The notes under the pieces were generated by a model. That model made no database searches and was not told the DNA's origin. It worked only from the letters and a program-made list of their open reading frames with translations. Below are positions 1-64,000 of a stretch of 64,000 nucleotides of DNA, in pieces. The stretch comes from Gammaproteobacteria bacterium (GTDB taxonomy: Bacteria; Pseudomonadota; Gammaproteobacteria; Pseudomonadales; Azotimanducaceae): NCBI GenBank assembly GCA_009840545.1, contig VXNM01000010.1, positions 902,627-966,626 on the forward strand, in the 5' to 3' direction. Position 1 is the first letter of the stretch. The number at the start of each line of letters is the position of its first letter. Both the position numbers and the translations under genes were made by a program.

Positions 1-87
1 CCTCAATTAACTCCAACAGGCGATGGAACCGAGCCCAAGTTTCAAGTGTACCGTTCTGTAGTGCGTCAGTGACACACTAGAGAATGG

Positions 88-124
88 CAAACAAAAGGCG
101 CGTCTCGTATAAGCCCGGGACGCG
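88..124 (-). terminator. Rho-independent terminator of katG
   Basis: Just past the katG stop there is an inverted repeat of about 9 bp (arms 99-107 and 116-124, one G-U pair) with an 8-nt loop. Read on the minus strand it is followed by CCTTTTGTTTG, the usual T-rich tail. Position and polarity fit termination of katG. Confidence 0.6.
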
Positions 125-140
125 GAGTGTCGTAATGAGA

Positions 141-2742
<2,602 letters not shown>

Positions 2743-3825
2743 TTAGGTGAGCTCTTGTAGTTTGTCCGCCAAGCGCTCTTGACCATAGAATCGCGCCCAA
2801 CTTGCAGGAGTACCCCTATAGAGATCATCTCTAGCACAGGGATCAGCTCCCGATGCTCTCAGTCGTTCGATAATTTCTAGCGACCCATCGGCGGCTGCGA
2901 GATGAAACGCCGTTACGCCCTTCGCATGACCTCCGAGCCATCCAGTTCCGTTGGGGTCAGCTCCCTGTTCAAGTAGCCAGTCGACCATTTCGACTCGATT
3001 GCGGAACGTTGCTCTGAGCAAAGGAGTGGTTTCGTAGACTCTTCCATCGATCCTCGCTCCTCTCGCCACCAAAGCTTCAGCAGCCGCTAGGTGCCCATTG
3101 GTCGCTGCCAGAATCAACGCCTCGTCCAAAGCCTCCTGGTCGGTATCGCCTGTTGCCCAGGGAAACCAGCCGTAGTTCGGGCGGTAATACGCACGGTGGG
3201 CTTTGGCGGACGGCTTCAGCGCACCATTGGAATCGAAGAAAGCGCTTATCGCTTCGATATCGTTTAGACCCGCGGCGACACGTAGGTTATTAGGCGAGCG
3301 ATTTTGTTCACCGATGACACCAGCGACGTCAGGCCAACCCCATATGATCGCGTGCACAAGAGCAGTGCCTCCAGGCAACATGGTTTCGATAGTTGGATCT
3401 GCACCACGCTCTATCAAAAGTCTCGCCATCGTGGCCGAACCAACGCTATGTAGAGCAGACTTTTGGGTTGATGCAACCGCGTTGACCAAATTTGGCTCAG
3501 CATCCAAGTGACTAGCTACCGCATCTAGATCACCACCTTCCACCTTGTGGAAGAAGTCGATCGAGCGCTCGTAAGATTTCCCTGACTGCAGTTCGCGCAG
3601 TTTCAGTTCCATGGATTGCCAATTGTCGAACCCATGCTCGATTGCACTGACTTCTAGCGCGTCGATGAGCGTCACGTTATCAAGCTTCGCGTTCTTGAAA
3701 CGAGGAACTCGGACGAACCTTCCACGGGCTTCCGCAAGACCCTCTGTCGCGTCCTTTGCAAGCATGGCCAGATACGGAGTATGAAATCCGATCTCGTCGC
3801 TGTAGAGACGTAGTAATGTCGTCAT
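2743..3825 (-). CDS. Ankyrin-repeat protein
   Basis: A 360-residue protein with no signal peptide or membrane segment, so probably cytosolic. The N-terminal ~100 residues match no family I recognise; the rest is made of ankyrin repeats, with motif remnants such as ALHSVG, MARLLIERGADP, ALILAATNGHLAAAEALVARGA, VDWLLEQGADPNG and TAFHLAAADGSLEII. Ankyrin repeats are protein-binding scaffolds; the partner cannot be read from sequence. I chose ATG 3825 because a GAGGA site lies upstream; a longer form starting at 3849 is possible. The start overlaps the stop of a small upstream reading frame as ATGA. Bacterial ankyrin genes often sit beside catalases, as here with katG, but a link is inference. 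Confidence 0.85.
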   Translation of the reverse strand: MTTLLRLYSDEIGFHTPYLAMLAKDATEGLAEARGRFVRVPRFKNAKLDNVTLIDALEVSAIEHGFDNWQSMELKLRELQSGKSYERSIDFFHKVEGGDLDAVASHLDAEPNLVNAVASTQKSALHSVGSATMARLLIERGADPTIETMLPGGTALVHAIIWGWPDVAGVIGEQNRSPNNLRVAAGLNDIEAISAFFDSNGALKPSAKAHRAYYRPNYGWFPWATGDTDQEALDEALILAATNGHLAAAEALVARGARIDGRVYETTPLLRATFRNRVEMVDWLLEQGADPNGTGWLGGHAKGVTAFHLAAADGSLEIIERLRASGADPCARDDLYRGTPASWARFYGQERLADKLQELT

Positions 3826-4106
3826 CTTTCCAATTCCTCGCGATCGCAATCATACTTGGCAAGGACAATCGTTAGAAACATCGATCTCCACTCTTTAGGT
3901 CGATCGATAGAATGCACAGCAGGATGGCCCCGAAACGTCGCCGACGTTTTTGTGATCAATGAGAGTCTCCAAGGCAGAACAGATGTCTTGAAGTACTCCA
4001 CTTCGTGGTCGAGACGGCATTGACCTGCCATTCTCCAACTTCTGTATATCGGCCTAAGGACTCCATAAGCGCCGCTATCTAGATTCTCACTTCTAAGCAA
4101 GTTCAA
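3822..4106 (-). CDS. Possible small ORF coupled to the ankyrin gene
   Basis: A 94-codon frame (TTG start, or an internal ATG for about 69 residues) that ends exactly in an ATGA overlap with the ankyrin gene. That arrangement is typical of translationally coupled pairs. Against it: no family is recognised, there is no clear ribosome site, and it occupies what would otherwise be the promoter region between the ankyrin gene and the divergent MATE gene. It may simply be leader sequence. Confidence 0.22.
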   Translation of the reverse strand: MNLLRSENLDSGAYGVLRPIYRSWRMAGQCRLDHEVEYFKTSVLPWRLSLITKTSATFRGHPAVHSIDRPKEWRSMFLTIVLAKYDCDREELER

Positions 4107-5473
4107 TGAAGCGTACGGTGTTTATCTACCTTCGCGAGGCGAAGTTCCTGTCGGTTCTCGCCGCACCGCTGATGGTGGCTCAGGTCTCCCAAATGGGAAT
4201 GTCCGTAATAGACGTGGTCATGGCGGGTCGATACGGAGCCGTAGACCTGGCCGGAGTGGGTCTGGGCGCTAGCGTTTATTGGCCAACCATGCTGCTGCTT
4301 ACAGGTACTCTACTTGCGGTTACTCCGACAATCGCTCAGCTCTATGGAGCTGGACGAGTATCGGAAACTGGCGCGGTAGCCAGACAAGCCATGATGTTGG
4401 GTCTGGTACTGGGGACGATTGTGTTTTGGGTCCTACAAAACATGGAGCCCGTATATCGGTTCTTGGAAGTCGATCCTGAGGCCATACCGATTTCGGTCGG
4501 GTTTCTCCGAGCACAAAGCTACGGTATCTATGGGATGCTGGGTTACCTCGTCTTGAGGAATCTCACAGAAGGACTTGGGTTGACTGTACCCACGATGGTG
4601 ATTGTGCTTTGCGCGTTCGCCTTCAAGATTCCCCTAACTTACTTCTTTGTTTTTGGTGTCGGAGATTTTGAAGGTCTTGGCGGAGTCGGTTGCGGTTGGT
4701 CCACTGCGGTCACTATGTGGATGCAACTGCTCGGCGCAATTGTGGCCGTCAAAGTGACGAGAGCTTCTAGGTCGGGTGTCTTTCGCGGAATTGAATGGCC
4801 CAATTTCACAGTCTTGAGCCGATTGGTTCGACTTGGGCTGCCTATGGGCGGAACTATCTTCATCGAGGTTTCGTTCTTCTCGTGTATCACGCTGTTCATC
4901 GGTCGCCTAGGCGTTGAAGCAATCGCTGCTCACCAAATTGCGATGAGTGTCGGAAGCATCGGTTTCATGATTCCACTAGCCCTAAGTCTCGCAACAACCA
5001 TTCGTGTTGGAGCTTCCGTAGGAGCTTCGAATTTTCGCGTCGCCCGGCGTACGGTCGCAGTTTCCATTGGAATATCTCTTCTCGTTGGCGTTTGCATTGC
5101 TATTGTGTTGCTTGTGGGTCGTGATTCCATCGTTTCTCTTTACAGCGAAGATCTGGGTGTACTCGAGCTGGCATCCTTCTTGTTGTTAATGTGCGCTGTC
5201 TTTCAGCTATTCGATGCAAGCCAGGTAACTGCCATCGGTTCGTTACGGGGATTTAAGGATGCAATGGTGCCTTTGTGTCTAGTGACGCTTTCGTATTGGC
5301 TTATTGGCATGCCCCTGGGCGCATTTCTTGCATATGGAGCTTTCACCTTCGTTGGCGTGGGAGTGGTCGGATTTTGGTGGGGTCTTGTTGTCGGTCTTGC
5401 TTGCGCTTCCATACTGCTGATTTTTCGAGTTCGTTGGATTACCAAACATGCTCCCCTTAGGCAGCAGGTATGA
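4106..5473 (+). CDS. MATE-family multidrug/Na+ antiporter
   Basis: A 455-residue integral inner-membrane protein with about 12 hydrophobic segments in two homologous halves, the normal length and topology of the NorM branch of MATE exporters, which use a Na+ or H+ gradient to expel cationic drugs and metabolites. The N-terminal half carries the family-typical PLMVAQVSQMGMSVIDVVMAGR. The substrate cannot be assigned. No regulator is adjacent, the start has no strong ribosome site, and about 190 nt separate it from the next operon. Confidence 0.92.
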   Translation: MKRTVFIYLREAKFLSVLAAPLMVAQVSQMGMSVIDVVMAGRYGAVDLAGVGLGASVYWPTMLLLTGTLLAVTPTIAQLYGAGRVSETGAVARQAMMLGLVLGTIVFWVLQNMEPVYRFLEVDPEAIPISVGFLRAQSYGIYGMLGYLVLRNLTEGLGLTVPTMVIVLCAFAFKIPLTYFFVFGVGDFEGLGGVGCGWSTAVTMWMQLLGAIVAVKVTRASRSGVFRGIEWPNFTVLSRLVRLGLPMGGTIFIEVSFFSCITLFIGRLGVEAIAAHQIAMSVGSIGFMIPLALSLATTIRVGASVGASNFRVARRTVAVSIGISLLVGVCIAIVLLVGRDSIVSLYSEDLGVLELASFLLLMCAVFQLFDASQVTAIGSLRGFKDAMVPLCLVTLSYWLIGMPLGAFLAYGAFTFVGVGVVGFWWGLVVGLACASILLIFRVRWITKHAPLRQQV

Positions 5474-5660
5474 GACATGCTGTATGAAACTCTGTTCAGA
5501 CTACTGTACTTATGTATAATATTTAGCTGCGCTTCGTTGCAATAATAGCGAGCGTCGCCAGATCAAACCCCACCTCCCGAAATTGAAAGAAGCTATGTGT
5601 TAGTGTGTGGTTATACTAGGCGGAGACTTAGCCTTCGGCGCATAAGAAGCGTATACAATC

Positions 5661-6152
5661 TTGTTGTTCATTCAGGAACTTGCAGAGAAAACGTTGTTTC
5701 CTAGACGTTACAGGTTTGACCTCTTGGCGCACCTTGCGGAATGCGACGCGAACTACATGCGCCTGTGCAGACTTATGCAGGATCTTAATTCTGGAGAGTT
5801 TCGAGAAGTGTCAGTACTCGTTAGCTCTGTAAGCGAATCAATTCGGTTCGTTATTTCAGAAAGTTCCCGCTACACCACGACGATCACAATTGCCCAACGA
5901 ATGCCAGCAGGAATACGAGACTTGATGCTTGTCGTAAGGGCATATCACGACGTGCAGTGCGCAGAGGTAATAAGCTTTCAGGGACAGCGGCAGTTCGCTG
6001 AGAAATTGGTGTATCCCAAGGACAAAATGCGTGCTCCAGACGAGAAGGCGCAAGTCAATCGCCTCTTGGGAGAACTCTTGACTCTTTGTCTCAAGAAGGG
6101 TCGCACCTCGCGATCCAAGCAAGACAAGAAAGAATTGCCGTTCATCAACTGA
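5661..6152 (+). CDS. yqiB: DUF1249 family protein (YqiB)
   Basis: A 163-residue protein matching the gammaproteobacterial YqiB/DUF1249 family by the segment YMRLCRLMQDL, the mid region RMPAGIRDLMLVVRAYHDVQCAEVI (short parts only are diagnostic) and the C-terminal KAQVNRLLGELL. Function is not established. In enterobacteria yqiB precedes cpdA, yqiA and parE, and the same order minus yqiA is kept here, which supports the call. The start is a TTG (5661 or 5664) since no ATG fits. Confidence 0.88.
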   Translation: MLFIQELAEKTLFPRRYRFDLLAHLAECDANYMRLCRLMQDLNSGEFREVSVLVSSVSESIRFVISESSRYTTTITIAQRMPAGIRDLMLVVRAYHDVQCAEVISFQGQRQFAEKLVYPKDKMRAPDEKAQVNRLLGELLTLCLKKGRTSRSKQDKKELPFIN

Positions 6153-6203
6153 ACGGTCTACAACCACGAGCCATGGATTCGGCATCAAACTCAAAAGGAC
6201 ATC

Positions 6204-6935
6204 ATGAGTAGTTTGCTCCTGCTGCAAGTTACTGATACGCATTTGTTTGCAGACGCTTCGGTAGTCAAGAACGACATTTACCCTACTAGTTCATTAGAGT
6301 CGGTGTTAGAAATGGCGTTGAAAGACCGAACTCCGGATCTTGTCCTAGCTACAGGAGATTTGGCGCAGGAACCGATTCCGGAAACCTACTCAATATTTGT
6401 TGAACTTGTGCGAGAGCACTATGGCGGGCCAATCTTGGCGGTTCCTGGCAACCACGATATTGGCGAGGCTATGAGAAAGGTGTTCCCGACAAAGTGTATT
6501 GCAATGGATCCATGGAGTATTGTCACTTTGGATACACATGTGGATCATGAGGTTGCCGGAATTGTCAGTTCCAAAGACCTCGAAGCACTCTCAGCGCAGC
6601 TTCAAGAGGATCACGACCACTTGTTGGTTGTGGGACATCACCCTCTAACCGACATCGGGTGCACGTGGCTCGATGCTCATCGCGTGCAAAACGGAGAAGC
6701 TGTCGTCGGGTTACTCGAAAGCTGTCCTGCTTCGAGGGCATACGTGTGCGGACACATTCACCAGGAATACGACCGAACTCACAATGGAATTCGGTATTTG
6801 GCAACTCCGTCTACATGCTGGCAATTCGCTCCGGACTCCGATTCTTTCGGATTCGACGACTCTCCGCCAGGTTGGAGATGGCTCGAGTTGCAAGACGACG
6901 GAACTATTCACACGGAAGTGTGCAGGCTCGATTGA
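6204..6935 (+). CDS. cpdA: 3',5'-cyclic-AMP phosphodiesterase CpdA
   Basis: A 243-residue calcineurin-like metallophosphoesterase. The metal-binding motifs are in order: D-x-H in TDTHLF, GD in ATGDLAQ, the GNHD motif in VPGNHDIG, the late histidine in GHHPL, and GHIH in CGHIHQE. CpdA hydrolyses cAMP and lowers CRP activity. The ATG follows an AAGGA site. The end overlaps the zone of the parE start, and the yqiB-cpdA-parE order is the standard gammaproteobacterial one. Confidence 0.95.
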   Translation: MSSLLLLQVTDTHLFADASVVKNDIYPTSSLESVLEMALKDRTPDLVLATGDLAQEPIPETYSIFVELVREHYGGPILAVPGNHDIGEAMRKVFPTKCIAMDPWSIVTLDTHVDHEVAGIVSSKDLEALSAQLQEDHDHLLVVGHHPLTDIGCTWLDAHRVQNGEAVVGLLESCPASRAYVCGHIHQEYDRTHNGIRYLATPSTCWQFAPDSDSFGFDDSPPGWRWLELQDDGTIHTEVCRLD

Positions 6936-6958
6936 GCTTGGATCTTGAGGACGAGAGA

Positions 6959-8917
6959 TTGAAGAAGAAATACACAACTGAATCTATAGTCGTGCTGGAG
7001 GGACTGGATCCCGTTCGGCGACGTCCTGGGATGTACACCGACTTAACGCGGCCAAATCACTTGATTCAAGAGGTCGTGGATAACAGCGTTGACGAAGTGT
7101 TGGAGGGTTTCGGCTCACAGATAGATGTCGAATTGCGGTCCGACGGGACGATATCTGTTGCTGATCGGGGACGAGGAATGCCCGTGGACATTCATCCCGT
7201 TCACCAGATTAGTGGTGTTGAACTCATCATGACCACCCTGCACGCTGGTGCAAAGTTTGACAACGACTCGTATCGATTCGCCGGAGGATTGCACGGGGTC
7301 GGCGTATCGGTTGTAAACGCGCTCTCGCTATGGCTTGAGGTGGAAGTACGTCAAAACGGCAATGTCTATTTCCAACGATTTGAGAACGGCACGAGTTGCG
7401 GTCCTCTGGCGATTACATCTTCGGTTGGTAAGAAGACGTCCGGCACAACAATCACATTTCTCCCCGACGCAAGTTTCTTCGATTCGGGTCAAGTATCCGT
7501 AGCTCGACTGCGTCATGTACTTCGCGCCAAAGCCATTCTTTGTAGTGGCTTGAAAATGAATCTGGTCATGACTGATGGTGATGGAAAGAAGCAGGAAGAG
7601 AGCTGGATCTACGAGAATGGATTAGCTGGTTATCTCTCCGAAAACATCACGGGTGAACGTACACCCTTCGATCCATTCAGACACCAAGCTTCGGGCGAGC
7701 ACGAATCAGTTGAATGGGCGGCAACGTGGACGAGAGAAACCGACGAGCAAAGGATTGAGAGTTATGTCAACCTCATTCCGACTCCGCAAGGAGGAACGCA
7801 CATCAATGGGCTTCGAGCTGGACTCACAGACGCCATGCGAGAATTCTGCGACTTTAGAAAGTTGCTTCCACGCGGGGTCAAGCTCACTGCGGACGATGTG
7901 CTGGAAAAGTGTTCATTCATTTTGTCGGCCAAACTGGAGGACCCTCAGTTCAGCGGGCAAACCAAGGAAAGACTCTCTTCTCGTGAGGCAACTCCATTTA
8001 TAGGGGGAGTTGCGAAGGCAGCGTTCAGTTTGTGGCTCAACGAGCATCCTCACGAAGGCGAAGTCATCGCGGAACTTGCAATTGATTCCGCTCAAAGGCG
8101 TTTGCAGGCTAGCAAGAAAATTAAGCGGAAAACATTGGTATCTGGACCGGCTCTACCGGGGAAACTAGCTGACTGTACTTCGCAGGAAGCGGAACGATCA
8201 GAACTCTTTCTGGTGGAAGGAGATTCCGCGGGAGGCTCCGCAAAGCAAGCAAGAGATCGTGACTTTCAGGCCGTACTACCGCTCAGAGGAAAGATCCTTA
8301 ATACTTGGGAAGTTGATACGGGATCCGTTTTGGCATCGCAGACTGTCATGGACATTGCACATGCGATTGCCGTTGAGCCAGGAAGTCCAGACCTTAGCAA
8401 ATTGCGCTACCACAAGATATGCATCTTGGCGGATGCAGACTCGGATGGCGCACACATTGCGACGCTCCTGTGTGCACTATTTCTTCGACATTTTCCTTAT
8501 CTAGTCGATGCGGGGTTCGTGTATGTGGCCATGCCTCCGCTATATCGAATAGATGTTGGCAAGAAGGTCTTCTACGCTATCGATGACGCAGAGAGGCAGG
8601 GCGTATTAGATCGTTTGGTTGCGGAAAACTCGAGGGCAACGCCTATGGTCCAGAGATTCAAGGGCCTCGGTGAGATGGATCCGTTGCAGTTGCGTGAAAC
8701 GACGATGGCTCCTGCGACAAGAAAGCTCGTCCGCCTCTTCATTCGCGGAGAGGACGAGACACACAAGGTCATGGACATGATGCTTGCAAAGAAGCGCGCT
8801 GCAGATCGAAGACAGTGGTTAGAAGTCAAAGGTGATCAAGCAGAAATCCTCAAAAACGTATCGGGTGCGGAATCTGAGAACTCAAAGCTGTCGGCTAATC
8901 TGGTAAACGGAACGTAG
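6959..8917 (+). CDS. parE: DNA topoisomerase IV subunit B (ParE)
   Basis: ATPase subunit of topoisomerase IV, which decatenates daughter chromosomes. Features in order: GHKL ATPase with [14 protein letters not shown] and [14 protein letters not shown], transducer domain, TOPRIM with [15 protein letters not shown] and DADSDGAH, and the C-terminal GLGEMDP. The frame is open far upstream into cpdA, but the homologous start is the TTG at 6959: it gives [19 protein letters not shown], which lines up residue for residue with the E. coli N-terminus and has a GAGG site 8 nt before it. This gives 652 residues. It lies 23 nt after cpdA and one base before parC. Confidence 0.97.
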
Positions 8918-8918
8918 A

Positions 8919-11147
8919 GTGGGACTAGATCTGTTCGACGAAGAGGCTATTGCTCTCGACGAATATACCGAGAGGGCGTACCTCGACTACTCAATGTACG
9001 TCATAAATGATCGGGCTTTACCGTTCGTTGGCGACGGACTCAAACCAGTTCAACGCCGAATCATCTATGCGATGCAGCAATTGGGCATCACGCATCAAGC
9101 AAAACACGCAAAGTCCGCTCGAACAGTTGGAGATGTGATCGGCAAGTTCCATCCACATGGAGAAGCTGCATCCTACGAGTCCATGGTTCTAATGGCTCAG
9201 CCGTTTTCTTTCCGGTATCCCTTGGTTGATGGTCAGGGAAACTGGGGAGCCCCCGACGAACCGAAGTCTTTCGCGGCACAACGCTACACCGAAGCGAGAC
9301 TAACTCGAGAAGCCTCGTTGCTCTACGCAGAGCTTGGTCAAGGTACCGTCGACTTCGTGCCAAATTTTGATGCGACATTGACGGAACCCGTATTCCTGCC
9401 TGCCAAAGTGCCCTTCCTACTACTAAATGGGAGTACAGGTATCGCGGTGGGTATGGCCACGGATGTACTACCACACAACCTCGGCGAAATTGCTCAAGCA
9501 TGCATCCAGTTGCTGCGTGCGCCACGCACAGCAATCGAAGACTTGATGACTATTGTTTTGGGACCCGACTTTCCAACAGGCGGAGAGATCACTTCGTCAA
9601 GAGAGGAGATTCTTAGCGCATACAAGACTGGACGCGGAGTCATTAGGTGCAGAGCACGCTTTGAGCGAGAGAACGGCGAAATTGTCGTCTCCGAACTACC
9701 TTTTCAGAGTTCACCGTCACGAGTCTTAGAACAAATCGCGCAACAGATGACCGCAAAGAAACTCCCGATGTTGGTGGACTTGCGTGACGAATCAGATCAC
9801 GAAAATCCCATCAGGCTAATCTTGGTTCCGCGCTCATCGCGAGTGGACGTCGATCGTCTGATGAGTCATTTGTTCGCCACGACCGACCTTGAGAAGAGCT
9901 ACCGAATCAATTTCAACGTGATTGGGTTAGATCGCCGTCCCAAGGTCATGTCTCTAGCAGAGTTGCTGAATCAATGGTTGCGATTTCGAAAACTAACGGT
10001 CCGACGCCGGACGGAGCATCGAATCGAACAGATAGTCCGCCGACTGGAAATAATCGAAGGACTGCTCGTTGCACACCTGAATATCGATGAAGTTATCAAG
10101 ATAGTTCGCGAGGAAGAAGATCCAAAATCAAAACTTATGAGTCGCTTTGGACTGACTGATCTGCAAGCAACCTCCATCTTGGATCTTCGTGTGCGTCAGC
10201 TAACTCGACTCGAACACGAGAAACTTGAGACAGAACGAGTTACGTTGCTCGAAGAGCGGGACGAACTAACCAAGATCCTCAATTCAAACCAACGAATGAG
10301 TACGTTGATCAGGAAAGAGCTTGAATCGATCGTTGATGAGTACGGGGATCCGCGACGCACGGTAATCATGGAACAGGCAATCGAAGCTTCAGCCTTCAGT
10401 GCAAATGAACTGGTGCCTAACGAACCCGTTACGATTGTTCTCTCGCAAAAGGGTTGGATAAGGTCAGCTAAAGGACATGAGATCGACCCGTTCTCACTGA
10501 GCTATCGAGAGGGCGACGGATTTCTCTGCAAGGTTAGGGCTAGGACCAATGACCAGTGCGTCTTGTTCGACTCCACCGGACGTATGTACTCATTACCGGT
10601 ACTAAGTTTGCCTTCCGCTCGCGGACAAGGGGAACCTTTGACGAGCATACTTGCTCCGCCTCCCAACTCCAGGTTTGTTGGAATTGCATGTACGGGCGAC
10701 GCCAAGCTGATTGTTGCCAGCAATATGGGAAAGGGATTCACGATGTCATTGCCGAAGAACCCCGTGAAAGTGAAGGCTGGGAAGGCAGTAGTCGTGCTGC
10801 AGGATGGGAGTGAACTTCTGCCACCTTCGTCCGTTCCGGAGGATGGTTGCGTAGTTTTGGTTTCCAACAAGGGTCGAATTCTGGTTGTCGACAGCGAATC
10901 TGTTCCGTTTCGCTCCCGTGGAATGGGAGTTGGCTTGATTGGGCTCACTGCTCGCGCACAGTCAGAGCCAGACAAACTAGCTCATGTGGTAGGTATTGGC
11001 CCGAATGACTCAGTGGAAATTACGTCTGGAAGGAGAACAATGACGTTGACTCCCAAGAAACTCCAAGAGTATGTAGGTCGTCGTGCTAACCGTGGCCGAT
11101 TACTTCCTAGGGGTTATACGAACGTATCCAGCATTCGCGTTGCGTAA
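8919..11147 (+). CDS. parC: DNA topoisomerase IV subunit A (ParC)
   Basis: Breakage-reunion subunit of topoisomerase IV, 742 residues, GTG start one base after the parE stop. The catalytic tyrosine is Y123 in [10 protein letters not shown], with the winged-helix motif [16 protein letters not shown] before it and a C-terminal beta-pinwheel after about residue 490. The quinolone-resistance region reads [15 protein letters not shown]: the residue equivalent to E. coli Ser80 is Ala83, while the acidic residue four positions on is kept (E87). A hairpin follows the stop. Confidence 0.97.
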
Positions 11148-11191
11148 TTTGAAGAGCAAATTGATTCTTGATGGGAGGTCCTACACTCCAC

Positions 11192-11217
11192 GTGTCGCTT
11201 AATACCTTAAGTGACAT
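11192..11217. terminator. Hairpin between convergent parC and methyltransferase genes
   Basis: An inverted repeat of about 11 bp including two G-U pairs (arms 11192-11202 and 11207-11217, loop TACC) sits midway between two convergent genes. No strong T-run follows on either strand, so it may be a weak bidirectional terminator. Confidence 0.4.
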
Positions 11218-11289
11218 TGCTTGGCGTATGGCATCCGATCAGCTACAACTGCACTGACAAGCCTTCTATAGATTCAACTTCGATCTACG

Positions 11290-12318
11290 TTACTGCGGCT
11301 TGCGTGCGAGGAAGCAGTACAGAGGAGTAAACAGACCACTTTCCCCACCAGCCACATATGCTTCTGCTGTCTCATCTAGAAATCGGACAACTTCAGCTGA
11401 ACCCCTCGGAAACTGCTTGAATACTTCAGCAAGTTTTAATCCTGCAAAGATTGCCTTTCGACCTAACGGAACTCTACGCAAGAAGCTACCCAGCGTTCCT
11501 TGACGATTCTGCATGGGCTGATACCACGGTGTGGATGGCTCTTCCTGTTGGTCACGATCCATACCCTCGATAACTTCGAATCCAGCAGACTCGAGAGCTT
11601 GATTGACTTCCCCAAAGCTAACGATGTCCTTGAGAGCAATGCCCTTCATGAGGGCACGCTTGATCGCGATGTGTTGGGTGTCCTTGGGATCGAAGATATC
11701 GGTCATGCACATCTCCTGTCCCCAGAAGAGAGCCCCTGGTTTGAGGACACGAAATATCTCTTTGTAGGCTTGAAGTCTATCGGGTGCGTGGCATGTTGAC
11801 TCGATAGCATAGCCTCGGTCGAAAGTACTGTCGTTGATGTGGCTCATGTCCATGAAACTGCACTGCTGGAAGTCCACTTTGTCGTCGAGCCCTGCCTCTG
11901 CAATTAGCCTCTTGGCTCTCTCCAGTTGAAGTTCGTTTATGTTGATGCCAACCATCCGAACTCCGCTTTCCCGTACAACACGACGCATGGGACCACCGAT
12001 CCCGCACCCAATGTCTGCGACAAACATGTCCTCTTGCAGTTCCAATTTGGAAATCATCAAACGCTGGTGCCGGATCTTGGATTCTTCCAAGCTTTCGTGT
12101 GGCGTTAGTGGGGCGAAGTGCAATGATTCTCCCCACCCTAACACCATGAGTCCAGTGCTTACGTCGTAATAGCGATCTACTGTTTGGGCATGGTCATGCG
12201 TATCCGTGTCGCTGGACTGGGATGTCGACTTGCTACTCGAATCCTCAAAGTCTCTCATGCGACGGTGGACTTCTCCCTCCCGAAACGCCTCCTTTAGTTC
12301 TGTTAAGAATTTACCCAC
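11290..12318 (-). CDS. Sterol 24-C-methyltransferase-like enzyme
   Basis: A 342-residue SAM-dependent methyltransferase that matches eukaryotic sterol C-24 methyltransferases (SMT/Erg6) over its whole length. Visible: the aromatic region LGWGESLHFAP (60-70), SAM motif I DIGCGIGGP (102-110), the SMT signature YAIESTCHAP (170-179), FRVLKPGALFWGQEMCMTD, and the C-terminal SMT domain with PWYQPM and FTPLYCFLARKP. The first 45 residues are low-complexity Ser/Asp. Family knowledge: these enzymes alkylate C-24 of a sterol side chain. Substrate here is inference, because no sterol cyclase lies in the window. It is on the same strand as the flavin monooxygenase, 431 nt upstream of it, so it probably has its own promoter. 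Other small-molecule methyltransferases share the N-terminal fold, but not the C-terminal SMT domain. Confidence 0.88.
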   Translation of the reverse strand: MGKFLTELKEAFREGEVHRRMRDFEDSSSKSTSQSSDTDTHDHAQTVDRYYDVSTGLMVLGWGESLHFAPLTPHESLEESKIRHQRLMISKLELQEDMFVADIGCGIGGPMRRVVRESGVRMVGININELQLERAKRLIAEAGLDDKVDFQQCSFMDMSHINDSTFDRGYAIESTCHAPDRLQAYKEIFRVLKPGALFWGQEMCMTDIFDPKDTQHIAIKRALMKGIALKDIVSFGEVNQALESAGFEVIEGMDRDQQEEPSTPWYQPMQNRQGTLGSFLRRVPLGRKAIFAGLKLAEVFKQFPRGSAEVVRFLDETAEAYVAGGESGLFTPLYCFLARKPQ

Positions 12319-12749
12319 TCTTCTACCTCTATCCAGCCTCTTTTCTTTGATCGCAGGGAGTTCAGGTTAGTCGATGGCCTCCACGTTTTGTCGTGTAGCA
12401 CTATCGACCAGAATTAAATGAAATTACCAAGTTGCTAGTGCTTTTGCCAGCGTAATTCGATCCCGTAGTATCAATGTACTAGCAGTCTGGACGTTCAATA
12501 GCACACTATGGTACTTAGCAGAATCAAAAGTTTGGGGATCGTTGACAGATTCACACTTCGTCGTCGCTCTTCAATCGGATTCCTTGTTACTGCACTCTCA
12601 ATGTCTGTCACTGACGTGCCCCTCTCTCGTCTGGCGGGAACCTCCGATGTTTAGCAGATTCTCTCTTCATGTTTGAGGAAATTGGATTGTGACGGCTCAG
12701 GCTGTCTTGCTAAACCACAACGCGATTGGTTAGCCAGCCTAAAAGAGTC
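12319..12749. other. Intergenic region in the accessory island
   Basis: 431 nt between two minus-strand genes with no credible reading frame. Near 12711-12738 there is an imperfect inverted repeat (GCTAAACCA ... TGGTTAGC) just past the end of the monooxygenase gene, which could act as its terminator although no T-run follows. The rest probably holds the methyltransferase promoter. Confidence 0.5.
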
Positions 12750-14702
12750 TTACTTGGACGGTTGTTCGGACGCTGCGATGGAGGATTCACTCCATCGATA
12801 TGCTCTAGGGTCGAAGTCTCTACATTGTTTCCAGAATTCGACAAGCGTTCCGGGCCAGCATTGCGTCACGCGACCGTTTGCGTTCTTGTACCAGGCATTG
12901 ACGCTTGAAGCCCCCCACGCCATTTCAAGATTTTCTCGATCGATTCGTTCGTTGTACGAATCGTGAAATTCAGGATCGCAATCCATCGAAGCGTAGTTGT
13001 TATCGAGAAGGTGCCGAATGCTCTGCATGATGTAGAGCATTTCGCATTCAGAAAAGAAAATGATGCTGCTATTGACCACAATGTTGGTGTTCGGCCCGTA
13101 CAGTGTGTACATGTTCGGATAGTTAGGCATTGTTATGCCGAGATAGGCTCGGGGATCATCGCCCCAACGTTCGCGCAGCTCTTTGCCGTCTACACCATAG
13201 ATTTTCATCGGATAGAGAATTTGGTTTGCTTGAAATCCCGTTCCGTAGAGAATGACATCGTAGTCGGCCGTTGATCCGTCCGCACGTTGAATTCCCGATT
13301 CTGTAATTGACTCAATCTTTGTTTCGATGACTCTAACATTGGATTTCTTAAGCGCACGATACCAATCGCCATCGTCGATAAGCATGCGTTTGGCGGCCGG
13401 CGGGTAACTAGGAGTGAGTTTGTCGATCAAGTCGGGTCGCTCTTTTAGTTGCGTCTCAATTCCGTGAGTCAGCATTTGACGCAACCTGTCGTTAGCTTCA
13501 CTGATCGAGTTTTGGCTTCGATCCCAGGTAGGGTCGCATCGAGCCATCGACAGCAGTCCTTCGCCCGATGTCCAAAACATGGAAAACCGAAACCAAGTTG
13601 CATAGAAAGGGATGTTGTTAAGCAACCAGTGCTGTTGATCACTGATGTATGCCTGATATAGGGGGTTGATGGCCACCCAGGGCGGAGTTCTTAGGTAGAC
13701 ATCGACAGACTTGGATTGCTTGACAACATGTGGCGTAAATTGGAATGCCGAAGCGCCCGTTCCAATAATGGCCACTCGTTTGCCTGTCAGATCTACAGAT
13801 CGGTCCCACCGAGCTGAGTGAAAGCTGGGTCCAAGAAATTGCTCTTGTCCCGCTATGTCCGGCATTTTCGGACGATTCAACTGTCCTACAGCAACGATGA
13901 CAGCATTTGCCGTCACTTGATCCGCCCCTGTTTCTGAATCGAGATTCAATGTCCATCGAGCCGTATCATTGCAATAGTGCATTTCCGTGACTTCGGTCTT
14001 GAATCGTATTTGTGCTCTTAGGTCGTGCTCTTCAGTCACGTTCCGAAAATAATCCAGAAGAACTGACTGATCCGAAAAGTGTTGGGGCCAATCTTTAGGG
14101 GCGAAGGAGTAGGAGTAGACGTGGTTCGGACTGTCGACTCGACAACCCGGATAGCGGTTTTCAAACCATGTTCCACCGACATCCGCATTCTTCTCTAGCA
14201 CGACGAATGGAACACCCGCTTGTTTTAGGCGAATTGCGGCGAGGATCCCCGACATACCAGCTCCAACAATGGCAACCTTGAACCGATCACGAGTAATTTG
14301 AGGAATCGATGAAAAACCTTCAACCTCGTACGCTCCCCTTCCGTTGATTGCAAGTTCGGCGAGTGCGAATTCTGAGTAATCGTCTGACAGCTCTTGCCCA
14401 GCAACGAAGTTTGTCATTTCGGGAATGAGTTTCGAATCGAAGGGTGGACCAGTGACCTCTCCATCTCGATACTTAGCGATCACATCGAAAGCAGCGTCGA
14501 CTATCTTCGACTTGGCCTCTTCGGAAATTGATTGATTGGGATTGCCCATAGGCACGACATGCGGTCGAATTTCCCCGCGTAGCAGGTCGATGTCCCCAGT
14601 CAAGTGAACCAGAACGCACATGAGCGCTGGCACGTGGGCGTGTTCGAGACAAGCGCGAATTTGCTCATTGCTTGCAGATCGAAGAATTTGGTTTGGTTTC
14701 AT
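12750..14702 (-). CDS. Baeyer-Villiger-type flavin monooxygenase
   Basis: A 650-residue NADPH/FAD-dependent monooxygenase. Two Rossmann fingerprints are present, GAGMSG (147-152, FAD) and GTGASA (314-319, NADPH), with the type I Baeyer-Villiger signature FxGxxxHxxxW between them (FLGPSFHSARWD, 289-300). The ~140-residue N-terminal extension resembles that of 4-hydroxyacetophenone monooxygenase (HAPMO), also about 640 residues. Such enzymes insert oxygen next to a ketone to make esters or lactones; some act on steroids. It is divergent from the MFP/RND pair, with 248 nt between them, and co-directional with the sterol methyltransferase-like gene. Substrate unknown; a ketosteroid or other cyclic ketone would fit the context. 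Confidence 0.9.
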   Translation of the reverse strand: MKPNQILRSASNEQIRACLEHAHVPALMCVLVHLTGDIDLLRGEIRPHVVPMGNPNQSISEEAKSKIVDAAFDVIAKYRDGEVTGPPFDSKLIPEMTNFVAGQELSDDYSEFALAELAINGRGAYEVEGFSSIPQITRDRFKVAIVGAGMSGILAAIRLKQAGVPFVVLEKNADVGGTWFENRYPGCRVDSPNHVYSYSFAPKDWPQHFSDQSVLLDYFRNVTEEHDLRAQIRFKTEVTEMHYCNDTARWTLNLDSETGADQVTANAVIVAVGQLNRPKMPDIAGQEQFLGPSFHSARWDRSVDLTGKRVAIIGTGASAFQFTPHVVKQSKSVDVYLRTPPWVAINPLYQAYISDQQHWLLNNIPFYATWFRFSMFWTSGEGLLSMARCDPTWDRSQNSISEANDRLRQMLTHGIETQLKERPDLIDKLTPSYPPAAKRMLIDDGDWYRALKKSNVRVIETKIESITESGIQRADGSTADYDVILYGTGFQANQILYPMKIYGVDGKELRERWGDDPRAYLGITMPNYPNMYTLYGPNTNIVVNSSIIFFSECEMLYIMQSIRHLLDNNYASMDCDPEFHDSYNERIDRENLEMAWGASSVNAWYKNANGRVTQCWPGTLVEFWKQCRDFDPRAYRWSESSIAASEQPSK

Positions 14703-14950
14703 CGACTCTTCGCGGTGGCTCTAACCCTTGTCACGTGCTCCAAAGTTTACTTAAAGAACAATGAAGTTCGTTCCTGACATAGATTCGAATGGCTACAAGT
14801 TCGAACGGAAAAGCGCGTTCTATAATCCAAAGCAGGATTTTCTAGGAAGCTGCGAGAGAATTCACCCAGCAGTTACGCCTCTAAAGGGAGCACTGGGCCA
14901 AACGTCCATGCTGGGAATATTCTCGAACCTAACAACAGAGGAGTCCCGAG

Positions 14951-16036
14951 ATGAGTAAGACTCGAATACTGACGGTAATCGTCGTTGTGGCTGCAGTAGT
15001 TGTATGGCTCTTGTCCGGGATACTCACAGATTCTCCATCGGAAGCGGTAGTCTCGCTTGCCGAGGCAAAGGAGATCCGAGACGCTGAAGAGTCAGCCGAA
15101 ACAGGAGTTCTAGTTCGAGCCAAGCGAAGCACCGCTGTCCAGCAGGACGACACGATCTTGCTTCGCGGACGCATTGTGGATCGAAATCAGGCGACGGTTC
15201 CCGCGCGAACCGGAGGTCAGGTCATAGCTAGATATGTCGAAATTGGCGATTCCGTAGCGACCGGCGACGTACTTTGCGAACTGGACCCTGAGGACCGCCA
15301 AGCTCTGGTTGACGTCGCAAAGGATGCACTTGACTTGGCAGAGAAAGAATTCAAGAGCGTAACCACGCTAACCGAGCGGGGCTTCGAACAGGAGTTGGAC
15401 ACTGCCCGCAAGAAAGCGCAGTTGAGTGCGTCCAAACAAGCATTGCTCGCTGCAGAAATCGAACTTGAAAACACCAAGATTACTGCCCCGATCGACGGAA
15501 TCGTGGACATGGTTCATGCCAATTTGGGTGACTACGTGAGTTTGGGTTCGCCTTGCGCAACGATTTTGGTGCTCGACCCTGTCTATGCTCAAGGGTTCGT
15601 TGCCGAGGAGCACATTGTCAGCCTAACCCTCGGAAGTAGCGCTACTGTCACGTTGCCGAATGGTGAATCTCGTGATGGTGAACTTTCCTTCATAAGCAAG
15701 AAGGCGGAAGAGAACTCAAGAACATTTCGGGTGGAAATAGAGTTGTCGAATGAGGATTTCTCTATTAGTTCGGGAATGAGTGCAAACATCGAGATCGTGG
15801 TTGACTCCACGCTGGCCCATCAAGTCCCCACCTCGGTTGCATTGCTTGATCAGGACGGAAGCCTTGGTGTAAAGCTGGTGGCGTCCAACGATGTAGTCGA
15901 ATTTCGTAGAGTGAGCATAGTCCGAGAAGACCCCGATGGGATTTGGGTTTCGGGATTGCCAGAACGGGCAACCATTATCACGGTAGGTCAGGGTCTGGTA
16001 GTCGAAGGCGAACGTGTAACCGTCGACTTCGAGTGA
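14951..16036 (+). CDS. RND efflux periplasmic adaptor (MFP/HlyD family)
   Basis: A 361-residue membrane-fusion protein. One N-terminal membrane segment (about residues 6-24) anchors it; then a biotinyl-lipoyl half (GGQVIARYVEIGDSV), a coiled-coil hairpin rich in Ala/Glu/Lys (about 115-175), the second lipoyl half (ITAPIDGIVDMVHANLGDYV) and beta-barrel domains. Adaptors of this type link an inner-membrane RND pump to an outer-membrane channel. ATG has a GAGGAG site 8 nt before it. The RND gene follows after 49 nt. No outer-membrane factor gene is nearby, so a TolC-like protein encoded elsewhere would be used. Confidence 0.93.
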   Translation: MSKTRILTVIVVVAAVVVWLLSGILTDSPSEAVVSLAEAKEIRDAEESAETGVLVRAKRSTAVQQDDTILLRGRIVDRNQATVPARTGGQVIARYVEIGDSVATGDVLCELDPEDRQALVDVAKDALDLAEKEFKSVTTLTERGFEQELDTARKKAQLSASKQALLAAEIELENTKITAPIDGIVDMVHANLGDYVSLGSPCATILVLDPVYAQGFVAEEHIVSLTLGSSATVTLPNGESRDGELSFISKKAEENSRTFRVEIELSNEDFSISSGMSANIEIVVDSTLAHQVPTSVALLDQDGSLGVKLVASNDVVEFRRVSIVREDPDGIWVSGLPERATIITVGQGLVVEGERVTVDFE

Positions 16037-16085
16037 TTTTCATCCCCTCAAGAAGAGCCAGTTTCATGCGAGCTACTCGAACGAC

Positions 16086-19000
16086 ATGAGAAAAATTGTC
16101 GAGTTTGCGATTAGCCATACGCGAACTACGCTCTTGGTCATGTTCACGATCTTGATTTTTGGGATCGTCGCCCGAATGGCAATACCCGTCGAGAACGAAC
16201 CTAAAGTCGACATACCGACGTTCTTGGTCACGATTCCTCATGAGGGAATTTCGCCTGAAGATGCTCTACGTCTTCTTGTTGCACCTCTAGAAGTCGAACT
16301 CAAAGCCGTCGACGGCATCAAGGAAGTCAGCGGTACCGGCGCGGAACACATGGCGGTCCTTGGCGTTGAGTTCAAGTCGCATGTTGATGTTGACGTTGCA
16401 AGAGCTGATTTGCGCGAAGCAGTCAATCGGGCTCAGCAAGAGTTTCCGACAACAACTGATGAACCCATTATCACGGTAACTGGGGGACACAACAGTAGAG
16501 TGCTACAAGTCAATCTTGTTGGTAGAGGAGCCCCAGAGCAGCTGCTTTATCGCACAGCTCTGGATCTTAAGAGCCGCATTGAATCTCTGGTAAGCGTACA
16601 GCGCATCAGCATGCAAGGAGCTAGAGAGGAGTTTCTCGAGATTGCCATCGACCCAACTCAAATGCATGCGTACAAACTCTCGGTGGAACACCTCATCGGG
16701 GCGATCAACCGAAATAATCGACTCATTCCAGCGGGATCGTTGCTTTCAGGAAGGGGAAGTCTATCCATAAATATTCCTAGCGTCGTTGAGGAGCCCAACG
16801 ACTTGCTGGATGTTCCCATCTTTGCGGATTCAGAGAAAGTAGTAACTCTCGGTGACATCGCTTCGATACGCCGAACTTTCAAGGATCGGGTGAGCTATTC
16901 CCACGCAAACGGCGAGCAATCGATTTCACTCTTTGTCTATCGTCGTCCCGAAGCATTCTTGATCAACACTTCAAAGGAAGTCGAAGCGCTTGTGGCGGAA
17001 TACCAATCCGAAGTACCCCACAGTATGAGGGTGTTTGTCTCCTCGAACCTTGCTTCCTTCGCCGAACGATTGGTTACCGAGCTTCAAGGGAACATGATCA
17101 CTGCCTTGGTGCTTGTGATGATTGTGGTACTGGCAACCATGGGATTTCGTACAAGTCTAGTCGTGGGGACCGCGATACCAGTAGCCTTTCTGTTTGCCTT
17201 GATATTTCTATGGCTTGTCGGTCAATCGTTCAACTTCATGGTCATGTTTGGAATGCTCCTCGGGTTGGGCATGCTTATCGACGGTGTGATTGTCGTCACT
17301 GAAGATGCGGATCGTCGGCTTGCCGACGGAGTATCCAGCGCGGATGCGTACACATCAGCTGCAACTCGAATGGCTCGTCCCGTAATTACTTCGACATCTA
17401 CCACATTGGCTGTGTTCTTCCCACTTCTGTTTTGGCCGGGCACAGCGGGTGCATTTATGTCATACCTTCCCAAGACGGTGTTCTTGGTAATGGTTGGCGC
17501 ACTTTTCTACGCTCTCTTGTTCGCTCCCGCATTGGGCAACCTCCTGATGGGCAACAAGCCTGGAAGAGTAGACTCCAAACAGTCAGTGCAACTCATGTGG
17601 AATGTCGATGTTTCCGCATTGAAAGGATTCAAGAATCTCTATGCAAGAGTCTTGTCCTTTGCTGTTAAGCATGCCGTTCTCACGGTCGTTGTAGCGTTGG
17701 TTGCGATCTATGGGATATTTTGGCTCTACGGTTCCAAAAACGCCGGCGTAATTTTCTTCAACGAAAATGAGCCTCAGTGGGCAAATCTCTATGTGCGGGC
17801 ACAGGGAAACTTGAGTGCGGACGAAGCCTACAACCTCGTATCAAGTGTAGAAAGTGAAATGATTCAGGTTGTTGGATTGAAAGATATCAACATGATGTCA
17901 ACTGCTGGAGTGGGTCAGACAGAGGGAACTCGGACCGAGTTTTCAGGTGGTGCTAGTGCCGATGTCATTGGTATTTTCTTCACTGAGCTAGTTCCTAGTG
18001 ACGAACGAGAGCGATCCGGTGAAGACATTCTTGAGGAAATCCGTGAGCGGACATCCAAAATCAGCGGAATAATCGTCGAGGTTGTGCCCTTCCATGGAAC
18101 TCTCACGCCCGGCAAGCAGATCGCGCTCCAATTCACTGCAGAAGATCGAACCGTTCTGGAACCCGTTGTAACGTCGGTGCGAGATTACATGAAGAATCAA
18201 CTCGTGGGTCTTCGAGATCTTGAGGACACTCTTCCACTGGGTGCTCTTGAGTGGCAGCTCTCAGTTGATCGTGCAAAAGCCGCCTTTTATGGTGCCGATG
18301 TAACTACGGTAGGACTTGCTACCCAACTGTTGACAACTGGCGTGAAGCTCGGCGAGTACCGACCTGATGATGCCGAGGATTCGCTGGATATCAGAGTGCG
18401 TTTTCCCAGCTCTTCCCGTGGTTTAGACGCACTTGACGATCTCGAGGTTGTGACTCAAAAAGGTGCGGTTCCGATTTCACATTTTGTGGAACGAAAGCCT
18501 CGGATTAAGTCGGATGCATTGCAGCGACGTGACCAGTCGAACATGCACATGATTCGAGCGGCTGTAGCTCCTGGAGTCCTGGCCGACACCATGGTCAACG
18601 AGATTCAAGCATGGATTGACGAGCAAGGATTCGACCCGCGCGTGAACATTCGGTTTCGAGGTACAGACGAAGAACAGCAAGAGTCTCAAGCCTATCTGTC
18701 GAAAGCGTTTTCCTTCGCGCTTCTACTGATGTTTGTGCTGCTTGTACTTCACTACAACAATTTCTATCACCCGTTACTCACGATGCTTGCGATTGTTCTT
18801 TCCACCGCCGGTGTCTTCTTGGGGTTGATGCTAACGGGTCAACCATTCAGTGTCATTCTGAGTGGTATTGGAGTTCTCACGCTTGCGGGAATTGTGGTGA
18901 ACAACAATATTGTCTTGATTGATACGTTCAACGCTGGCAGTCGAGAGAATCCAGACCGTGATATTCGGGAGATTGTTGTACTAACTGGATTGCAGCGGCT

Positions 19001-19319
19001 TCGTCCCGTGCTTATCACGACGGGAACTACGATTATTGGAATTTTGCCTCTCGCAACCGACAACTCTATTGACTTCATCAATAGGCAATGGATATTTGGC
19101 GGACCCGTGTCTGCCTATTGGGTTCCTTTGTCGCAAGCGATCCTCTTCGGACTCAGCTTTGCCACCATACTCACATTGATCGTGACCCCTGCATTGTTGG
19201 TCTTGCCCGCTCAACTCAAGAATTGGTACAAAACTGTACGAGGAAGCCTTCCGGCTATTGGCCGGCTTGTTCCAACCCGACTCAACAAGGCTTCACGAGT
19301 AGTGGACAGCAGTTCGTAG
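16086..19319 (+). CDS. RND-family inner-membrane efflux transporter
   Basis: A 1077-residue RND permease with 12 membrane segments and two large periplasmic loops, the usual size. It opens with one membrane helix and the RND-typical GTGAEHMAVLGVEF region. In segment 4 the proton-relay motif is LIDGVIVV: the first aspartate is kept (D399) but the second position, Asp in AcrB, is Gly400. In segment 10 the residue equivalent to AcrB Lys940 is Asn in GIVVNNNIVLID. So it is not a canonical AcrB relay; single-Asp variants exist in other RND branches. It pairs with the preceding adaptor. Its place among a sterol methyltransferase-like enzyme and several oxygenases suggests export of their product; this is inference. 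Confidence 0.93.
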   Translation: MRKIVEFAISHTRTTLLVMFTILIFGIVARMAIPVENEPKVDIPTFLVTIPHEGISPEDALRLLVAPLEVELKAVDGIKEVSGTGAEHMAVLGVEFKSHVDVDVARADLREAVNRAQQEFPTTTDEPIITVTGGHNSRVLQVNLVGRGAPEQLLYRTALDLKSRIESLVSVQRISMQGAREEFLEIAIDPTQMHAYKLSVEHLIGAINRNNRLIPAGSLLSGRGSLSINIPSVVEEPNDLLDVPIFADSEKVVTLGDIASIRRTFKDRVSYSHANGEQSISLFVYRRPEAFLINTSKEVEALVAEYQSEVPHSMRVFVSSNLASFAERLVTELQGNMITALVLVMIVVLATMGFRTSLVVGTAIPVAFLFALIFLWLVGQSFNFMVMFGMLLGLGMLIDGVIVVTEDADRRLADGVSSADAYTSAATRMARPVITSTSTTLAVFFPLLFWPGTAGAFMSYLPKTVFLVMVGALFYALLFAPALGNLLMGNKPGRVDSKQSVQLMWNVDVSALKGFKNLYARVLSFAVKHAVLTVVVALVAIYGIFWLYGSKNAGVIFFNENEPQWANLYVRAQGNLSADEAYNLVSSVESEMIQVVGLKDINMMSTAGVGQTEGTRTEFSGGASADVIGIFFTELVPSDERERSGEDILEEIRERTSKISGIIVEVVPFHGTLTPGKQIALQFTAEDRTVLEPVVTSVRDYMKNQLVGLRDLEDTLPLGALEWQLSVDRAKAAFYGADVTTVGLATQLLTTGVKLGEYRPDDAEDSLDIRVRFPSSSRGLDALDDLEVVTQKGAVPISHFVERKPRIKSDALQRRDQSNMHMIRAAVAPGVLADTMVNEIQAWIDEQGFDPRVNIRFRGTDEEQQESQAYLSKAFSFALLLMFVLLVLHYNNFYHPLLTMLAIVLSTAGVFLGLMLTGQPFSVILSGIGVLTLAGIVVNNNIVLIDTFNAGSRENPDRDIREIVVLTGLQRLRPVLITTGTTIIGILPLATDNSIDFINRQWIFGGPVSAYWVPLSQAILFGLSFATILTLIVTPALLVLPAQLKNWYKTVRGSLPAIGRLVPTRLNKASRVVDSSS

Positions 19320-19365
19320 CATAGTCTCGGGAATCCGTAGCGGGTGTGCCCTGTTTACCCGAAGG

Positions 19366-20394
19366 CTATGTGACTGATTCGGGGGAGTCAGCATAAAACT
19401 GCTGACAATAACGACGAAAACGAACAATCGGTCTTTCGTCTGGACCGACTCTTGGATAAATGAGATACTTCTTGTTCTCCCAGATTTCAAAGTCTTGAGA
19501 GATGTCCTTGCGGTAGACGTTGAAGAATATTCTTAGCAACCATGCATTAAGAGCTCGCTTGGGAACCATGCTCAGTCCCGGAACCAATGCGTTGGGACTC
19601 TCAATGTCTTTCATCTGCATTGCCATAACAAAGTTCACTCGCGAACCGTCTATGGGGGTGCAGAGAGCTAGCTGCCGGATATAAAGTCCTGCTTCTTCCA
19701 TAGTAGGTTCGATGGTTGAAACACCCAATCCCCACATCGACACAACTGCAGATACTCTTAGAGTCACACAAAGCTTGTTCGACGGTCCAAGTCTGCGCGT
19801 TAATGTGAACCGGTTTTGCAAGAGTGGTCCTTCAACTTCCAATGGTCCTAGGCTCTCTACTTGAGAATATCCGTGGACATAAGGTAGATGAGTGAGGTCG
19901 ACCCCATTCTCTGCAGTCTCCTGCGGATGAGTGTGAATTACTCTAGAGTCGTAAACTAGATTTGACCAATTTCCTTCATCAAAATCGGGAATATCCCATT
20001 GGGGGCTAGATTCTTCTGGGTGCCACCAAGCATAGATCACACCGCCAGTTTCACGTGTGGAATAGGTGTTCAAAGATAGTTTGTGCGTAGGAGGGCCGGC
20101 TGGTGTTTTCACGCACAATCCACTCGCATCGTAGCAATATCCATGGAACGGACATACAAGTAGTCCATCTCTAAGACTTCCACCTCGATTTGGCGACAGA
20201 TTCGCGCCTAGATGCGGGCAAGTCGAGTCTGCAACACACACCTTGTTGTTGGAATCGCGCCAATATACGAGGCTTTGCCCCAACCACTGTTTGGAATACA
20301 GTTTTCCACTCTTGACATTCTCGCTGAATTCCACCCAGTACCACCCAATTGGGAAGGGTGAAAATGGAAAGCGATCAATTGCGGCGGAATTCAT
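19366..20394 (-). CDS. Rieske non-haem iron oxygenase (KshA/DAF-36-like)
   Basis: A 342-residue terminal oxygenase. The Rieske [2Fe-2S] ligands are C59, H61, C81 and H84 (CPHLGANL ... CPFHGYC). The mononuclear iron site is D166/H169/H174 context ENGVDLTHLPYVHG, giving H169 and H174, with N163 in the bridging region. The C-terminal part contains IWENKKYL and RFRRYCQQFY, typical of the branch that includes 3-ketosteroid 9-alpha-hydroxylase (KshA) and the cholesterol 7-desaturases DAF-36/Neverland. These act on steroids in known cases. A separate reductase is needed and none is encoded nearby. It is convergent with the RND gene (46 nt apart) and divergent from the GPP34-P450 gene. Confidence 0.88.
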   Translation of the reverse strand: MNSAAIDRFPFSPFPIGWYWVEFSENVKSGKLYSKQWLGQSLVYWRDSNNKVCVADSTCPHLGANLSPNRGGSLRDGLLVCPFHGYCYDASGLCVKTPAGPPTHKLSLNTYSTRETGGVIYAWWHPEESSPQWDIPDFDEGNWSNLVYDSRVIHTHPQETAENGVDLTHLPYVHGYSQVESLGPLEVEGPLLQNRFTLTRRLGPSNKLCVTLRVSAVVSMWGLGVSTIEPTMEEAGLYIRQLALCTPIDGSRVNFVMAMQMKDIESPNALVPGLSMVPKRALNAWLLRIFFNVYRKDISQDFEIWENKKYLIYPRVGPDERPIVRFRRYCQQFYADSPESVT

Positions 20395-20766
20395 GGCAAG
20401 TCGGTGGCACTTGAAGTGTTTCCAAGTCGAAACAAGTCAAACATGTAACAACGAAATTTCATCAAATTGGTGTATTGAGTGTCAAATATAACCTGCGTAT
20501 CTTGCTCGTATCTCAAAGATTCGCTCATCATGTGTATACATTACTTGGCATACGCTTGCATTGTGCTAGAGAGTTTGCTCTTCAAGCGTGAGCTCTAGTG
20601 GGCGCCATCCTATCCCAAATTGAGGATGATTCAAGGCACGCGCTCACCAGACAATTTCATTTCGCAGTGACCAATTAATTAAGATAATACCGAATGCGCG
20701 AGTCTTCGATCATGAAGAGTCGGCTCATTTCTATAAGAATTTGGAGACGTTCAGACAGCTGTCCAT
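20395..20766. promoter_or_regulatory. Divergent regulatory region between Rieske and P450 genes
   Basis: 372 nt between two divergent starts with no credible gene. It probably holds both promoters. It contains a tandem direct repeat at 20424-20442 and several short palindromic stretches such as ACATGT and TGTATACA, which could be operator sites. A weak plus-strand promoter (TTGAGT, 17 nt, TATCTT) ends about 270 nt before the P450 start. Confidence 0.45.
20424..20442. repeat. Tandem AAGTC-type direct repeat
   Basis: AAGTCGAAAC is followed directly by AAGTCAAAC, 20-30 nt upstream of the Rieske gene start. The spacing of about one helical turn would suit a regulator that binds side by side on one face of the DNA. 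No regulator gene is present nearby. Confidence 0.4.
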
Positions 20767-22773
20767 ATGTCGACGTTAACGTTCCTTGAAGAAGTGACCA
20801 TGGTCCTGCTCAACGAAGACACTGGTGGCTTCGAACCCTTGTCCGACTGGCGTATGTCGTGCGTGGCCGCCGGTGCTGTGCTTATGGACTTGGCTCTCGC
20901 CAATCGAATCGACACAGATCTCGAATCGCTAATACTCCTCGACGAGACACCACTTGATGACGATCTGCTCGATCCCTCTCTCGCGGAGATTGCTGCAGAG
21001 ACCGATACTAACCGTCCAATTCAGTATTGGGTCGAGCGAATTGGATCTCGAGCTGAAGATCTTGTGCACAAGTCTCTCGAACGATTGGGGTCGCGCGGCA
21101 TTATTCGGTCCGACGAAGGAGGTTTCTGGGCGCGAACTTCCAAGGTTCGTCGAGATAAAGTCGGAGAACTTGAAGGTGAGGACTTTGTGCGCGACGTTCG
21201 ACAACGGATTTTCAGCGTAATACATAGCGATGAAATTCCAGATCCGCGTGAGATTTCGATCATTTCTTTACTGAACGCGTGCGAAGTCTTCGTTACGAGG
21301 CTCGATTCGGTAGAGTACGAGGAGGTTGCGGAGAGAGTTGAGCTCTTGTCCCGTATGGACTTGATTGGCCAATCACTTGCTGTCGCCGTACAAGCAACTT
21401 TTAAGTCCCCGGTAACTTCCACGGTTGTGCCAAGGCGTGACCCGCCACGCATAGGATTCTGGGACTGTCTCCTTTCAAAACCACTAAGGAGTGGAAATCT
21501 TCCTGAATTCTTTGCCGAGCAACATTGCAAGTATGGACCAGTTGCAGTCCTAAAGCCAGTGAAAAAGAAGACTTTCGTCATAAGCGGGGCAGAAGTGAAC
21601 GCGATGGTTCACCGTCGTGGAAGACTGTTCCTAAGAAGCAAGGAGTACATTGAGGAATTCCAAAAGGATTGGGGAGTAAGTCGTTCAGTGGCCAGTATGG
21701 ACGGTGCGGAGCACTTTCGCATGCGTAAAGTCATGAGAGACGGTACCGCACGAACTGTAGTGGAGGATAGAGTTCAGGAACTCTACGAGATATTTGGAAG
21801 GCATGTTTCAAATTGGTCAGTGGGTAAAACCCATATGGGCGAATATGCCTGCCAAGCGATGGTAGGAGAGCAAGTCAGCATACTGTCGACCAGTAGTGAC
21901 ATTTCAGGGTATTTTGACGACCTCTTCATTTTGGAGACTCGAATGCTCTTGGTAAATGTCTTTGGGCTCTTGCCAAAGTTCATGACTCGTACGCCAAGCA
22001 TGAACAGGAAACGCAAGCGTCTCCTCGAACTCTACGCGGCTATTCATAGTGCGCATTCGCCAGCGCTTCGAGAAGGCATGCGTCGCGATTTCGTTGACGA
22101 TATCTTCGAGCTTCACGCAGAGGATCCGCAATTCCTGCCCGAAACAGACATTGGTTTTGCGCTGATAGCAGCGCTAATAGCTGGGCACTATGCGGGAAGC
22201 GTGCTTAGTTTTGCACTCTACAGCATATTGACAGAACCCGAAATCGTTGAGCAGTTGAGGCAGGAAGCGGAGAATCTCTTTGCAGATGGTCACGCCTCGC
22301 ATGAAGAGATCAAGAACGAAGATATCGACGTAGCTTTGCGATTTGTGATGGAAGTCATGCGCCTTTATTGCGTCATACCCGTACACATGCGCCATGTTAT
22401 GAACGCTCAAATCGTTGAAGGTTATGAAATTCCTCCCAACATTGACTGCATGGTTGCATATACGGCGTCACATTACCTTGAGGAAAACTTCAAGGACCCT
22501 CTGAAGTTTGATATCGATCGGTATCTCCCACCACGGGAAGAACACAAGAAACCAGGAGCGTTCAGACCTTTTGGAGTGGGGACACACACATGCCTCGGTC
22601 AAAGATTTGTCGAGTTGCAGATGGCTATGAACGTTCTGCTGTTAGTGCACCATCTAGATCTTGAAATGGTTCCGAAGAGTTACAAGCTTAAGATTACCCC
22701 TTTCCCGAAATTGCACCCAAACAAGCGGTTTAAGTTTCGAGTGACAAACATTCGGAATCCTCTACCAGCCTAG
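20767..22773 (+). CDS. GPP34 (GOLPH3/Vps74-like) - cytochrome P450 fusion
   Basis: A 668-residue protein with two domains. Residues 1 to about 205 match GPP34, the fold of GOLPH3/Vps74: LTFLEEVTMVLLNEDTGG, then W28 at the position of GOLPH3 Trp81, the helix AGAVLMDLALANRI, a winged segment near 95-125, and IPDPREISIISLLNACE. Residues about 215-668 are a cytochrome P450: C-helix HFRMRK, ExxR as E529-R532, and haem-ligand C609 in PFGVGTHTCLG. The I-helix reads AGHYAGS (472-478); it resembles the CYP51 pattern AGHHTSS, but the oxygen-activating threonine is replaced by Ala476. The ATG is supported because the GPP34 homology begins at the N-terminus. In eukaryotes GPP34 binds PI4P on Golgi membranes, so here it may dock the P450 to a membrane lipid (inference). 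A frameshift-free continuous frame makes an artefactual fusion unlikely. Confidence 0.88.
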   Translation: MSTLTFLEEVTMVLLNEDTGGFEPLSDWRMSCVAAGAVLMDLALANRIDTDLESLILLDETPLDDDLLDPSLAEIAAETDTNRPIQYWVERIGSRAEDLVHKSLERLGSRGIIRSDEGGFWARTSKVRRDKVGELEGEDFVRDVRQRIFSVIHSDEIPDPREISIISLLNACEVFVTRLDSVEYEEVAERVELLSRMDLIGQSLAVAVQATFKSPVTSTVVPRRDPPRIGFWDCLLSKPLRSGNLPEFFAEQHCKYGPVAVLKPVKKKTFVISGAEVNAMVHRRGRLFLRSKEYIEEFQKDWGVSRSVASMDGAEHFRMRKVMRDGTARTVVEDRVQELYEIFGRHVSNWSVGKTHMGEYACQAMVGEQVSILSTSSDISGYFDDLFILETRMLLVNVFGLLPKFMTRTPSMNRKRKRLLELYAAIHSAHSPALREGMRRDFVDDIFELHAEDPQFLPETDIGFALIAALIAGHYAGSVLSFALYSILTEPEIVEQLRQEAENLFADGHASHEEIKNEDIDVALRFVMEVMRLYCVIPVHMRHVMNAQIVEGYEIPPNIDCMVAYTASHYLEENFKDPLKFDIDRYLPPREEHKKPGAFRPFGVGTHTCLGQRFVELQMAMNVLLLVHHLDLEMVPKSYKLKITPFPKLHPNKRFKFRVTNIRNPLPA

Positions 22774-22810
22774 ACGGCTTTGCGATTGATATTGTTCAGG
22801 CTGTGACAGG

Positions 22811-23809
22811 CTAGAAAGCAACGATAGTTTTTGCGCCTCGATCGGGAATCTCTCGCACGAGGCGTGGTGCGAGATATCCAGGCACACGGGATTGCAGTCT
22901 TCGATAGATCGAAAGAGCTCTTTGTTCTGGCAAGTCGAAGTGTGATGTTCCTGCAACTTTATCCAATAGGTGAAGGTAGTAGGGTAGAACTCCAATTTCA
23001 AAGAGCTTCCACGAGAGTTGCTCCAGCACTCTAGCTGAGTCATTTACACCCTTCAGTAGCACACTTTGATTCAACAAGGTTACTCCGGAGGTAACGAGGG
23101 CGTTGGTAGCGGATTGGACTTTTTCGTCGATTTCGTTTGGATGGTTAACGTGCATGACCACAACGATCTTAAGTCGTTCGGCTCTTAAGACACCTAGTAA
23201 CCCTGGCGTAATTCTTTGGGGCAAAACTACGCCAAATCGAGTGTGAATCCTGACACTCCGAACGTTGGGAACCATACCGATTTCGGAAATTATTTTCTCC
23301 AATTGGTCGTTAGGCAAAATCAGAGGGTCTCCACCCGAGAGTATGACCTCGAAAATTGAACTGTCGGTGTTCAAGACCTTGAGCAAGGGCTCTATAGATG
23401 CGGTTCGATGTTCGCGATACGGAAAGTGCCTACGAAAGCAGTAACGGCAATGGATCGGACAAGCGGAAGCAACGATGTACAAGACCCGCCCTTGGTACTT
23501 GCGAAGTACCCCAGGTGCTATCATCGAATCTCCCTCCTTGAGGGGATCTGCGGTGTAACCAGCGGCTTCCGTTTGTTCTTGCACGGAAGGTGCTACTTGA
23601 AGCAGAAGCGGGTCTTTGGGGTTTCTCGGCTCTATTCGGGCGAGGAAAGGTCGGGGTACAAAGATCTCGAACGTTGGTTTGTCAAGCCACTCCGTTTCGT
23701 CCTGTTTCAGACCTAGCACACTGCGGAGAGTTTTCGCATCCCTAATGGATTCGTGAAGGATCGATCTCCACTCGTCCTCATCCCACGACAATGTTTTGGA
23801 AAGTATCAT
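22811..23809 (-). CDS. epmB: EF-P beta-lysylation protein EpmB (lysine 2,3-aminomutase)
   Basis: Radical-SAM, PLP-dependent lysine 2,3-aminomutase that converts (S)-alpha-lysine to (R)-beta-lysine for modification of elongation factor P. The [4Fe-4S] cysteines are C117, C121 and C124 (CPIHCRYC), followed by FSGG-like LSGGDPLI. 332 residues, the usual short EpmB form without the C-terminal oligomerisation region of clostridial KamA. It is divergent from efp with only 26 nt between the starts. Confidence 0.96.
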
Positions 23810-23835
23810 TTGCCGTTCAGAAAGGACTTTCGATC

Positions 23836-24411
23836 ATGGCTAGCTATTCTACGAACGAGTTTCGAAACGGACTTAAGGTGATGCTCGAGGGAGAACCGTG
23901 CGTAATTCTTGAGGCTGAATTTGTAAAACCCGGTAAGGGACAGGCGTTTACGCGTGCAAAGTTTCGCAACTTGATCTCGGGGCGCGTTTGGGATCGTACG
24001 CTGCGCAGCGGTGAGACCATGGAGTCAGCAGATGTTGTCGAACTGAACATGGAGTACCTGTACTCGGACGGAACGGATTGGCACTTCATGCGCATGGACG
24101 ACACATTTGAGCAAGTTAGTGCAAGCTTAGCCGTAGTCGGAGGTGCGGAACGATGGTTGAGCGAGCAAGACAAATGTACCGTGACTTTATGGGAAGGAAA
24201 TCCCATTTCCGTTGTACCGCCAAACTTCGTTGAGCTACAAGTTATGGATACCGAACCAAACATTAGAGGCGATACCGTGGCAGGAGGTAGCAAACCCGCT
24301 ACTTTGTCGACAGGGACGACCATCCGGGTGCCATTGTTTATTGGGGTTGGAGAAGTCATTCGGATTGACACTCGGACTGGCGAATACGTAGGGCGTAGCA
24401 AGCAATCTTGA
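23836..24411 (+). CDS. efp: Elongation factor P
   Basis: Translation factor that relieves ribosome stalling at polyproline. The ATG at 23836 gives 191 residues and puts the modified lysine at K34 in KPGKGQAF, exactly the E. coli number; an in-frame start 45 nt upstream is not needed. The three beta-barrel domains are complete. K34 is the residue beta-lysylated by EpmA using the product of EpmB, and both genes flank efp here. Confidence 0.98.
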
Positions 24412-25334
24412 CCTCCCCGTGGCGACCTGCCGCTACAGCGCAGACGCTTTGTGACCGTTCCTCTCTCGTTTGGAGCATCCGAAAGTTCTTCCATGATCGC
24501 GGAGTCATAGAGGTACATACTCCTGTTCTCGGTTCGCGGACGGTCTCAGATTTGCATATTGACTCGATAGCTGTTCAATCCGGTTTTCTTCAGACTTCTC
24601 CCGAATACTTTATGAAGCGACTGTTAGCCGGCGGAGTGCCCTCGTGCTATCAAATCGGTCCTGTTTTCAGAGATGGAGAGGTTGGAGCGTGGCACAACCC
24701 GGAATTTGTAATGTTGGAGTGGTATCGGATTGGTTTTGATTCACAGCGATTAAGAAATGAGGTGATGGAACTCGTTGATCTGGCACTTGGTTCCGATTCG
24801 TACAGTACGGTCACCTATCAGAACCTGATAGGTGAAGAAGTTGGAGTCGACGTGTTTGATGCGAGTCCGAATGAGCTGCTGCGTGTCGCGGAGAGCCACG
24901 GATACTCAGGGATAGACGATGCCAATGAAACTTGCGACTTTCTCTATTCGCACGCAATGGAGTCGTACGACTGCCCACGCTTTTTTGTCGTTGATTTTCC
25001 TGTAGGATCGGCTGCGTTGTCGCAGATCACGATGTCAGAGTCCGGCAACGTCGCCGATCGGTTCGAATTGATTGTTTCACAGGTCGAGCTGGCCAATGGC
25101 TATAACGAACTGCAGGACCCGATCGAACTTGATCGTCGAATATCCCGAGACAATCGAAGACGCAAGAACAAATCAAAGAGTTCCATTTCTCCTGACGAAA
25201 GACTCTTGGCGGCAATGCATCACGGATTGCCTCAGTGCTCAGGTGTTGCAGTTGGCTTGGATCGTTTGATCTCGCTTGCTTTGGGGTTTGACGACCTTAA
25301 TCAGGTTATGACTTTTCCAGCCGGTCGTGCATAG
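24408..25334 (+). CDS. epmA: EF-P-(R)-beta-lysine ligase EpmA
   Basis: A 308-residue paralogue of the catalytic core of class II lysyl-tRNA synthetase (GenX/PoxA) that attaches beta-lysine to EF-P Lys34. Class II motif 2 (GPVFRDGE ... [11 protein letters not shown]) and motif 3 ([10 protein letters not shown]) are visible; the anticodon-binding domain is absent, as expected. The TTG start overlaps the efp stop as TTGA, so the two are coupled. EpmC, which hydroxylates the modified lysine in E. coli, is not in the window. Confidence 0.95.
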
Positions 25335-25379
25335 AGACCTCTGCCGCTTCTGTAAGAGTGTCCATTATGATTTCGTGGA

Positions 25380-25409
25380 TTGACAGAATTTGCGATGTCT
25401 CAACAAAGT
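25380..25409 (+). promoter_or_regulatory. Candidate promoter of orn
   Basis: A perfect TTGACA -35 at 25380-25385 is followed after 18 nt by a weak -10 (CAAAGT), 15 nt before the orn start. The short distance would give a nearly leaderless transcript, so this is tentative. Confidence 0.25.
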
Positions 25410-25423
25410 AGTTGGAGTGCTAC

Positions 25424-25969
25424 ATGCATTCAAATTTGATTTGGCTTGACATGGAAATGACAGGACTTGACCCAGAACAGGACTCCATCCTTGAAATCGC
25501 TACGATCGTGACCGACTCACACCTAGATGAAATCGACGAAGGTCTTTCCATTGCGGTGCACCAACCGGAGGCCGTTCTTGCGCAAATGGACGACTGGAAC
25601 TTGAACCAACACACTGCCTCAGGTTTGCTTGACAGAGTGAGGAGTTCGAAAAGCAGCTTGGAGGAAGCGGAAGCTGTGACCTTCGACTTAGTCTCGCGGC
25701 ACACCCAGCAAGGGAAATCTCCCTTATGTGGAAACTCAATTTGGCAGGATCGCAGATTCCTCAAGCGCTACATGCCGACGCTAGAGGGGTATTTTCATTA
25801 CAGAAACATCGATGTGAGTTCTATAAAGGAGCTTGTTCGGAGATGGGCTCCCGAGATTTACAAGGAACTGAGCAAGTCCGAAGAACATCGCGCCTTGAAC
25901 GATGTTAAGGAGTCGATTGCTGAGTTGAAGCTGTATCGGAGCAAGTTTGTTGCGCCAGATTACCGTTGA
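25424..25969 (+). CDS. orn: Oligoribonuclease
   Basis: DEDDh 3'-5' exonuclease that degrades RNAs of two to five nucleotides, including pGpG from c-di-GMP turnover. The acidic pair is in WLDMEMTGLDP near the N-terminus, with the later HRALNDVKESIAEL motif supplying the His and last Asp. The ATG at 25424 has a GGAG site 6 nt before it and gives 181 residues, the normal size. Its 3' end overlaps the convergent queG by 65 nt. Confidence 0.96.
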   Translation: MHSNLIWLDMEMTGLDPEQDSILEIATIVTDSHLDEIDEGLSIAVHQPEAVLAQMDDWNLNQHTASGLLDRVRSSKSSLEEAEAVTFDLVSRHTQQGKSPLCGNSIWQDRRFLKRYMPTLEGYFHYRNIDVSSIKELVRRWAPEIYKELSKSEEHRALNDVKESIAELKLYRSKFVAPDYR

Positions 25970-27008
25970 GTCGCCGAATTGCCCAATCAATGTGTTCAAC
26001 GCACATCGCGTCCGATCTGTTTACCATCTCCTTTCGTTTCCGAACAAGAGCTTGTTCTAGTGCTTCGTCTGTAGGAGCATTTCCTGCAGCCACAGAAAGG
26101 TTTCTCGTCCACTGACTGTAATTGATCCGTCGTAGCGCCATGCCTCTCGTATTCTCGAGAAACTGCTCTTCGCTCCACTCTAGCAATTCAGCAATGGGCT
26201 TTCGGTCCAGATCGTGGCGCACTGCAAAGTCCTTTTCTCGAGTCGCTGGAGCAAAGCGATTCCAAGGGCAGATCAACTGGCAATCATCGCAACCAAACAC
26301 ACGATTACCGATATGTGGTCGCAGATCTTCGGGTATCGAGCCCTTCAATTCAATGGTGAGGTACGAAATGCATTTTCTCGCATCTAATTTGCCAGGTCCC
26401 ACGATTGCGTTGGTTGGACAAACATTAATGCACGCTTTGCAGGATCCACACTGCGGCTCAATTTTTCGGTCGGTGGTCGGTAGCGGCAAGTCGGTGAAGA
26501 TTTCGCCCAGAAAAAAGTAAGAACCAACTTCGGGGTGCATAGCCAACGTATGCTTGCCAATCCATCCTAACCCCGCTTTCTCGGCAATTGGCTTTTCAAG
26601 CACAGGAGCGGAGTCGACGAACGCCCGATGCGAACCACCGGCAGCGTCCGACATTTTCATTGCGATCTTGGCAAGTTTGCGCCGAAGAACCTTGTGATAG
26701 TCACGACCTGTGGCATATCGTGATATATAGGCCAAAGCTGGTTCTTGAAGATTGTGCGGTGGAGAAGGGGGAGCGTAGTTCATTCGTGCGCTGATGATTC
26801 GAACGGTGCCGGGAACAAGCTCCGCAGGAGCTAGCCGCTTCTCTACATTTCGCTCCATGTAGTGCATTTCACCGTGAAATCGCTGACACAACCATTGGCG
26901 GTACTCACGGGACGAGGCTGAGAGGTCGACGTCTGTGATTCCAATCTCATCGAAGCCCAAATCCAACGCCCAGGTTCGAATGTCCTTGGCTAACGCATGA
27001 AGATCCAT
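25905..27008 (-). CDS. queG: Epoxyqueuosine reductase QueG
   Basis: Cobalamin- and iron-sulfur-dependent enzyme that makes the last step of queuosine in tRNA. Two ferredoxin-like cluster motifs are visible, CGSCKACINVCP and CDDCQLICPW. 367 residues is normal. It is convergent with orn and divergent from nnr, whose start is 16 nt from the queG start; orn-queG-nnr-tsaE is a usual gammaproteobacterial cluster. Confidence 0.95.
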   Translation of the reverse strand: MDLHALAKDIRTWALDLGFDEIGITDVDLSASSREYRQWLCQRFHGEMHYMERNVEKRLAPAELVPGTVRIISARMNYAPPSPPHNLQEPALAYISRYATGRDYHKVLRRKLAKIAMKMSDAAGGSHRAFVDSAPVLEKPIAEKAGLGWIGKHTLAMHPEVGSYFFLGEIFTDLPLPTTDRKIEPQCGSCKACINVCPTNAIVGPGKLDARKCISYLTIELKGSIPEDLRPHIGNRVFGCDDCQLICPWNRFAPATREKDFAVRHDLDRKPIAELLEWSEEQFLENTRGMALRRINYSQWTRNLSVAAGNAPTDEALEQALVRKRKEMVNRSDAMCVEHIDWAIRRLNGNLAQQTCSDTASTQQSTP

Positions 27009-27024
27009 TTATAGAATTGGAAGT

Positions 27025-28497
27025 ATGAATCCAATAGAACGAGTGTACACCGTATCCGAGTGTCGCGAGCTCGAACGAATCGCCATTGAGGAACATGGGA
27101 TTCCGGGATTCGAGCTGATGAAGCGAGCAGGCGAATTCGCTTTCAACAGGCTGCTGGCTAATTTTCCGAACACTAAGCGGATTAGGGTGGTAGCAGGTTC
27201 CGGAAATAACGCAGGTGATGGCTACGTGGTTGCAGGCATGGCTCATCGCACAGGGCTTGAAGTGGCTCTTGTCCAAGTAGGAGATCCAGTTCGATTGCGA
27301 GGTGATGCAAAACGGGCTTGGAATTGGATGAAGGACCAAGGCCTGGATACCAGCAATGATCTAAGCGACTCTCCAGACGTAGTCGTAGATGGCCTTCTTG
27401 GCACTGGTGTTCAGGGGTCGGTACGAGAGCCTTATCAAGAAGCTATTGCCGACATTAACCGCGCGCGGTGCAAGACTCTTGCTCTTGATCTACCCAGTGG
27501 TCTCGATTCCGGCACAGGATCGGTTCTTTGTGATGAACCTATCAGAGCGGACCTAACATGCACATTTGTCGGTGCAAAAATTGGCTTGTTCACGGGTGCC
27601 GGACCCGATTTCGCAGGGAAGGTGGAACTCTCGAACCTAGATATTCCGAGTGATGTGTTCGATCGAGTGTCTGGGCTTGAACTTATTGACCCGGAAGAGT
27701 CAAGTCATTACTTACCTAGACGTATGACAACGGCACACAAGGGTCAGGCAGGAAGCGTTCTGGTTGTTGGAGGAGATCTAGGAAGCGGCGGTGCTGCCAT
27801 CTTGACCGCGGAAGCCGCCCTTCGAACCGGTGCAGGATTGGTCACAGCCATTTCGCGACAGGAACATGTGGCGGGATTTTTGTCTCGATGTCCTGAAGTG
27901 ATGGTTCACGGCGTACGAGAGGATGACGACATCTCGCCTCTCTTAGCAAAGGCTGATGTTGTCGCAGTGGGTCCTGGACTCACTGCAAGCCCTTGGAGCA
28001 TATCCATGGTTGCTAGCGTCTTAAACAGCAGTCCGCGGAGACTGGTGGTCGACGCAGGTGCAATAAGACTGTTAAGCAAACAGAAGCTGCCTTCCGATTG
28101 CATAGTGACGCCTCATCCAGGCGAGGCAGGAGACTTGCTCGATTTACCGGCGCAAGATGTACAAAAGGACCGAGTTTCCGCGATTAGGGAGCTCACAAGA
28201 TCGCACCAATGTACCGCAATCCTGAAAGGAGCAGGGAGTCTAATCGCAACTAGGGGAGAACCAATTGGGCTGTTACGCTGTGCTAATCCAGCACTAGCCA
28301 CAGCAGGAAGCGGAGATGTTCTAACAGGGATTGTAGCGGCGGTTCATGCTGTAACTGAAAGCCCTACGAAGACCGCTATAAAGGCCGCGGTGCTGCACTG
28401 CCGAGCGGGCATCGACGTTGCTGAAGAAGTAGGAAATAGATCCATCATAGCTAGTGATCTGATTCACAACATTCGTCCTTGGGAAGCGTCTGTGTGA
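27025..28497 (+). CDS. nnr: Bifunctional NAD(P)H-hydrate epimerase/dehydratase
   Basis: Repairs hydrated NADH and NADPH. The N-terminal YjeF_N epimerase domain (about 1-210) has GSGNNAGDGYVV and LGTGVQG; the C-terminal ribokinase-like ADP-dependent dehydratase domain (about 230-480) has VDAGAIRLL, PHPGEAGDLL and GSGDVLTGIV. 490 residues matches the fused YjeF form. The stop overlaps the tsaE start as GTGA. Confidence 0.96.
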   Translation: MNPIERVYTVSECRELERIAIEEHGIPGFELMKRAGEFAFNRLLANFPNTKRIRVVAGSGNNAGDGYVVAGMAHRTGLEVALVQVGDPVRLRGDAKRAWNWMKDQGLDTSNDLSDSPDVVVDGLLGTGVQGSVREPYQEAIADINRARCKTLALDLPSGLDSGTGSVLCDEPIRADLTCTFVGAKIGLFTGAGPDFAGKVELSNLDIPSDVFDRVSGLELIDPEESSHYLPRRMTTAHKGQAGSVLVVGGDLGSGGAAILTAEAALRTGAGLVTAISRQEHVAGFLSRCPEVMVHGVREDDDISPLLAKADVVAVGPGLTASPWSISMVASVLNSSPRRLVVDAGAIRLLSKQKLPSDCIVTPHPGEAGDLLDLPAQDVQKDRVSAIRELTRSHQCTAILKGAGSLIATRGEPIGLLRCANPALATAGSGDVLTGIVAAVHAVTESPTKTAIKAAVLHCRAGIDVAEEVGNRSIIASDLIHNIRPWEASV

Positions 28498-28934
28498 AGT
28501 GTCAGGTGATCAAATTGGCGTCCGAAGAGGAGACTCTTGAACTAGGAAGGTCACTTGCACGGAGAGTTGAACGTGGCTTGGTGTTTCTGCAGGGCGAATT
28601 GGGAACGGGAAAGACAACGATTGTCCGTGGATGGTTGAGAGCATTGGGACGAATGGGACCTGTTACAAGCCCCACATACACTTTGATTGAACCTTACCAA
28701 TTGAATGGGATCGACATATTGCATATCGATCTTTACCGTATTGAAAATATTGAGGAATTAGACTATATTGGACTATTGGAACAGCTGGAATTGAGCCACT
28801 TGCAGCTAGTCGAGTGGCCTGAACAGGGAAGTGAAGTGCTCCCGGAGCCTGACGTCGTTATTAGATTGGCGAGGAAAGGCAATGGACGCACAGCAAATAT
28901 AGGCTATTTCAATGACCAGATTGCAATGTCGTAG
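28494..28934 (+). CDS. tsaE: tRNA t6A biosynthesis ATPase TsaE
   Basis: P-loop ATPase that drives turnover of the TsaBD complex making t6A in tRNAs reading ANN codons. The Walker A GELGTGKTT and the family motif SPTYTLIEPY are present. I chose the GTG at 28494 because it overlaps the nnr stop (GTGA) and has GGGAAG 7 nt upstream; this gives 146 residues. It overlaps amiB by 23 nt. Confidence 0.95.
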   Translation: MKCQVIKLASEEETLELGRSLARRVERGLVFLQGELGTGKTTIVRGWLRALGRMGPVTSPTYTLIEPYQLNGIDILHIDLYRIENIEELDYIGLLEQLELSHLQLVEWPEQGSEVLPEPDVVIRLARKGNGRTANIGYFNDQIAMS

Positions 28935-30297
28935 AGTTGCTTTACGCACCTTAGGTCTCTTGGTCCTAACGTTGGTAGTCGCCGGACAAGTTCACGCCAA
29001 CGAAATACTCGGAATTCGATGGAACGAGAGTCCGCACAATACCCGAATTGTGCTCGATCTCAGTGAGCCGGCCGACTACAAGTACGGGCAGCTCGACAAT
29101 CCCACCCGCGTGTACATCGATCTCAAGAACACGTCGCCGAAAGGCTCGATTAGAGTTCGAGACATTGACAGTCGTGTATTGAAGTCAATACGACATGCGG
29201 TTGGATCCAATGGGATGTACCGTGTAGTGCTAGATCTCACAAGAAAGGTTGAACCAAACGTGTTCAAACTCGACCCATATAACCCCTATGGTCACAGATT
29301 GGTAATTGACTTGCCAAGTGAGGTAAAGCTCGACGATTGCTCCACCAACAACGAACCGCACAAAGATGTTGTCGTTGTAGTAGATGCCGGGCATGGAGGC
29401 GAGGACCCGGGCGCGATTGCAATCACTGGATTATTTGAGAAACATGTGACTTTGGCAATTGCGCGTATAGTCCAGGAGGTGCTCGAGGATGCGCCTGGAT
29501 TTAGGGTCATCATGACGCGAGACGGAGATTACGAGGTCCCTCTCAATACTCGTAGAAATATCGCAATGATGGAACGGGCTCACGTGTTTGTTTCGGTGCA
29601 TGCGGATTCGGTGAATCGACCTGGTCCCAAAGGAGGAAGTGTTTTCGTACTCGACAACGGCAAGGCTGTATCGGAACTAAACAAATGGCACGTCCAGAAC
29701 GAGAACCGATCCGATTGGGTAGGTGGAGTGGCGTCGTGGGTAAATTCCGAATGTTTTGATGAACCAAACCAATACCGTTTTCTGAATGAGATGCCCCGTG
29801 ACTTCGTGCTGGACAGTTCGGTAGCCATTGGGAAGAGCGTGTTGCAAGAAATGTCTTCGGTGGCAGGATTGCACCCGCGTGCTCTAACCAAGAATCGACG
29901 TGACTTTCGCGTCACCGATGCCGGATATCTTGTGCTTAAGTCAACTCATGTGCCATCCATACTTGTTGAGACTGGTTATTTGTCAAATCCAACCGAGGCT
30001 CGACTGCTCGAAACTTCCTCCCATCAAAGGTCTGTCGGCGAGGCAATTGCATTTGGCGTCTTGAGTTACTTTTGTGATAACCCTCCTTGGCACACCGACT
30101 TAAGTCGGGGTGAAGTCGAATGCCCATACAACCGAACATTTAAAACGTATCGTGTCAAGAGCGGTGATACGCTGGGTGAAATTGCCCTAGCAAACAACGT
30201 GTCAGTGTCTTCGTTATTGCAGATGAACAATTTAAACAGCGACAGAATCTATACTGATCAACTATTAACAATACCTATCCGTCCACGTCGGAACTAA
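28912..30297 (+). CDS. amiB: N-acetylmuramoyl-L-alanine amidase AmiB with LysM
   Basis: Periplasmic zinc amidase that splits septal peptidoglycan during cell separation. Order: signal peptide (to about residue 30, ending VHA), AMIN domain (about 30-125) for septal targeting, Amidase_3 catalytic domain (about 150-385) starting VVDAGHGGEDPGA, and a C-terminal LysM repeat (about 413-458, TYRVKSGDTLGEIA). The LysM domain is as in Pseudomonas-type AmiB rather than E. coli. The stop overlaps the mutL ATG by one base. Confidence 0.95.
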   Translation: MTRLQCRRVALRTLGLLVLTLVVAGQVHANEILGIRWNESPHNTRIVLDLSEPADYKYGQLDNPTRVYIDLKNTSPKGSIRVRDIDSRVLKSIRHAVGSNGMYRVVLDLTRKVEPNVFKLDPYNPYGHRLVIDLPSEVKLDDCSTNNEPHKDVVVVVDAGHGGEDPGAIAITGLFEKHVTLAIARIVQEVLEDAPGFRVIMTRDGDYEVPLNTRRNIAMMERAHVFVSVHADSVNRPGPKGGSVFVLDNGKAVSELNKWHVQNENRSDWVGGVASWVNSECFDEPNQYRFLNEMPRDFVLDSSVAIGKSVLQEMSSVAGLHPRALTKNRRDFRVTDAGYLVLKSTHVPSILVETGYLSNPTEARLLETSSHQRSVGEAIAFGVLSYFCDNPPWHTDLSRGEVECPYNRTFKTYRVKSGDTLGEIALANNVSVSSLLQMNNLNSDRIYTDQLLTIPIRPRRN

Positions 30298-32078
30298 TGA
30301 CCGTATCGCGCATTCATCGACTCGACGAACGCGTTGCCAATCAAATTGCTGCAGGAGAGGTCGTTGAACGACCTGCCTCCATCGTCAAAGAGTTGATCGA
30401 GAACAGCCTAGATGCCCATGCGCAGAACATTCTTATCCAAGTTGAGGCTGGTGCGCTCCGACGAATTCGGGTTTCTGACGACGGAGATGGGATAGAACCG
30501 GACGACATGCGGTTGTCCGTTCAACGCCACGCGACCAGCAAGATTAGTTCGTCGGACGATCTGGTTGCTGTAGCGACCATGGGATTCCGAGGTGAGGCGT
30601 TAGCAAGCATTGCGGCTGTCTCAAAATTGCAAATCGTTTCACGTACCGAAGAATCTGAGTCAGGTTGGTCATTGCGCATGGAGGGCGGAACCGAGGTTTC
30701 ATTCGAACCTACGGCTGGAACTCGGGGGACACAGGTTGAAGTTTCCGACTTGTTCTATAACACTCCTGTACGCAGGAAATTTCTCAAGCGTTCACGAACG
30801 GAAATGGGCCACGTCGCGGATTGTGTGCGTATTTTGGCAGTCGCCAATCCTCATTGCGCATTTACCCTCATGAACGATGGCCGAATCGTCGAGAAGATGG
30901 ATGTAGAGGATTCCGCCTTCGAGAGAGTGGCGCGTGTACTTGGCACCGGCTTTGCTGACCAATGCATCGAAATTGACTTACAACGAGAAGACTTGAGATT
31001 GAGGGGATGGGTTGGGCTTCCTACTCTCACTCGAAGTTCCGCAAATCGTCAGTATTTCTTTGTTAATGGAAGGCATGTAAACGACCGATTGATCGCACAC
31101 GGTGTTAAACAGGGATACAGGGATGTAATGTTCCACGGACGGCATCCAGTGTTTGTTCTGAATTTGTCGGTGAACGCACGGGATGTAGATGTAAACGTTC
31201 ACCCAACCAAGAGTGATGTGCGTTTTCGAGATGCGCGACGCGTCCACGATTTCATCATGTCTGGTCTCTACCACGAATTGAGTGGTGTAGGAACCAAGAG
31301 TCCCGCGAAGATTGAAATTGATCCTCATCAGGATCAACCGGGTAATCCGTTTCAGCTTGAAGTCGATTCCTACGTCGAGCGGCCATTGCCACTAGGACAC
31401 GGCGAAGCGCTACCTCATCCAAGTTGGCACTCAAGTGGTACATCCGCTGCACCAAGTGACGAGCGACCACCAATGAACACGGACCGTGGACAGATTCCGC
31501 CGATGGGATATGCGTTGGCGCAGTTGCATGGTGCTTACATACTTGCAGAGAACGCCGATGGCCTGGTAATAGTTGACATGCATGCGGCGCATGAACGAGT
31601 CGTATACGAGAAAATGAAGAAGGCTCGCGACAGTCGTAAACTGGCATCACAGCGCTTGCTCGTTCCAGTTGAGATCAAGGCAAGCGAGAGTGAGTCGCAA
31701 ACTGCCCTGTTGTCTCAGGACTTGCTGGCGGAATTGGGATTGAAGATTGATGTTTCCGAGAAGCACACGATAACCGTTCGGGAAGTGCCAGCGATGCTGC
31801 AGTCCACTGATATTGGCCAGCTCGTTTTGGATGTTCTCGACGAAGTTGCTGAACACGGGACTACGGAGACCATACGAGATCGCGAAAACCAGTTGCTCGC
31901 CTCGTTTGCATGTCACGACGCCATTCGATTCAATCGTCGGCTTTCTATTGAAGAAATGAATGCATTATTGCGAGAAATGGAAGTCACGGAGAATGCAGGC
32001 CAATGCAATCACGGTCGTCCCACTTATCGCGTTCAGAGCTTGAAGTCCCTAGACAGCGTCTTTCTACGCGGACGCTAA
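30297..32078 (+). CDS. mutL: DNA mismatch repair protein MutL (endonuclease type)
   Basis: GHKL ATPase that links MutS to strand removal. N-terminal motifs AAGEVVERPASIVKELIEN and GFRGEALASI are intact. The C-terminal domain carries the endonuclease motif D-x-H-A-x2-E-x4-E as DMHAAHERVVYE (427-438), together with CHDAIR (539-544) and CNHGRPT (570-576). So this is the nicking form used by organisms without MutH, unlike E. coli MutL. 593 residues. Confidence 0.97.
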   Translation: MTVSRIHRLDERVANQIAAGEVVERPASIVKELIENSLDAHAQNILIQVEAGALRRIRVSDDGDGIEPDDMRLSVQRHATSKISSSDDLVAVATMGFRGEALASIAAVSKLQIVSRTEESESGWSLRMEGGTEVSFEPTAGTRGTQVEVSDLFYNTPVRRKFLKRSRTEMGHVADCVRILAVANPHCAFTLMNDGRIVEKMDVEDSAFERVARVLGTGFADQCIEIDLQREDLRLRGWVGLPTLTRSSANRQYFFVNGRHVNDRLIAHGVKQGYRDVMFHGRHPVFVLNLSVNARDVDVNVHPTKSDVRFRDARRVHDFIMSGLYHELSGVGTKSPAKIEIDPHQDQPGNPFQLEVDSYVERPLPLGHGEALPHPSWHSSGTSAAPSDERPPMNTDRGQIPPMGYALAQLHGAYILAENADGLVIVDMHAAHERVVYEKMKKARDSRKLASQRLLVPVEIKASESESQTALLSQDLLAELGLKIDVSEKHTITVREVPAMLQSTDIGQLVLDVLDEVAEHGTTETIRDRENQLLASFACHDAIRFNRRLSIEEMNALLREMEVTENAGQCNHGRPTYRVQSLKSLDSVFLRGR

Positions 32079-32100
32079 CACTGTCCATCAGGCTTGCCCG

Positions 32101-33084
32101 ATGAACCGACAACCGTCACGAACGGTTTTTGCTCTCATGGGTCCGACCGCTAGCGGAAAAAGCGAGTTAGGCATGCGTCTGGCGGACGAGTTCAACATCG
32201 CTCTAATCAGTGTCGACTCCGCAATGGCGTATAGAGGCATGGATATTGGTACTGCAAAACCAGATGCCGCTACCTTACAGAAATATCCGCATGCTTTGGT
32301 GGACATTCTCGACCCTGAAGATGACTACTCGGTCGGTGAATTTATTGGCCGAGCCGACCAAGCTGTGAACGACGCGTTCAAATCGGGAAAGTCGCCACTG
32401 CTCGTGGGAGGGTCAATGCTCTATTTCAAGCGTTTTCGAGATGGAGTCGCCAAGCTTCCAGGCCGCAACTCGGAAATTCGCGCACAACTTCGTCACCGCG
32501 CCGACGAAGGAGGTGTGGAAGAGCTATTCCGCGAACTTCAACAGGTTGATCCATCAAGTGCGCGTCGTATTCACCCCAACAATTACTCGAGAATTGAGAG
32601 AGCTTTGGAGGTGTATCAGCAAACAGGAAAACCAATGTCACAGCTTGTGGAAAAACACGCCAGCACATCTGTTGTCGATCGGCTTCAATGCGACTATAGG
32701 GAATTCTCGCTGTTGAATCTGACGCGAGCAATTCTTCACGATCGAATCGAAAAACGGGTTCACAGCATGCTTGACTTGGGCTTCGCTGATGAGGTCAGGA
32801 CGTTAATGCAACGACCGAATCTCTCCCTCCAGGCAATGTCGATGCGTGCTGTAGGCTACCGACAGCTTTGCCAACGGCTGGCTTGCGATATCGAAGCCTC
32901 GATCGACTCTATCACGATCAATGCGATTGTTGCAGGAACACGGCAGTTAGCGAGAAGACAACTTACTTGGTTGCGGAATTGGAAGACTGACGTACAGCAT
33001 GTTTCCCTTCAGTCTGCTGATGCCTACGACTGCATCAAGAACGTTCTACAGAGCTGCAGCGTGCCTCGAACAAACGAAGAGTGA
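32101..33084 (+). CDS. miaA: tRNA dimethylallyltransferase MiaA
   Basis: Transfers a dimethylallyl group to A37 of tRNAs reading UNN codons. The P-loop GPTASGKSE, the DSAMAYRGMDIGTAKP segment and the PNNYSRIERALEV tRNA-binding part are present. It follows mutL after 22 nt, as in E. coli. The next gene is hflX; the usual hfq is not between them. Confidence 0.96.
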   Translation: MNRQPSRTVFALMGPTASGKSELGMRLADEFNIALISVDSAMAYRGMDIGTAKPDAATLQKYPHALVDILDPEDDYSVGEFIGRADQAVNDAFKSGKSPLLVGGSMLYFKRFRDGVAKLPGRNSEIRAQLRHRADEGGVEELFRELQQVDPSSARRIHPNNYSRIERALEVYQQTGKPMSQLVEKHASTSVVDRLQCDYREFSLLNLTRAILHDRIEKRVHSMLDLGFADEVRTLMQRPNLSLQAMSMRAVGYRQLCQRLACDIEASIDSITINAIVAGTRQLARRQLTWLRNWKTDVQHVSLQSADAYDCIKNVLQSCSVPRTNEE

Positions 33085-33181
33085 CTGAGATTGCAGTAAT
33101 TCTGGATCACGACAGCCACGAGTCGGTACTACAATAGGGTCGAGAGGGAAATTCACACCCACATCATTCCAAAGCCCATTA

Positions 33182-34441
33182 ATGTTTTTTGATCGACCGG
33201 AGAAGGGTCTAAAGACACTTCTTCTTTCCATACGATACAAGGGGCCTGGATTTCCACGATTCGAGGTCAGAGAAACCGAAGATCTCGCACAATCTGCCGG
33301 ATTGGATGTTGAGCAGACATTGTCGGTTGAGAGACAGTCGCCTCATCCGGCAACCTGCATTGGTCAAGGTAAAGTCGAAGAGCTCGCTGTCAAAATTAGC
33401 GAGCATGGCTTGGATCTTCTTCTCGTGGACCAAGGGTTGACCGCAACCCAACAGAAGAACTTAGAAGATCACCTGAAGGTTCGAGTCATGACTCGAACGG
33501 AACTAATCCTCCGTATTTTCGAGGAGAGAGCCCGTTCTTACGAAAGAAAGCTTCAGGTTGAGCTAGCTACTCTGTCCCATGCACAATCCCACCTAGTCCG
33601 AGGCTGGACCCACCTTGATCGACAACGAGGGGCAGTCAATCTGCGGGGCGTGGGAGAGAAGCAAATTGCGATCGACAAGTACCTGTTGCAACGAAGGATT
33701 AGCACAACTCAAAGCCGTCTTGACAAAGTCAGGCGACAACGATCGCAGCAGCGTCGCAAGCGCATTCGTTCTCGAATTCCCTTAGTAGCATTGGTTGGCT
33801 ACACGAATGCGGGTAAATCGACCTTGTTCAACGCCTTGACACAATCCGAAATCTACTCGGATGACCGACTGTTCGCTACGTTGGATCCAACCGTCAGGAG
33901 TATGTACGTAACGGAAGACTTCAAGATTCTTCTGGCCGACACTGTCGGTTTCATCAAGCATCTTCCCGTCGATCTTGTCGCTGCATTCAAGGCGACTCTA
34001 GAGGAAGTGACGAACGCAGACTTGTTGTTACATGTAATGGATGCTTCTGCACCGAATTTGGAAGAGATTCAAGAGTCCGTGAGCGAAACGCTACACGAAA
34101 TAGGAGCCGATTCGATACCCACCATTTCGGTATTCAACAAGATAGACATCAATGGAACCGAAGCAGGAATTCGCAATGATGCCAACTACGTCAGCGCCAC
34201 AAGGGAACTTGGCTTGCGTGACCTCAATCGTTACATCGCAGGGCGGCTGCGAGGCATATCTAGACCTTACAGCATCGAATTGAAAACGACGGATGGCAAA
34301 GTTCGTTCGTTGCTATATCAAATGCGAGTGGTGGAGAAAGAAACATATACGAGTGACGGACGTGCAGTATTCAAAGTTAACCTAGCGCGTGATCAAGCGC
34401 ACGAACTCGAAGCTAGGCATGGTATTAGCTTGCACGGCTAA
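33182..34441 (+). CDS. hflX: Ribosome-associated GTPase HflX
   Basis: GTPase that splits stalled or inactive 70S ribosomes. The N-terminal HflX domain (MFFDRPEKG start, typical of the family) is followed by a glycine-rich linker GVGEKQIAIDK and the G domain with GYTNAGKSTLFNAL, DTVGFI and NKID. 419 residues. No clear ribosome site precedes the ATG; 97 nt separate it from miaA. Confidence 0.96.
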   Translation: MFFDRPEKGLKTLLLSIRYKGPGFPRFEVRETEDLAQSAGLDVEQTLSVERQSPHPATCIGQGKVEELAVKISEHGLDLLLVDQGLTATQQKNLEDHLKVRVMTRTELILRIFEERARSYERKLQVELATLSHAQSHLVRGWTHLDRQRGAVNLRGVGEKQIAIDKYLLQRRISTTQSRLDKVRRQRSQQRRKRIRSRIPLVALVGYTNAGKSTLFNALTQSEIYSDDRLFATLDPTVRSMYVTEDFKILLADTVGFIKHLPVDLVAAFKATLEEVTNADLLLHVMDASAPNLEEIQESVSETLHEIGADSIPTISVFNKIDINGTEAGIRNDANYVSATRELGLRDLNRYIAGRLRGISRPYSIELKTTDGKVRSLLYQMRVVEKETYTSDGRAVFKVNLARDQAHELEARHGISLHG

Positions 34442-34485
34442 TCAACACAAACTACAATCACAACGCTTGCGCAAATGGAGTGAAA

Positions 34486-35625
34486 ATGGCTTGGAGTGAC
34501 AACGAAGGTCAAAACCGGGATCCGTGGGGAAACCGGGGTGGCGAACAAGGCCCACCTGACCTAGATGATGCATTCCGGAAGTTGCGTGGTCAACTTTCTG
34601 GAATGTTTGGAGGGGGAGGCGGGTCTGGATCCGGTTCTTCCGGAAAGAAAGGGTTTCGCCTATCTCCCGGATTGATCTTGCTAGTCGTATTTATCTTGGT
34701 GGTTGTTTGGTTCGCATTCGGCTGGTACCAGGTCGATGCACAAGAGCGTGGCGTAGTCTTGCGACTAGGCAAAGTTCAGGAGATCTTCACGGAACCGGGC
34801 TTGAATTGGAATCCAAAGTTCATCGATGAAGTGATCAAGGTCAATACGACGAGGATCAATTCCAGCGAGCACTCCCAGCAGATGCTCACAGAAGACGACA
34901 ATATCGTCAAAGTCGACTTAGTTGTCCAATTTCGCGTGTCCGATCCCATTAAGTACGTCGTCGACATCCGAGAACCCGAGGAGAGTCTTAAGCATGCGGC
35001 CGAGAGTGCCCTGCGACATGTTGTCGGCGGATCGACTATGGAGGCTGTGATCACAACGGGACGGGAAGTTCTTGGAGATGATGTGAAGGACAGGTTGCAG
35101 ACCTATCTGAATCGATACGAGACAGGCATCGAAGTTGTGGGGGTCAACATTGAGGCGGTTGAGCCTCCACAGGAGGTTCAAGCAGCCTTTGACGACGTTC
35201 AGAAGGCGAAGGAAGACCAGGTAAAGTTCATCAATGAGGCTAATGCCCTCGCGGAGCAGGTAGTTCCCGAAGCAAGAGGTGAGGCGTCCCGAATCATTGA
35301 GAGCGCAAACGCATATCGCGACCAGGTCATCGCTCTAGCCCAAGGGGAAGCCGATCGATTCACAAAATTGCTCATTGAGTATCAAGCGGCCAAAGAAGTC
35401 ACAAAGGATCGACTGTACATCACGGCAATTGAAACCGTCTTGAAGTCGACTTCCATTGTCATGGTGGACGTTTCCGGTGGCAACAATCTGTTGTTGTTGC
35501 AGCCCGACCAGCTGCTCAGAGGCGGCACGTCTTCCTTAGGTATGTCGGACAACGTGCCAGCATCAAACTCTCCTTCGACAACCTTTCCTGTAAACCTTCG
35601 GTCGAATTCGAGATCGGGACAATAG
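34486..35625 (+). CDS. hflK: FtsH modulator HflK
   Basis: Membrane-anchored SPFH/band 7 protein that with HflC forms a cage around FtsH and limits its proteolysis. The N-terminus MAWSDNEGQNRDPWG is family-typical, followed by a Gly-rich cytosolic tail, one membrane segment (about 64-83) and the band 7 domain. I chose ATG 34486, which has GGAG 5 nt upstream, giving 379 residues. hflC follows after 12 nt. Confidence 0.96.
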   Translation: MAWSDNEGQNRDPWGNRGGEQGPPDLDDAFRKLRGQLSGMFGGGGGSGSGSSGKKGFRLSPGLILLVVFILVVVWFAFGWYQVDAQERGVVLRLGKVQEIFTEPGLNWNPKFIDEVIKVNTTRINSSEHSQQMLTEDDNIVKVDLVVQFRVSDPIKYVVDIREPEESLKHAAESALRHVVGGSTMEAVITTGREVLGDDVKDRLQTYLNRYETGIEVVGVNIEAVEPPQEVQAAFDDVQKAKEDQVKFINEANALAEQVVPEARGEASRIIESANAYRDQVIALAQGEADRFTKLLIEYQAAKEVTKDRLYITAIETVLKSTSIVMVDVSGGNNLLLLQPDQLLRGGTSSLGMSDNVPASNSPSTTFPVNLRSNSRSGQ

Positions 35626-35637
35626 GGGGATTTGAGA

Positions 35638-36516
35638 ATGAGTGTTAGGAACATTGTTATCGTTGTTGTGGTGCTCCTTCTTGGAGCACTCGCGCTCGAT
35701 GCCTTCTACATAGTGGATGAAAGGCAACGAGCCATCTTGCTTCGCTTCGGCGAGGTTAAGTCGTCAGAGGAAGGCGAACAGCCAGGACTTCACTTCAAGA
35801 TTCCTCTAGCTGACCAAGTCAAGTACTTCGACGCCCGGGTGTTAACGAAGGATGCCACACCGGAGCGCTACTTAACGATCGAACAAAAACCCTTGATCGT
35901 CGATTGGTTCGCAAAGTGGCGAGTCAACAATCCTAGGGTCTACTACACTGCAACCTCTGGGATTGAGGACACAGCCAGCGCACGGCTTCAGGCTCGAGTC
36001 AATCAGGGTCTACGCGACCAGATCGGTAGACGCACCATGCACGAGGTAATTTCGGGCGAGCGAGACCAACTGATGCAGGAACTCACGAATAACTTGAACG
36101 TCACTATGACCGAGGAGTTCGGAATATCCATCATCGACGTGCGAGTCAAGCGAATTGATCTACCGGACGAGGTGTCCAGTGCCGTTTTCGAAAGGATGAA
36201 TTCCGAACGGGAAGTGGAAGCGCGACAGTATCGAGCCACCGGAAACGAGCAGGCGATCGGGATTAGAGCCGCTGCTGAGCGAGAGGTGACGGTCATTGGT
36301 GCAGAAGCACAGCGTGACGCGGAACGAATACGTGGCGATGGAGATGCCCAGGCGACCAAGATCTATGCTGAAGCGTATGGTCAGGACGCTGAGTTCTACG
36401 AGTTCTATCGAAGTATCAACGCATATGTCACTGTATTTGAGGACGGACGTTCGTTGCTTGTGCTTGATCCATCAAGCGAGTTTTTCAAGTACCTGAAGAG
36501 CGACACCGGAGATTAA
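35638..36516 (+). CDS. hflC: FtsH modulator HflC
   Basis: Partner of HflK in the FtsH-regulating membrane complex. One N-terminal membrane segment (about 4-22) and a band 7 domain with DERQRAILLRFGEV. The ATG at 35638 has AGGGGGA 7 nt before it; 292 residues. The hflKC pair is followed by purA, as in E. coli and Pseudomonas. Confidence 0.96.
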   Translation: MSVRNIVIVVVVLLLGALALDAFYIVDERQRAILLRFGEVKSSEEGEQPGLHFKIPLADQVKYFDARVLTKDATPERYLTIEQKPLIVDWFAKWRVNNPRVYYTATSGIEDTASARLQARVNQGLRDQIGRRTMHEVISGERDQLMQELTNNLNVTMTEEFGISIIDVRVKRIDLPDEVSSAVFERMNSEREVEARQYRATGNEQAIGIRAAAEREVTVIGAEAQRDAERIRGDGDAQATKIYAEAYGQDAEFYEFYRSINAYVTVFEDGRSLLVLDPSSEFFKYLKSDTGD

Positions 36517-36551
36517 GCGGGTTTCGCTGCTCAGATTCTTCGATTGAATGG

Positions 36552-36587
36552 TCGTGCATCGCACCTACTCCACGGTGCGATGCACGA
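36552..36587. repeat. Perfect 14-bp inverted repeat between hflC and purA
   Basis: Arms TCGTGCATCGCACC (36552-36565) and its exact complement (36574-36587) with an 8-nt loop. A second smaller hairpin (CCCTTC/GAAGGG, 36597-36621) follows. Neither has a T-run, so they could be a processing or stabilising structure at the hflC 3' end, a terminator of unusual type, or a protein-binding palindrome. Confidence 0.55.
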
Positions 36588-36668
36588 TTCAAGGTGCCCT
36601 TCCCAACCACATTGAGAAGGGTCCTCGTGCGCGTGCGACTATAGTTTTTCTGACATAAGGTGCACTAG

Positions 36669-37973
<1,305 letters not shown>

Positions 37974-38003
37974 CTGAATCAAATTGAACCGTAAAATGCA
38001 CGC

Positions 38004-38201
38004 ATGATCGATCCGAAACTTCTCGATCTGTTGGTTTGTCCTTTGACCAAATCAAAACTGATTTACAACGAGTCGACCAATGAACTTTGGTCGAACGAGG
38101 CTGGCTTGGCTTATCCCGTTCGAGATGGAATTCCCGTCATGGTTGTGTCGGAAGCACGAAAGCTAACCGACGAGGAGGAATCGAATGTGGCCGGAGAGTA
38201 G
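38004..38201 (+). CDS. Trm112/UPF0434 family small protein
   Basis: A 65-residue protein of the YcaR/UPF0434 (Trm112-like) family: [14 protein letters not shown] near the start and [13 protein letters not shown] in the middle. Eukaryotic Trm112 activates methyltransferases; the role of bacterial members is unclear. Only one Cys of the zinc knuckle remains, as in many proteobacterial members. It sits 30 nt after purA and before folE2, not next to kdsB/lpxK as in E. coli. Confidence 0.9.
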
Positions 38202-38282
38202 ACACTCGACGTCTAACATTCCTCGTTGCACAAAGGAACTGCCTCGCACCATCATTGAATACATACAAATAGACTCAACCAA

Positions 38283-39233
38283 GTGAAAAATCTCTATTCG
38301 ATAACAGATCAAGTCATGCCCGATGTGGCAATGAGAGTATTGAAGGACGAACAAGATCCTTTGGATTGGGTGGGAATGAGCGATATTCGACTCCCGATGC
38401 AGTTTTGCGACGCAGAAGAAGTTCGATCAGCACCTAGCATCGTTCAACTCTACGTCAACCTGAAAGACCCGAATGCCAAAGGGATCCACATGTCGCGGCT
38501 TTATGTATTGCTTGACGAAAAAGCCGCCAATCGACCGCTGTCCCCCGTCTCTATTGCAGGGTTCTTGCAGCAAATGCTCGATTCGCATCGGGATTTTTCG
38601 TCGCATGCGTTGGTTGAGTTCTCGTTGGAACAACACTTGCGTCGGAACGCTCTGGTTTCGGACCATTCAGGATGGAACAACTACCCTGTCTCCGTTCGCG
38701 GAGAACACGTGAACGGCTCTACCCATGTAGACATGAGGTTTATAGTTCATTACTCCAGCACATGTCCAGCGTCCGCTGCGCTAGCTCGTCAGTCCATTCA
38801 ACACCAGTTTGATCAGGACTTCGGTTCAGTCGGAACTGTGAGCGCAATTCGGGTACGGCATTGGTTGGGTACGGATCAAGGTATCGTTGCCACACCTCAC
38901 GGTCAACGAAGCTCCGCTAGCGTTGTTGTGCGGTTAAAGCCTGAGCTAGAAGCTTTTCCATTGACGCACCTGATCGACAAGGTAGAAGGTGCATTGGCGA
39001 CTCCGGTCCAAACTGCTGTTAAACGCGTGGACGAACAGGAGTTCGCATTGTTAAACGGTCAAAATCCCATGTTCTGCGAAGATGCCGGGCGTCGTCTCAA
39101 AACGTGCTTGAACGAAGAGTCCGAAGTTGAGGATTTCTTGGTTCGGGTGGAGCACTTTGAAAGCTTGCATGCGCACAACGCTGTATGCATGGTCACGAAA
39201 GGCATTAAGAACGGATTTAAAGCATCGCCATAG
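38283..39233 (+). CDS. folE2: GTP cyclohydrolase IB (FolE2)
   Basis: Converts GTP to 7,8-dihydroneopterin triphosphate, the first step of folate and a source of queuosine precursor. 316 residues. Family motifs: SSTCPASAALARQ, TPHGQRSSA and NGQNPMFCEDAGRRLK. The usual CPCS motif reads CPAS here; the first Cys, presumed metal ligand, is kept. FolE2 enzymes work with metals other than zinc and are often zinc-regulated, but I see no Zur box. GTG start. It ends 2 nt from a convergent tRNA gene. Confidence 0.93.
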   Translation: MKNLYSITDQVMPDVAMRVLKDEQDPLDWVGMSDIRLPMQFCDAEEVRSAPSIVQLYVNLKDPNAKGIHMSRLYVLLDEKAANRPLSPVSIAGFLQQMLDSHRDFSSHALVEFSLEQHLRRNALVSDHSGWNNYPVSVRGEHVNGSTHVDMRFIVHYSSTCPASAALARQSIQHQFDQDFGSVGTVSAIRVRHWLGTDQGIVATPHGQRSSASVVVRLKPELEAFPLTHLIDKVEGALATPVQTAVKRVDEQEFALLNGQNPMFCEDAGRRLKTCLNEESEVEDFLVRVEHFESLHAHNAVCMVTKGIKNGFKASP

Positions 39234-39235
39234 AT

Positions 39236-39322
39236 TGGTGCCGAGAAGAGGACTCGAACCTCCACGGGGTTGCCCCCACCAGCACCTGAAGCTGGCGTGT
39301 CTACCAATTTCACCATCTCGGC
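39236..39322 (-). tRNA. tRNA-Leu (CAG)
   Basis: An 87-nt minus-strand tRNA with encoded CCA. Acceptor GCCGAGA pairs with TCTCGGC; anticodon stem CCAGC/GCUGG encloses the loop UUCAGGU, anticodon CAG. The long variable arm (GGGGGCAACCCC) and GGTTCGAGTCC T-loop are class II features of leucine tRNA. It faces folE2 and points away from rnr. Confidence 0.95.
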
Positions 39323-39696
39323 GTTTCTCCCAGTCCGAAGCATTGCCAAGAACTTCCAAGAAGATCTTTATGCGTTGGACAAACTCTGAAGTACCGTTGG
39401 CGACCACCTTTGCTAAACGCAGTCTTGGAAACTCAAAGCGGAGCAGGGCCCCGGTTTATTTGCCTAAGGTGGGCAAAAATCACCGCAAATCACCCCTGTT
39501 TCAACGCATTGTATCCAGTTGGACACAGATCCAAGTATGCGTTTCCTGTGAATATTGTCTGCCTGTTCCTCAAGCGACGAAAACCTTCGGATTCTGAAAA
39601 TTTGGTTCGTCTTCTAGATTCCCACATTCTTGCAAATGGAAGAACCGAATTCTGTGTGCTTCGAAGAGATAGTGCATATGTCATGATCCAGAGCTC
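39323..39696. other. Intergenic region upstream of rnr
   Basis: 374 nt with open frames but no recognisable product or ribosome site. It probably holds the promoters of the tRNA-Leu gene and of rnr; no element stands out. Confidence 0.5.
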
Positions 39697-41700
39697 ATGC
39701 AGGCATTGCATGTCAAATGCAGGAACTGTATCGACCAATCCGGAAGCGTTGATTTGAGACCTGCAACCAAGTCGCGAATCAGAAAGGTGCTAAGGAAGCA
39801 CGGCCCGACTTCCTATGGAAAGTTGATTGGGCTCCTGCGCAATGCACCCGGCATCTCTGATTTGCTTCAATCCATGGAGCAACAAGGGGAAGTCTCAAAG
39901 GACTCAAGAGGCCGCTACCTGAGCAGAAACTCCGCCAGCCGCGTTGTACCGGAACGGAGCTTCATGACGGGCATTGCCACAAAGGAGTCTCATCGATGGT
40001 TTCTTCAACCACTAGTGCAAGATGGCTCAAAAAGGATTCCGCTTGGTTCAGTGTCCAAATTAAGGGATGGGGATTTGGTTACCGTCAGGCTGCACGACCT
40101 AAGCAGCAAAGCGAGGAAAGCGTCAGTTCAACGAGTCATACACACAGAGAGCGAGTCAGATCGCGCAGCTTTGGCGTTACTTAATGCTTACGAGGTTCCA
40201 CACGAAGAAGGTGAATCCACTGAACATGGCTCCATTCCCAATCGAATCGAGTCTGAGTCTCTGGCAGGCCGGGAAGACTTGCGAGACCTGCCTTTCATCA
40301 CAATTGATGGGGAATCGGCCAAAGACTTCGACGATGCTGTGTTGGCGAACTTGGAGAAGCAGGGAATTTGGCGATTGTGGGTTGCGATTGCGGATGTAGC
40401 ACATTACGTCAAACCAGGTGACCCACTTGATGCAAGAGCTCAAGCACGCGGCAATTCCGTATATCTGTCGGATCGGGTTGTACCGATGCTTCCTCATGAA
40501 CTTTCAAGTGGCATCTGTTCGCTAAGGCCGAATGAAGATCGACTAGTCATCGTTTGCGACATGTCTATAACGCAAGATGGTGTGGTTAGGTCTTATTCGT
40601 TCTATGAGGCAGTCATTCGATCAGCCGCCAGACTTACATATACCGAAGCATTCCAGGTTTGCAAGGGTGAGTCATCTTCGCGGCCAAGTTCGGTAGTTCA
40701 TTCGCTCAGGGAGCTGTATGAAGTCTCCAAAATTCTTGGGAAAGCTCGAGAGCTACGGGGTGCATTGGACTTCACCACTCGAGAATCTTCCGTGCTAGTC
40801 GAAAATGGAGACCCAGTCGACGTTGTGCTACACGATCGCAATGACGCTCACAGCATGATTGAAGAGGCGATGATTTCAGCCAACGTTTGTGCCGCGCGAT
40901 TCCTACTCGAACACGATTGTCCTGCCCTGTTTCGTGTTCATGAAGGTCCCGACTCGAAGTCTCTGAGTGAACTTCGTCGCAACCTAACGGGATGTTCTCT
41001 TCCTCCTGAGAAACTCAGTGGCGAGAAGCCAATGTTCATTAAGCGATTGTTGGACAATATTAGGTCGAGCACCAGGACACCTTGGATTTGGGAGTTGCTG
41101 GTCTTGCGATCGATGAAGCAGGCCATGTATTCATTTGACAATTCAGGTCACTTCGGACTTGCGTTAGAGAACTATGTGCATTTCACATCTCCGATACGCC
41201 GTTACTCGGACTTGTTCGTCCATCGGCAGATCAAGAAATTGCTGAATGGTGAACGCGAATCTAGAACCGAAATCGAAACTAGCGCTAACTTGGGAAACGA
41301 ACTCTCGCTCTGTGAGCGACGTGCTGTTGAAGTCACTCGCAGGGTGGACTCTTGGTTGAAGTGTTCGCTGTTGAAAAAGGAAACTGGCAAGATCTTTAAA
41401 GGACATATCGTCAAGATTGAGGAATTCGGTCTCTTTGTAGAACTTGATCGCTACCTAATCTCGGGTCTTATACATGTGTCTGATCTCGAGGACGACTATT
41501 ACGAAAACAGAGTCACAGAGCTGGTTGGGGTGGCGACCGGCAAGATATACAAGATTGGTGAGTCCATGAAAGTTCGACTTACTTCCGTAGATGTGGAACA
41601 ACAGAGATTGGATCTCGTGGATGCTAATGCGAGTGAAGTCGGTCACGAATACCGGAAGGGAAAGCTCGTGTTTCGCCGTGAACGACGTAAAAGACGATGA
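39697..41700 (+). CDS. rnr: Ribonuclease R (short form)
   Basis: Processive 3'-5' RNB-family exonuclease for structured RNA and, with tmRNA, non-stop mRNA decay. An N-terminal winged-helix region (about 23-80) and one cold-shock domain (about 85-150) precede the RNB domain, whose catalytic aspartates are D204, D210, D212 and D213 (IDGESAKDFDDAV); an S1 domain and a short basic tail end it. The aspartates keep E. coli spacing but lie 68 residues earlier, so one of the two cold-shock domains seems to be missing. The start is uncertain. The stop overlaps rlmB as ATGA. Confidence 0.93.
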   Translation: MQALHVKCRNCIDQSGSVDLRPATKSRIRKVLRKHGPTSYGKLIGLLRNAPGISDLLQSMEQQGEVSKDSRGRYLSRNSASRVVPERSFMTGIATKESHRWFLQPLVQDGSKRIPLGSVSKLRDGDLVTVRLHDLSSKARKASVQRVIHTESESDRAALALLNAYEVPHEEGESTEHGSIPNRIESESLAGREDLRDLPFITIDGESAKDFDDAVLANLEKQGIWRLWVAIADVAHYVKPGDPLDARAQARGNSVYLSDRVVPMLPHELSSGICSLRPNEDRLVIVCDMSITQDGVVRSYSFYEAVIRSAARLTYTEAFQVCKGESSSRPSSVVHSLRELYEVSKILGKARELRGALDFTTRESSVLVENGDPVDVVLHDRNDAHSMIEEAMISANVCAARFLLEHDCPALFRVHEGPDSKSLSELRRNLTGCSLPPEKLSGEKPMFIKRLLDNIRSSTRTPWIWELLVLRSMKQAMYSFDNSGHFGLALENYVHFTSPIRRYSDLFVHRQIKKLLNGERESRTEIETSANLGNELSLCERRAVEVTRRVDSWLKCSLLKKETGKIFKGHIVKIEEFGLFVELDRYLISGLIHVSDLEDDYYENRVTELVGVATGKIYKIGESMKVRLTSVDVEQQRLDLVDANASEVGHEYRKGKLVFRRERRKRR

Positions 41701-42482
41701 ACACTTCCGAGTCCAACGACCGCCGTGTTTACGGCATTCACAGTGCAATGTCGATGCTTCGGGGATCGCCTCGACGTATTCATCGAGTTCTCCTGGCTGA
41801 AGGGTTCCATGGCGACAGATTGCAACGGATCCGTGAAGAAGCATTACGCCTGAAAGTAAGAGTCAGCACTGTTCCTCGTTCGACTCTAGATCGGCTGGCA
41901 AGAGGAGCGACTCACCAAGGCGTTGTTCTTGAGACCGTTGTCGCCGAGGCAAAATCCGAGCAAGAGTTCGAGAAGGCGTTTGAGAATTGGGAGAACCCGT
42001 TGATTCTGGCAATGGATGGTGTCTTGGACCCACGAAATTTGGGTGCTTGCTTGCGAGTTGCGGAAGGAGCGGGCGTGGACGCAGTTCTAATTGGCAAAAA
42101 TCGAACTGCGCCTTTGTCGGATGTTGTACATCGAACATCTACGGGTGCTCTCGAATCCGTCTTTCTCGTACAAGTCTCTAACTTGGCAAGGAGACTCGAT
42201 TGGTTGAAAGAACGGGGCTGTTGGGTTACAGGATCCGAATCCGAATTAGGCAGCACATCCAGCTATCTTCAGACTGACTTTACCTCTCCTACCGTTCTAG
42301 TTGTAGGCGGTGAGGAGAAGGGTCTTCGTCAATTGACTCGGACCAAGTGCGATCTGTTGGTTTCGATTCCCATGTATGGAACGGTCGAGAGCTTGAATGT
42401 TGCCGTTGCTGCAGGGATTCTGCTTTACGAGGTTCGCCGCCAACGTGGTGCTACGGTTGAGGGATCAGACTCCTTGGATTGA
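41697..42482 (+). CDS. rlmB: 23S rRNA 2'-O-ribose methyltransferase RlmB
   Basis: SpoU-family (SPOUT) enzyme that methylates G2251 of 23S rRNA in the peptidyl-transferase centre. The three SpoU motifs are in order: DPRNLGACLRVAEGAGV, VVGGEEKGL, and SIPMYGTVESLNVAVA. An L30e-like N-terminal substrate domain is present. 261 residues; coupled to rnr by a 4-nt overlap, the usual rnr-rlmB pair. Confidence 0.96.
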   Translation: MNTSESNDRRVYGIHSAMSMLRGSPRRIHRVLLAEGFHGDRLQRIREEALRLKVRVSTVPRSTLDRLARGATHQGVVLETVVAEAKSEQEFEKAFENWENPLILAMDGVLDPRNLGACLRVAEGAGVDAVLIGKNRTAPLSDVVHRTSTGALESVFLVQVSNLARRLDWLKERGCWVTGSESELGSTSSYLQTDFTSPTVLVVGGEEKGLRQLTRTKCDLLVSIPMYGTVESLNVAVAAGILLYEVRRQRGATVEGSDSLD

Positions 42483-42642
42483 AGTGTTGGCGTTTTCACG
42501 GTGAAGATTCTCCACTAACATCGAGATTTCGTTTCGTAGATTCCCTTTTGTTGGTTGTCTCGAGTCCGGCATCCAGCCCATGTATGCGAGGAATTCCCGC
42601 ACAAAGAACGAAGTGCACTTTGCATTAACGTTAAAATAGTGC

Positions 42643-42667
42643 TCGGGATTTTCCCGAAAATTATTTT
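42643..42667 (+). terminator. Compact hairpin with A/T-rich tail before rpsF
   Basis: TCGGGA (42643-42648), loop TTT, TCCCGA (42652-42657), then AAATTATTTTTAC. It may terminate rlmB transcripts or attenuate read-through into rpsF. The T-run is interrupted, so confidence is moderate. Confidence 0.4.
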
Positions 42668-42678
42668 TACTCCTTGTT

Positions 42679-42703
42679 CTCGGATTCAGCAGAGAATGCC
42701 GAG
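42679..42703 (+). promoter_or_regulatory. Hairpin in the rpsF leader, candidate S6:S18 binding site
   Basis: CTCGGATTC and GAAT-G-CCGAG pair into a 9-bp stem with one bulged G and the apical loop AGCAGA, ending 23 nt before the rpsF ATG. Many bacteria have a conserved leader hairpin here that the S6:S18 complex binds to repress its own operon, with a CCG element. The position and CCG fit, but the exact consensus could not be tested. Confidence 0.45.
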
Positions 42704-42726
42704 GGCGGATTCCAAAGGGAGACTTT

Positions 42727-43281
42727 ATGCGCCACTACGAGATAGTGTTCATCGTACATCCCGATCAGTCGGAACAGGTTCCTGGGATGATTGATCGATA
42801 TCGTGCAATGATCGAACGTGAGGGAGGGTCCATTCACCGATGCGAGGACTGGGGTCGTCGCCAACTTGCGTATCCCATCGCAAAAATACATAAGGGCCAC
42901 TATGTTTTGATGAACATCGAGGCTCCACCGAGCGTTTTGGAAGAACTCGAGAGCGCGTTTCGATTCAACGATGCGGTATTACGCAACATGATCCTCAAGC
43001 GAAAGTTCGCCGAGACGGAAACCTCAAAGATTTACGAAGAGGAACTTCGAGAACAAGAGCGGGAACGTGAGAAGGAACGACGTCGAGAGGAAGAAATGGA
43101 GGCGAGACGCAAGGCACGAGAGGAATCTAGAGCTCGCGCTGATCAAGCATCGGACGATGTGTCAGAGGATCGAGACTTCGAGGAAGGGGATGGAGACATT
43201 CCAGACCAAGAAGCCCCAGAGTCATCACAGCCTGATACAACTGAAGAAGTTGTGGCTGAAAATACGGATGAGGAGCAATAG
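42727..43281 (+). CDS. rpsF: 30S ribosomal protein S6 with long charged tail
   Basis: S6 core (about 1-100: [18 protein letters not shown], and [12 protein letters not shown]) that pairs with S18 on the platform of the 30S subunit. The protein is 184 residues against 131-135 in E. coli; the extra part is a strongly charged tail, first Glu/Arg-rich coiled-coil-like ([11 protein letters not shown]) and then acidic to the end. In E. coli the S6 tail is polyglutamylated. Ribosome site AAGGGAG. rpsR starts 2 nt after the stop; priB is absent between them. Confidence 0.96.
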
Positions 43282-43283
43282 GC

Positions 43284-43514
43284 ATGGCGCGAACATTCAG
43301 ACGAAGTAGAACCTGTCGCTTCACGGAGCAGGGAATCAAGGAGATCGACTACAAAGATTTAGAGACGTTGCGCCAATACATAACGGAGACTGGCAAGATC
43401 GTGCCTGCACGCATGATGGGAACCAGTTCGAAGTATCAAAGACAGTTGGCTCGTGCCATAAAAAGAGCTCGATATCTGTCGTTACTTCCCTATACCGACC
43501 AGCATCGATCCTAA
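43284..43514 (+). CDS. rpsR: 30S ribosomal protein S18
   Basis: 76 residues, full length. Contains [19 protein letters not shown] and the basic [13 protein letters not shown]. Binds 16S rRNA with S6. Between rpsF and rplI with 12 nt or fewer on each side. The zinc cysteines of some S18 forms are absent except one near the N-terminus, so this is the zinc-free type. Confidence 0.98.
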
Positions 43515-43526
43515 AGGAAGAATGTA

Positions 43527-43973
43527 ATGAACGTCTTACTTCTTGATCGAATAACCAACCTGGGCGATCTTGGCGATGAGGTGCGAGTGAAACCGGGCTT
43601 TGCCCGAAATTTTTTGATTCCTCGCGGACTAGCCTTAAAGGCCACTGATGAAAACCGAAAGGTATTTGCTGAACGTGAGCAAGAACTCAAGGCTTTGGCG
43701 GTTGAGCGTTTAGAAGGTGCCGAGAAACGTGCGGCGCTGTTGGATGATTTGGAAATTACCATCCTGGCTCGAACGGTTGACGCAAGCCGACTGTACGGTT
43801 CTGTAGGTCCCGTCGAGATAGCTCGAGAAATCTCTGATCTTGGAATCGAAGTGAACAAAAGCGAAGTCAAGATGACGAGCGGTGCGATTCGCGAGGTAGG
43901 CGAGTTCGAAGTTGAAATTCGTGTGCACGCAGATGTATCTCGTGTGGTACGCGTCATCGTGGACGCCGAGTAG
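43527..43973 (+). CDS. rplI: 50S ribosomal protein L9
   Basis: 148 residues. N-terminal rRNA-binding domain (MNVLLLDRITNLGDLGDEV, VKPGFARNFLIPRGLA), the long connecting helix and the C-terminal domain are all present. Last of the S6-S18-L9 operon. A hairpin containing a DnaA box separates it from dnaB. Confidence 0.98.
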   Translation: MNVLLLDRITNLGDLGDEVRVKPGFARNFLIPRGLALKATDENRKVFAEREQELKALAVERLEGAEKRAALLDDLEITILARTVDASRLYGSVGPVEIAREISDLGIEVNKSEVKMTSGAIREVGEFEVEIRVHADVSRVVRVIVDAE

Positions 43974-43991
43974 AAACTCCAAGCCCTAAAC

Positions 43992-44012
43992 ACAACTTAT
44001 CCACAGAGTTGT
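43992..44012. promoter_or_regulatory. Consensus DnaA box inside an inverted repeat, upstream of dnaB
   Basis: The perfect 9-mer TTATCCACA lies at 43997-44005. It is bracketed by ACAACT (43992-43997) and AGTTGT (44007-44012), which form a 6-bp inverted repeat with the box in the loop. It is about 100 nt before the dnaB start, so DnaA could regulate dnaB here. Confidence 0.55.
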
Positions 44013-44107
44013 CCAGCCCGCATGTTTTCTATGTGCGGAAAATCGACCAATTCGGCTTCTGAAATGCACATATTTGTACTTGTGCACTTGACTAGCTGTC
44101 TACTAAC

Positions 44108-45685
44108 ATGGACATTAAGAGTGTCACGGATGAACTCAAACACATCTCCATGTCAGACGAATACCACACAGAAGTACAGGAGTACTTAGCAAGCGATTCA
44201 TCGAATCAAACACTCAGTCGCATGCCACACAGCACGGAAGCTGAACGGGCCGTGCTGGCTTGCGCGATGGGCGACCCCTCTGCGTGGGACCGGCTTACCG
44301 GTCTCCTAGAATCAAAAGAGTTCTTCGAGCCAAAGAACCGGAAAATCTTCGAGACGATCAGAACGCTGGCGAACCAGGGAAGTCCCATGGACAACCTCAC
44401 AGTTTGTGACGCATTAAAGAACGCGGGACTGCTTGAAGAAGTGGGAGGCTATCCCTACCTCTTCGAAATCGAGGAAACTGTTCACGATTCGCGCAACGTT
44501 GAAGCATACGCGAAGATGGTGCGTGGCGCTGCGTTGCGTCGAGAACTAATTGGGGCATCAACCTATATCAAAAACATAGCCCACACACCGGAAGACAGGA
44601 CGTCTGAGCAAGTAATTTCCGAGTCCGAGGAACGCATACTCGGTATTTCCAAAGGCACAACCGGAGAGCAGTACCAACACTTTCTGGGAGACATTCTCTC
44701 CCCAGCGGTAAGTCGCATTGAAGAACTACGATCGGCAGAGGGAAAGCTACCTGGTCTTCCGTCCGGATTTTGGGACCTAGATGACCTGACGGGCGGTTTT
44801 CACAACAACGACCTCATCATCATCGCTGGACGACCTTCCATGGGAAAGACAGCTTTCGCCCTCAACATCTGTGAGCAGGTCATTCTTGCACAGGAAACGA
44901 AACCTGTGCTTTTCTTTTCATTAGAGCAAGATCATAGCCAGTTGGTTCTTCGACTACTTGCTGCGCAGTCATCCGTTCCTTACAGGAATTTGGTGACGGC
45001 AGAGCTCTCTACACAACAGTGGAAACAACTTGAAAGCGCAACCGGTTGCTTGTCAGATAAGCCGCTTTTCCTGGTTGACCGGCCCAATCTGTCAGTCGAA
45101 GAAATGCGATCGTACGCTAGACGAATCAATCGTGAGGTCAAATCGGCTGAAAGTAGTGGGGAAGGACTCGGTAGCAACCGTCTTGCACTAATCGTAGTGG
45201 ACTACATTCAACTCATGAGGCCATCTCGAAGGCACGACAATCGAGTGCAGGAAATGGGGGACATCACGCGCTCACTCAAGGCGTTAGCCAAGGAGTTCAA
45301 TGTTCCCGTAGTGGCACTCTCGCAATTGAATCGCAGGTTGGAGGATAGACACGACAAGCGACCGAAGATGTCAGACTTGCGTGACAGCGGCGAGATCGAA
45401 CAGGATGCGGACCTGATCCTGTTTATTTATCGCGATGAGGTCTACGACAGAGAGAGTGCCGAGAAGGGCAAGGCGGAAATCATTCTCGCAAAGCATAGGA
45501 ATGGACCTCGAGGTTCCATTAAGCTCAGGTTTGTCGAACCTCTGATGAAATTTGACGCGACGGGAGAGGATTTTCGTGAGGCGTCAAGTGCTACCGATTC
45601 CACAAAACGAAGTCAGCCTGATGTGAATTTCAACAAGACGGACGCAGCAGGATACTCGAATGCGGAAGAAGAGGATCCTTTCTAA
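44108..45685 (+). CDS. dnaB: Replicative DNA helicase DnaB
   Basis: Hexameric 5'-3' helicase of the replication fork. The N-terminal primase-interaction domain begins at about residue 38 (MPHSTEAERAVLACAM), the RecA-like motor has Walker A GRPSMGKTAFALNI and Walker B LIVVDYIQLM. 525 residues, longer than the E. coli protein (471) because of about 35 extra residues before the N domain and a ~35-residue polar tail ending EEEDPF. A later start is possible. rplI-dnaB adjacency is as in Pseudomonas. Confidence 0.97.
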   Translation: MDIKSVTDELKHISMSDEYHTEVQEYLASDSSNQTLSRMPHSTEAERAVLACAMGDPSAWDRLTGLLESKEFFEPKNRKIFETIRTLANQGSPMDNLTVCDALKNAGLLEEVGGYPYLFEIEETVHDSRNVEAYAKMVRGAALRRELIGASTYIKNIAHTPEDRTSEQVISESEERILGISKGTTGEQYQHFLGDILSPAVSRIEELRSAEGKLPGLPSGFWDLDDLTGGFHNNDLIIIAGRPSMGKTAFALNICEQVILAQETKPVLFFSLEQDHSQLVLRLLAAQSSVPYRNLVTAELSTQQWKQLESATGCLSDKPLFLVDRPNLSVEEMRSYARRINREVKSAESSGEGLGSNRLALIVVDYIQLMRPSRRHDNRVQEMGDITRSLKALAKEFNVPVVALSQLNRRLEDRHDKRPKMSDLRDSGEIEQDADLILFIYRDEVYDRESAEKGKAEIILAKHRNGPRGSIKLRFVEPLMKFDATGEDFREASSATDSTKRSQPDVNFNKTDAAGYSNAEEEDPF

Positions 45686-45767
45686 GTCGACTGGGGCGCA
45701 GTCCATACATCGATTGTCTGCCACCGTTTTTGTATGATTGCGTGTAAATCAGTCCCAGAGGCTAGTT

Positions 45768-46604
45768 GTGAAAGCCCAACTCAAAGAATCAGAATCTGAA
45801 ATCCAATACAGCTATCGAGTAGACCCAGTAAGCGTTGCGATGGGTGCTCGAGTTGAAGGACTAGATGTAGGTGAGGATCAATCACAAGAAACGATCGACT
45901 TGTTACGTGATTTGATGCTAAAGCATCACTTGCTTGTACTGCCCAATCAACAGCTTAGTGCGCATGAGTTGGAAGCGTTTGGAAGACGCTGGGGATCTTT
46001 GCTTACACACCCGGCCACAAAACACCGAGACACGCAATATGTTCAGTGGATTGGTAGTTCAGGGGAAGGAAGAAAGTTCAAATTCTTTCCTGGAAGCCAT
46101 CCAGCTGGAGGCGGTTGGCACTCGGACATGACTTGGCACTCTACTCCACCCAAGTATACGGGATTGCTTGCCAAGAGGCTGCCGAATTTCGGGGGCGACA
46201 CAATTTTCTCGAACCAGCATCTCGCTTTCGACACTCTGCCAGATGAACTCAAGGAAGACATTGCGGACAAGAGCGCATTTCATACCGGCAAAGTATTCGG
46301 TCCTGATGTGGAAGATTCGATTCATCCTGTCGTTCGAACTCATGATGAGACAGGAGAGAAAGCGCTATACGTAAATCCAAACTTTACGAAGTACATCGTC
46401 GGGATGCCCGCTGACGAGAGTGAAGCATTGTTATTCCGGATTTTCTCGCATCATGTTCGGCCGGAATTCACCTATCGTCACAAGTGGAGTGTCAATGACT
46501 TAGTGCTTTGGGATAACCGCTCTGTGATGCACTATGCCATCGCCGATTACAACGAACAGCGAATCATGCACCGGATTGTCGTTCAAGGAAACGTTCCACA
46601 GTAG
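45768..46604 (+). CDS. TauD/TfdA-family Fe(II)/2-oxoglutarate dioxygenase
   Basis: 278 residues from the GTG at 45768, which has AGAGG just upstream. The iron-binding facial triad is visible as H118 and D120 (GGWHSDMTW) and the distal His in SVMHYAIADY, with the 2-oxoglutarate Arg in IMHRIVVQG. Known members hydroxylate taurine, phenoxyacetates, alkyl sulfates, carnitine precursors and others; the substrate cannot be told here. No sulfonate transporter is adjacent. It stands alone between dnaB and a convergent EEP-family gene. Confidence 0.9.
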   Translation: MKAQLKESESEIQYSYRVDPVSVAMGARVEGLDVGEDQSQETIDLLRDLMLKHHLLVLPNQQLSAHELEAFGRRWGSLLTHPATKHRDTQYVQWIGSSGEGRKFKFFPGSHPAGGGWHSDMTWHSTPPKYTGLLAKRLPNFGGDTIFSNQHLAFDTLPDELKEDIADKSAFHTGKVFGPDVEDSIHPVVRTHDETGEKALYVNPNFTKYIVGMPADESEALLFRIFSHHVRPEFTYRHKWSVNDLVLWDNRSVMHYAIADYNEQRIMHRIVVQGNVPQ

Positions 46605-46691
46605 CATTCGAAACGTCGAACGGTGTCCGACCTTGCTTAAGTTGGGCTCAAGGTAGATTTCTCGATTTCCGATCGACTTGCTGTCCTTGCG

Positions 46692-47906
46692 CTAATCCAA
46701 ATCGATGCGATTGGCTTTGTATTCGCAACAGCTTGTCGATTCAAGTAAGAACGAAGTCGGTTTACTTTCCAATTGTGACCGTGACGATTCGAATGTCACT
46801 GTCAGCATGTCGTGAATGTCGGACAACCACATTCTTTGATTAACGTTGTAACTTGTGATCCGTGTCTTCACAGGAAAGAACTCGGCACTGTAAAGAATCC
46901 AGTCAATCATGTTGGATAAGGATGCCTGGATTGAGTGCGAGTTTTCACGTGTTGCACTAATTGAGTTGGAACCAAACATCTGAAGCTGACCAAAAGCACT
47001 CGACAATCTTCCGAATTCTCTACGAATTTGACATTGATGTTTTGGACCACAATCTCCTATCTTCGCGACCAGTCTTGCATCACCGGTAGGATCTGACCAT
47101 CGAGGGAAGTTGAGCTTGCTGGACCAATCACTCTCTTCCATCAGCATTCCGATGGGTTCAGAGCGTGGAGTTGCTAGAAGCACTCTCGCAACGCTACTGT
47201 CAAGCGTTGCATTGAAGTCTCCGGTCACTATCACTGGCTCACTGAAAGGAACCATTTGTCTCTCCTGTAGCACCACTTCTTTGCCATGTCGATAGGTCAC
47301 ATTAGTTGGCTGATAGACCCTAGACAAATTCTCGATGAGAGCAAAGAACACGTCCGCTTGCTGAACACTTACGTGATAACCGGTGTGTGAGAGATGGGTG
47401 TTGAATATCCATATACACGATCCCGTCTGCTTATCGTGGAGATATGCATACGTGACAATTCGACGTAACTTAGCACCGAATGCCTTCTTTGGTCGGTCGG
47501 GAACTCCTGGAGCAAGCCATCTCGTGTCGCTATGTAGGACGTTGAAGCGTTGCTTGCGTATCAGAATGGGGTTGTATTCACCGCGAGCTCCTCCATCTCT
47601 TCCTTCGCCCACAAACTCATAGCTCTCTCCGAGTATCTGGACTAGATCTCGCATTTGCTTTTCCTTGACCTCCTGAAGACCAATCAGGTCCGCAATTTTC
47701 TTTTTCGGGTCGTGTTGCTCCACCGAGGCGTGTTGTTCTTGATGGATCATCGAAGCAACATAGTTCTTTCGCTGCTGCCAATTCAGCTCGATGGGGTCTC
47801 CTCTATTGTCGTATCGAATGTTAAGAGTGCGCACAGTAGTTTCCGCCGCATGTCCGTACATGCCCATCCAAACTGATATGAGTGAGATGAGAACGAACGG
47901 CTTCAT
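46692..47906 (-). CDS. Secreted endonuclease/exonuclease/phosphatase-family protein
   Basis: 404 residues with an N-terminal signal peptide (about 1-20, ending GHAAE), so exported to the periplasm or outside. EEP-fold motifs: RTLNIRYDN, GLQEVKEKQMRDL (catalytic Glu), TGDFNATLDS (Asp-Asn) and the terminal DIHDMLTVTF (Asp-His). A ~75-residue insertion after the Asp-Asn motif is unlike simple members. The family includes DNases and lipid or sugar phosphatases; exported EEP proteins are often nucleases that recover phosphate, but the substrate is unknown. Confidence 0.85.
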   Translation of the reverse strand: MKPFVLISLISVWMGMYGHAAETTVRTLNIRYDNRGDPIELNWQQRKNYVASMIHQEQHASVEQHDPKKKIADLIGLQEVKEKQMRDLVQILGESYEFVGEGRDGGARGEYNPILIRKQRFNVLHSDTRWLAPGVPDRPKKAFGAKLRRIVTYAYLHDKQTGSCIWIFNTHLSHTGYHVSVQQADVFFALIENLSRVYQPTNVTYRHGKEVVLQERQMVPFSEPVIVTGDFNATLDSSVARVLLATPRSEPIGMLMEESDWSSKLNFPRWSDPTGDARLVAKIGDCGPKHQCQIRREFGRLSSAFGQLQMFGSNSISATRENSHSIQASLSNMIDWILYSAEFFPVKTRITSYNVNQRMWLSDIHDMLTVTFESSRSQLESKPTSFLLESTSCCEYKANRIDLD

Positions 47907-48169
47907 GAGATTTGTCGAGAGTCTAGTGGGGAGCGTGACCGATTGTCATTACTCTTCTTCATAACCCGGTTTGCAACAAAATTCATCTGGGAAAAGATGG
48001 TGAATCAAGAGACTAACGAACATTCTCACTGAGAAATTGTGATTTGCATGAGACACACTTCTGTTAATATGTACAAATAATCAGTATACATTGGGTGCTA
48101 GGCAATTTCGACCTAATGAACGGTTCAAGTTGGATTTAGACATGTCACATTCATTCATCTAGTGTTCAG

Positions 48170-49552
48170 ATGGTTATGAAGACCAAGACTATATTCGTTT
48201 GCAGCAAATGCGGTGCTACTCACCCCAAATGGCAGGGCCAATGTGCAAGCTGCGAAGAGTGGAACTGTCTTGAAGAAGCCAATGTTCCTCGCAAGAGCAC
48301 ACCATCTTCTCCGAGCTTTGGCGAAGGGTATAGCGGCGGACTGACCGCAATTACGCGCCTATCTGAAGTCAAAGCTCAAGCAAGTCACCGCACCTCGACC
48401 GGAATGGCCGAGTTTGATCGCGTGTTGGGAGGAGGATTGGTCTTGGGATCAGTAGTACTCATGGGCGGTGATCCAGGTGCTGGAAAATCTACGATGCTCC
48501 TTCAGATGGCAGGCAATCTCTCACTTAAGTCTCCATGTCTATACGTCAGCGGAGAGGAATCCATCCAACAAATAGCTGGTAGAGCAATACGCCTAGGAAT
48601 TGCAGACAGTGAGATCAACTTGGCATCGTTGACTTCTGTAGGTCAAGTTGCGGAAGTTGTACAACGAGAACGTCCCGACATTGTCGTTATTGACTCGATT
48701 CAGGTTATGCATGCGGACGATGTTGAAAGCGTTCCAGGAAGCGTGACACAGGTCCGGGAGTGTGCAGCCCGTCTCACTCGATTGGCGAAACAGCAGGACT
48801 GCACATTTGTGCTGGTGGGACACGTTACGAAAGAAGGAAATCTTGCAGGTCCCAAGGTACTAGAGCACATCATTGACTGCTTCGTGATGCTCGACTCACC
48901 TCCAGGGAGTCGGTATCGCACTTTGCGAGGAGTCAAGAATCGGTTTGGTGCCGTCAACGAATTGGGTGTATTCGCAATGACAGACAAGGGGTTGCGGGAA
49001 GTACTCAATCCTTCCGCAATCTTCTTGGAGCGTTCAGATGACCCCGCAGCAGGTAGCGTCGTAACGGTGACTTGGGAGGGAACGCGCCCTCTACTTGTAG
49101 AAATTCAAGCTCTAGTGGACGATGTTCAAGGTGGATATCCTCGACGGGTGTCTGTCGGTTTGGATGCTCAGAGACTAGCCATGCATCTGGCGATCATGCA
49201 CAGGCATTGCGGTATATCGCTGGCGGACCAAGATGTCTTTGCAAATGTGACCGGAGGAGTTCGTGTGGGAGAAACTGCGGTTGACCTAGCTTTGTTGGTG
49301 GCGGTTTATTCAAGCTTTCGAAACCGACCATTGCCTCGGGATCTCGTTGTGTTTGGTGAATTGGGTCTAACGGGAGAAATACGCCCGGTGCCTAATGGAC
49401 AAGAACGGATTCGCGAAGTGCAGAAACATGGATTTACTAGAGTGGTGGCTCCGATCGCAAATAGGGCAAAGCGACCCATCGCTGGAGTCGAAGTCGCTTA
49501 TGTCAAGACACTGAGCGACGCACTCGACACTCTCAGCAACATGGTTGACTAG
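48170..49552 (+). CDS. radA: DNA repair protein RadA
   Basis: RecA-like DnaB-type helicase that helps branch migration in recombination. The N-terminal zinc finger CSKCGATHPKWQGQCASC, Walker A GGDPGAGKST, the RadA-specific KNRFG motif and a C-terminal Lon-protease-like domain are all present. 460 residues, typical. Two in-frame ATGs (48170 and 48176) compete as start. About 260 nt of non-coding DNA precede it. Confidence 0.97.
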   Translation: MVMKTKTIFVCSKCGATHPKWQGQCASCEEWNCLEEANVPRKSTPSSPSFGEGYSGGLTAITRLSEVKAQASHRTSTGMAEFDRVLGGGLVLGSVVLMGGDPGAGKSTMLLQMAGNLSLKSPCLYVSGEESIQQIAGRAIRLGIADSEINLASLTSVGQVAEVVQRERPDIVVIDSIQVMHADDVESVPGSVTQVRECAARLTRLAKQQDCTFVLVGHVTKEGNLAGPKVLEHIIDCFVMLDSPPGSRYRTLRGVKNRFGAVNELGVFAMTDKGLREVLNPSAIFLERSDDPAAGSVVTVTWEGTRPLLVEIQALVDDVQGGYPRRVSVGLDAQRLAMHLAIMHRHCGISLADQDVFANVTGGVRVGETAVDLALLVAVYSSFRNRPLPRDLVVFGELGLTGEIRPVPNGQERIREVQKHGFTRVVAPIANRAKRPIAGVEVAYVKTLSDALDTLSNMVD

Positions 49553-49669
49553 ACCCTCTCATTCATCCAACGACGAAGTAGCAATAGTGTTCGCTGTTTG
49601 CGAATTTGAGCCAGTGTTCAATTCGAAAAAATAGAATAAGCGCATATAAATCACTAATCCCCCCACCCC

Positions 49670-50926
49670 ATGTTCAAAGGTTTTGACCGACTGCGTGAAA
49701 CCGACGCTTTAGTGTGGAATGCCATTGCATCCGAAACTGCTCGACAAGAAGAACATATAGAACTCATCGCGTCTGAAAACTACGCTTCTCCGGCAGTGTT
49801 GGAAGCCCAGGGATGCATCATGACTAACAAGTACGCAGAGGGCTATCCTGGCAAACGCTACTACGGGGGTTGTAATCACGTAGACGCGGTCGAAACACTA
49901 GCAACCGAGCGAGTCAAACAATTATTCGGTGCGGACTATGCAAATGTCCAACCCCATTCAGGAAGTCAGGCAAACGCAGCGGCGTACCTAGCCTTACTCA
50001 AACCGGGCGACGTAGTATTGGGAATGGGACTGTCAGACGGTGGACATCTGACACACGGCTCTCCCGTTAACTTCTCGGGAAAACTCTATAAGGCAGTTCA
50101 ATACGGAGTCGATCCAGAGAGCGGGCAAATAGATTTCGGCGCGGTTCAAGAACTCGCCCATGAACACCAACCGAAACTTGTGGTCGCGGGCTTTTCTGCC
50201 TACAGTCGCAGCATCGACTGGCTCAAGTTTCGTGATATTGCGGACTCGGTGGGTGCCTATTTGCTCGTAGATATGGCTCATGTCGCAGGACTTGTGGCAG
50301 CAGGTCTATATCCCAACCCTGTTGCGATTGCGGATGTGACGACATCAACAACCCACAAGACATTGGCGGGTCCCCGAGGCGGCGTGATCCTTGCTCGTTC
50401 CAATCCAGATATTGAGAAGAAACTCAATTCTTCTCTTTTTCCAGGATCACAGGGTGGACCACTAATGCACATTATTGCTGCCAAGGCTGTGTGCTTTCTG
50501 GAGGCGTTGACACCCGAGTTTGTCGAATACCAAAAGTGCGTGCTAGCCAATGCCAGAGCTATGGCTGGCACTTTCCAAGATAGAGGCTACAAGGTAGTTT
50601 CGGGCGGAACGGACAATCACTTGTTCCTTTTGGACCTAATCGATAAGAGTATGACCGGTAAAGACGCCGATGCGGCGTTGGACAGTGCCAACATTACTGT
50701 CAACAAGAACACGGTTCCCAATGATCCACGCTCTCCCTTTGTGACTAGTGGTTTGCGCATCGGAACTCCAGCAGTCACTCGTCGAGGCTTCGGAGAGAAT
50801 GAATGCGAGACTTTGTCCCATTGGATGTGCGATGTCTTGGACGACCTAGAAAACCAAAACATGATCGCGTCAGTTCGGCTGAAAGTGCTCGAGTTGTGTA
50901 GACGATTTCCAGTCTATGCTTCCTGA
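49670..50926 (+). CDS. glyA: Serine hydroxymethyltransferase
   Basis: PLP enzyme converting serine and THF to glycine and 5,10-methylene-THF. 418 residues. PLP lysine in [13 protein letters not shown]-type motif ([13 protein letters not shown]), start region [10 protein letters not shown], and [14 protein letters not shown]. The ATG is preceded by a C-run with no recognisable ribosome site, within 117 nt of non-coding sequence. In most gammaproteobacteria nrdR and riboflavin genes follow; here nusB does. Confidence 0.98.
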
Positions 50927-51012
50927 TGGTCTTCGCCTGGGAACTCTCCGCACAGTCTCCCGCTGGATCATTTCTTGATACGGGGTGGTCGAGTCTTGTT
51001 TAACTCAAAACG

Positions 51013-51462
51013 ATGAACAAGCCGTCTTCCAGTGTCGCACAGTCATCGCCTCGACACCGACGACAGAGCCGTCGTGTCTTGCTACAGGCCATATACCAAT
51101 GGGACATGGCTGGTTCCACCGAGAAAGACATGGTGCAATTCTTCACTGACGAAGGATCATTGGACAAAGCGGACAAACGGTACTTTCACGACTGTCTTCA
51201 CGGTGTCATGCGTGGGGTTAAGGATCTCGATCGAGCATTTGAACCTTACTTAGACCGAACACTGTCTGAACTCAATCCAGTGGAACGTTCATGTTTGCGT
51301 GCAGGTTGCTATGAACTTATTGAGCGAGAAGACGTCCCCTTCAAAGTAATCATCAACGAGTGGGTCGACCTAGCAAAACTCTTTGGTGCGCAAGACAGCT
51401 ATCGTTATATAAACGCTGTACTTGACGCAGTTGCGCGAACCGCACGAGAGCGCGAAGAGTGA
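51013..51462 (+). CDS. nusB: Transcription antitermination factor NusB
   Basis: 149-residue all-helical protein that with NusE/S10 binds boxA RNA in rRNA operons. RRQSRRVLLQAIYQWDMAG at the N-terminus and the late KVIINEWVDLAKLFGAQDSYRYINAVLD are diagnostic. The stop overlaps thiL as GTGA, the usual nusB-thiL coupling. Confidence 0.97.
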   Translation: MNKPSSSVAQSSPRHRRQSRRVLLQAIYQWDMAGSTEKDMVQFFTDEGSLDKADKRYFHDCLHGVMRGVKDLDRAFEPYLDRTLSELNPVERSCLRAGCYELIEREDVPFKVIINEWVDLAKLFGAQDSYRYINAVLDAVARTAREREE

Positions 51463-52409
51463 ACGAAATTGAGGCGATCGATCTGATCGTCAATCGCCTT
51501 GGACCGGCTGCAACAGGGAAAGGGGTGGTGATTGGTCCCGGGGACGATAGTGCTGTTGTTGGTTTCGACCCCGAAGAGGAAACTGTTGTAACTTCCGATG
51601 TGCTTATAGAAAAAAGGCACTTTCCTGAAGGATCTCCCGGGGACTTGGTCGGCTATCGCAGCGTTGCGGTGAATATCTCCGATTTGTCGAGCATGGGTGC
51701 ACAGCCCCGATATCTCACGATTGCACTAACCGCCGATTCAATTGAAGAGTCCTGGCTCCTGGCGTTTGCGGATGGCGTTCGGGCTTGTTGCTTGGAGACT
51801 GGTTCCATCGTGATTGGAGGCAACTTGGCTCGAGGTCCCAAATCGATTGCGATCACTGCTCTCGGAAGCGTTCTTCGCGGCAAATCCGTGACGCGATCCG
51901 GCGCAGAAGTTGGAGACGAAATTTGGCTAACGGGCACTGTAGGAGCAACCGCCGTTGCGCTGCAGAACTTTCGTGATCCTCAAATTGCTTCGTTGGAAGA
52001 ATTGCTTGAACGAAGAAATGAAAATGCATTGGCAAGATATTTTCTTCCAATACCTCGAGTGGATTTCGCATCACATCTCTTTAGTTTTGCCTCTTCCGCC
52101 ACCGACGTGAGCGACGGATTGGTCTGTGAACTGGATCAGTTGTCCCGTAACAGCGGCCACCGTATGCAGGTGGATGTCGAGTCAGTTCCTGTATGGTGTG
52201 GTGCGAACCCAAGGGAGGCGATTCAATCCGATGACAGTTACGAGCTAGTGTTTACTGCACACCCATGTGAACGGACTGAAGTAACTTCCGTCGCAAAACG
52301 AACTAAGACTCCGGTCGCAAGAATTGGATTAGTCCAAGAGGGAGACGGCGTACACGTTCACGAAGGTGAAGTCATGATCGAAGTTGATGCCGGTTACTCT
52401 CACTTCTAA
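51459..52409 (+). CDS. thiL: Thiamine-monophosphate kinase
   Basis: Phosphorylates thiamine monophosphate to thiamine diphosphate. 316 residues with IGPGDDSAVV near the N-terminus, AVNISDLSSMGAQPRYL, and the late ATDVSDGL motif of the PurM-like fold. GTG start overlapping nusB by 4 nt; pgpA follows 12 nt after the stop. Confidence 0.97.
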   Translation: MNEIEAIDLIVNRLGPAATGKGVVIGPGDDSAVVGFDPEEETVVTSDVLIEKRHFPEGSPGDLVGYRSVAVNISDLSSMGAQPRYLTIALTADSIEESWLLAFADGVRACCLETGSIVIGGNLARGPKSIAITALGSVLRGKSVTRSGAEVGDEIWLTGTVGATAVALQNFRDPQIASLEELLERRNENALARYFLPIPRVDFASHLFSFASSATDVSDGLVCELDQLSRNSGHRMQVDVESVPVWCGANPREAIQSDDSYELVFTAHPCERTEVTSVAKRTKTPVARIGLVQEGDGVHVHEGEVMIEVDAGYSHF

Positions 52410-52421
52410 GCGACAACACGA

Positions 52422-52943
52422 ATGATCTCACTAAAACCGGAACAAGACGAGGAGAGCATGGCTCGAATTCGAGAGAATCGGTTTAGTGATCCGGTTATGC
52501 TCGTTGCATCCGGTTTAGGTATCGGATGGGTCTCTCCAGCTCCGGGAACCCTAGCGTCGTTAGCAGCGGGAGTCTTGTATTGGCTGCTTGTGTCGCCCGC
52601 ATCCTATATGGTTCAGATTGCCATTACCGTAATGGTTTGTCTGCTCGCACTGTTGGTTTTGGAGCTCTTTGTTCGCAAGTACGGTTACATTGATGCTCGA
52701 CAAGTGGTCATTGATGAAATAGCTGGCATCACGATTGCACTGTTGCTGTTACCCCAAGTCTATTGGGTCTATGTTCTTGCCTTTGTACTATTTCGTGTGT
52801 TCGACATTTGGAAACCCTTTCCAATTGGTTGGATCGACAAATCGCTGAAGTCGGGGCTAGGAATTTTGTTAGACGATTTGGTTGCGGGTGGAATGGCATG
52901 TGTGATTGCGTATGCGATTTGGAAAATTGTGGTGGACACTTAA
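52422..52943 (+). CDS. pgpA: Phosphatidylglycerophosphatase A
   Basis: Inner-membrane enzyme that removes phosphate from phosphatidylglycerophosphate to make PG. 173 residues, several membrane segments, and the family motifs ASGLGIGWVSPAPGTLASL, RQVVIDEIAG, and FRVFDIWKPFPIGWID. An internal ATG at 52458 could be the true start. thiL-pgpA is the usual order. Confidence 0.95.
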   Translation: MISLKPEQDEESMARIRENRFSDPVMLVASGLGIGWVSPAPGTLASLAAGVLYWLLVSPASYMVQIAITVMVCLLALLVLELFVRKYGYIDARQVVIDEIAGITIALLLLPQVYWVYVLAFVLFRVFDIWKPFPIGWIDKSLKSGLGILLDDLVAGGMACVIAYAIWKIVVDT

Positions 52944-52958
52944 TCGAGGACTTTGGCA

Positions 52959-53207
52959 ATGGCAAGTGACGGTGAGGCGAAGAAACAAGGAGGCAGGGAG
53001 AGTCGGGACACGGCCGTTGATTTTGAGAAATCTTTGAATCAATTGGAAAGCCTCGTGGAAGAGATGGAGTCCGGAGATCTGACCCTGGAGGAATCTCTCG
53101 TAGCTTTCGAAAGAGGTGTGGCACTTGCTCGAACCTGCAAGGAAGCCCTCCGCCAGGCTGAAGAGCGCATCGCGCAACTCACCGAAGACAACGCGCTCGA
53201 CTCGTAG
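52959..53207 (+). CDS. xseB: Exodeoxyribonuclease VII small subunit
   Basis: 82-residue helical hairpin protein; several copies bind XseA to form the single-strand exonuclease. Core FEKSLNQLESLVEEMESG and SLEESLVAFERGV-like segment (LTLEESLVAFERGV). ATG 52959 has GAGGA 8 nt upstream. It precedes ispA by 11 nt, the standard xseB-ispA arrangement. Confidence 0.96.
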   Translation: MASDGEAKKQGGRESRDTAVDFEKSLNQLESLVEEMESGDLTLEESLVAFERGVALARTCKEALRQAEERIAQLTEDNALDS

Positions 53208-53218
53208 CTATTCCTATT

Positions 53219-54100
53219 GTGAGCAGCCTAATCGAGATTCGTTCGAGGCTGAACGAATACATCGAATCCGAATTGCAGTTGGAGTCCATTCATTCTCCAA
53301 GACTCGTCGAAGCAATGCGTTATTCGGTGCTTGGCGGAGGCAAGCGATTACGCGGCTGTTTGGTCTGTGCGGCCGCTACAAGTCTAGGTTCAACGCTGCA
53401 ACAGTCTTTGGCTACCGCGGCCGCGGTAGAGTACATACATGCTTATTCGTTGGTTCATGACGATCTTCCTGACATGGACGACGCAGACACACGTCGTGGC
53501 AAGCCAAGTTGTCACGTGGCTTTCGGACCCGCTATTGCTATCCTGGTTGGAGATGCTCTGCAACCATTGGCTTTTTCTGCAATTGCCGGGTGTGAGGAAT
53601 TGTCCGAGTGGCAACGCGTGACTTGCGTCGCGATTCTAGGCGATGCAAGTGGTTGGAACTGCATGGTTGGTGGCCAGGCTATGGACATGGAATCTGAGGG
53701 AAAGGCAATAGAAGATGCCACAGTGTTGGCGACCCTCAATGACGCAAAGACAGGTGCTTTGTTTCGAGCATGTACAGAATTAGGAGCAACTATCGCCGGT
53801 TACAAGCAAGACTCTAGAGTCTTTCATCTAATGAGCAAGTTTGGACATCGTCTTGGTGCTGCCTTTCAAATAGCCGACGATGTTCTCGACGCTACTGGCA
53901 GTACGGAAGGCTTGGGTAAACCTGCTGGAGCGGATTTGGTCGCGGGCAAACGAAATTTCGTCAGTTATTTGGGCATCCTTGGTGCAAAAGAAAAGGCAAA
54001 TACAATCCTGAAGGATGCATTGGCCGTACTTCAAGAGTTGAGGCTTGAAGACTCCATGTTGGCGGAAATCGCAGAATTGAGTGTCAATCGCACCGCCTAG
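53219..54100 (+). CDS. ispA: Farnesyl diphosphate synthase
   Basis: Makes C15 farnesyl diphosphate from IPP and DMAPP. 293 residues. First Asp-rich motif DDLPDMDDAD and second DDVLD; GGKRLRGCL near the N-terminus. GTG start. In most gammaproteobacteria dxs follows; here the operon ends and tmRNA follows. Farnesyl diphosphate would also be the precursor of squalene if this organism makes sterols or hopanoids. Confidence 0.96.
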   Translation: MSSLIEIRSRLNEYIESELQLESIHSPRLVEAMRYSVLGGGKRLRGCLVCAAATSLGSTLQQSLATAAAVEYIHAYSLVHDDLPDMDDADTRRGKPSCHVAFGPAIAILVGDALQPLAFSAIAGCEELSEWQRVTCVAILGDASGWNCMVGGQAMDMESEGKAIEDATVLATLNDAKTGALFRACTELGATIAGYKQDSRVFHLMSKFGHRLGAAFQIADDVLDATGSTEGLGKPAGADLVAGKRNFVSYLGILGAKEKANTILKDALAVLQELRLEDSMLAEIAELSVNRTA

Positions 54101-54295
54101 AACTCGTCCGTCAAGTCTTGGGCAGCCATTTCACAAAGATACTAGGCCCTTCTTAGCTGTCTTGTCGAATTCCGCTTAATCCGCGAGGAACGCTTTCTTC
54201 AGTTGAGCAAAAGTACAACGGACATAAACTCGATTTCGTGTACGATAGAGTGGAACAACACGAGGACTTTTGAGTCTCAAACACATGATCGCATT

Positions 54296-54654
54296 GGGGG
54301 CGAAATGGATTCGACGGCGGATACAAAGTCTCAGGTGCATGCCGAGAGAGAAGCAGCTCTCGTAAATCAATTGTTTCAATTTCTCAATAGTTGCCAACGA
54401 CGACAACTACGCTCTAGCGGCTTAAGAGCACGCTAGTCCTGTCCATCCGAATGCCCGTATAGGGTGGACGGGATCATACTTACGGGATCGCCCAGTACGT
54501 TGGTCCGAACGTGTTGTGGCTAAAGATCTGGACTCGCTTGGTGGAACCCTGTCTTGTCGGGTCACCGCTAGGCTAAAGCAAAGGCAAGAATAAGCATGTA
54601 GAGCCAAGGATGGAGTACTGTCGGACGCGGGTTCGATTCCCGCCGCCTCCACCA
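54296..54654 (+). ncRNA. ssrA: Transfer-messenger RNA (tmRNA)
   Basis: One-piece tmRNA of 359 nt. The 5' GGGGGCG pairs with the 3' CGCCTCC before ACCA; the T-arm GCGGGTTCGATTCCCGC is complete. The tag frame at 54393-54425 reads ANDDNYALAA followed by TAA. tmRNA rescues ribosomes stalled on broken mRNA with SmpB. smpB is not in the window. Its 3' end is a known integration target, and pseudo-copies of that end occur downstream. Confidence 0.97.
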
Positions 54655-54944
54655 CACAAGTCTACTAATACGTTGAATAACAAACATATTTTCAATATTC
54701 GACGATAGGGATTGGGGTGTTGAAGTTGCTCAGGCACCGTGATTCATTAGGTGTTAGTCCACAGGGTAGGACGATCGGACCGAAAAGCCGGGATCGTGAG
54801 GCAATGAATCGTGAGCGTGGGATTGGTCGGTTTGTAGATCGGGCGGAAGAAATATGGGAATTCCCGTGTCGCGTAGTGAGGAATTGCAACGTCGTTGGAC
54901 ACTTGAGTAGTTCAGCTGATTGACAACATAGTGGGAGAGGATAG
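54655..54944 (+). other. Junction region downstream of tmRNA
   Basis: 290 nt between the tmRNA 3' end and the first gene of the compositionally different region. Short open frames exist on both strands but none resembles a known protein. If the region is an island, this is its left junction; no integrase remnant was recognised. Confidence 0.5.
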
Positions 54945-56198
54945 CTGACTCGGCTCGCGATCTCGAAACAGACCGCCCGTCGGTTCATCCTCGGCTGTCA
55001 AGGCCTGTGGCCAGGTCGTCGGTTCACAGCCCGTCTCGGTGCACGTAAGGCTTTGCATCAGTCAGATCTCATCCAAATCGACCCATTGAACGTGGTTGGT
55101 CGGAGCCATGATCTCGCGTTGCATGCCCGAGTGTGGAACTATCGCCCTGAGCATCTTGACCACTTGCTCTACACAAGCCGCGAGTTCTTTGACTACGGTG
55201 GGACGCTGTACGTATTGCCCATGAGCGAACTCCCGTATTGGCGGGTCCATATGGCGCGTCGCGCGACCGAGGAAAAATCGTGCGCATTCGCACTAGAACA
55301 CAAGCAGCTTTTGGATGTACTCTTGGAGGACATCTCGTCACGAGGACCGGTAAGGAGCCGGGACTATGACGGGCAGGGAGTTCGGGGGACCTTCCGGTCC
55401 CACAAGGACTCGGCCCGCGCTCTTCGATATCTCTGGTTGACTGGTGAACTGATGACATTCAAGCGCGAGGGATTCGAGCGGCTCTACACGCTGTGGCGCG
55501 ACGTCGCACCCGTCGAGGTGCAGCGCACTTCAACGGCTGAAGAGGCAGACGATTTCTTCGCCCGAAAAGCGCTTGCATTGCAGGGCCTTGCAACGGCCCG
55601 CGACTGGGCTCGTCGATTCCGGCATCTTGCCCATCTCCGTTCGGACCCTGTCGGGGAGCGTCGTAAACTGGACGAACTCCTGGCATCAGGACTAGCAGCT
55701 CAAACCCAGATTGGTGACGGGCCCCCTCTCTACCTACTTAAGGAGCGGACAAACCAAATGGAAGTCGTGCAGAGCGGAACTGTACCTCGAGCCTGGCGGA
55801 TTTCACAGGCGGATACGCTGACCGAAGCCACTTTTCTGCCGCCGCTAGAGTTCGTCACGGCACGTGGACGGGCTTCGAAATGGTTCGAGTTCGACTACAT
55901 CTGGGAGGTGTACAAGCCTGCTGTCAAACGGCGATGGGGCTACTACGTGATGCCTATCTTGTATGGTGATCTGCTGGTAGGTCGGACGGACCTTAGGATC
56001 GATAGGGCTTCCCGCACACTGATTGTCCTTCACTTGTGGCTGGAGTGTACCGCGAGCGCGCGAAATGCTGATCTTGTGCGAGCAATCGGTCTCGGATTGC
56101 GCCGGTTGGCAGAATGGGCTGGTGGAGACTACGTATATATCGCCGCCACATCTCCCTCGCGACTTCGGGTGCCACTTGCCCGATCCACTCTCGACTAA
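54945..56198 (+). CDS. AlkX/YcaQ-like winged-helix DNA glycosylase
   Basis: Matches the HTH_42 family of E. coli YcaQ (AlkX) and Streptomyces AlkZ, glycosylases that unhook interstrand DNA cross-links. The catalytic QxD motif is present as LIQIDPLNVV, and the C-terminal part KRRWGYYVMPILYGDLLVGR is typical. The first usual start in frame is a TTG at 55053, but homology clearly continues 5' (TARRFILGCQGLWPGRR). The frame is open back to a TAG at 54942, so the most upstream possible start is CTG 54945, which has GGAGAGG 4 nt before it and restores a 417-residue length close to E. coli YcaQ (410). Either CTG is used or the normal start has been lost. GC content is clearly higher than in the surrounding genes. 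Confidence 0.82.
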   Translation: MTRLAISKQTARRFILGCQGLWPGRRFTARLGARKALHQSDLIQIDPLNVVGRSHDLALHARVWNYRPEHLDHLLYTSREFFDYGGTLYVLPMSELPYWRVHMARRATEEKSCAFALEHKQLLDVLLEDISSRGPVRSRDYDGQGVRGTFRSHKDSARALRYLWLTGELMTFKREGFERLYTLWRDVAPVEVQRTSTAEEADDFFARKALALQGLATARDWARRFRHLAHLRSDPVGERRKLDELLASGLAAQTQIGDGPPLYLLKERTNQMEVVQSGTVPRAWRISQADTLTEATFLPPLEFVTARGRASKWFEFDYIWEVYKPAVKRRWGYYVMPILYGDLLVGRTDLRIDRASRTLIVLHLWLECTASARNADLVRAIGLGLRRLAEWAGGDYVYIAATSPSRLRVPLARSTLD

Positions 56199-56284
56199 CT
56201 CCTGTTATGCGATATCAAAACTTCCCACTTCCTTTTCACTGGCAGGGTATTGGACGCTGAGTAAAGCCGTTTCTTTGCGGTCGT

Positions 56285-57667
56285 TTACGCGTCGCGGAAC
56301 GGATTGAAAGCAAACGGACGTATTAGTCGATCGACACGAGGGTCCTCGCCGCACAGGAAGGAGGTCTGCAGATCGAGGAGCAAAGTGGGTGTCTCGTGAG
56401 TTGCGCCGTCCACAATCACAAGGTGCGAGTTTGGAAACCCTTGGCGCGCAGCTTCTGCGTTGGCGACCGGTGTGCGCCCATCGAGTGAACCGGCGCAAAA
56501 CAGGGTTGGTACGTCGCTCCGCACGGGCGCGCGGAAATCGTCGCCTAAGTCGTCCACCCCAAGGGCGTCGCCGACGAATGGGAACGGTAGGTTAAAGCTG
56601 TCATCGAGGAGCGCTTCTCGTCGTTGTGCCTCGATTAGCCTTAACCGCTCGGCACTCGCGCCGGAGGTGTAGTCCATGGCCAATTGCATGCCGTGGATTC
56701 CGGCGCCCGTCAACCAGCGCTCGACGCGGCGGGACAATGTAGCGACATCCCCCTTGGCTAGTTGTCGGACGAACGATGGCAGCTCACGGATCGAACGGAT
56801 GCTGCCGAGTGCGTTCCCGATTACGATCTGAACAGCGAACTTACCTGCAGGTGTTCGTGTGTCTTGGTTCGCGAACTTGACCATTTGTGGATTGCGTTCA
56901 AAGGTGTCGAGGACTTCTGCCATTTCGGCCACGAGATCAGGGAATTCACCTTTAAGGTTTCGATCTGTTCGCGCAAGTTCACTCAAGTGGTGGAAGTGTC
57001 GATCGGTGTTTGCAGGAAGCTTATGGGTGTCATCGAGTCCCTCAACGATGCACAGAATCGCCCTTTCCACGTGGTCTCGGTGGAGCTTGAGGACAGTCAG
57101 ACCAAGGTGAGAGCCATAGCTCGCGCCGTGCAAGTTGATCATGGGCACATCCAATGCGCGGCGCAAGTCATTGACGTCGTGAGCACTCTCGATGGTGTTG
57201 TAGTCGTTCGGATCGACACCGCGTTCGCGCCAATAAGTCGATAATGCGCGAGCACTTGCACGTTGGACATCCAGGAATGTCTCGCGGGTGAGCACTGTGT
57301 CAAAGTCGTAGCGTGGGGGCACCGGACTGTCGAGACTTGGCAGTGCGCTGTTAGCTCCGCGCTGGTCGAAGGTGACCACGTCACAGATCTCGGAGAACCG
57401 TTCAACGTGTTCGAAGAACCCCGTCTCGAACGAACTGATTGCAGGTGCGCCCGGTCCACCGGCCAACACAACGAGCGGTGGTAAGCCGCGGTTCTGGCCG
57501 GCGAGAACGCGTACGTACGACAACGCCATAGCCAGACTCTCGTCGTGCTTGCGGCACGACGGCACCATGAGCAAACCACGTTCGGCATCGAGACTGCGGC
57601 CGCTCGCATGCTTGAGCCGTACAGGCCAGCGGCCAATATGGCGGTACTCCGTGTTGCGTAGATACAT
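56285..57667 (-). CDS. Alpha/beta hydrolase, S33 (prolyl aminopeptidase-like) family
   Basis: 460 residues. Oxyanion region VVLAGGPGAPA (67-77), nucleophile S183 in HGASYGSHLG, acid in CAGSLDGRTP and histidine in DGATHETP; the order and spacing match the S33/TAP-like hydrolases, which cleave N-terminal proline or other amides and esters. No signal peptide is evident. GC-rich, like the preceding gene and unlike the genome around it. It is convergent with the AlkX-like gene. Substrate unknown. Confidence 0.85.
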   Translation of the reverse strand: MYLRNTEYRHIGRWPVRLKHASGRSLDAERGLLMVPSCRKHDESLAMALSYVRVLAGQNRGLPPLVVLAGGPGAPAISSFETGFFEHVERFSEICDVVTFDQRGANSALPSLDSPVPPRYDFDTVLTRETFLDVQRASARALSTYWRERGVDPNDYNTIESAHDVNDLRRALDVPMINLHGASYGSHLGLTVLKLHRDHVERAILCIVEGLDDTHKLPANTDRHFHHLSELARTDRNLKGEFPDLVAEMAEVLDTFERNPQMVKFANQDTRTPAGKFAVQIVIGNALGSIRSIRELPSFVRQLAKGDVATLSRRVERWLTGAGIHGMQLAMDYTSGASAERLRLIEAQRREALLDDSFNLPFPFVGDALGVDDLGDDFRAPVRSDVPTLFCAGSLDGRTPVANAEAARQGFPNSHLVIVDGATHETPTLLLDLQTSFLCGEDPRVDRLIRPFAFNPFRDA

Positions 57668-57955
57668 GCCTAGGCTAGTTAGAGTCGAGAGGGGATTGTA
57701 CGTTCGGTCCTCTGTTGAAAGGAGAATGTAGCGGACCTATGGTTTGGGTGTCATGTGCTTAAGAGATGTTTCAGCAGTCTCTTTAAGAGTTAGTGTGCCC
57801 ACAACTGACAGTTCGCGACCCTATGCAACCTTCAAGATTAGCTATTACTGCACGACGGGGTTCCGCGAGCCCTTTCGCAGGACTAGCCTTCTATGTCTAT
57901 TTTGGTTGACCGCTCGTTGACGATAGCCGTTGATCCTTTGTCCGATGCCAATCCT
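57668..57955. other. Intergenic region between hydrolase and exported-protein genes
   Basis: 288 nt without a credible gene. It contains the hydrolase promoter zone and the 3' flank of the first exported-protein gene. Base composition returns to that of the main chromosome here. Confidence 0.45.
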
Positions 57956-58609
57956 TCAAGATGCAGGGATTTCCTTCTTGCTATTGCTCTCTGTAGTATC
58001 GAGTGGACAATGCTCATGGAACCAGCTTTCCATTTCTGAAAACCCCCTCAAGGGGAGAACAAAGGTACTTACATCTTGAAATGCAATGAGGCGTATACGT
58101 GCTGTAGTACCTGAACTGAAAGCTCGAAGAATACGCTCCAAGTCTCGCTGGTCCGAGACCACCAAAATGGGCGATCCATCATGGATCTTGTACTCGACAT
58201 TCAAGTCTTGAACTTTGGAAATGGACTGGCCGTGCTTGTAGGTTTTGACAAGAACTCGGGGTTTAGCGTATTGCTTTGACTCACTATCCTGACTCTCTTC
58301 AATGCGTTCTACCCAGTACGGATACTTGGACCTGCCGGTTTCGTTGGTTATGTTGAACGTCAGAGTTCTATTGCAGGAAGAATTTGTGACTTCGTACTTG
58401 ACGTGGTAGGAAGTCTGACTTTGCCGCCAATCATTCATCGTTTCGATTTGAACAATGCGCTTGAGTTCAGTATCGTCGGATTCGGACAATACAGTCGCAC
58501 GCATCCAATCGTTCACAACTCCGGGGTCTAGCTTCTTCACTTCGCACCATCCGCTGGTACACCATGCTGAAGCGCAGACGAATAATGTGAGGCTTAGTGC
58601 TTTCTTCAT
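57956..58609 (-). CDS. Exported protein of unknown function, paralogue 1
   Basis: 217 residues with a clear signal peptide (MKKALSLTLFVCASAWC, cleavage near residue 22). The mature part begins KLDPGVVNDWMRATV and is rich in charged residues; it has one Cys in the middle (NSSCNRTLTF) and one near the end (EHCPL), a likely disulfide. It matches no family I can name. Two paralogues lie directly downstream in the window, all on the minus strand; this copy is the most diverged. GGAG ribosome site before ATG. Confidence 0.82.
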   Translation of the reverse strand: MKKALSLTLFVCASAWCTSGWCEVKKLDPGVVNDWMRATVLSESDDTELKRIVQIETMNDWRQSQTSYHVKYEVTNSSCNRTLTFNITNETGRSKYPYWVERIEESQDSESKQYAKPRVLVKTYKHGQSISKVQDLNVEYKIHDGSPILVVSDQRDLERILRAFSSGTTARIRLIAFQDVSTFVLPLRGFSEMESWFHEHCPLDTTESNSKKEIPAS

Positions 58610-58840
58610 AACAATCTCCGAATGTCCTAACGTGTGGCTAAAAGAAACTTGGTAAGGGAGTCAAGAATGGAATACAGTCAGCTGCGGGTTCAACTGTAGC
58701 CGCCACGTCCATTTAGACACCGTTCTAGTTCGACTCCTGTCATCAATCTTTGATTCGCGGTCCGAAGGCAAATTCTCATGATGCCGGAGTTTCTTTTGTG
58801 TTCCTGCTCGGTGTATCTTCGAGCGGACAGTGCTCATTGG
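58493..58840. repeat. Long direct repeat, copy 1
   Basis: About 348 nt spanning the 5' end of paralogue 1, the intergenic spacer with a tmRNA-end pseudo-copy, and the 3' end of paralogue 2. It is nearly the same as 59320-59666, offset by 826-827 nt. It marks the unit of tandem duplication. Confidence 0.8.
58658..58711 (+). repeat. Pseudo-copy of the tmRNA 3' end (copy 1)
   Basis: 54 nt that align without gaps to the last 54 nt of ssrA (54601-54654), 39 of 54 identical by hand count, including GCGGGTTC of the T-arm and a terminal TCCA. The T-stem no longer pairs, so it is not functional RNA. Best read as a decayed attachment-site copy. Confidence 0.7.
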
Positions 58841-59435
58841 ACCAGTCTAATTTTTCAGCGAACCCTTGCAGATCTAGGTCAAAGCTTGTGCTAGTCCCAA
58901 AGGCACTGATACGAACACGCGCCTCGTAACCGGCCTGAAATTCGCGCAATGTTCGTATTACATCCCGCTGGTTCGAGACGACCAAAACAGGCATTCCGTC
59001 TTGAACTTGATACTCGACATCCACGTCCATAATTGGGCGTGCGTCGTTTGGTTGTTTCTTCCTATAAGATCTGATTAGAACTTTTGGATCTTCAATTTGA
59101 ACTGAATCGGTTTCCCGATCACCTTCAATAGACTTGACCCAGTCGGGATAAAAGGAATTTCCATGAAAGTCGGTGAAGTTGAACGTGAGAGTTCTCTTGC
59201 ACGAGGAATTCATGACTTCGTACCTGACATGGTAGAAAGTGTCATGTCTTGTCCAATTCACGATCGTAGAGCTATGAACGACACGTTTGAGTTCGGTATC
59301 GTCCGAATCTGAAGATACGGTCGCACGCATCCAATCGTTCACAACTCCCGGGTCTAGCTTCTTCTCTTCGCACCATCCGCTGGTACACCATGTTGAAACG
59401 CAGACGAATAATGTGAGGCCTACTGCTTTCTTCAT
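58776..59435 (-). CDS. Exported protein of unknown function, paralogue 2
   Basis: 219 residues. Signal peptide MKKAVGLTLFVCVSTWC nearly identical to those of the two neighbours; the mature part shares KLDPGVVNDWMRATVSSDSDDTELKR-type start (short segments), a central Cys (NSSCKRTLTF) and the C-terminal EHCPLEDTPS. Internal regions have diverged from the paralogues. No catalytic motif is visible. Probably periplasmic or secreted. Confidence 0.82.
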   Translation of the reverse strand: MKKAVGLTLFVCVSTWCTSGWCEEKKLDPGVVNDWMRATVSSDSDDTELKRVVHSSTIVNWTRHDTFYHVRYEVMNSSCKRTLTFNFTDFHGNSFYPDWVKSIEGDRETDSVQIEDPKVLIRSYRKKQPNDARPIMDVDVEYQVQDGMPVLVVSNQRDVIRTLREFQAGYEARVRISAFGTSTSFDLDLQGFAEKLDWSNEHCPLEDTPSRNTKETPAS

Positions 59436-59666
59436 AAAAATCTCCGAATGTCCTAACGTGTGGCTAAAGGAAACTTGGAAAGGGAGTCAAGAACGGAATA
59501 TTGTCTGGTGCGGGTTCAACTGTAGCCGCCTCGTCCATTTAGTCAGCATTCTAGTTCGACTCTTGTCATCAATCTTTGATTCTTGGTCCGAAGGGAAATT
59601 CTCACGATGCCGGAGTTTCTTTTGTGTTCCTGCTCTGTGTATCTTCGAGCGGACAGTGCTCATTGG
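59320..59666. repeat. Long direct repeat, copy 2
   Basis: About 347 nt, the second copy of the repeat at 58493-58840, covering the 5' end of paralogue 2, its spacer and the 3' end of paralogue 3. Sequence identity is very high in the leader, spacer and tail segments. Confidence 0.8.
59484..59537 (+). repeat. Pseudo-copy of the tmRNA 3' end (copy 2)
   Basis: 54 nt, ungapped alignment to 54601-54654 with 39 of 54 identities by hand count; the acceptor part GCCGCCTCG is closer to ssrA than in copy 1. It lies 826 nt after copy 1 inside the duplicated unit. Confidence 0.7.
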
Positions 59667-60255
59667 CCCATCCCGCCTTGTCGCCGAATTCATTCAGATC
59701 GACCGTAAATTCGTAATCATGTTCAAAAGCAATCACACGAACTCTTGCAGACACACCCCTTTTGAACGAGCGTACAGTACGAGTTACATCTCGCTGGTCC
59801 AAAACAACCAACGCTGGCAATCCATCATGCAATTGGTATTCGACATCTAAATCCATGACGGGAGAGTTCCTATCCGATTCGATAAGTGACCTGACAAGAA
59901 CTTTGGGTTTCTCAAGTTCTGACGATTCTCGCTTCGCATCGAGTTCAATAAGCGAAACCCAGTCTTCAGTCCAAGAGTGACCGTGTTCATCAGTTGCGTA
60001 AATCGTGAGAGTTCTGTGACAGTCAGAATTCATCACTTCGTATCTAAGATGGTTAGAAACGCGACTTGATCTCCATTGATCCATCGTTGTACTGTGAACG
60101 ATACGCTTGACTTCGTTCTTGTCGGAATCTGTCGTTATTGACGAACGCATCCAACCATTGATGACTCCAGGATCCAGCTTGTTCTCTTCGCACCCTCCGC
60201 TGGTACACCATGTTGAAACGCAGACGAATAATGTGAGGCCTACTGCTTTCTTCAT
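59602..60255 (-). CDS. Exported protein of unknown function, paralogue 3
   Basis: 217 residues from ATG 60255, which has GGAG upstream; a longer in-frame start at 60330 would bury the signal peptide. Signal peptide MKKAVGLTLFVCVSTWC, central Cys (NSDCHRTLTI) and EHCPLEDTQS near the end. The last ~20 codons and the 3' flank are almost the same as in paralogue 2, while the middle differs. Function unknown. Confidence 0.82.
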   Translation of the reverse strand: MKKAVGLTLFVCVSTWCTSGGCEENKLDPGVINGWMRSSITTDSDKNEVKRIVHSTTMDQWRSSRVSNHLRYEVMNSDCHRTLTIYATDEHGHSWTEDWVSLIELDAKRESSELEKPKVLVRSLIESDRNSPVMDLDVEYQLHDGLPALVVLDQRDVTRTVRSFKRGVSARVRVIAFEHDYEFTVDLNEFGDKAGWANEHCPLEDTQSRNTKETPAS

Positions 60256-60471
60256 AACAATCTCCAAGTGGTCCATTTTTGGTTCTAGGTATCTTAGCAA
60301 TAGATGCTGAGATTGTGCTACTGGTTTCAACTATTACAACCACTCTTAAGTACAGAGCGGTTCTTGTCATACTCTATATCCATCTAACGAACTCACGGTC
60401 TTGCCCTGCAAGTGTTGTCACTCTGCAACAGACGTTAGAGACTTGAAAACAGCTCCGATGCTGAATCCAAG

Positions 60472-63400
60472 TTAATGCCGCTCCGTTTTGGTCCACCTTA
60501 TGGCGTCAGCAACCACTGCCCAAGTATCTGAAACACCAACAAATTCCACGTGAACAGTACCTGCAACTAGATCAAACTCACCAATTTTGTTCCATCCTCG
60601 TCGAAGATCTGCCACTTTGACGGAGATAGGATTCGTAGTGGATCCGTCGGTTACATTTAGCTCGTAATCTCCCTTGTCTCCTAAGCCTTCCGTCCACCTG
60701 GGGGAAAAGTAATAGTCGAGGGTCCATTGACCCGCTTCCGGTACTTGTGCACCAAACACCGCCTTGGGTATTTCCAGTCCTTTTCGGATCCAAATATACG
60801 TAGCAGTGGTGCGAAATCTCCCAAATCCATACGTAACGGATTGACGGTGCCACAGCCCTGGCGGCCAACGATATTCAAACAGATAGTAGTTTCCGCTAAA
60901 CCAAGGAATCCCATTGTCCAACTCTCCCGCCATCCTCGGTTCCCGAAACCATCCCAGGGGCCCAGCACGAGTTTTGCGGTTCAGGTTGGGATTTGTCTGG
61001 AATACGACGAAACCAGGGTCCAGATCATCGACGATGATTCCCAAATGGCGTGTAGGCTGCCACGGACTTTGCTCCTCGAAAGGCTCGATTGCCGAATCCA
61101 ATCGCTCTTCAATCAATGGAGAAGAACGGGTTAGGTCGATTTCATTTCGGTTCAATGAAAGCCCAGGGTCGAAATGCACCATCCGAGGTTCGTAGCTTGT
61201 AACAAGATTGATTTTCTTGGCGGAATTTCCGTCCACCCTGACTGCCTTCGAACTCGTCAAGATGGGATATCGCCACTCTCTTGAACGTTCATTTGGATAA
61301 CGAAGTCGCACATATCCTGCGACATCTTTCATGTTGCGTACGTGAACGCTTGTTTGATATTGAGGTGAACCGTTTGTATCGTCCTCCATTCGAACGACTT
61401 CTATTGGTGAGACGGTGTAACCGGGCAGTTTCGATGTGTGAATCCATTCGACAAGGAACGGGTCAACGATGACTTCATGTGTTTCGGCTGCTTGCAGCAG
61501 GTCGTTGTAGGTGAAGTTACCTCCAAAGTGCTCTTTTCTGACAGCTCCAAGCCATGCTTCGATTTTGTCGGAGCCGTTCGCATCCAGAAGCGCTCTGGCT
61601 ATTTCCGAACTCTTGAGCATCAGGAGTTCGAAGTCCTGTTGGTCACCGTTTGAGGTGGGAAGTTCCGGTAGTGCAATGTTCGTGAGATTGCTATAGGTAG
61701 AAGTTCTTTTCAAGTAGTCGTCTTCTAGCCGTTGAAGTGTTCCCCAAAGTCCTTTGCCGGAAAAGTGTTCCTCGGAGATTGCGTCTTCAAGACCATATGC
61801 TGATCCAAAGAGGCTGAGTTGGGTCACATCGAGAACGTTTAGTGCCCAATACACGGAAAAGGGATGAAGTTCATCGCTCGTAATCAATGAAACCAGCGAC
61901 AACATGATTTGATCCAGGATGTGGGAGAGCTCTCCCGTTGCAGATGTTCCATGAGACCACAGACGATTGGGAAGGCTAGTCCACGGATTGTCAGTTGCAA
62001 CGCCCATCCCGAAATACTGCGCCACGATTTCCAGGTGAAGTTCCTCGCGGCGAGTGTCTTCGGGTTCTTCTTTGTCTATGGTCTGGAATATCCGATCTAG
62101 TCTGGCAGTTGGAAAGCCGTGTTCTTTGAGGAGAACGATTCCGGGCAAGCTGTCGGCAGAATCCATGCGCCATCCACCAGAGACCATGCGAAGACGGCGC
62201 GGTACTTCGACAAACGCCAACGATTTATGGACAACCTCGAGTTCTTTCCCACTTAAGAAGTCAAGCAAATCACTCATCTCGGACTGAAGCGCGTCTTCAG
62301 CTAGCGAGAGCACAAACAAATTGCGAGTGTGACGTCTGTGAAGGTAGAGAGAGAGCTCGATCTCGCCCAACTGAAAGGAATCTGTCCGAAAATCTGATGC
62401 AAACAGTCCTATTTCCGATACGGGATTTTCGGGTTGAAGCCGGAATGTCGAATTTTCGTTCTTGGCTAGCGGCGCACCTGTCCCTACAACGGTCCAGTCT
62501 TCTTGTTTCAATTCGACCTCAACATCCAGGTCGAAGTAGTCGGAGCCACTTTGTTTTCGGGAGTAGCTGTTGTCCACGACTCCAGGTTGGGGATACCAGT
62601 AACTGCCCGGCATCAATGCCACAAAATTGGAGTGAAACACGGAACCATCCTGCCCAAACATTGATACGGCTTGGGCTTGTATGTCCGGATCTGTAAGGTA
62701 GTCGACCTGGCTGTCGAAATAGGCGAACCTTGGGTCGGGTACCCCAGATGCGACGATTCTTAGGGAATGAGATTTGGCACCTGTCAATTGATTTGGAATT
62801 TCTATTTCAAGCAAGCCGTCTTGAAACGCATACTCCGTGGTTTGTCCATCAAGCTCTAGACGTGTGATGTCCATGGCTGGATTAAGCGTGAACACCAATG
62901 AACTGGGAGCGTCTTCGTCAACGTCGAAGTGGAAAGTGAGATCAAACTCCAATCGTTTCCCGGGTTCGATGTCGATATTGCCTTCGATCCTCGAGATGTC
63001 CATTCGATGATCCCAGTTGTAGTTTGCGTGAACCTCGTTCCATTTCTGAGGTTTGCTGAATTGCTCTACAACACTCCAAGCACCGACCGAAAATGAGAAA
63101 ACACACACAAGGAGCAATACACCCGCCGCGGAGAGACTGACAGGGAGTGCAGCGGTATCCCACCTGTGAGGCAGCGTGGAAGTCAACAACAGGAGAGTTC
63201 CAGCAAGGAAAACCGTTGCGAGACGAATCGCGACGGAAGACCATGAAGCGAACTCGGGAATGAGGTCTGACACGAAGAGAGTGTCGTTGGACGATGGCGA
63301 AACCACACCCAAGAGAGAATAGGGAACTTCAAGCACTAGCGTGTACCATCCGAGCACGGTAGCTAGGCCCACAGCGATAACAAGCAGACGAAAGCGCAAT

Positions 63401-63945
63401 AGCTGAGAGAGGAAGACAAAGAACGCTCCCCAAAATACAAGCGTTGCTGGCGCGTCCACGAGCAAAAGATTGATGACCGAGTGAAATTGCAATGTGTCGC
63501 CAAAGTCAAAATCTGTTGCGTTTGCGACTAGCCCAAAGACTTGCATGGCTAACAAGTTGGCCGCCACGATGAACCAGACCAAACCCGCAATTCCCAGCAC
63601 GCGTCCAGTCAGATATTCAAGATTGGTGATAGGTTTGGAGTTCAACACTTCTTCGATGCTGTTACGCGTGTGTTGGTGAGCCGCATCGAATATCAAGAAC
63701 AAGACTGCGGCTTGAAACATCAGGAAGAATGTGGGTTCGATATTTCCCAGCAGATAGAAGGGGGTTTCGCCTCCGTGCGAGGGAGATACCGGCGCCAGAG
63801 ACACGAGATAAAGGCACGAAAGCACATAGCCCACGGTTGAACACAGGATCAATATGAAGGCGAGAACCCAGAATCGAGCCAAGCGTGCCGCATTTCGCAC
63901 TTCAAGGCGTGCAACACTGGCGATGTTTGTTGGACTCGGGTTCAC
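60472..63945 (-). CDS. ABC-2-type membrane protein fused to an inactive M1-peptidase-like domain
   Basis: 1157 residues. The first ~300 residues hold about seven membrane helices of ABC-2 permease type. A long extracytoplasmic part follows: a beta-rich region and a segment resembling M1 aminopeptidases. At the zinc motif, where HExxH is expected, the sequence is LEIVAQYFG: L638, E639, A642; the third ligand in the NEG motif is Arg661 (LPNRLWS). So all zinc ligands but the catalytic Glu are lost and the domain should be inactive. The last ~100 residues resemble a golvesin-C-like beta-sandwich (RRGWNKIGEFDLVAG, VADAIRW). Such permease-M1 proteins usually partner an ABC ATPase; that gene would be upstream, outside the window. 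Substrate unknown. Confidence 0.8.
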   Translation of the reverse strand: MNPSPTNIASVARLEVRNAARLARFWVLAFILILCSTVGYVLSCLYLVSLAPVSPSHGGETPFYLLGNIEPTFFLMFQAAVLFLIFDAAHQHTRNSIEEVLNSKPITNLEYLTGRVLGIAGLVWFIVAANLLAMQVFGLVANATDFDFGDTLQFHSVINLLLVDAPATLVFWGAFFVFLSQLLRFRLLVIAVGLATVLGWYTLVLEVPYSLLGVVSPSSNDTLFVSDLIPEFASWSSVAIRLATVFLAGTLLLLTSTLPHRWDTAALPVSLSAAGVLLLVCVFSFSVGAWSVVEQFSKPQKWNEVHANYNWDHRMDISRIEGNIDIEPGKRLEFDLTFHFDVDEDAPSSLVFTLNPAMDITRLELDGQTTEYAFQDGLLEIEIPNQLTGAKSHSLRIVASGVPDPRFAYFDSQVDYLTDPDIQAQAVSMFGQDGSVFHSNFVALMPGSYWYPQPGVVDNSYSRKQSGSDYFDLDVEVELKQEDWTVVGTGAPLAKNENSTFRLQPENPVSEIGLFASDFRTDSFQLGEIELSLYLHRRHTRNLFVLSLAEDALQSEMSDLLDFLSGKELEVVHKSLAFVEVPRRLRMVSGGWRMDSADSLPGIVLLKEHGFPTARLDRIFQTIDKEEPEDTRREELHLEIVAQYFGMGVATDNPWTSLPNRLWSHGTSATGELSHILDQIMLSLVSLITSDELHPFSVYWALNVLDVTQLSLFGSAYGLEDAISEEHFSGKGLWGTLQRLEDDYLKRTSTYSNLTNIALPELPTSNGDQQDFELLMLKSSEIARALLDANGSDKIEAWLGAVRKEHFGGNFTYNDLLQAAETHEVIVDPFLVEWIHTSKLPGYTVSPIEVVRMEDDTNGSPQYQTSVHVRNMKDVAGYVRLRYPNERSREWRYPILTSSKAVRVDGNSAKKINLVTSYEPRMVHFDPGLSLNRNEIDLTRSSPLIEERLDSAIEPFEEQSPWQPTRHLGIIVDDLDPGFVVFQTNPNLNRKTRAGPLGWFREPRMAGELDNGIPWFSGNYYLFEYRWPPGLWHRQSVTYGFGRFRTTATYIWIRKGLEIPKAVFGAQVPEAGQWTLDYYFSPRWTEGLGDKGDYELNVTDGSTTNPISVKVADLRRGWNKIGEFDLVAGTVHVEFVGVSDTWAVVADAIRWTKTERH

Positions 63946-64000
63946 GAATACTTCCGATGTTCTTCGAGTTAGTTACAAAGAGAAAAGCAATTCTTGTGCC

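Follow-up and report, generated by a model that had tools for sequence, protein, structure and literature searches.

A predicted sterol-tailoring and transport module with a GPP34-cytochrome P450 fusion in probably sponge-associated bacteria

What do the six accessory genes between parC and epmB encode in this gammaproteobacterium, and could they, as a first-pass annotation proposed, tailor and transport a sterol-like lipid? The window, which is the whole 64,000-nucleotide stretch of DNA that was analysed, does contain all six open reading frames where the annotation had placed them, with parC (ending at 11147) on one side and epmB (22811-23809, minus strand) on the other:

11290..12318, minus strand: SMT homologue ("iSMT"), 342 aa; Sterol_MT_C at 53.3 bits (cut-off 21.7) and a methyltransferase domain (Pfam)
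12750..14702, minus strand: type I Baeyer-Villiger monooxygenase (BVMO), 650 aa; FMO-like (Pfam), PDB relatives are BVMOs
14951..16036, plus strand: periplasmic adaptor (membrane fusion protein) of an RND pump; HlyD_D23/HlyD_3 (Pfam)
16086..19319, plus strand: RND transporter permease, 1077 aa; ACR_tran at 499 bits (Pfam)
19366..20394, minus strand: KshA-like Rieske oxygenase, 342 aa; Rieske and KshA_C at 88 bits (Pfam)
20767..22773, plus strand: GPP34-cytochrome P450 fusion, 668 aa; GPP34 at 88 bits (cut-off 29.1) and p450 at 145 bits

The same six genes occupy the parC-epmB interval of a relative, G003, in the same order, and five of them, without the SMT, lie there in G014. This recurrence suggests that the island is more than chance. 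A promoter and terminator scan found fewer such sites in the island than the mean of shuffles.

The SMT is a predicted sterol C-24 methyltransferase homologue, as judged by its Sterol_MT_C score. A separate, second SMT, 37% identical to it, lies next to the sterol cluster of the same genome. In the tree, the 33 iSMT sequences formed one clade (support 97/94), and the window's protein fell inside a starred set of 16 whose other members are the G003 orthologue and 14 sequences from Chloroflexota or Acidobacteriota. Taking the yeast SMT region YAIEATCHAP as the reference for the motif, we found YAIESTCHAP in the window SMT and altogether in 23/33 iSMT sequences, with variants in the remaining ones; none of nine other methyltransferases had a region of this type by the pattern used. 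The CxH/CxxH motif and the D166-H169-H174-D301 iron site of the Rieske protein were invariant in an alignment of 35. Its structure model (pLDDT 90.9) had KshA as the six best PDB matches, at 19-23% identity in the structural alignments. Domains, iron ligands and fold suggest a KshA-type oxygenase; C-9 hydroxylation of 3-ketosteroids, the reaction of that class, would be only a candidate activity here. The protein shares the Rieske and KshA_C domains and the fold with KshA (3-ketosteroid 9alpha-hydroxylase), but no catabolic cluster was seen around it. It may also resemble DAF-36/Neverland. The annotation had proposed that placement of the methyltransferase and Rieske proteins in non-steroid clades would speak against a sterol role. 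The Rieske model lay nearest KshA, and the SMT carried Sterol_MT_C and was placed beside sterol-cluster-type SMTs, but the support for that join was only 82/75.

The ExxR motif and heme cysteine of the P450 were invariant in an alignment of 39. Its nearest folds in Foldseek were BM3-type P450s with CYP51 just behind, so the fold names no substrate. The GPP34 profile matched Vps74 and GOLPH3 (4e-14 to 1e-13), whereas a single-sequence PDB search with the domain gave no match. The domain is shared with GOLPH3/Vps74, but here it is joined to a P450 and occurs in bacteria, cells that lack a Golgi. In the GPP34 profile alignment, the pocket residues by which GOLPH3 binds PI4P do not appear conserved. 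All 18 genus members carry the fusion, but a sample of 369 genomes from across the class gave only two with it at full length, this genome being one. No role for bacterial GPP34-P450 fusions was found in print in searches of the open PMC literature.

A search for squalene epoxidase (SE), cyclase and sterol demethylation genes elsewhere in the genome, which the annotation had called for, found them on contig C2. This contig carries HMG-CoA reductase/GHMP kinase, squalene synthase, an SE-oxidosqualene cyclase (SE-OSC) fusion, a P450 in the CYP51 position, ERG24, SdmA, SdmB and the second SMT. The SE-OSC is a single 1124-aa ORF with the DCTAE motif visible in the translation; its SE (85 bits) and cyclase N/C (168/203 bits) domains are all above the Pfam cut-offs, and its TIGR03463 score of 700 bits is below the cut-off of 851. 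SdmA (410 bits) and SdmB (295 bits) are both below their equivalog cut-offs of 600, ERG4_ERG24 scored 227 bits, the SQS match is also present, and CYP51 is identified from its position and a general P450 match. SE and OSC together with C-4/C-14 demethylation genes (SdmA, SdmB, CYP51, ERG24) are the gene set of a bacterial sterol producer, and this genome is predicted to be one.

The C2 cluster resembles published sponge-symbiont steroid clusters. The clusters of steroid genes (CSGs) in Ircinia symbionts are described as having a DFR-like SDR, a hypothetical protein, ERG24, CYP51 and LSS, followed on the other strand by squalene synthase and SMT (PMC9531527). Much of this printed order is present on C2, where the SDR corresponds to SdmB and the hypothetical protein to the SdmA Rieske; C2 differs in that LSS and squalene synthase are separated by a second Rieske gene and a membrane protein gene. 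The CSG core is given as 5,910 +/- 74 bp, range 5,293-6,059 (Kelly et al. 2022, PMC9531527). A fused SE-OSC would fit this length, as the C2 stretch that begins with ERG24 and closes with SE-OSC measures 5,836 bp. GPP34, Rieske and RND are absent from that main text, so the window's module goes unnamed in it. According to the main text of Brown et al. 2023 (PMC10070321), sponge-symbiont SMT homologues cluster with sdmA/sdmB and cyclase genes, as the SMT on C2 does; 20/24 metagenomic SMTs (8/10 symbiont, 12/14 environmental) alkylated the side chain in vitro, and three tested SMTs made 24-isopropyl sterols. The words "Rieske" and "fusion" are absent from this main text, and its Methods mention "fused SMO/OSC homologs". 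We therefore count the SE-OSC fusion as already known. Searches of open PMC papers found no description of the window's combination of SMT, GPP34-P450, KshA-like Rieske and RND/adaptor genes.

Within the genus, module genes lie beside the sterol cluster in some species and are present without it in others. In G005, G008 and G011, a distance of 1.3-1.6 kb separates the SMT from an SdmB-SdmA-ERG24-CYP51-SE/OSC cluster, and GPP34-P450 adjoins the SMT. In G013 and G002 the sterol cluster is absent at this site, and SMT and GPP34-P450 are both intact. An assembly gap is an unlikely cause in these two genomes, since both flanks lie on one contig; the two sides of the missing stretch are 91% and 94% identical to G011 in G013, and 73% and 92% in G002. 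The contig of G007 ends near the boundary of the missing stretch and is uninformative on this point. The dN/dS of SMT and GPP34-P450 in the relatives was 0.03-0.12 in all 30 pairs tested. The absent cluster, the intact genes and the low dN/dS suggest that G013 and G002, relatives apparently without sterol synthesis of their own, probably modify sterols made elsewhere.

The fusion was found in MAGs labelled as eight phyla, a count that rests on labels because all outside loci come from MAGs, whose contigs can be misbinned. Within 10 kb of the fusion in the best 80 GPP34-P450 loci, 51 had a Rieske gene, 43 an SMT, 31 both and 63 either; among the 49 full-length loci of these 80, 42 had SMT or Rieske. 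The 17 with neither comprised 10 partial and 7 full-length loci. Tandem ERG24-like reductases accompany the module in 7 of the 80, which also speaks for a sterol link. SMT, Rieske and GPP34-P450 are repeatedly co-located in MAGs of other phyla; the annotation had asked for co-occurrence in other genomes to be checked.

The adaptor (TIGR01730 RND_mfp, 156 bits, cut-off 94.9) adjoins the RND gene in relatives, and an RND orthologue (>=53%) is present in the compared stretches of 14/18 genus members, this one included and one cut by the stretch end. Among the best 80 loci, 41 had an RND match and 11 an orthologue of the window's pump. Against the module, RND genes are common, and 30 of the 41 matches are only distantly related to the window's. 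In favour of a sterol link, another class of RND protein lies near the fusion elsewhere; its sole member scanned, at a Chloroflexi locus, is of the MMPL type and matches Sterol-sensing and Patched in Pfam. The annotation had pointed to BstA of Methylococcus capsulatus as an RND protein used for sterol transport. BstA is a cytoplasmic membrane protein encoded beside sterol genes, and the Bst proteins bind sterols; its partners are BstB, a periplasmic protein of the phosphonate-binding type, and BstC, a helical protein associated with the outer membrane (PMC10942540). The window pairs an AcrB-type permease with an HlyD-type adaptor in place of BstB and BstC, and the analogy is loose. Pfam found neither a BstB-type phosphonate-binding protein nor BstC among the island's six proteins.

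Together, these results suggest that the SMT, adaptor, RND pump, KshA-like Rieske and GPP34-P450 form a transferable module by which sponge-associated bacteria tailor and transport sterols, a reading to which we give a probability of about 0.7. The source bacterium is itself probably sponge-associated. The SMT would alkylate C-24 in the side chain of the sterol. The P450, with its GPP34 domain as a membrane anchor, and the Rieske oxygenase would introduce oxygen or double bonds into the rings or the side chain, and the RND/adaptor pair would carry the product across the envelope. The cell's own pathway, on another contig, can supply the substrate in this genome; for relatives without the pathway, the sponge or other symbionts would have to be the source. 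Of the first-pass proposal, the core, a sterol-like lipid that is tailored and transported, gains support from the genome's own pathway genes, the linkage in G005, G008 and G011 and the co-location in other phyla, whereas BVMO membership, the exact six-gene set and a close BstA analogy are not retained. Not every locus fits: the compared stretches lack an SMT beside GPP34-P450 in 4/18 genus members and a Rieske gene in 8/18, and these absences, like the 17 of the best 80 loci with neither gene nearby, count against the module.

It is unlikely that these genes act instead on a related polycyclic or isoprenoid lipid that is not a sterol (a hopanoid, carotenoid or other triterpenoid) and comes from the sponge or other symbionts. 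Among 50 GPP34-P450 genomes searched, 26 were without a clear cyclase and 12 had only a distant non-fused one, in MAGs that may be incomplete; the 26 would fit imported sterols and also a substrate other than a sterol. Broad methyltransferase families also match the window SMT. Against this stand its Sterol_MT_C score, the single iSMT clade next to sterol-cluster-type SMTs (the join not being firm), the KshA-like Rieske model and the position of the genes beside the sterol cluster in three species.

A chance run of accessory genes, with a multidrug pump and xenobiotic-modifying oxygenases, is less probable again. RND pumps and P450s are common, and of the 18 genus members just G000 and G003 have exactly these six genes; most of the six do co-occur in relatives. 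One gene does look like a bystander. The best solved relatives of the BVMO are OTEMO, phenylacetone and steroid monooxygenases, and the annotation had counted it in a steroid gene set, but it adjoins GPP34-P450 in only 2/80 best loci, both of the window's genus. It is present in 10/18 genus members, in 7 of these away from GPP34-P450, and seven further genera of the family have orthologues 48-54% identical; for six of these genera there was no match to the SE-OSC cyclase part or ERG24. We therefore placed it outside the conserved unit. For the remaining genes, chance would put an SMT within 10 kb in an estimated ~1-2% of genomes (at about two SMTs per 3 Mb), whereas 63 of the 80 best loci, from eight labelled phyla, have SMT and/or Rieske near the fusion. 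Steroid breakdown, in which the Rieske would start to open the rings of host sterols in the manner of KshA-dependent catabolism, is in keeping with the KshA_C domain and best fold match but very improbable, as an SMT has no part in breakdown and no ring-cleavage gene was found among the 12 neighbour families identified (8 by scanned representatives, others via window genes) of 16 found in >=7/100 GPP34-P450 loci.

The sterol-tailoring module admits a wider reading, which we hold tentatively and at slightly less than even odds. At least eight phyla of sponge bacteria may share, partly by horizontal transfer, a module that remodels rather than makes sterols, with a GPP34-anchored P450, a C-24 SMT, a KshA-like Rieske and an RND-class sterol pump. 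Species without the pathway would keep it under selection, using sterols that come from the sponge or from nearby symbionts, which would make the unusual sterols of sponges (24-alkylated, ring-oxygenated, possibly 9,11-seco) a joint output of the whole community. If so, sterols would be passed and modified between host and bacteria, and bacterial GPP34-P450 fusions would gain a suggested role. Animals may have left their earliest evidence in a 24-isopropyl sterane assigned to demosponges, for which bacteria are another possible source (PMC10070321); a module that spreads between phyla and is kept where the biosynthesis core is missing would, if real, offer a genetic handle on that question. 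The module would also yield candidate enzymes for expression.

Six genes at 11290-22773, flanked by parC and epmB, make up the island in the window. ORF and domain analysis reproduced the positions and families given in the first-pass annotation, namely a sterol C-24 methyltransferase homologue (SMT), a Baeyer-Villiger monooxygenase (BVMO), an adaptor, an RND pump, a KshA-like Rieske oxygenase and a GPP34-P450 fusion, and the domains named in this check exceeded the Pfam cut-offs. The catalytic residues of both oxygenases are intact: ExxR and the heme Cys are invariant in 39 aligned GPP34-P450 sequences, and CxH/CxxH and D166/H169/H174/D301 in 35 aligned Rieske sequences.

The first-pass annotation had linked the island to a sterol-like lipid and proposed a search for sterol genes elsewhere in the genome (G000; 3.39 Mb, 96% complete, 14 contigs). 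Squalene epoxidase and oxidosqualene cyclase were both found on contig C2 as a single open frame (SE-OSC), and the demethylation genes lay in the same 20-kb stretch, L036. The genes are, in order:

IPP isomerase (NUDIX), L036, preceding the next gene
HMG-CoA reductase fused to a GHMP (mevalonate-type) kinase, L036:3226-5574, heading the sterol cluster
SdmB, SdmA, ERG4/ERG24 reductase and a P450 in CYP51 position, L036, in that order
SE-OSC fusion, 1124 aa, L036:10342-13716 (G000:C2:400341-403715), from family searches
Second Rieske oxygenase, 247-aa membrane protein, squalene synthase and second SMT, L036, in that order

Judged by these predicted functions, G000 is genetically equipped for sterol synthesis. 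The first two genes suggest a mevalonate-type supply in a gammaproteobacterium. The 247-aa family matched EBP/EXPERA (sterol isomerase superfamily) in 5/5 members scanned (best 9.8e-6), the G000 protein itself falling under the cut-off (0.075). Among 17 same-genus relatives, 10 also carry SE-OSC; in G008 and in G016 it is divided between two contigs, and in G005 its frame is interrupted. The core of the cluster is already known, since its gene order largely agrees with that of published sponge-symbiont steroid clusters (PMC9531527), and fused SMO/OSC proteins are mentioned in PMC10070321. Another ERG4/ERG24-type reductase is encoded at G000:C2:334740-335792 and shares 35% identity with the cluster copy; similar extra copies occur in G003, G009, G014-G017 and G023.

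To survey the genus, neighbours were counted within stretches fetched around GPP34-P450 in the window's genome and 17 relatives. GPP34-P450 was present in 18/18 genomes, the window-type SMT in 14/18 stretches (G001 giving a partial match only), the RND orthologue in 14/18 (the G013 copy cut by the stretch end), the Rieske gene in 10/18 and the BVMO orthologue in 3/18, with a distant one (31%) in G012. Thus co-occurrence of the island in relatives, as first envisaged, held for most genes; all six were found together in only 2/18 (G000 and G003). GPP34-P450 and SMT directly adjoin the SdmB-SdmA-ERG24-CYP51-SE/OSC cluster in G005, G008 and G011, and in G005 and G011 the RND orthologue lies on the far side of that cluster, at about 14 kb (G005) and 16.5 kb (G011) from GPP34-P450.

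Beyond the genus, a single scan was run over a genome collection described as covering 84,980 species, using one pattern taken from the heme loop in the P450 part of the aligned GPP34-P450 proteins. Of the 283 relatives it returned, the best 80 were retained; both domains were spanned in 80/80. The phylum labels of these best 80 were Pseudomonadota (30), Chloroflexota (24), Acidobacteriota (12), Rhodothermota (4), Gemmatimonadota (3), Latescibacterota (2), Actinomycetota (1), Verrucomicrobiota (1) and none (3). In contrast to these multi-phylum loci, the full-length fusion turned up in just two genomes, G000 and G286, of a class-wide sample of 369, the P450 part alone being matched in two more. 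Within 10 kb of the fusion, the best 80 loci held a Rieske gene in 51, SMT in 43, both in 31 and either in 63 (42 of the 49 full-length loci). Excluding the eight loci of the window's genus left SMT in 37/72 and Rieske in 45/72; a second count of 38/72 for SMT includes a sterol-cluster-type copy in locus L195. A window-type RND (at least 50% identity) with adaptor was present in 11 of the best 80, and less related RND proteins in 30 further loci. In a 100-locus set, comprising the 80 plus 20 relatives' stretches with some overlap with them, a family of ~825 aa occurred in 18; the one member scanned, beside a Chloroflexi GPP34-P450 module, is:

MMPL transporter with Sterol-sensing (52 bits) and Patched matches, L188:13290-15764

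A 462-aa flavoprotein (amine-oxidase/NAD_binding_8 type; e.g. L192:6522-7907) was seen in 23 of the 100 loci.

Isolate prefixes of the best 80 loci were SB06 (22), jk18x (15), COS (11), RHO (10), uuid (10), p16x (4) and others (8). A sponge source is stated only for jk18x (text) and TsSOB (title), and at most inferred for the other prefixes. One jk18x name is an Ircinia MAG in Kelly et al. (PMC9531527); COS and RHO may denote Coscinoderma and Rhopaloeides, after the host list of Robbins et al.

The module also seems to occur without the sterol pathway. Among 50 outside genomes of the 80 loci, whose completeness is not given, SE-OSC was found in 12 (one cut by a contig end), a distant cyclase in 12 and no clear cyclase in 26, two of these showing borderline matches (G067, 5e-4; G071, 3e-4). 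SMT or Rieske lay by the fusion in 22 of the 26. Of 15 genus genomes >90% complete, 11 have SE-OSC; G002, G007, G010 and G013 lack it, gave no ERG24 homologue when searched, and all keep SMT and GPP34-P450. The match of G013 to G011 runs to position 13108 and resumes at 22702 (94%); since both flanks match on one contig, G013 lacks the 9.6 kb that hold the sterol cluster, which may have been lost or may never have been gained there. G002 shows the same pattern between 13108 and 27539. Elsewhere in G013, a broken SMT copy with six in-frame stops (G013:C3:44862-45857) would fit pathway decay. Pairwise dN/dS (15 pairs each, six genomes) was 0.033-0.062 for GPP34-P450 and 0.049-0.121 for SMT; the pairs include some where both genomes lack SE-OSC, and for many pairs dS approaches or exceeds 1 and is therefore rough.

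In the SMT tree, 33 window-type proteins formed one clade (support 97/94) and six sterol-cluster-type proteins another (98/94); their union had support of only 82/75, and several outgroup branches are very long. A starred 16-member set (99/97) contains the window SMT, its G003 orthologue and 14 members labelled Chloroflexota or Acidobacteriota; because of this nesting, the window copy probably came from a donor outside Gammaproteobacteria. For GPP34-P450, a 65-row tree built by a quick method required 12 phylum changes, against a minimum of 7 and a shuffled mean of 31.6, which suggests inheritance mostly within large groups, plus some transfers.

For the Rieske model (mean pLDDT 90.9), the six top-ranking PDB matches were all KshA (E from 5e-22 to 2e-20, query TM 0.75-0.79, 19-23% identity), closely followed by saxitoxin-type Rieske enzymes. 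The GPP34-P450 model (83.7, pTM 0.70) first matched BM3-type P450s, with CYP51s at similar scores; by sequence, its best PDB relatives are CYP51s. We infer a working model in which SMT, a membrane-held P450 and the Rieske oxygenase would modify the lipid and the RND pair would transport it through the cell envelope; reaction chain, substrate and transport direction are likewise putative. BVMO was left out of this model.

Two further GPP34 genes lie on C2. A second GPP34-P450 (L038:8375-10378; G000:C2:453374-455377), 35-36% identical to that of the window, has orthologues in G003 and G014, and no sterol gene was recognised among the ORFs around it. A stand-alone GPP34 protein (L039:8050-8733; G000:C2:288049-288732) is encoded divergently from a fatty-acid-hydroxylase-family gene and a GH3-family gene, another GPP34 beside a likely lipid-oxidising enzyme.
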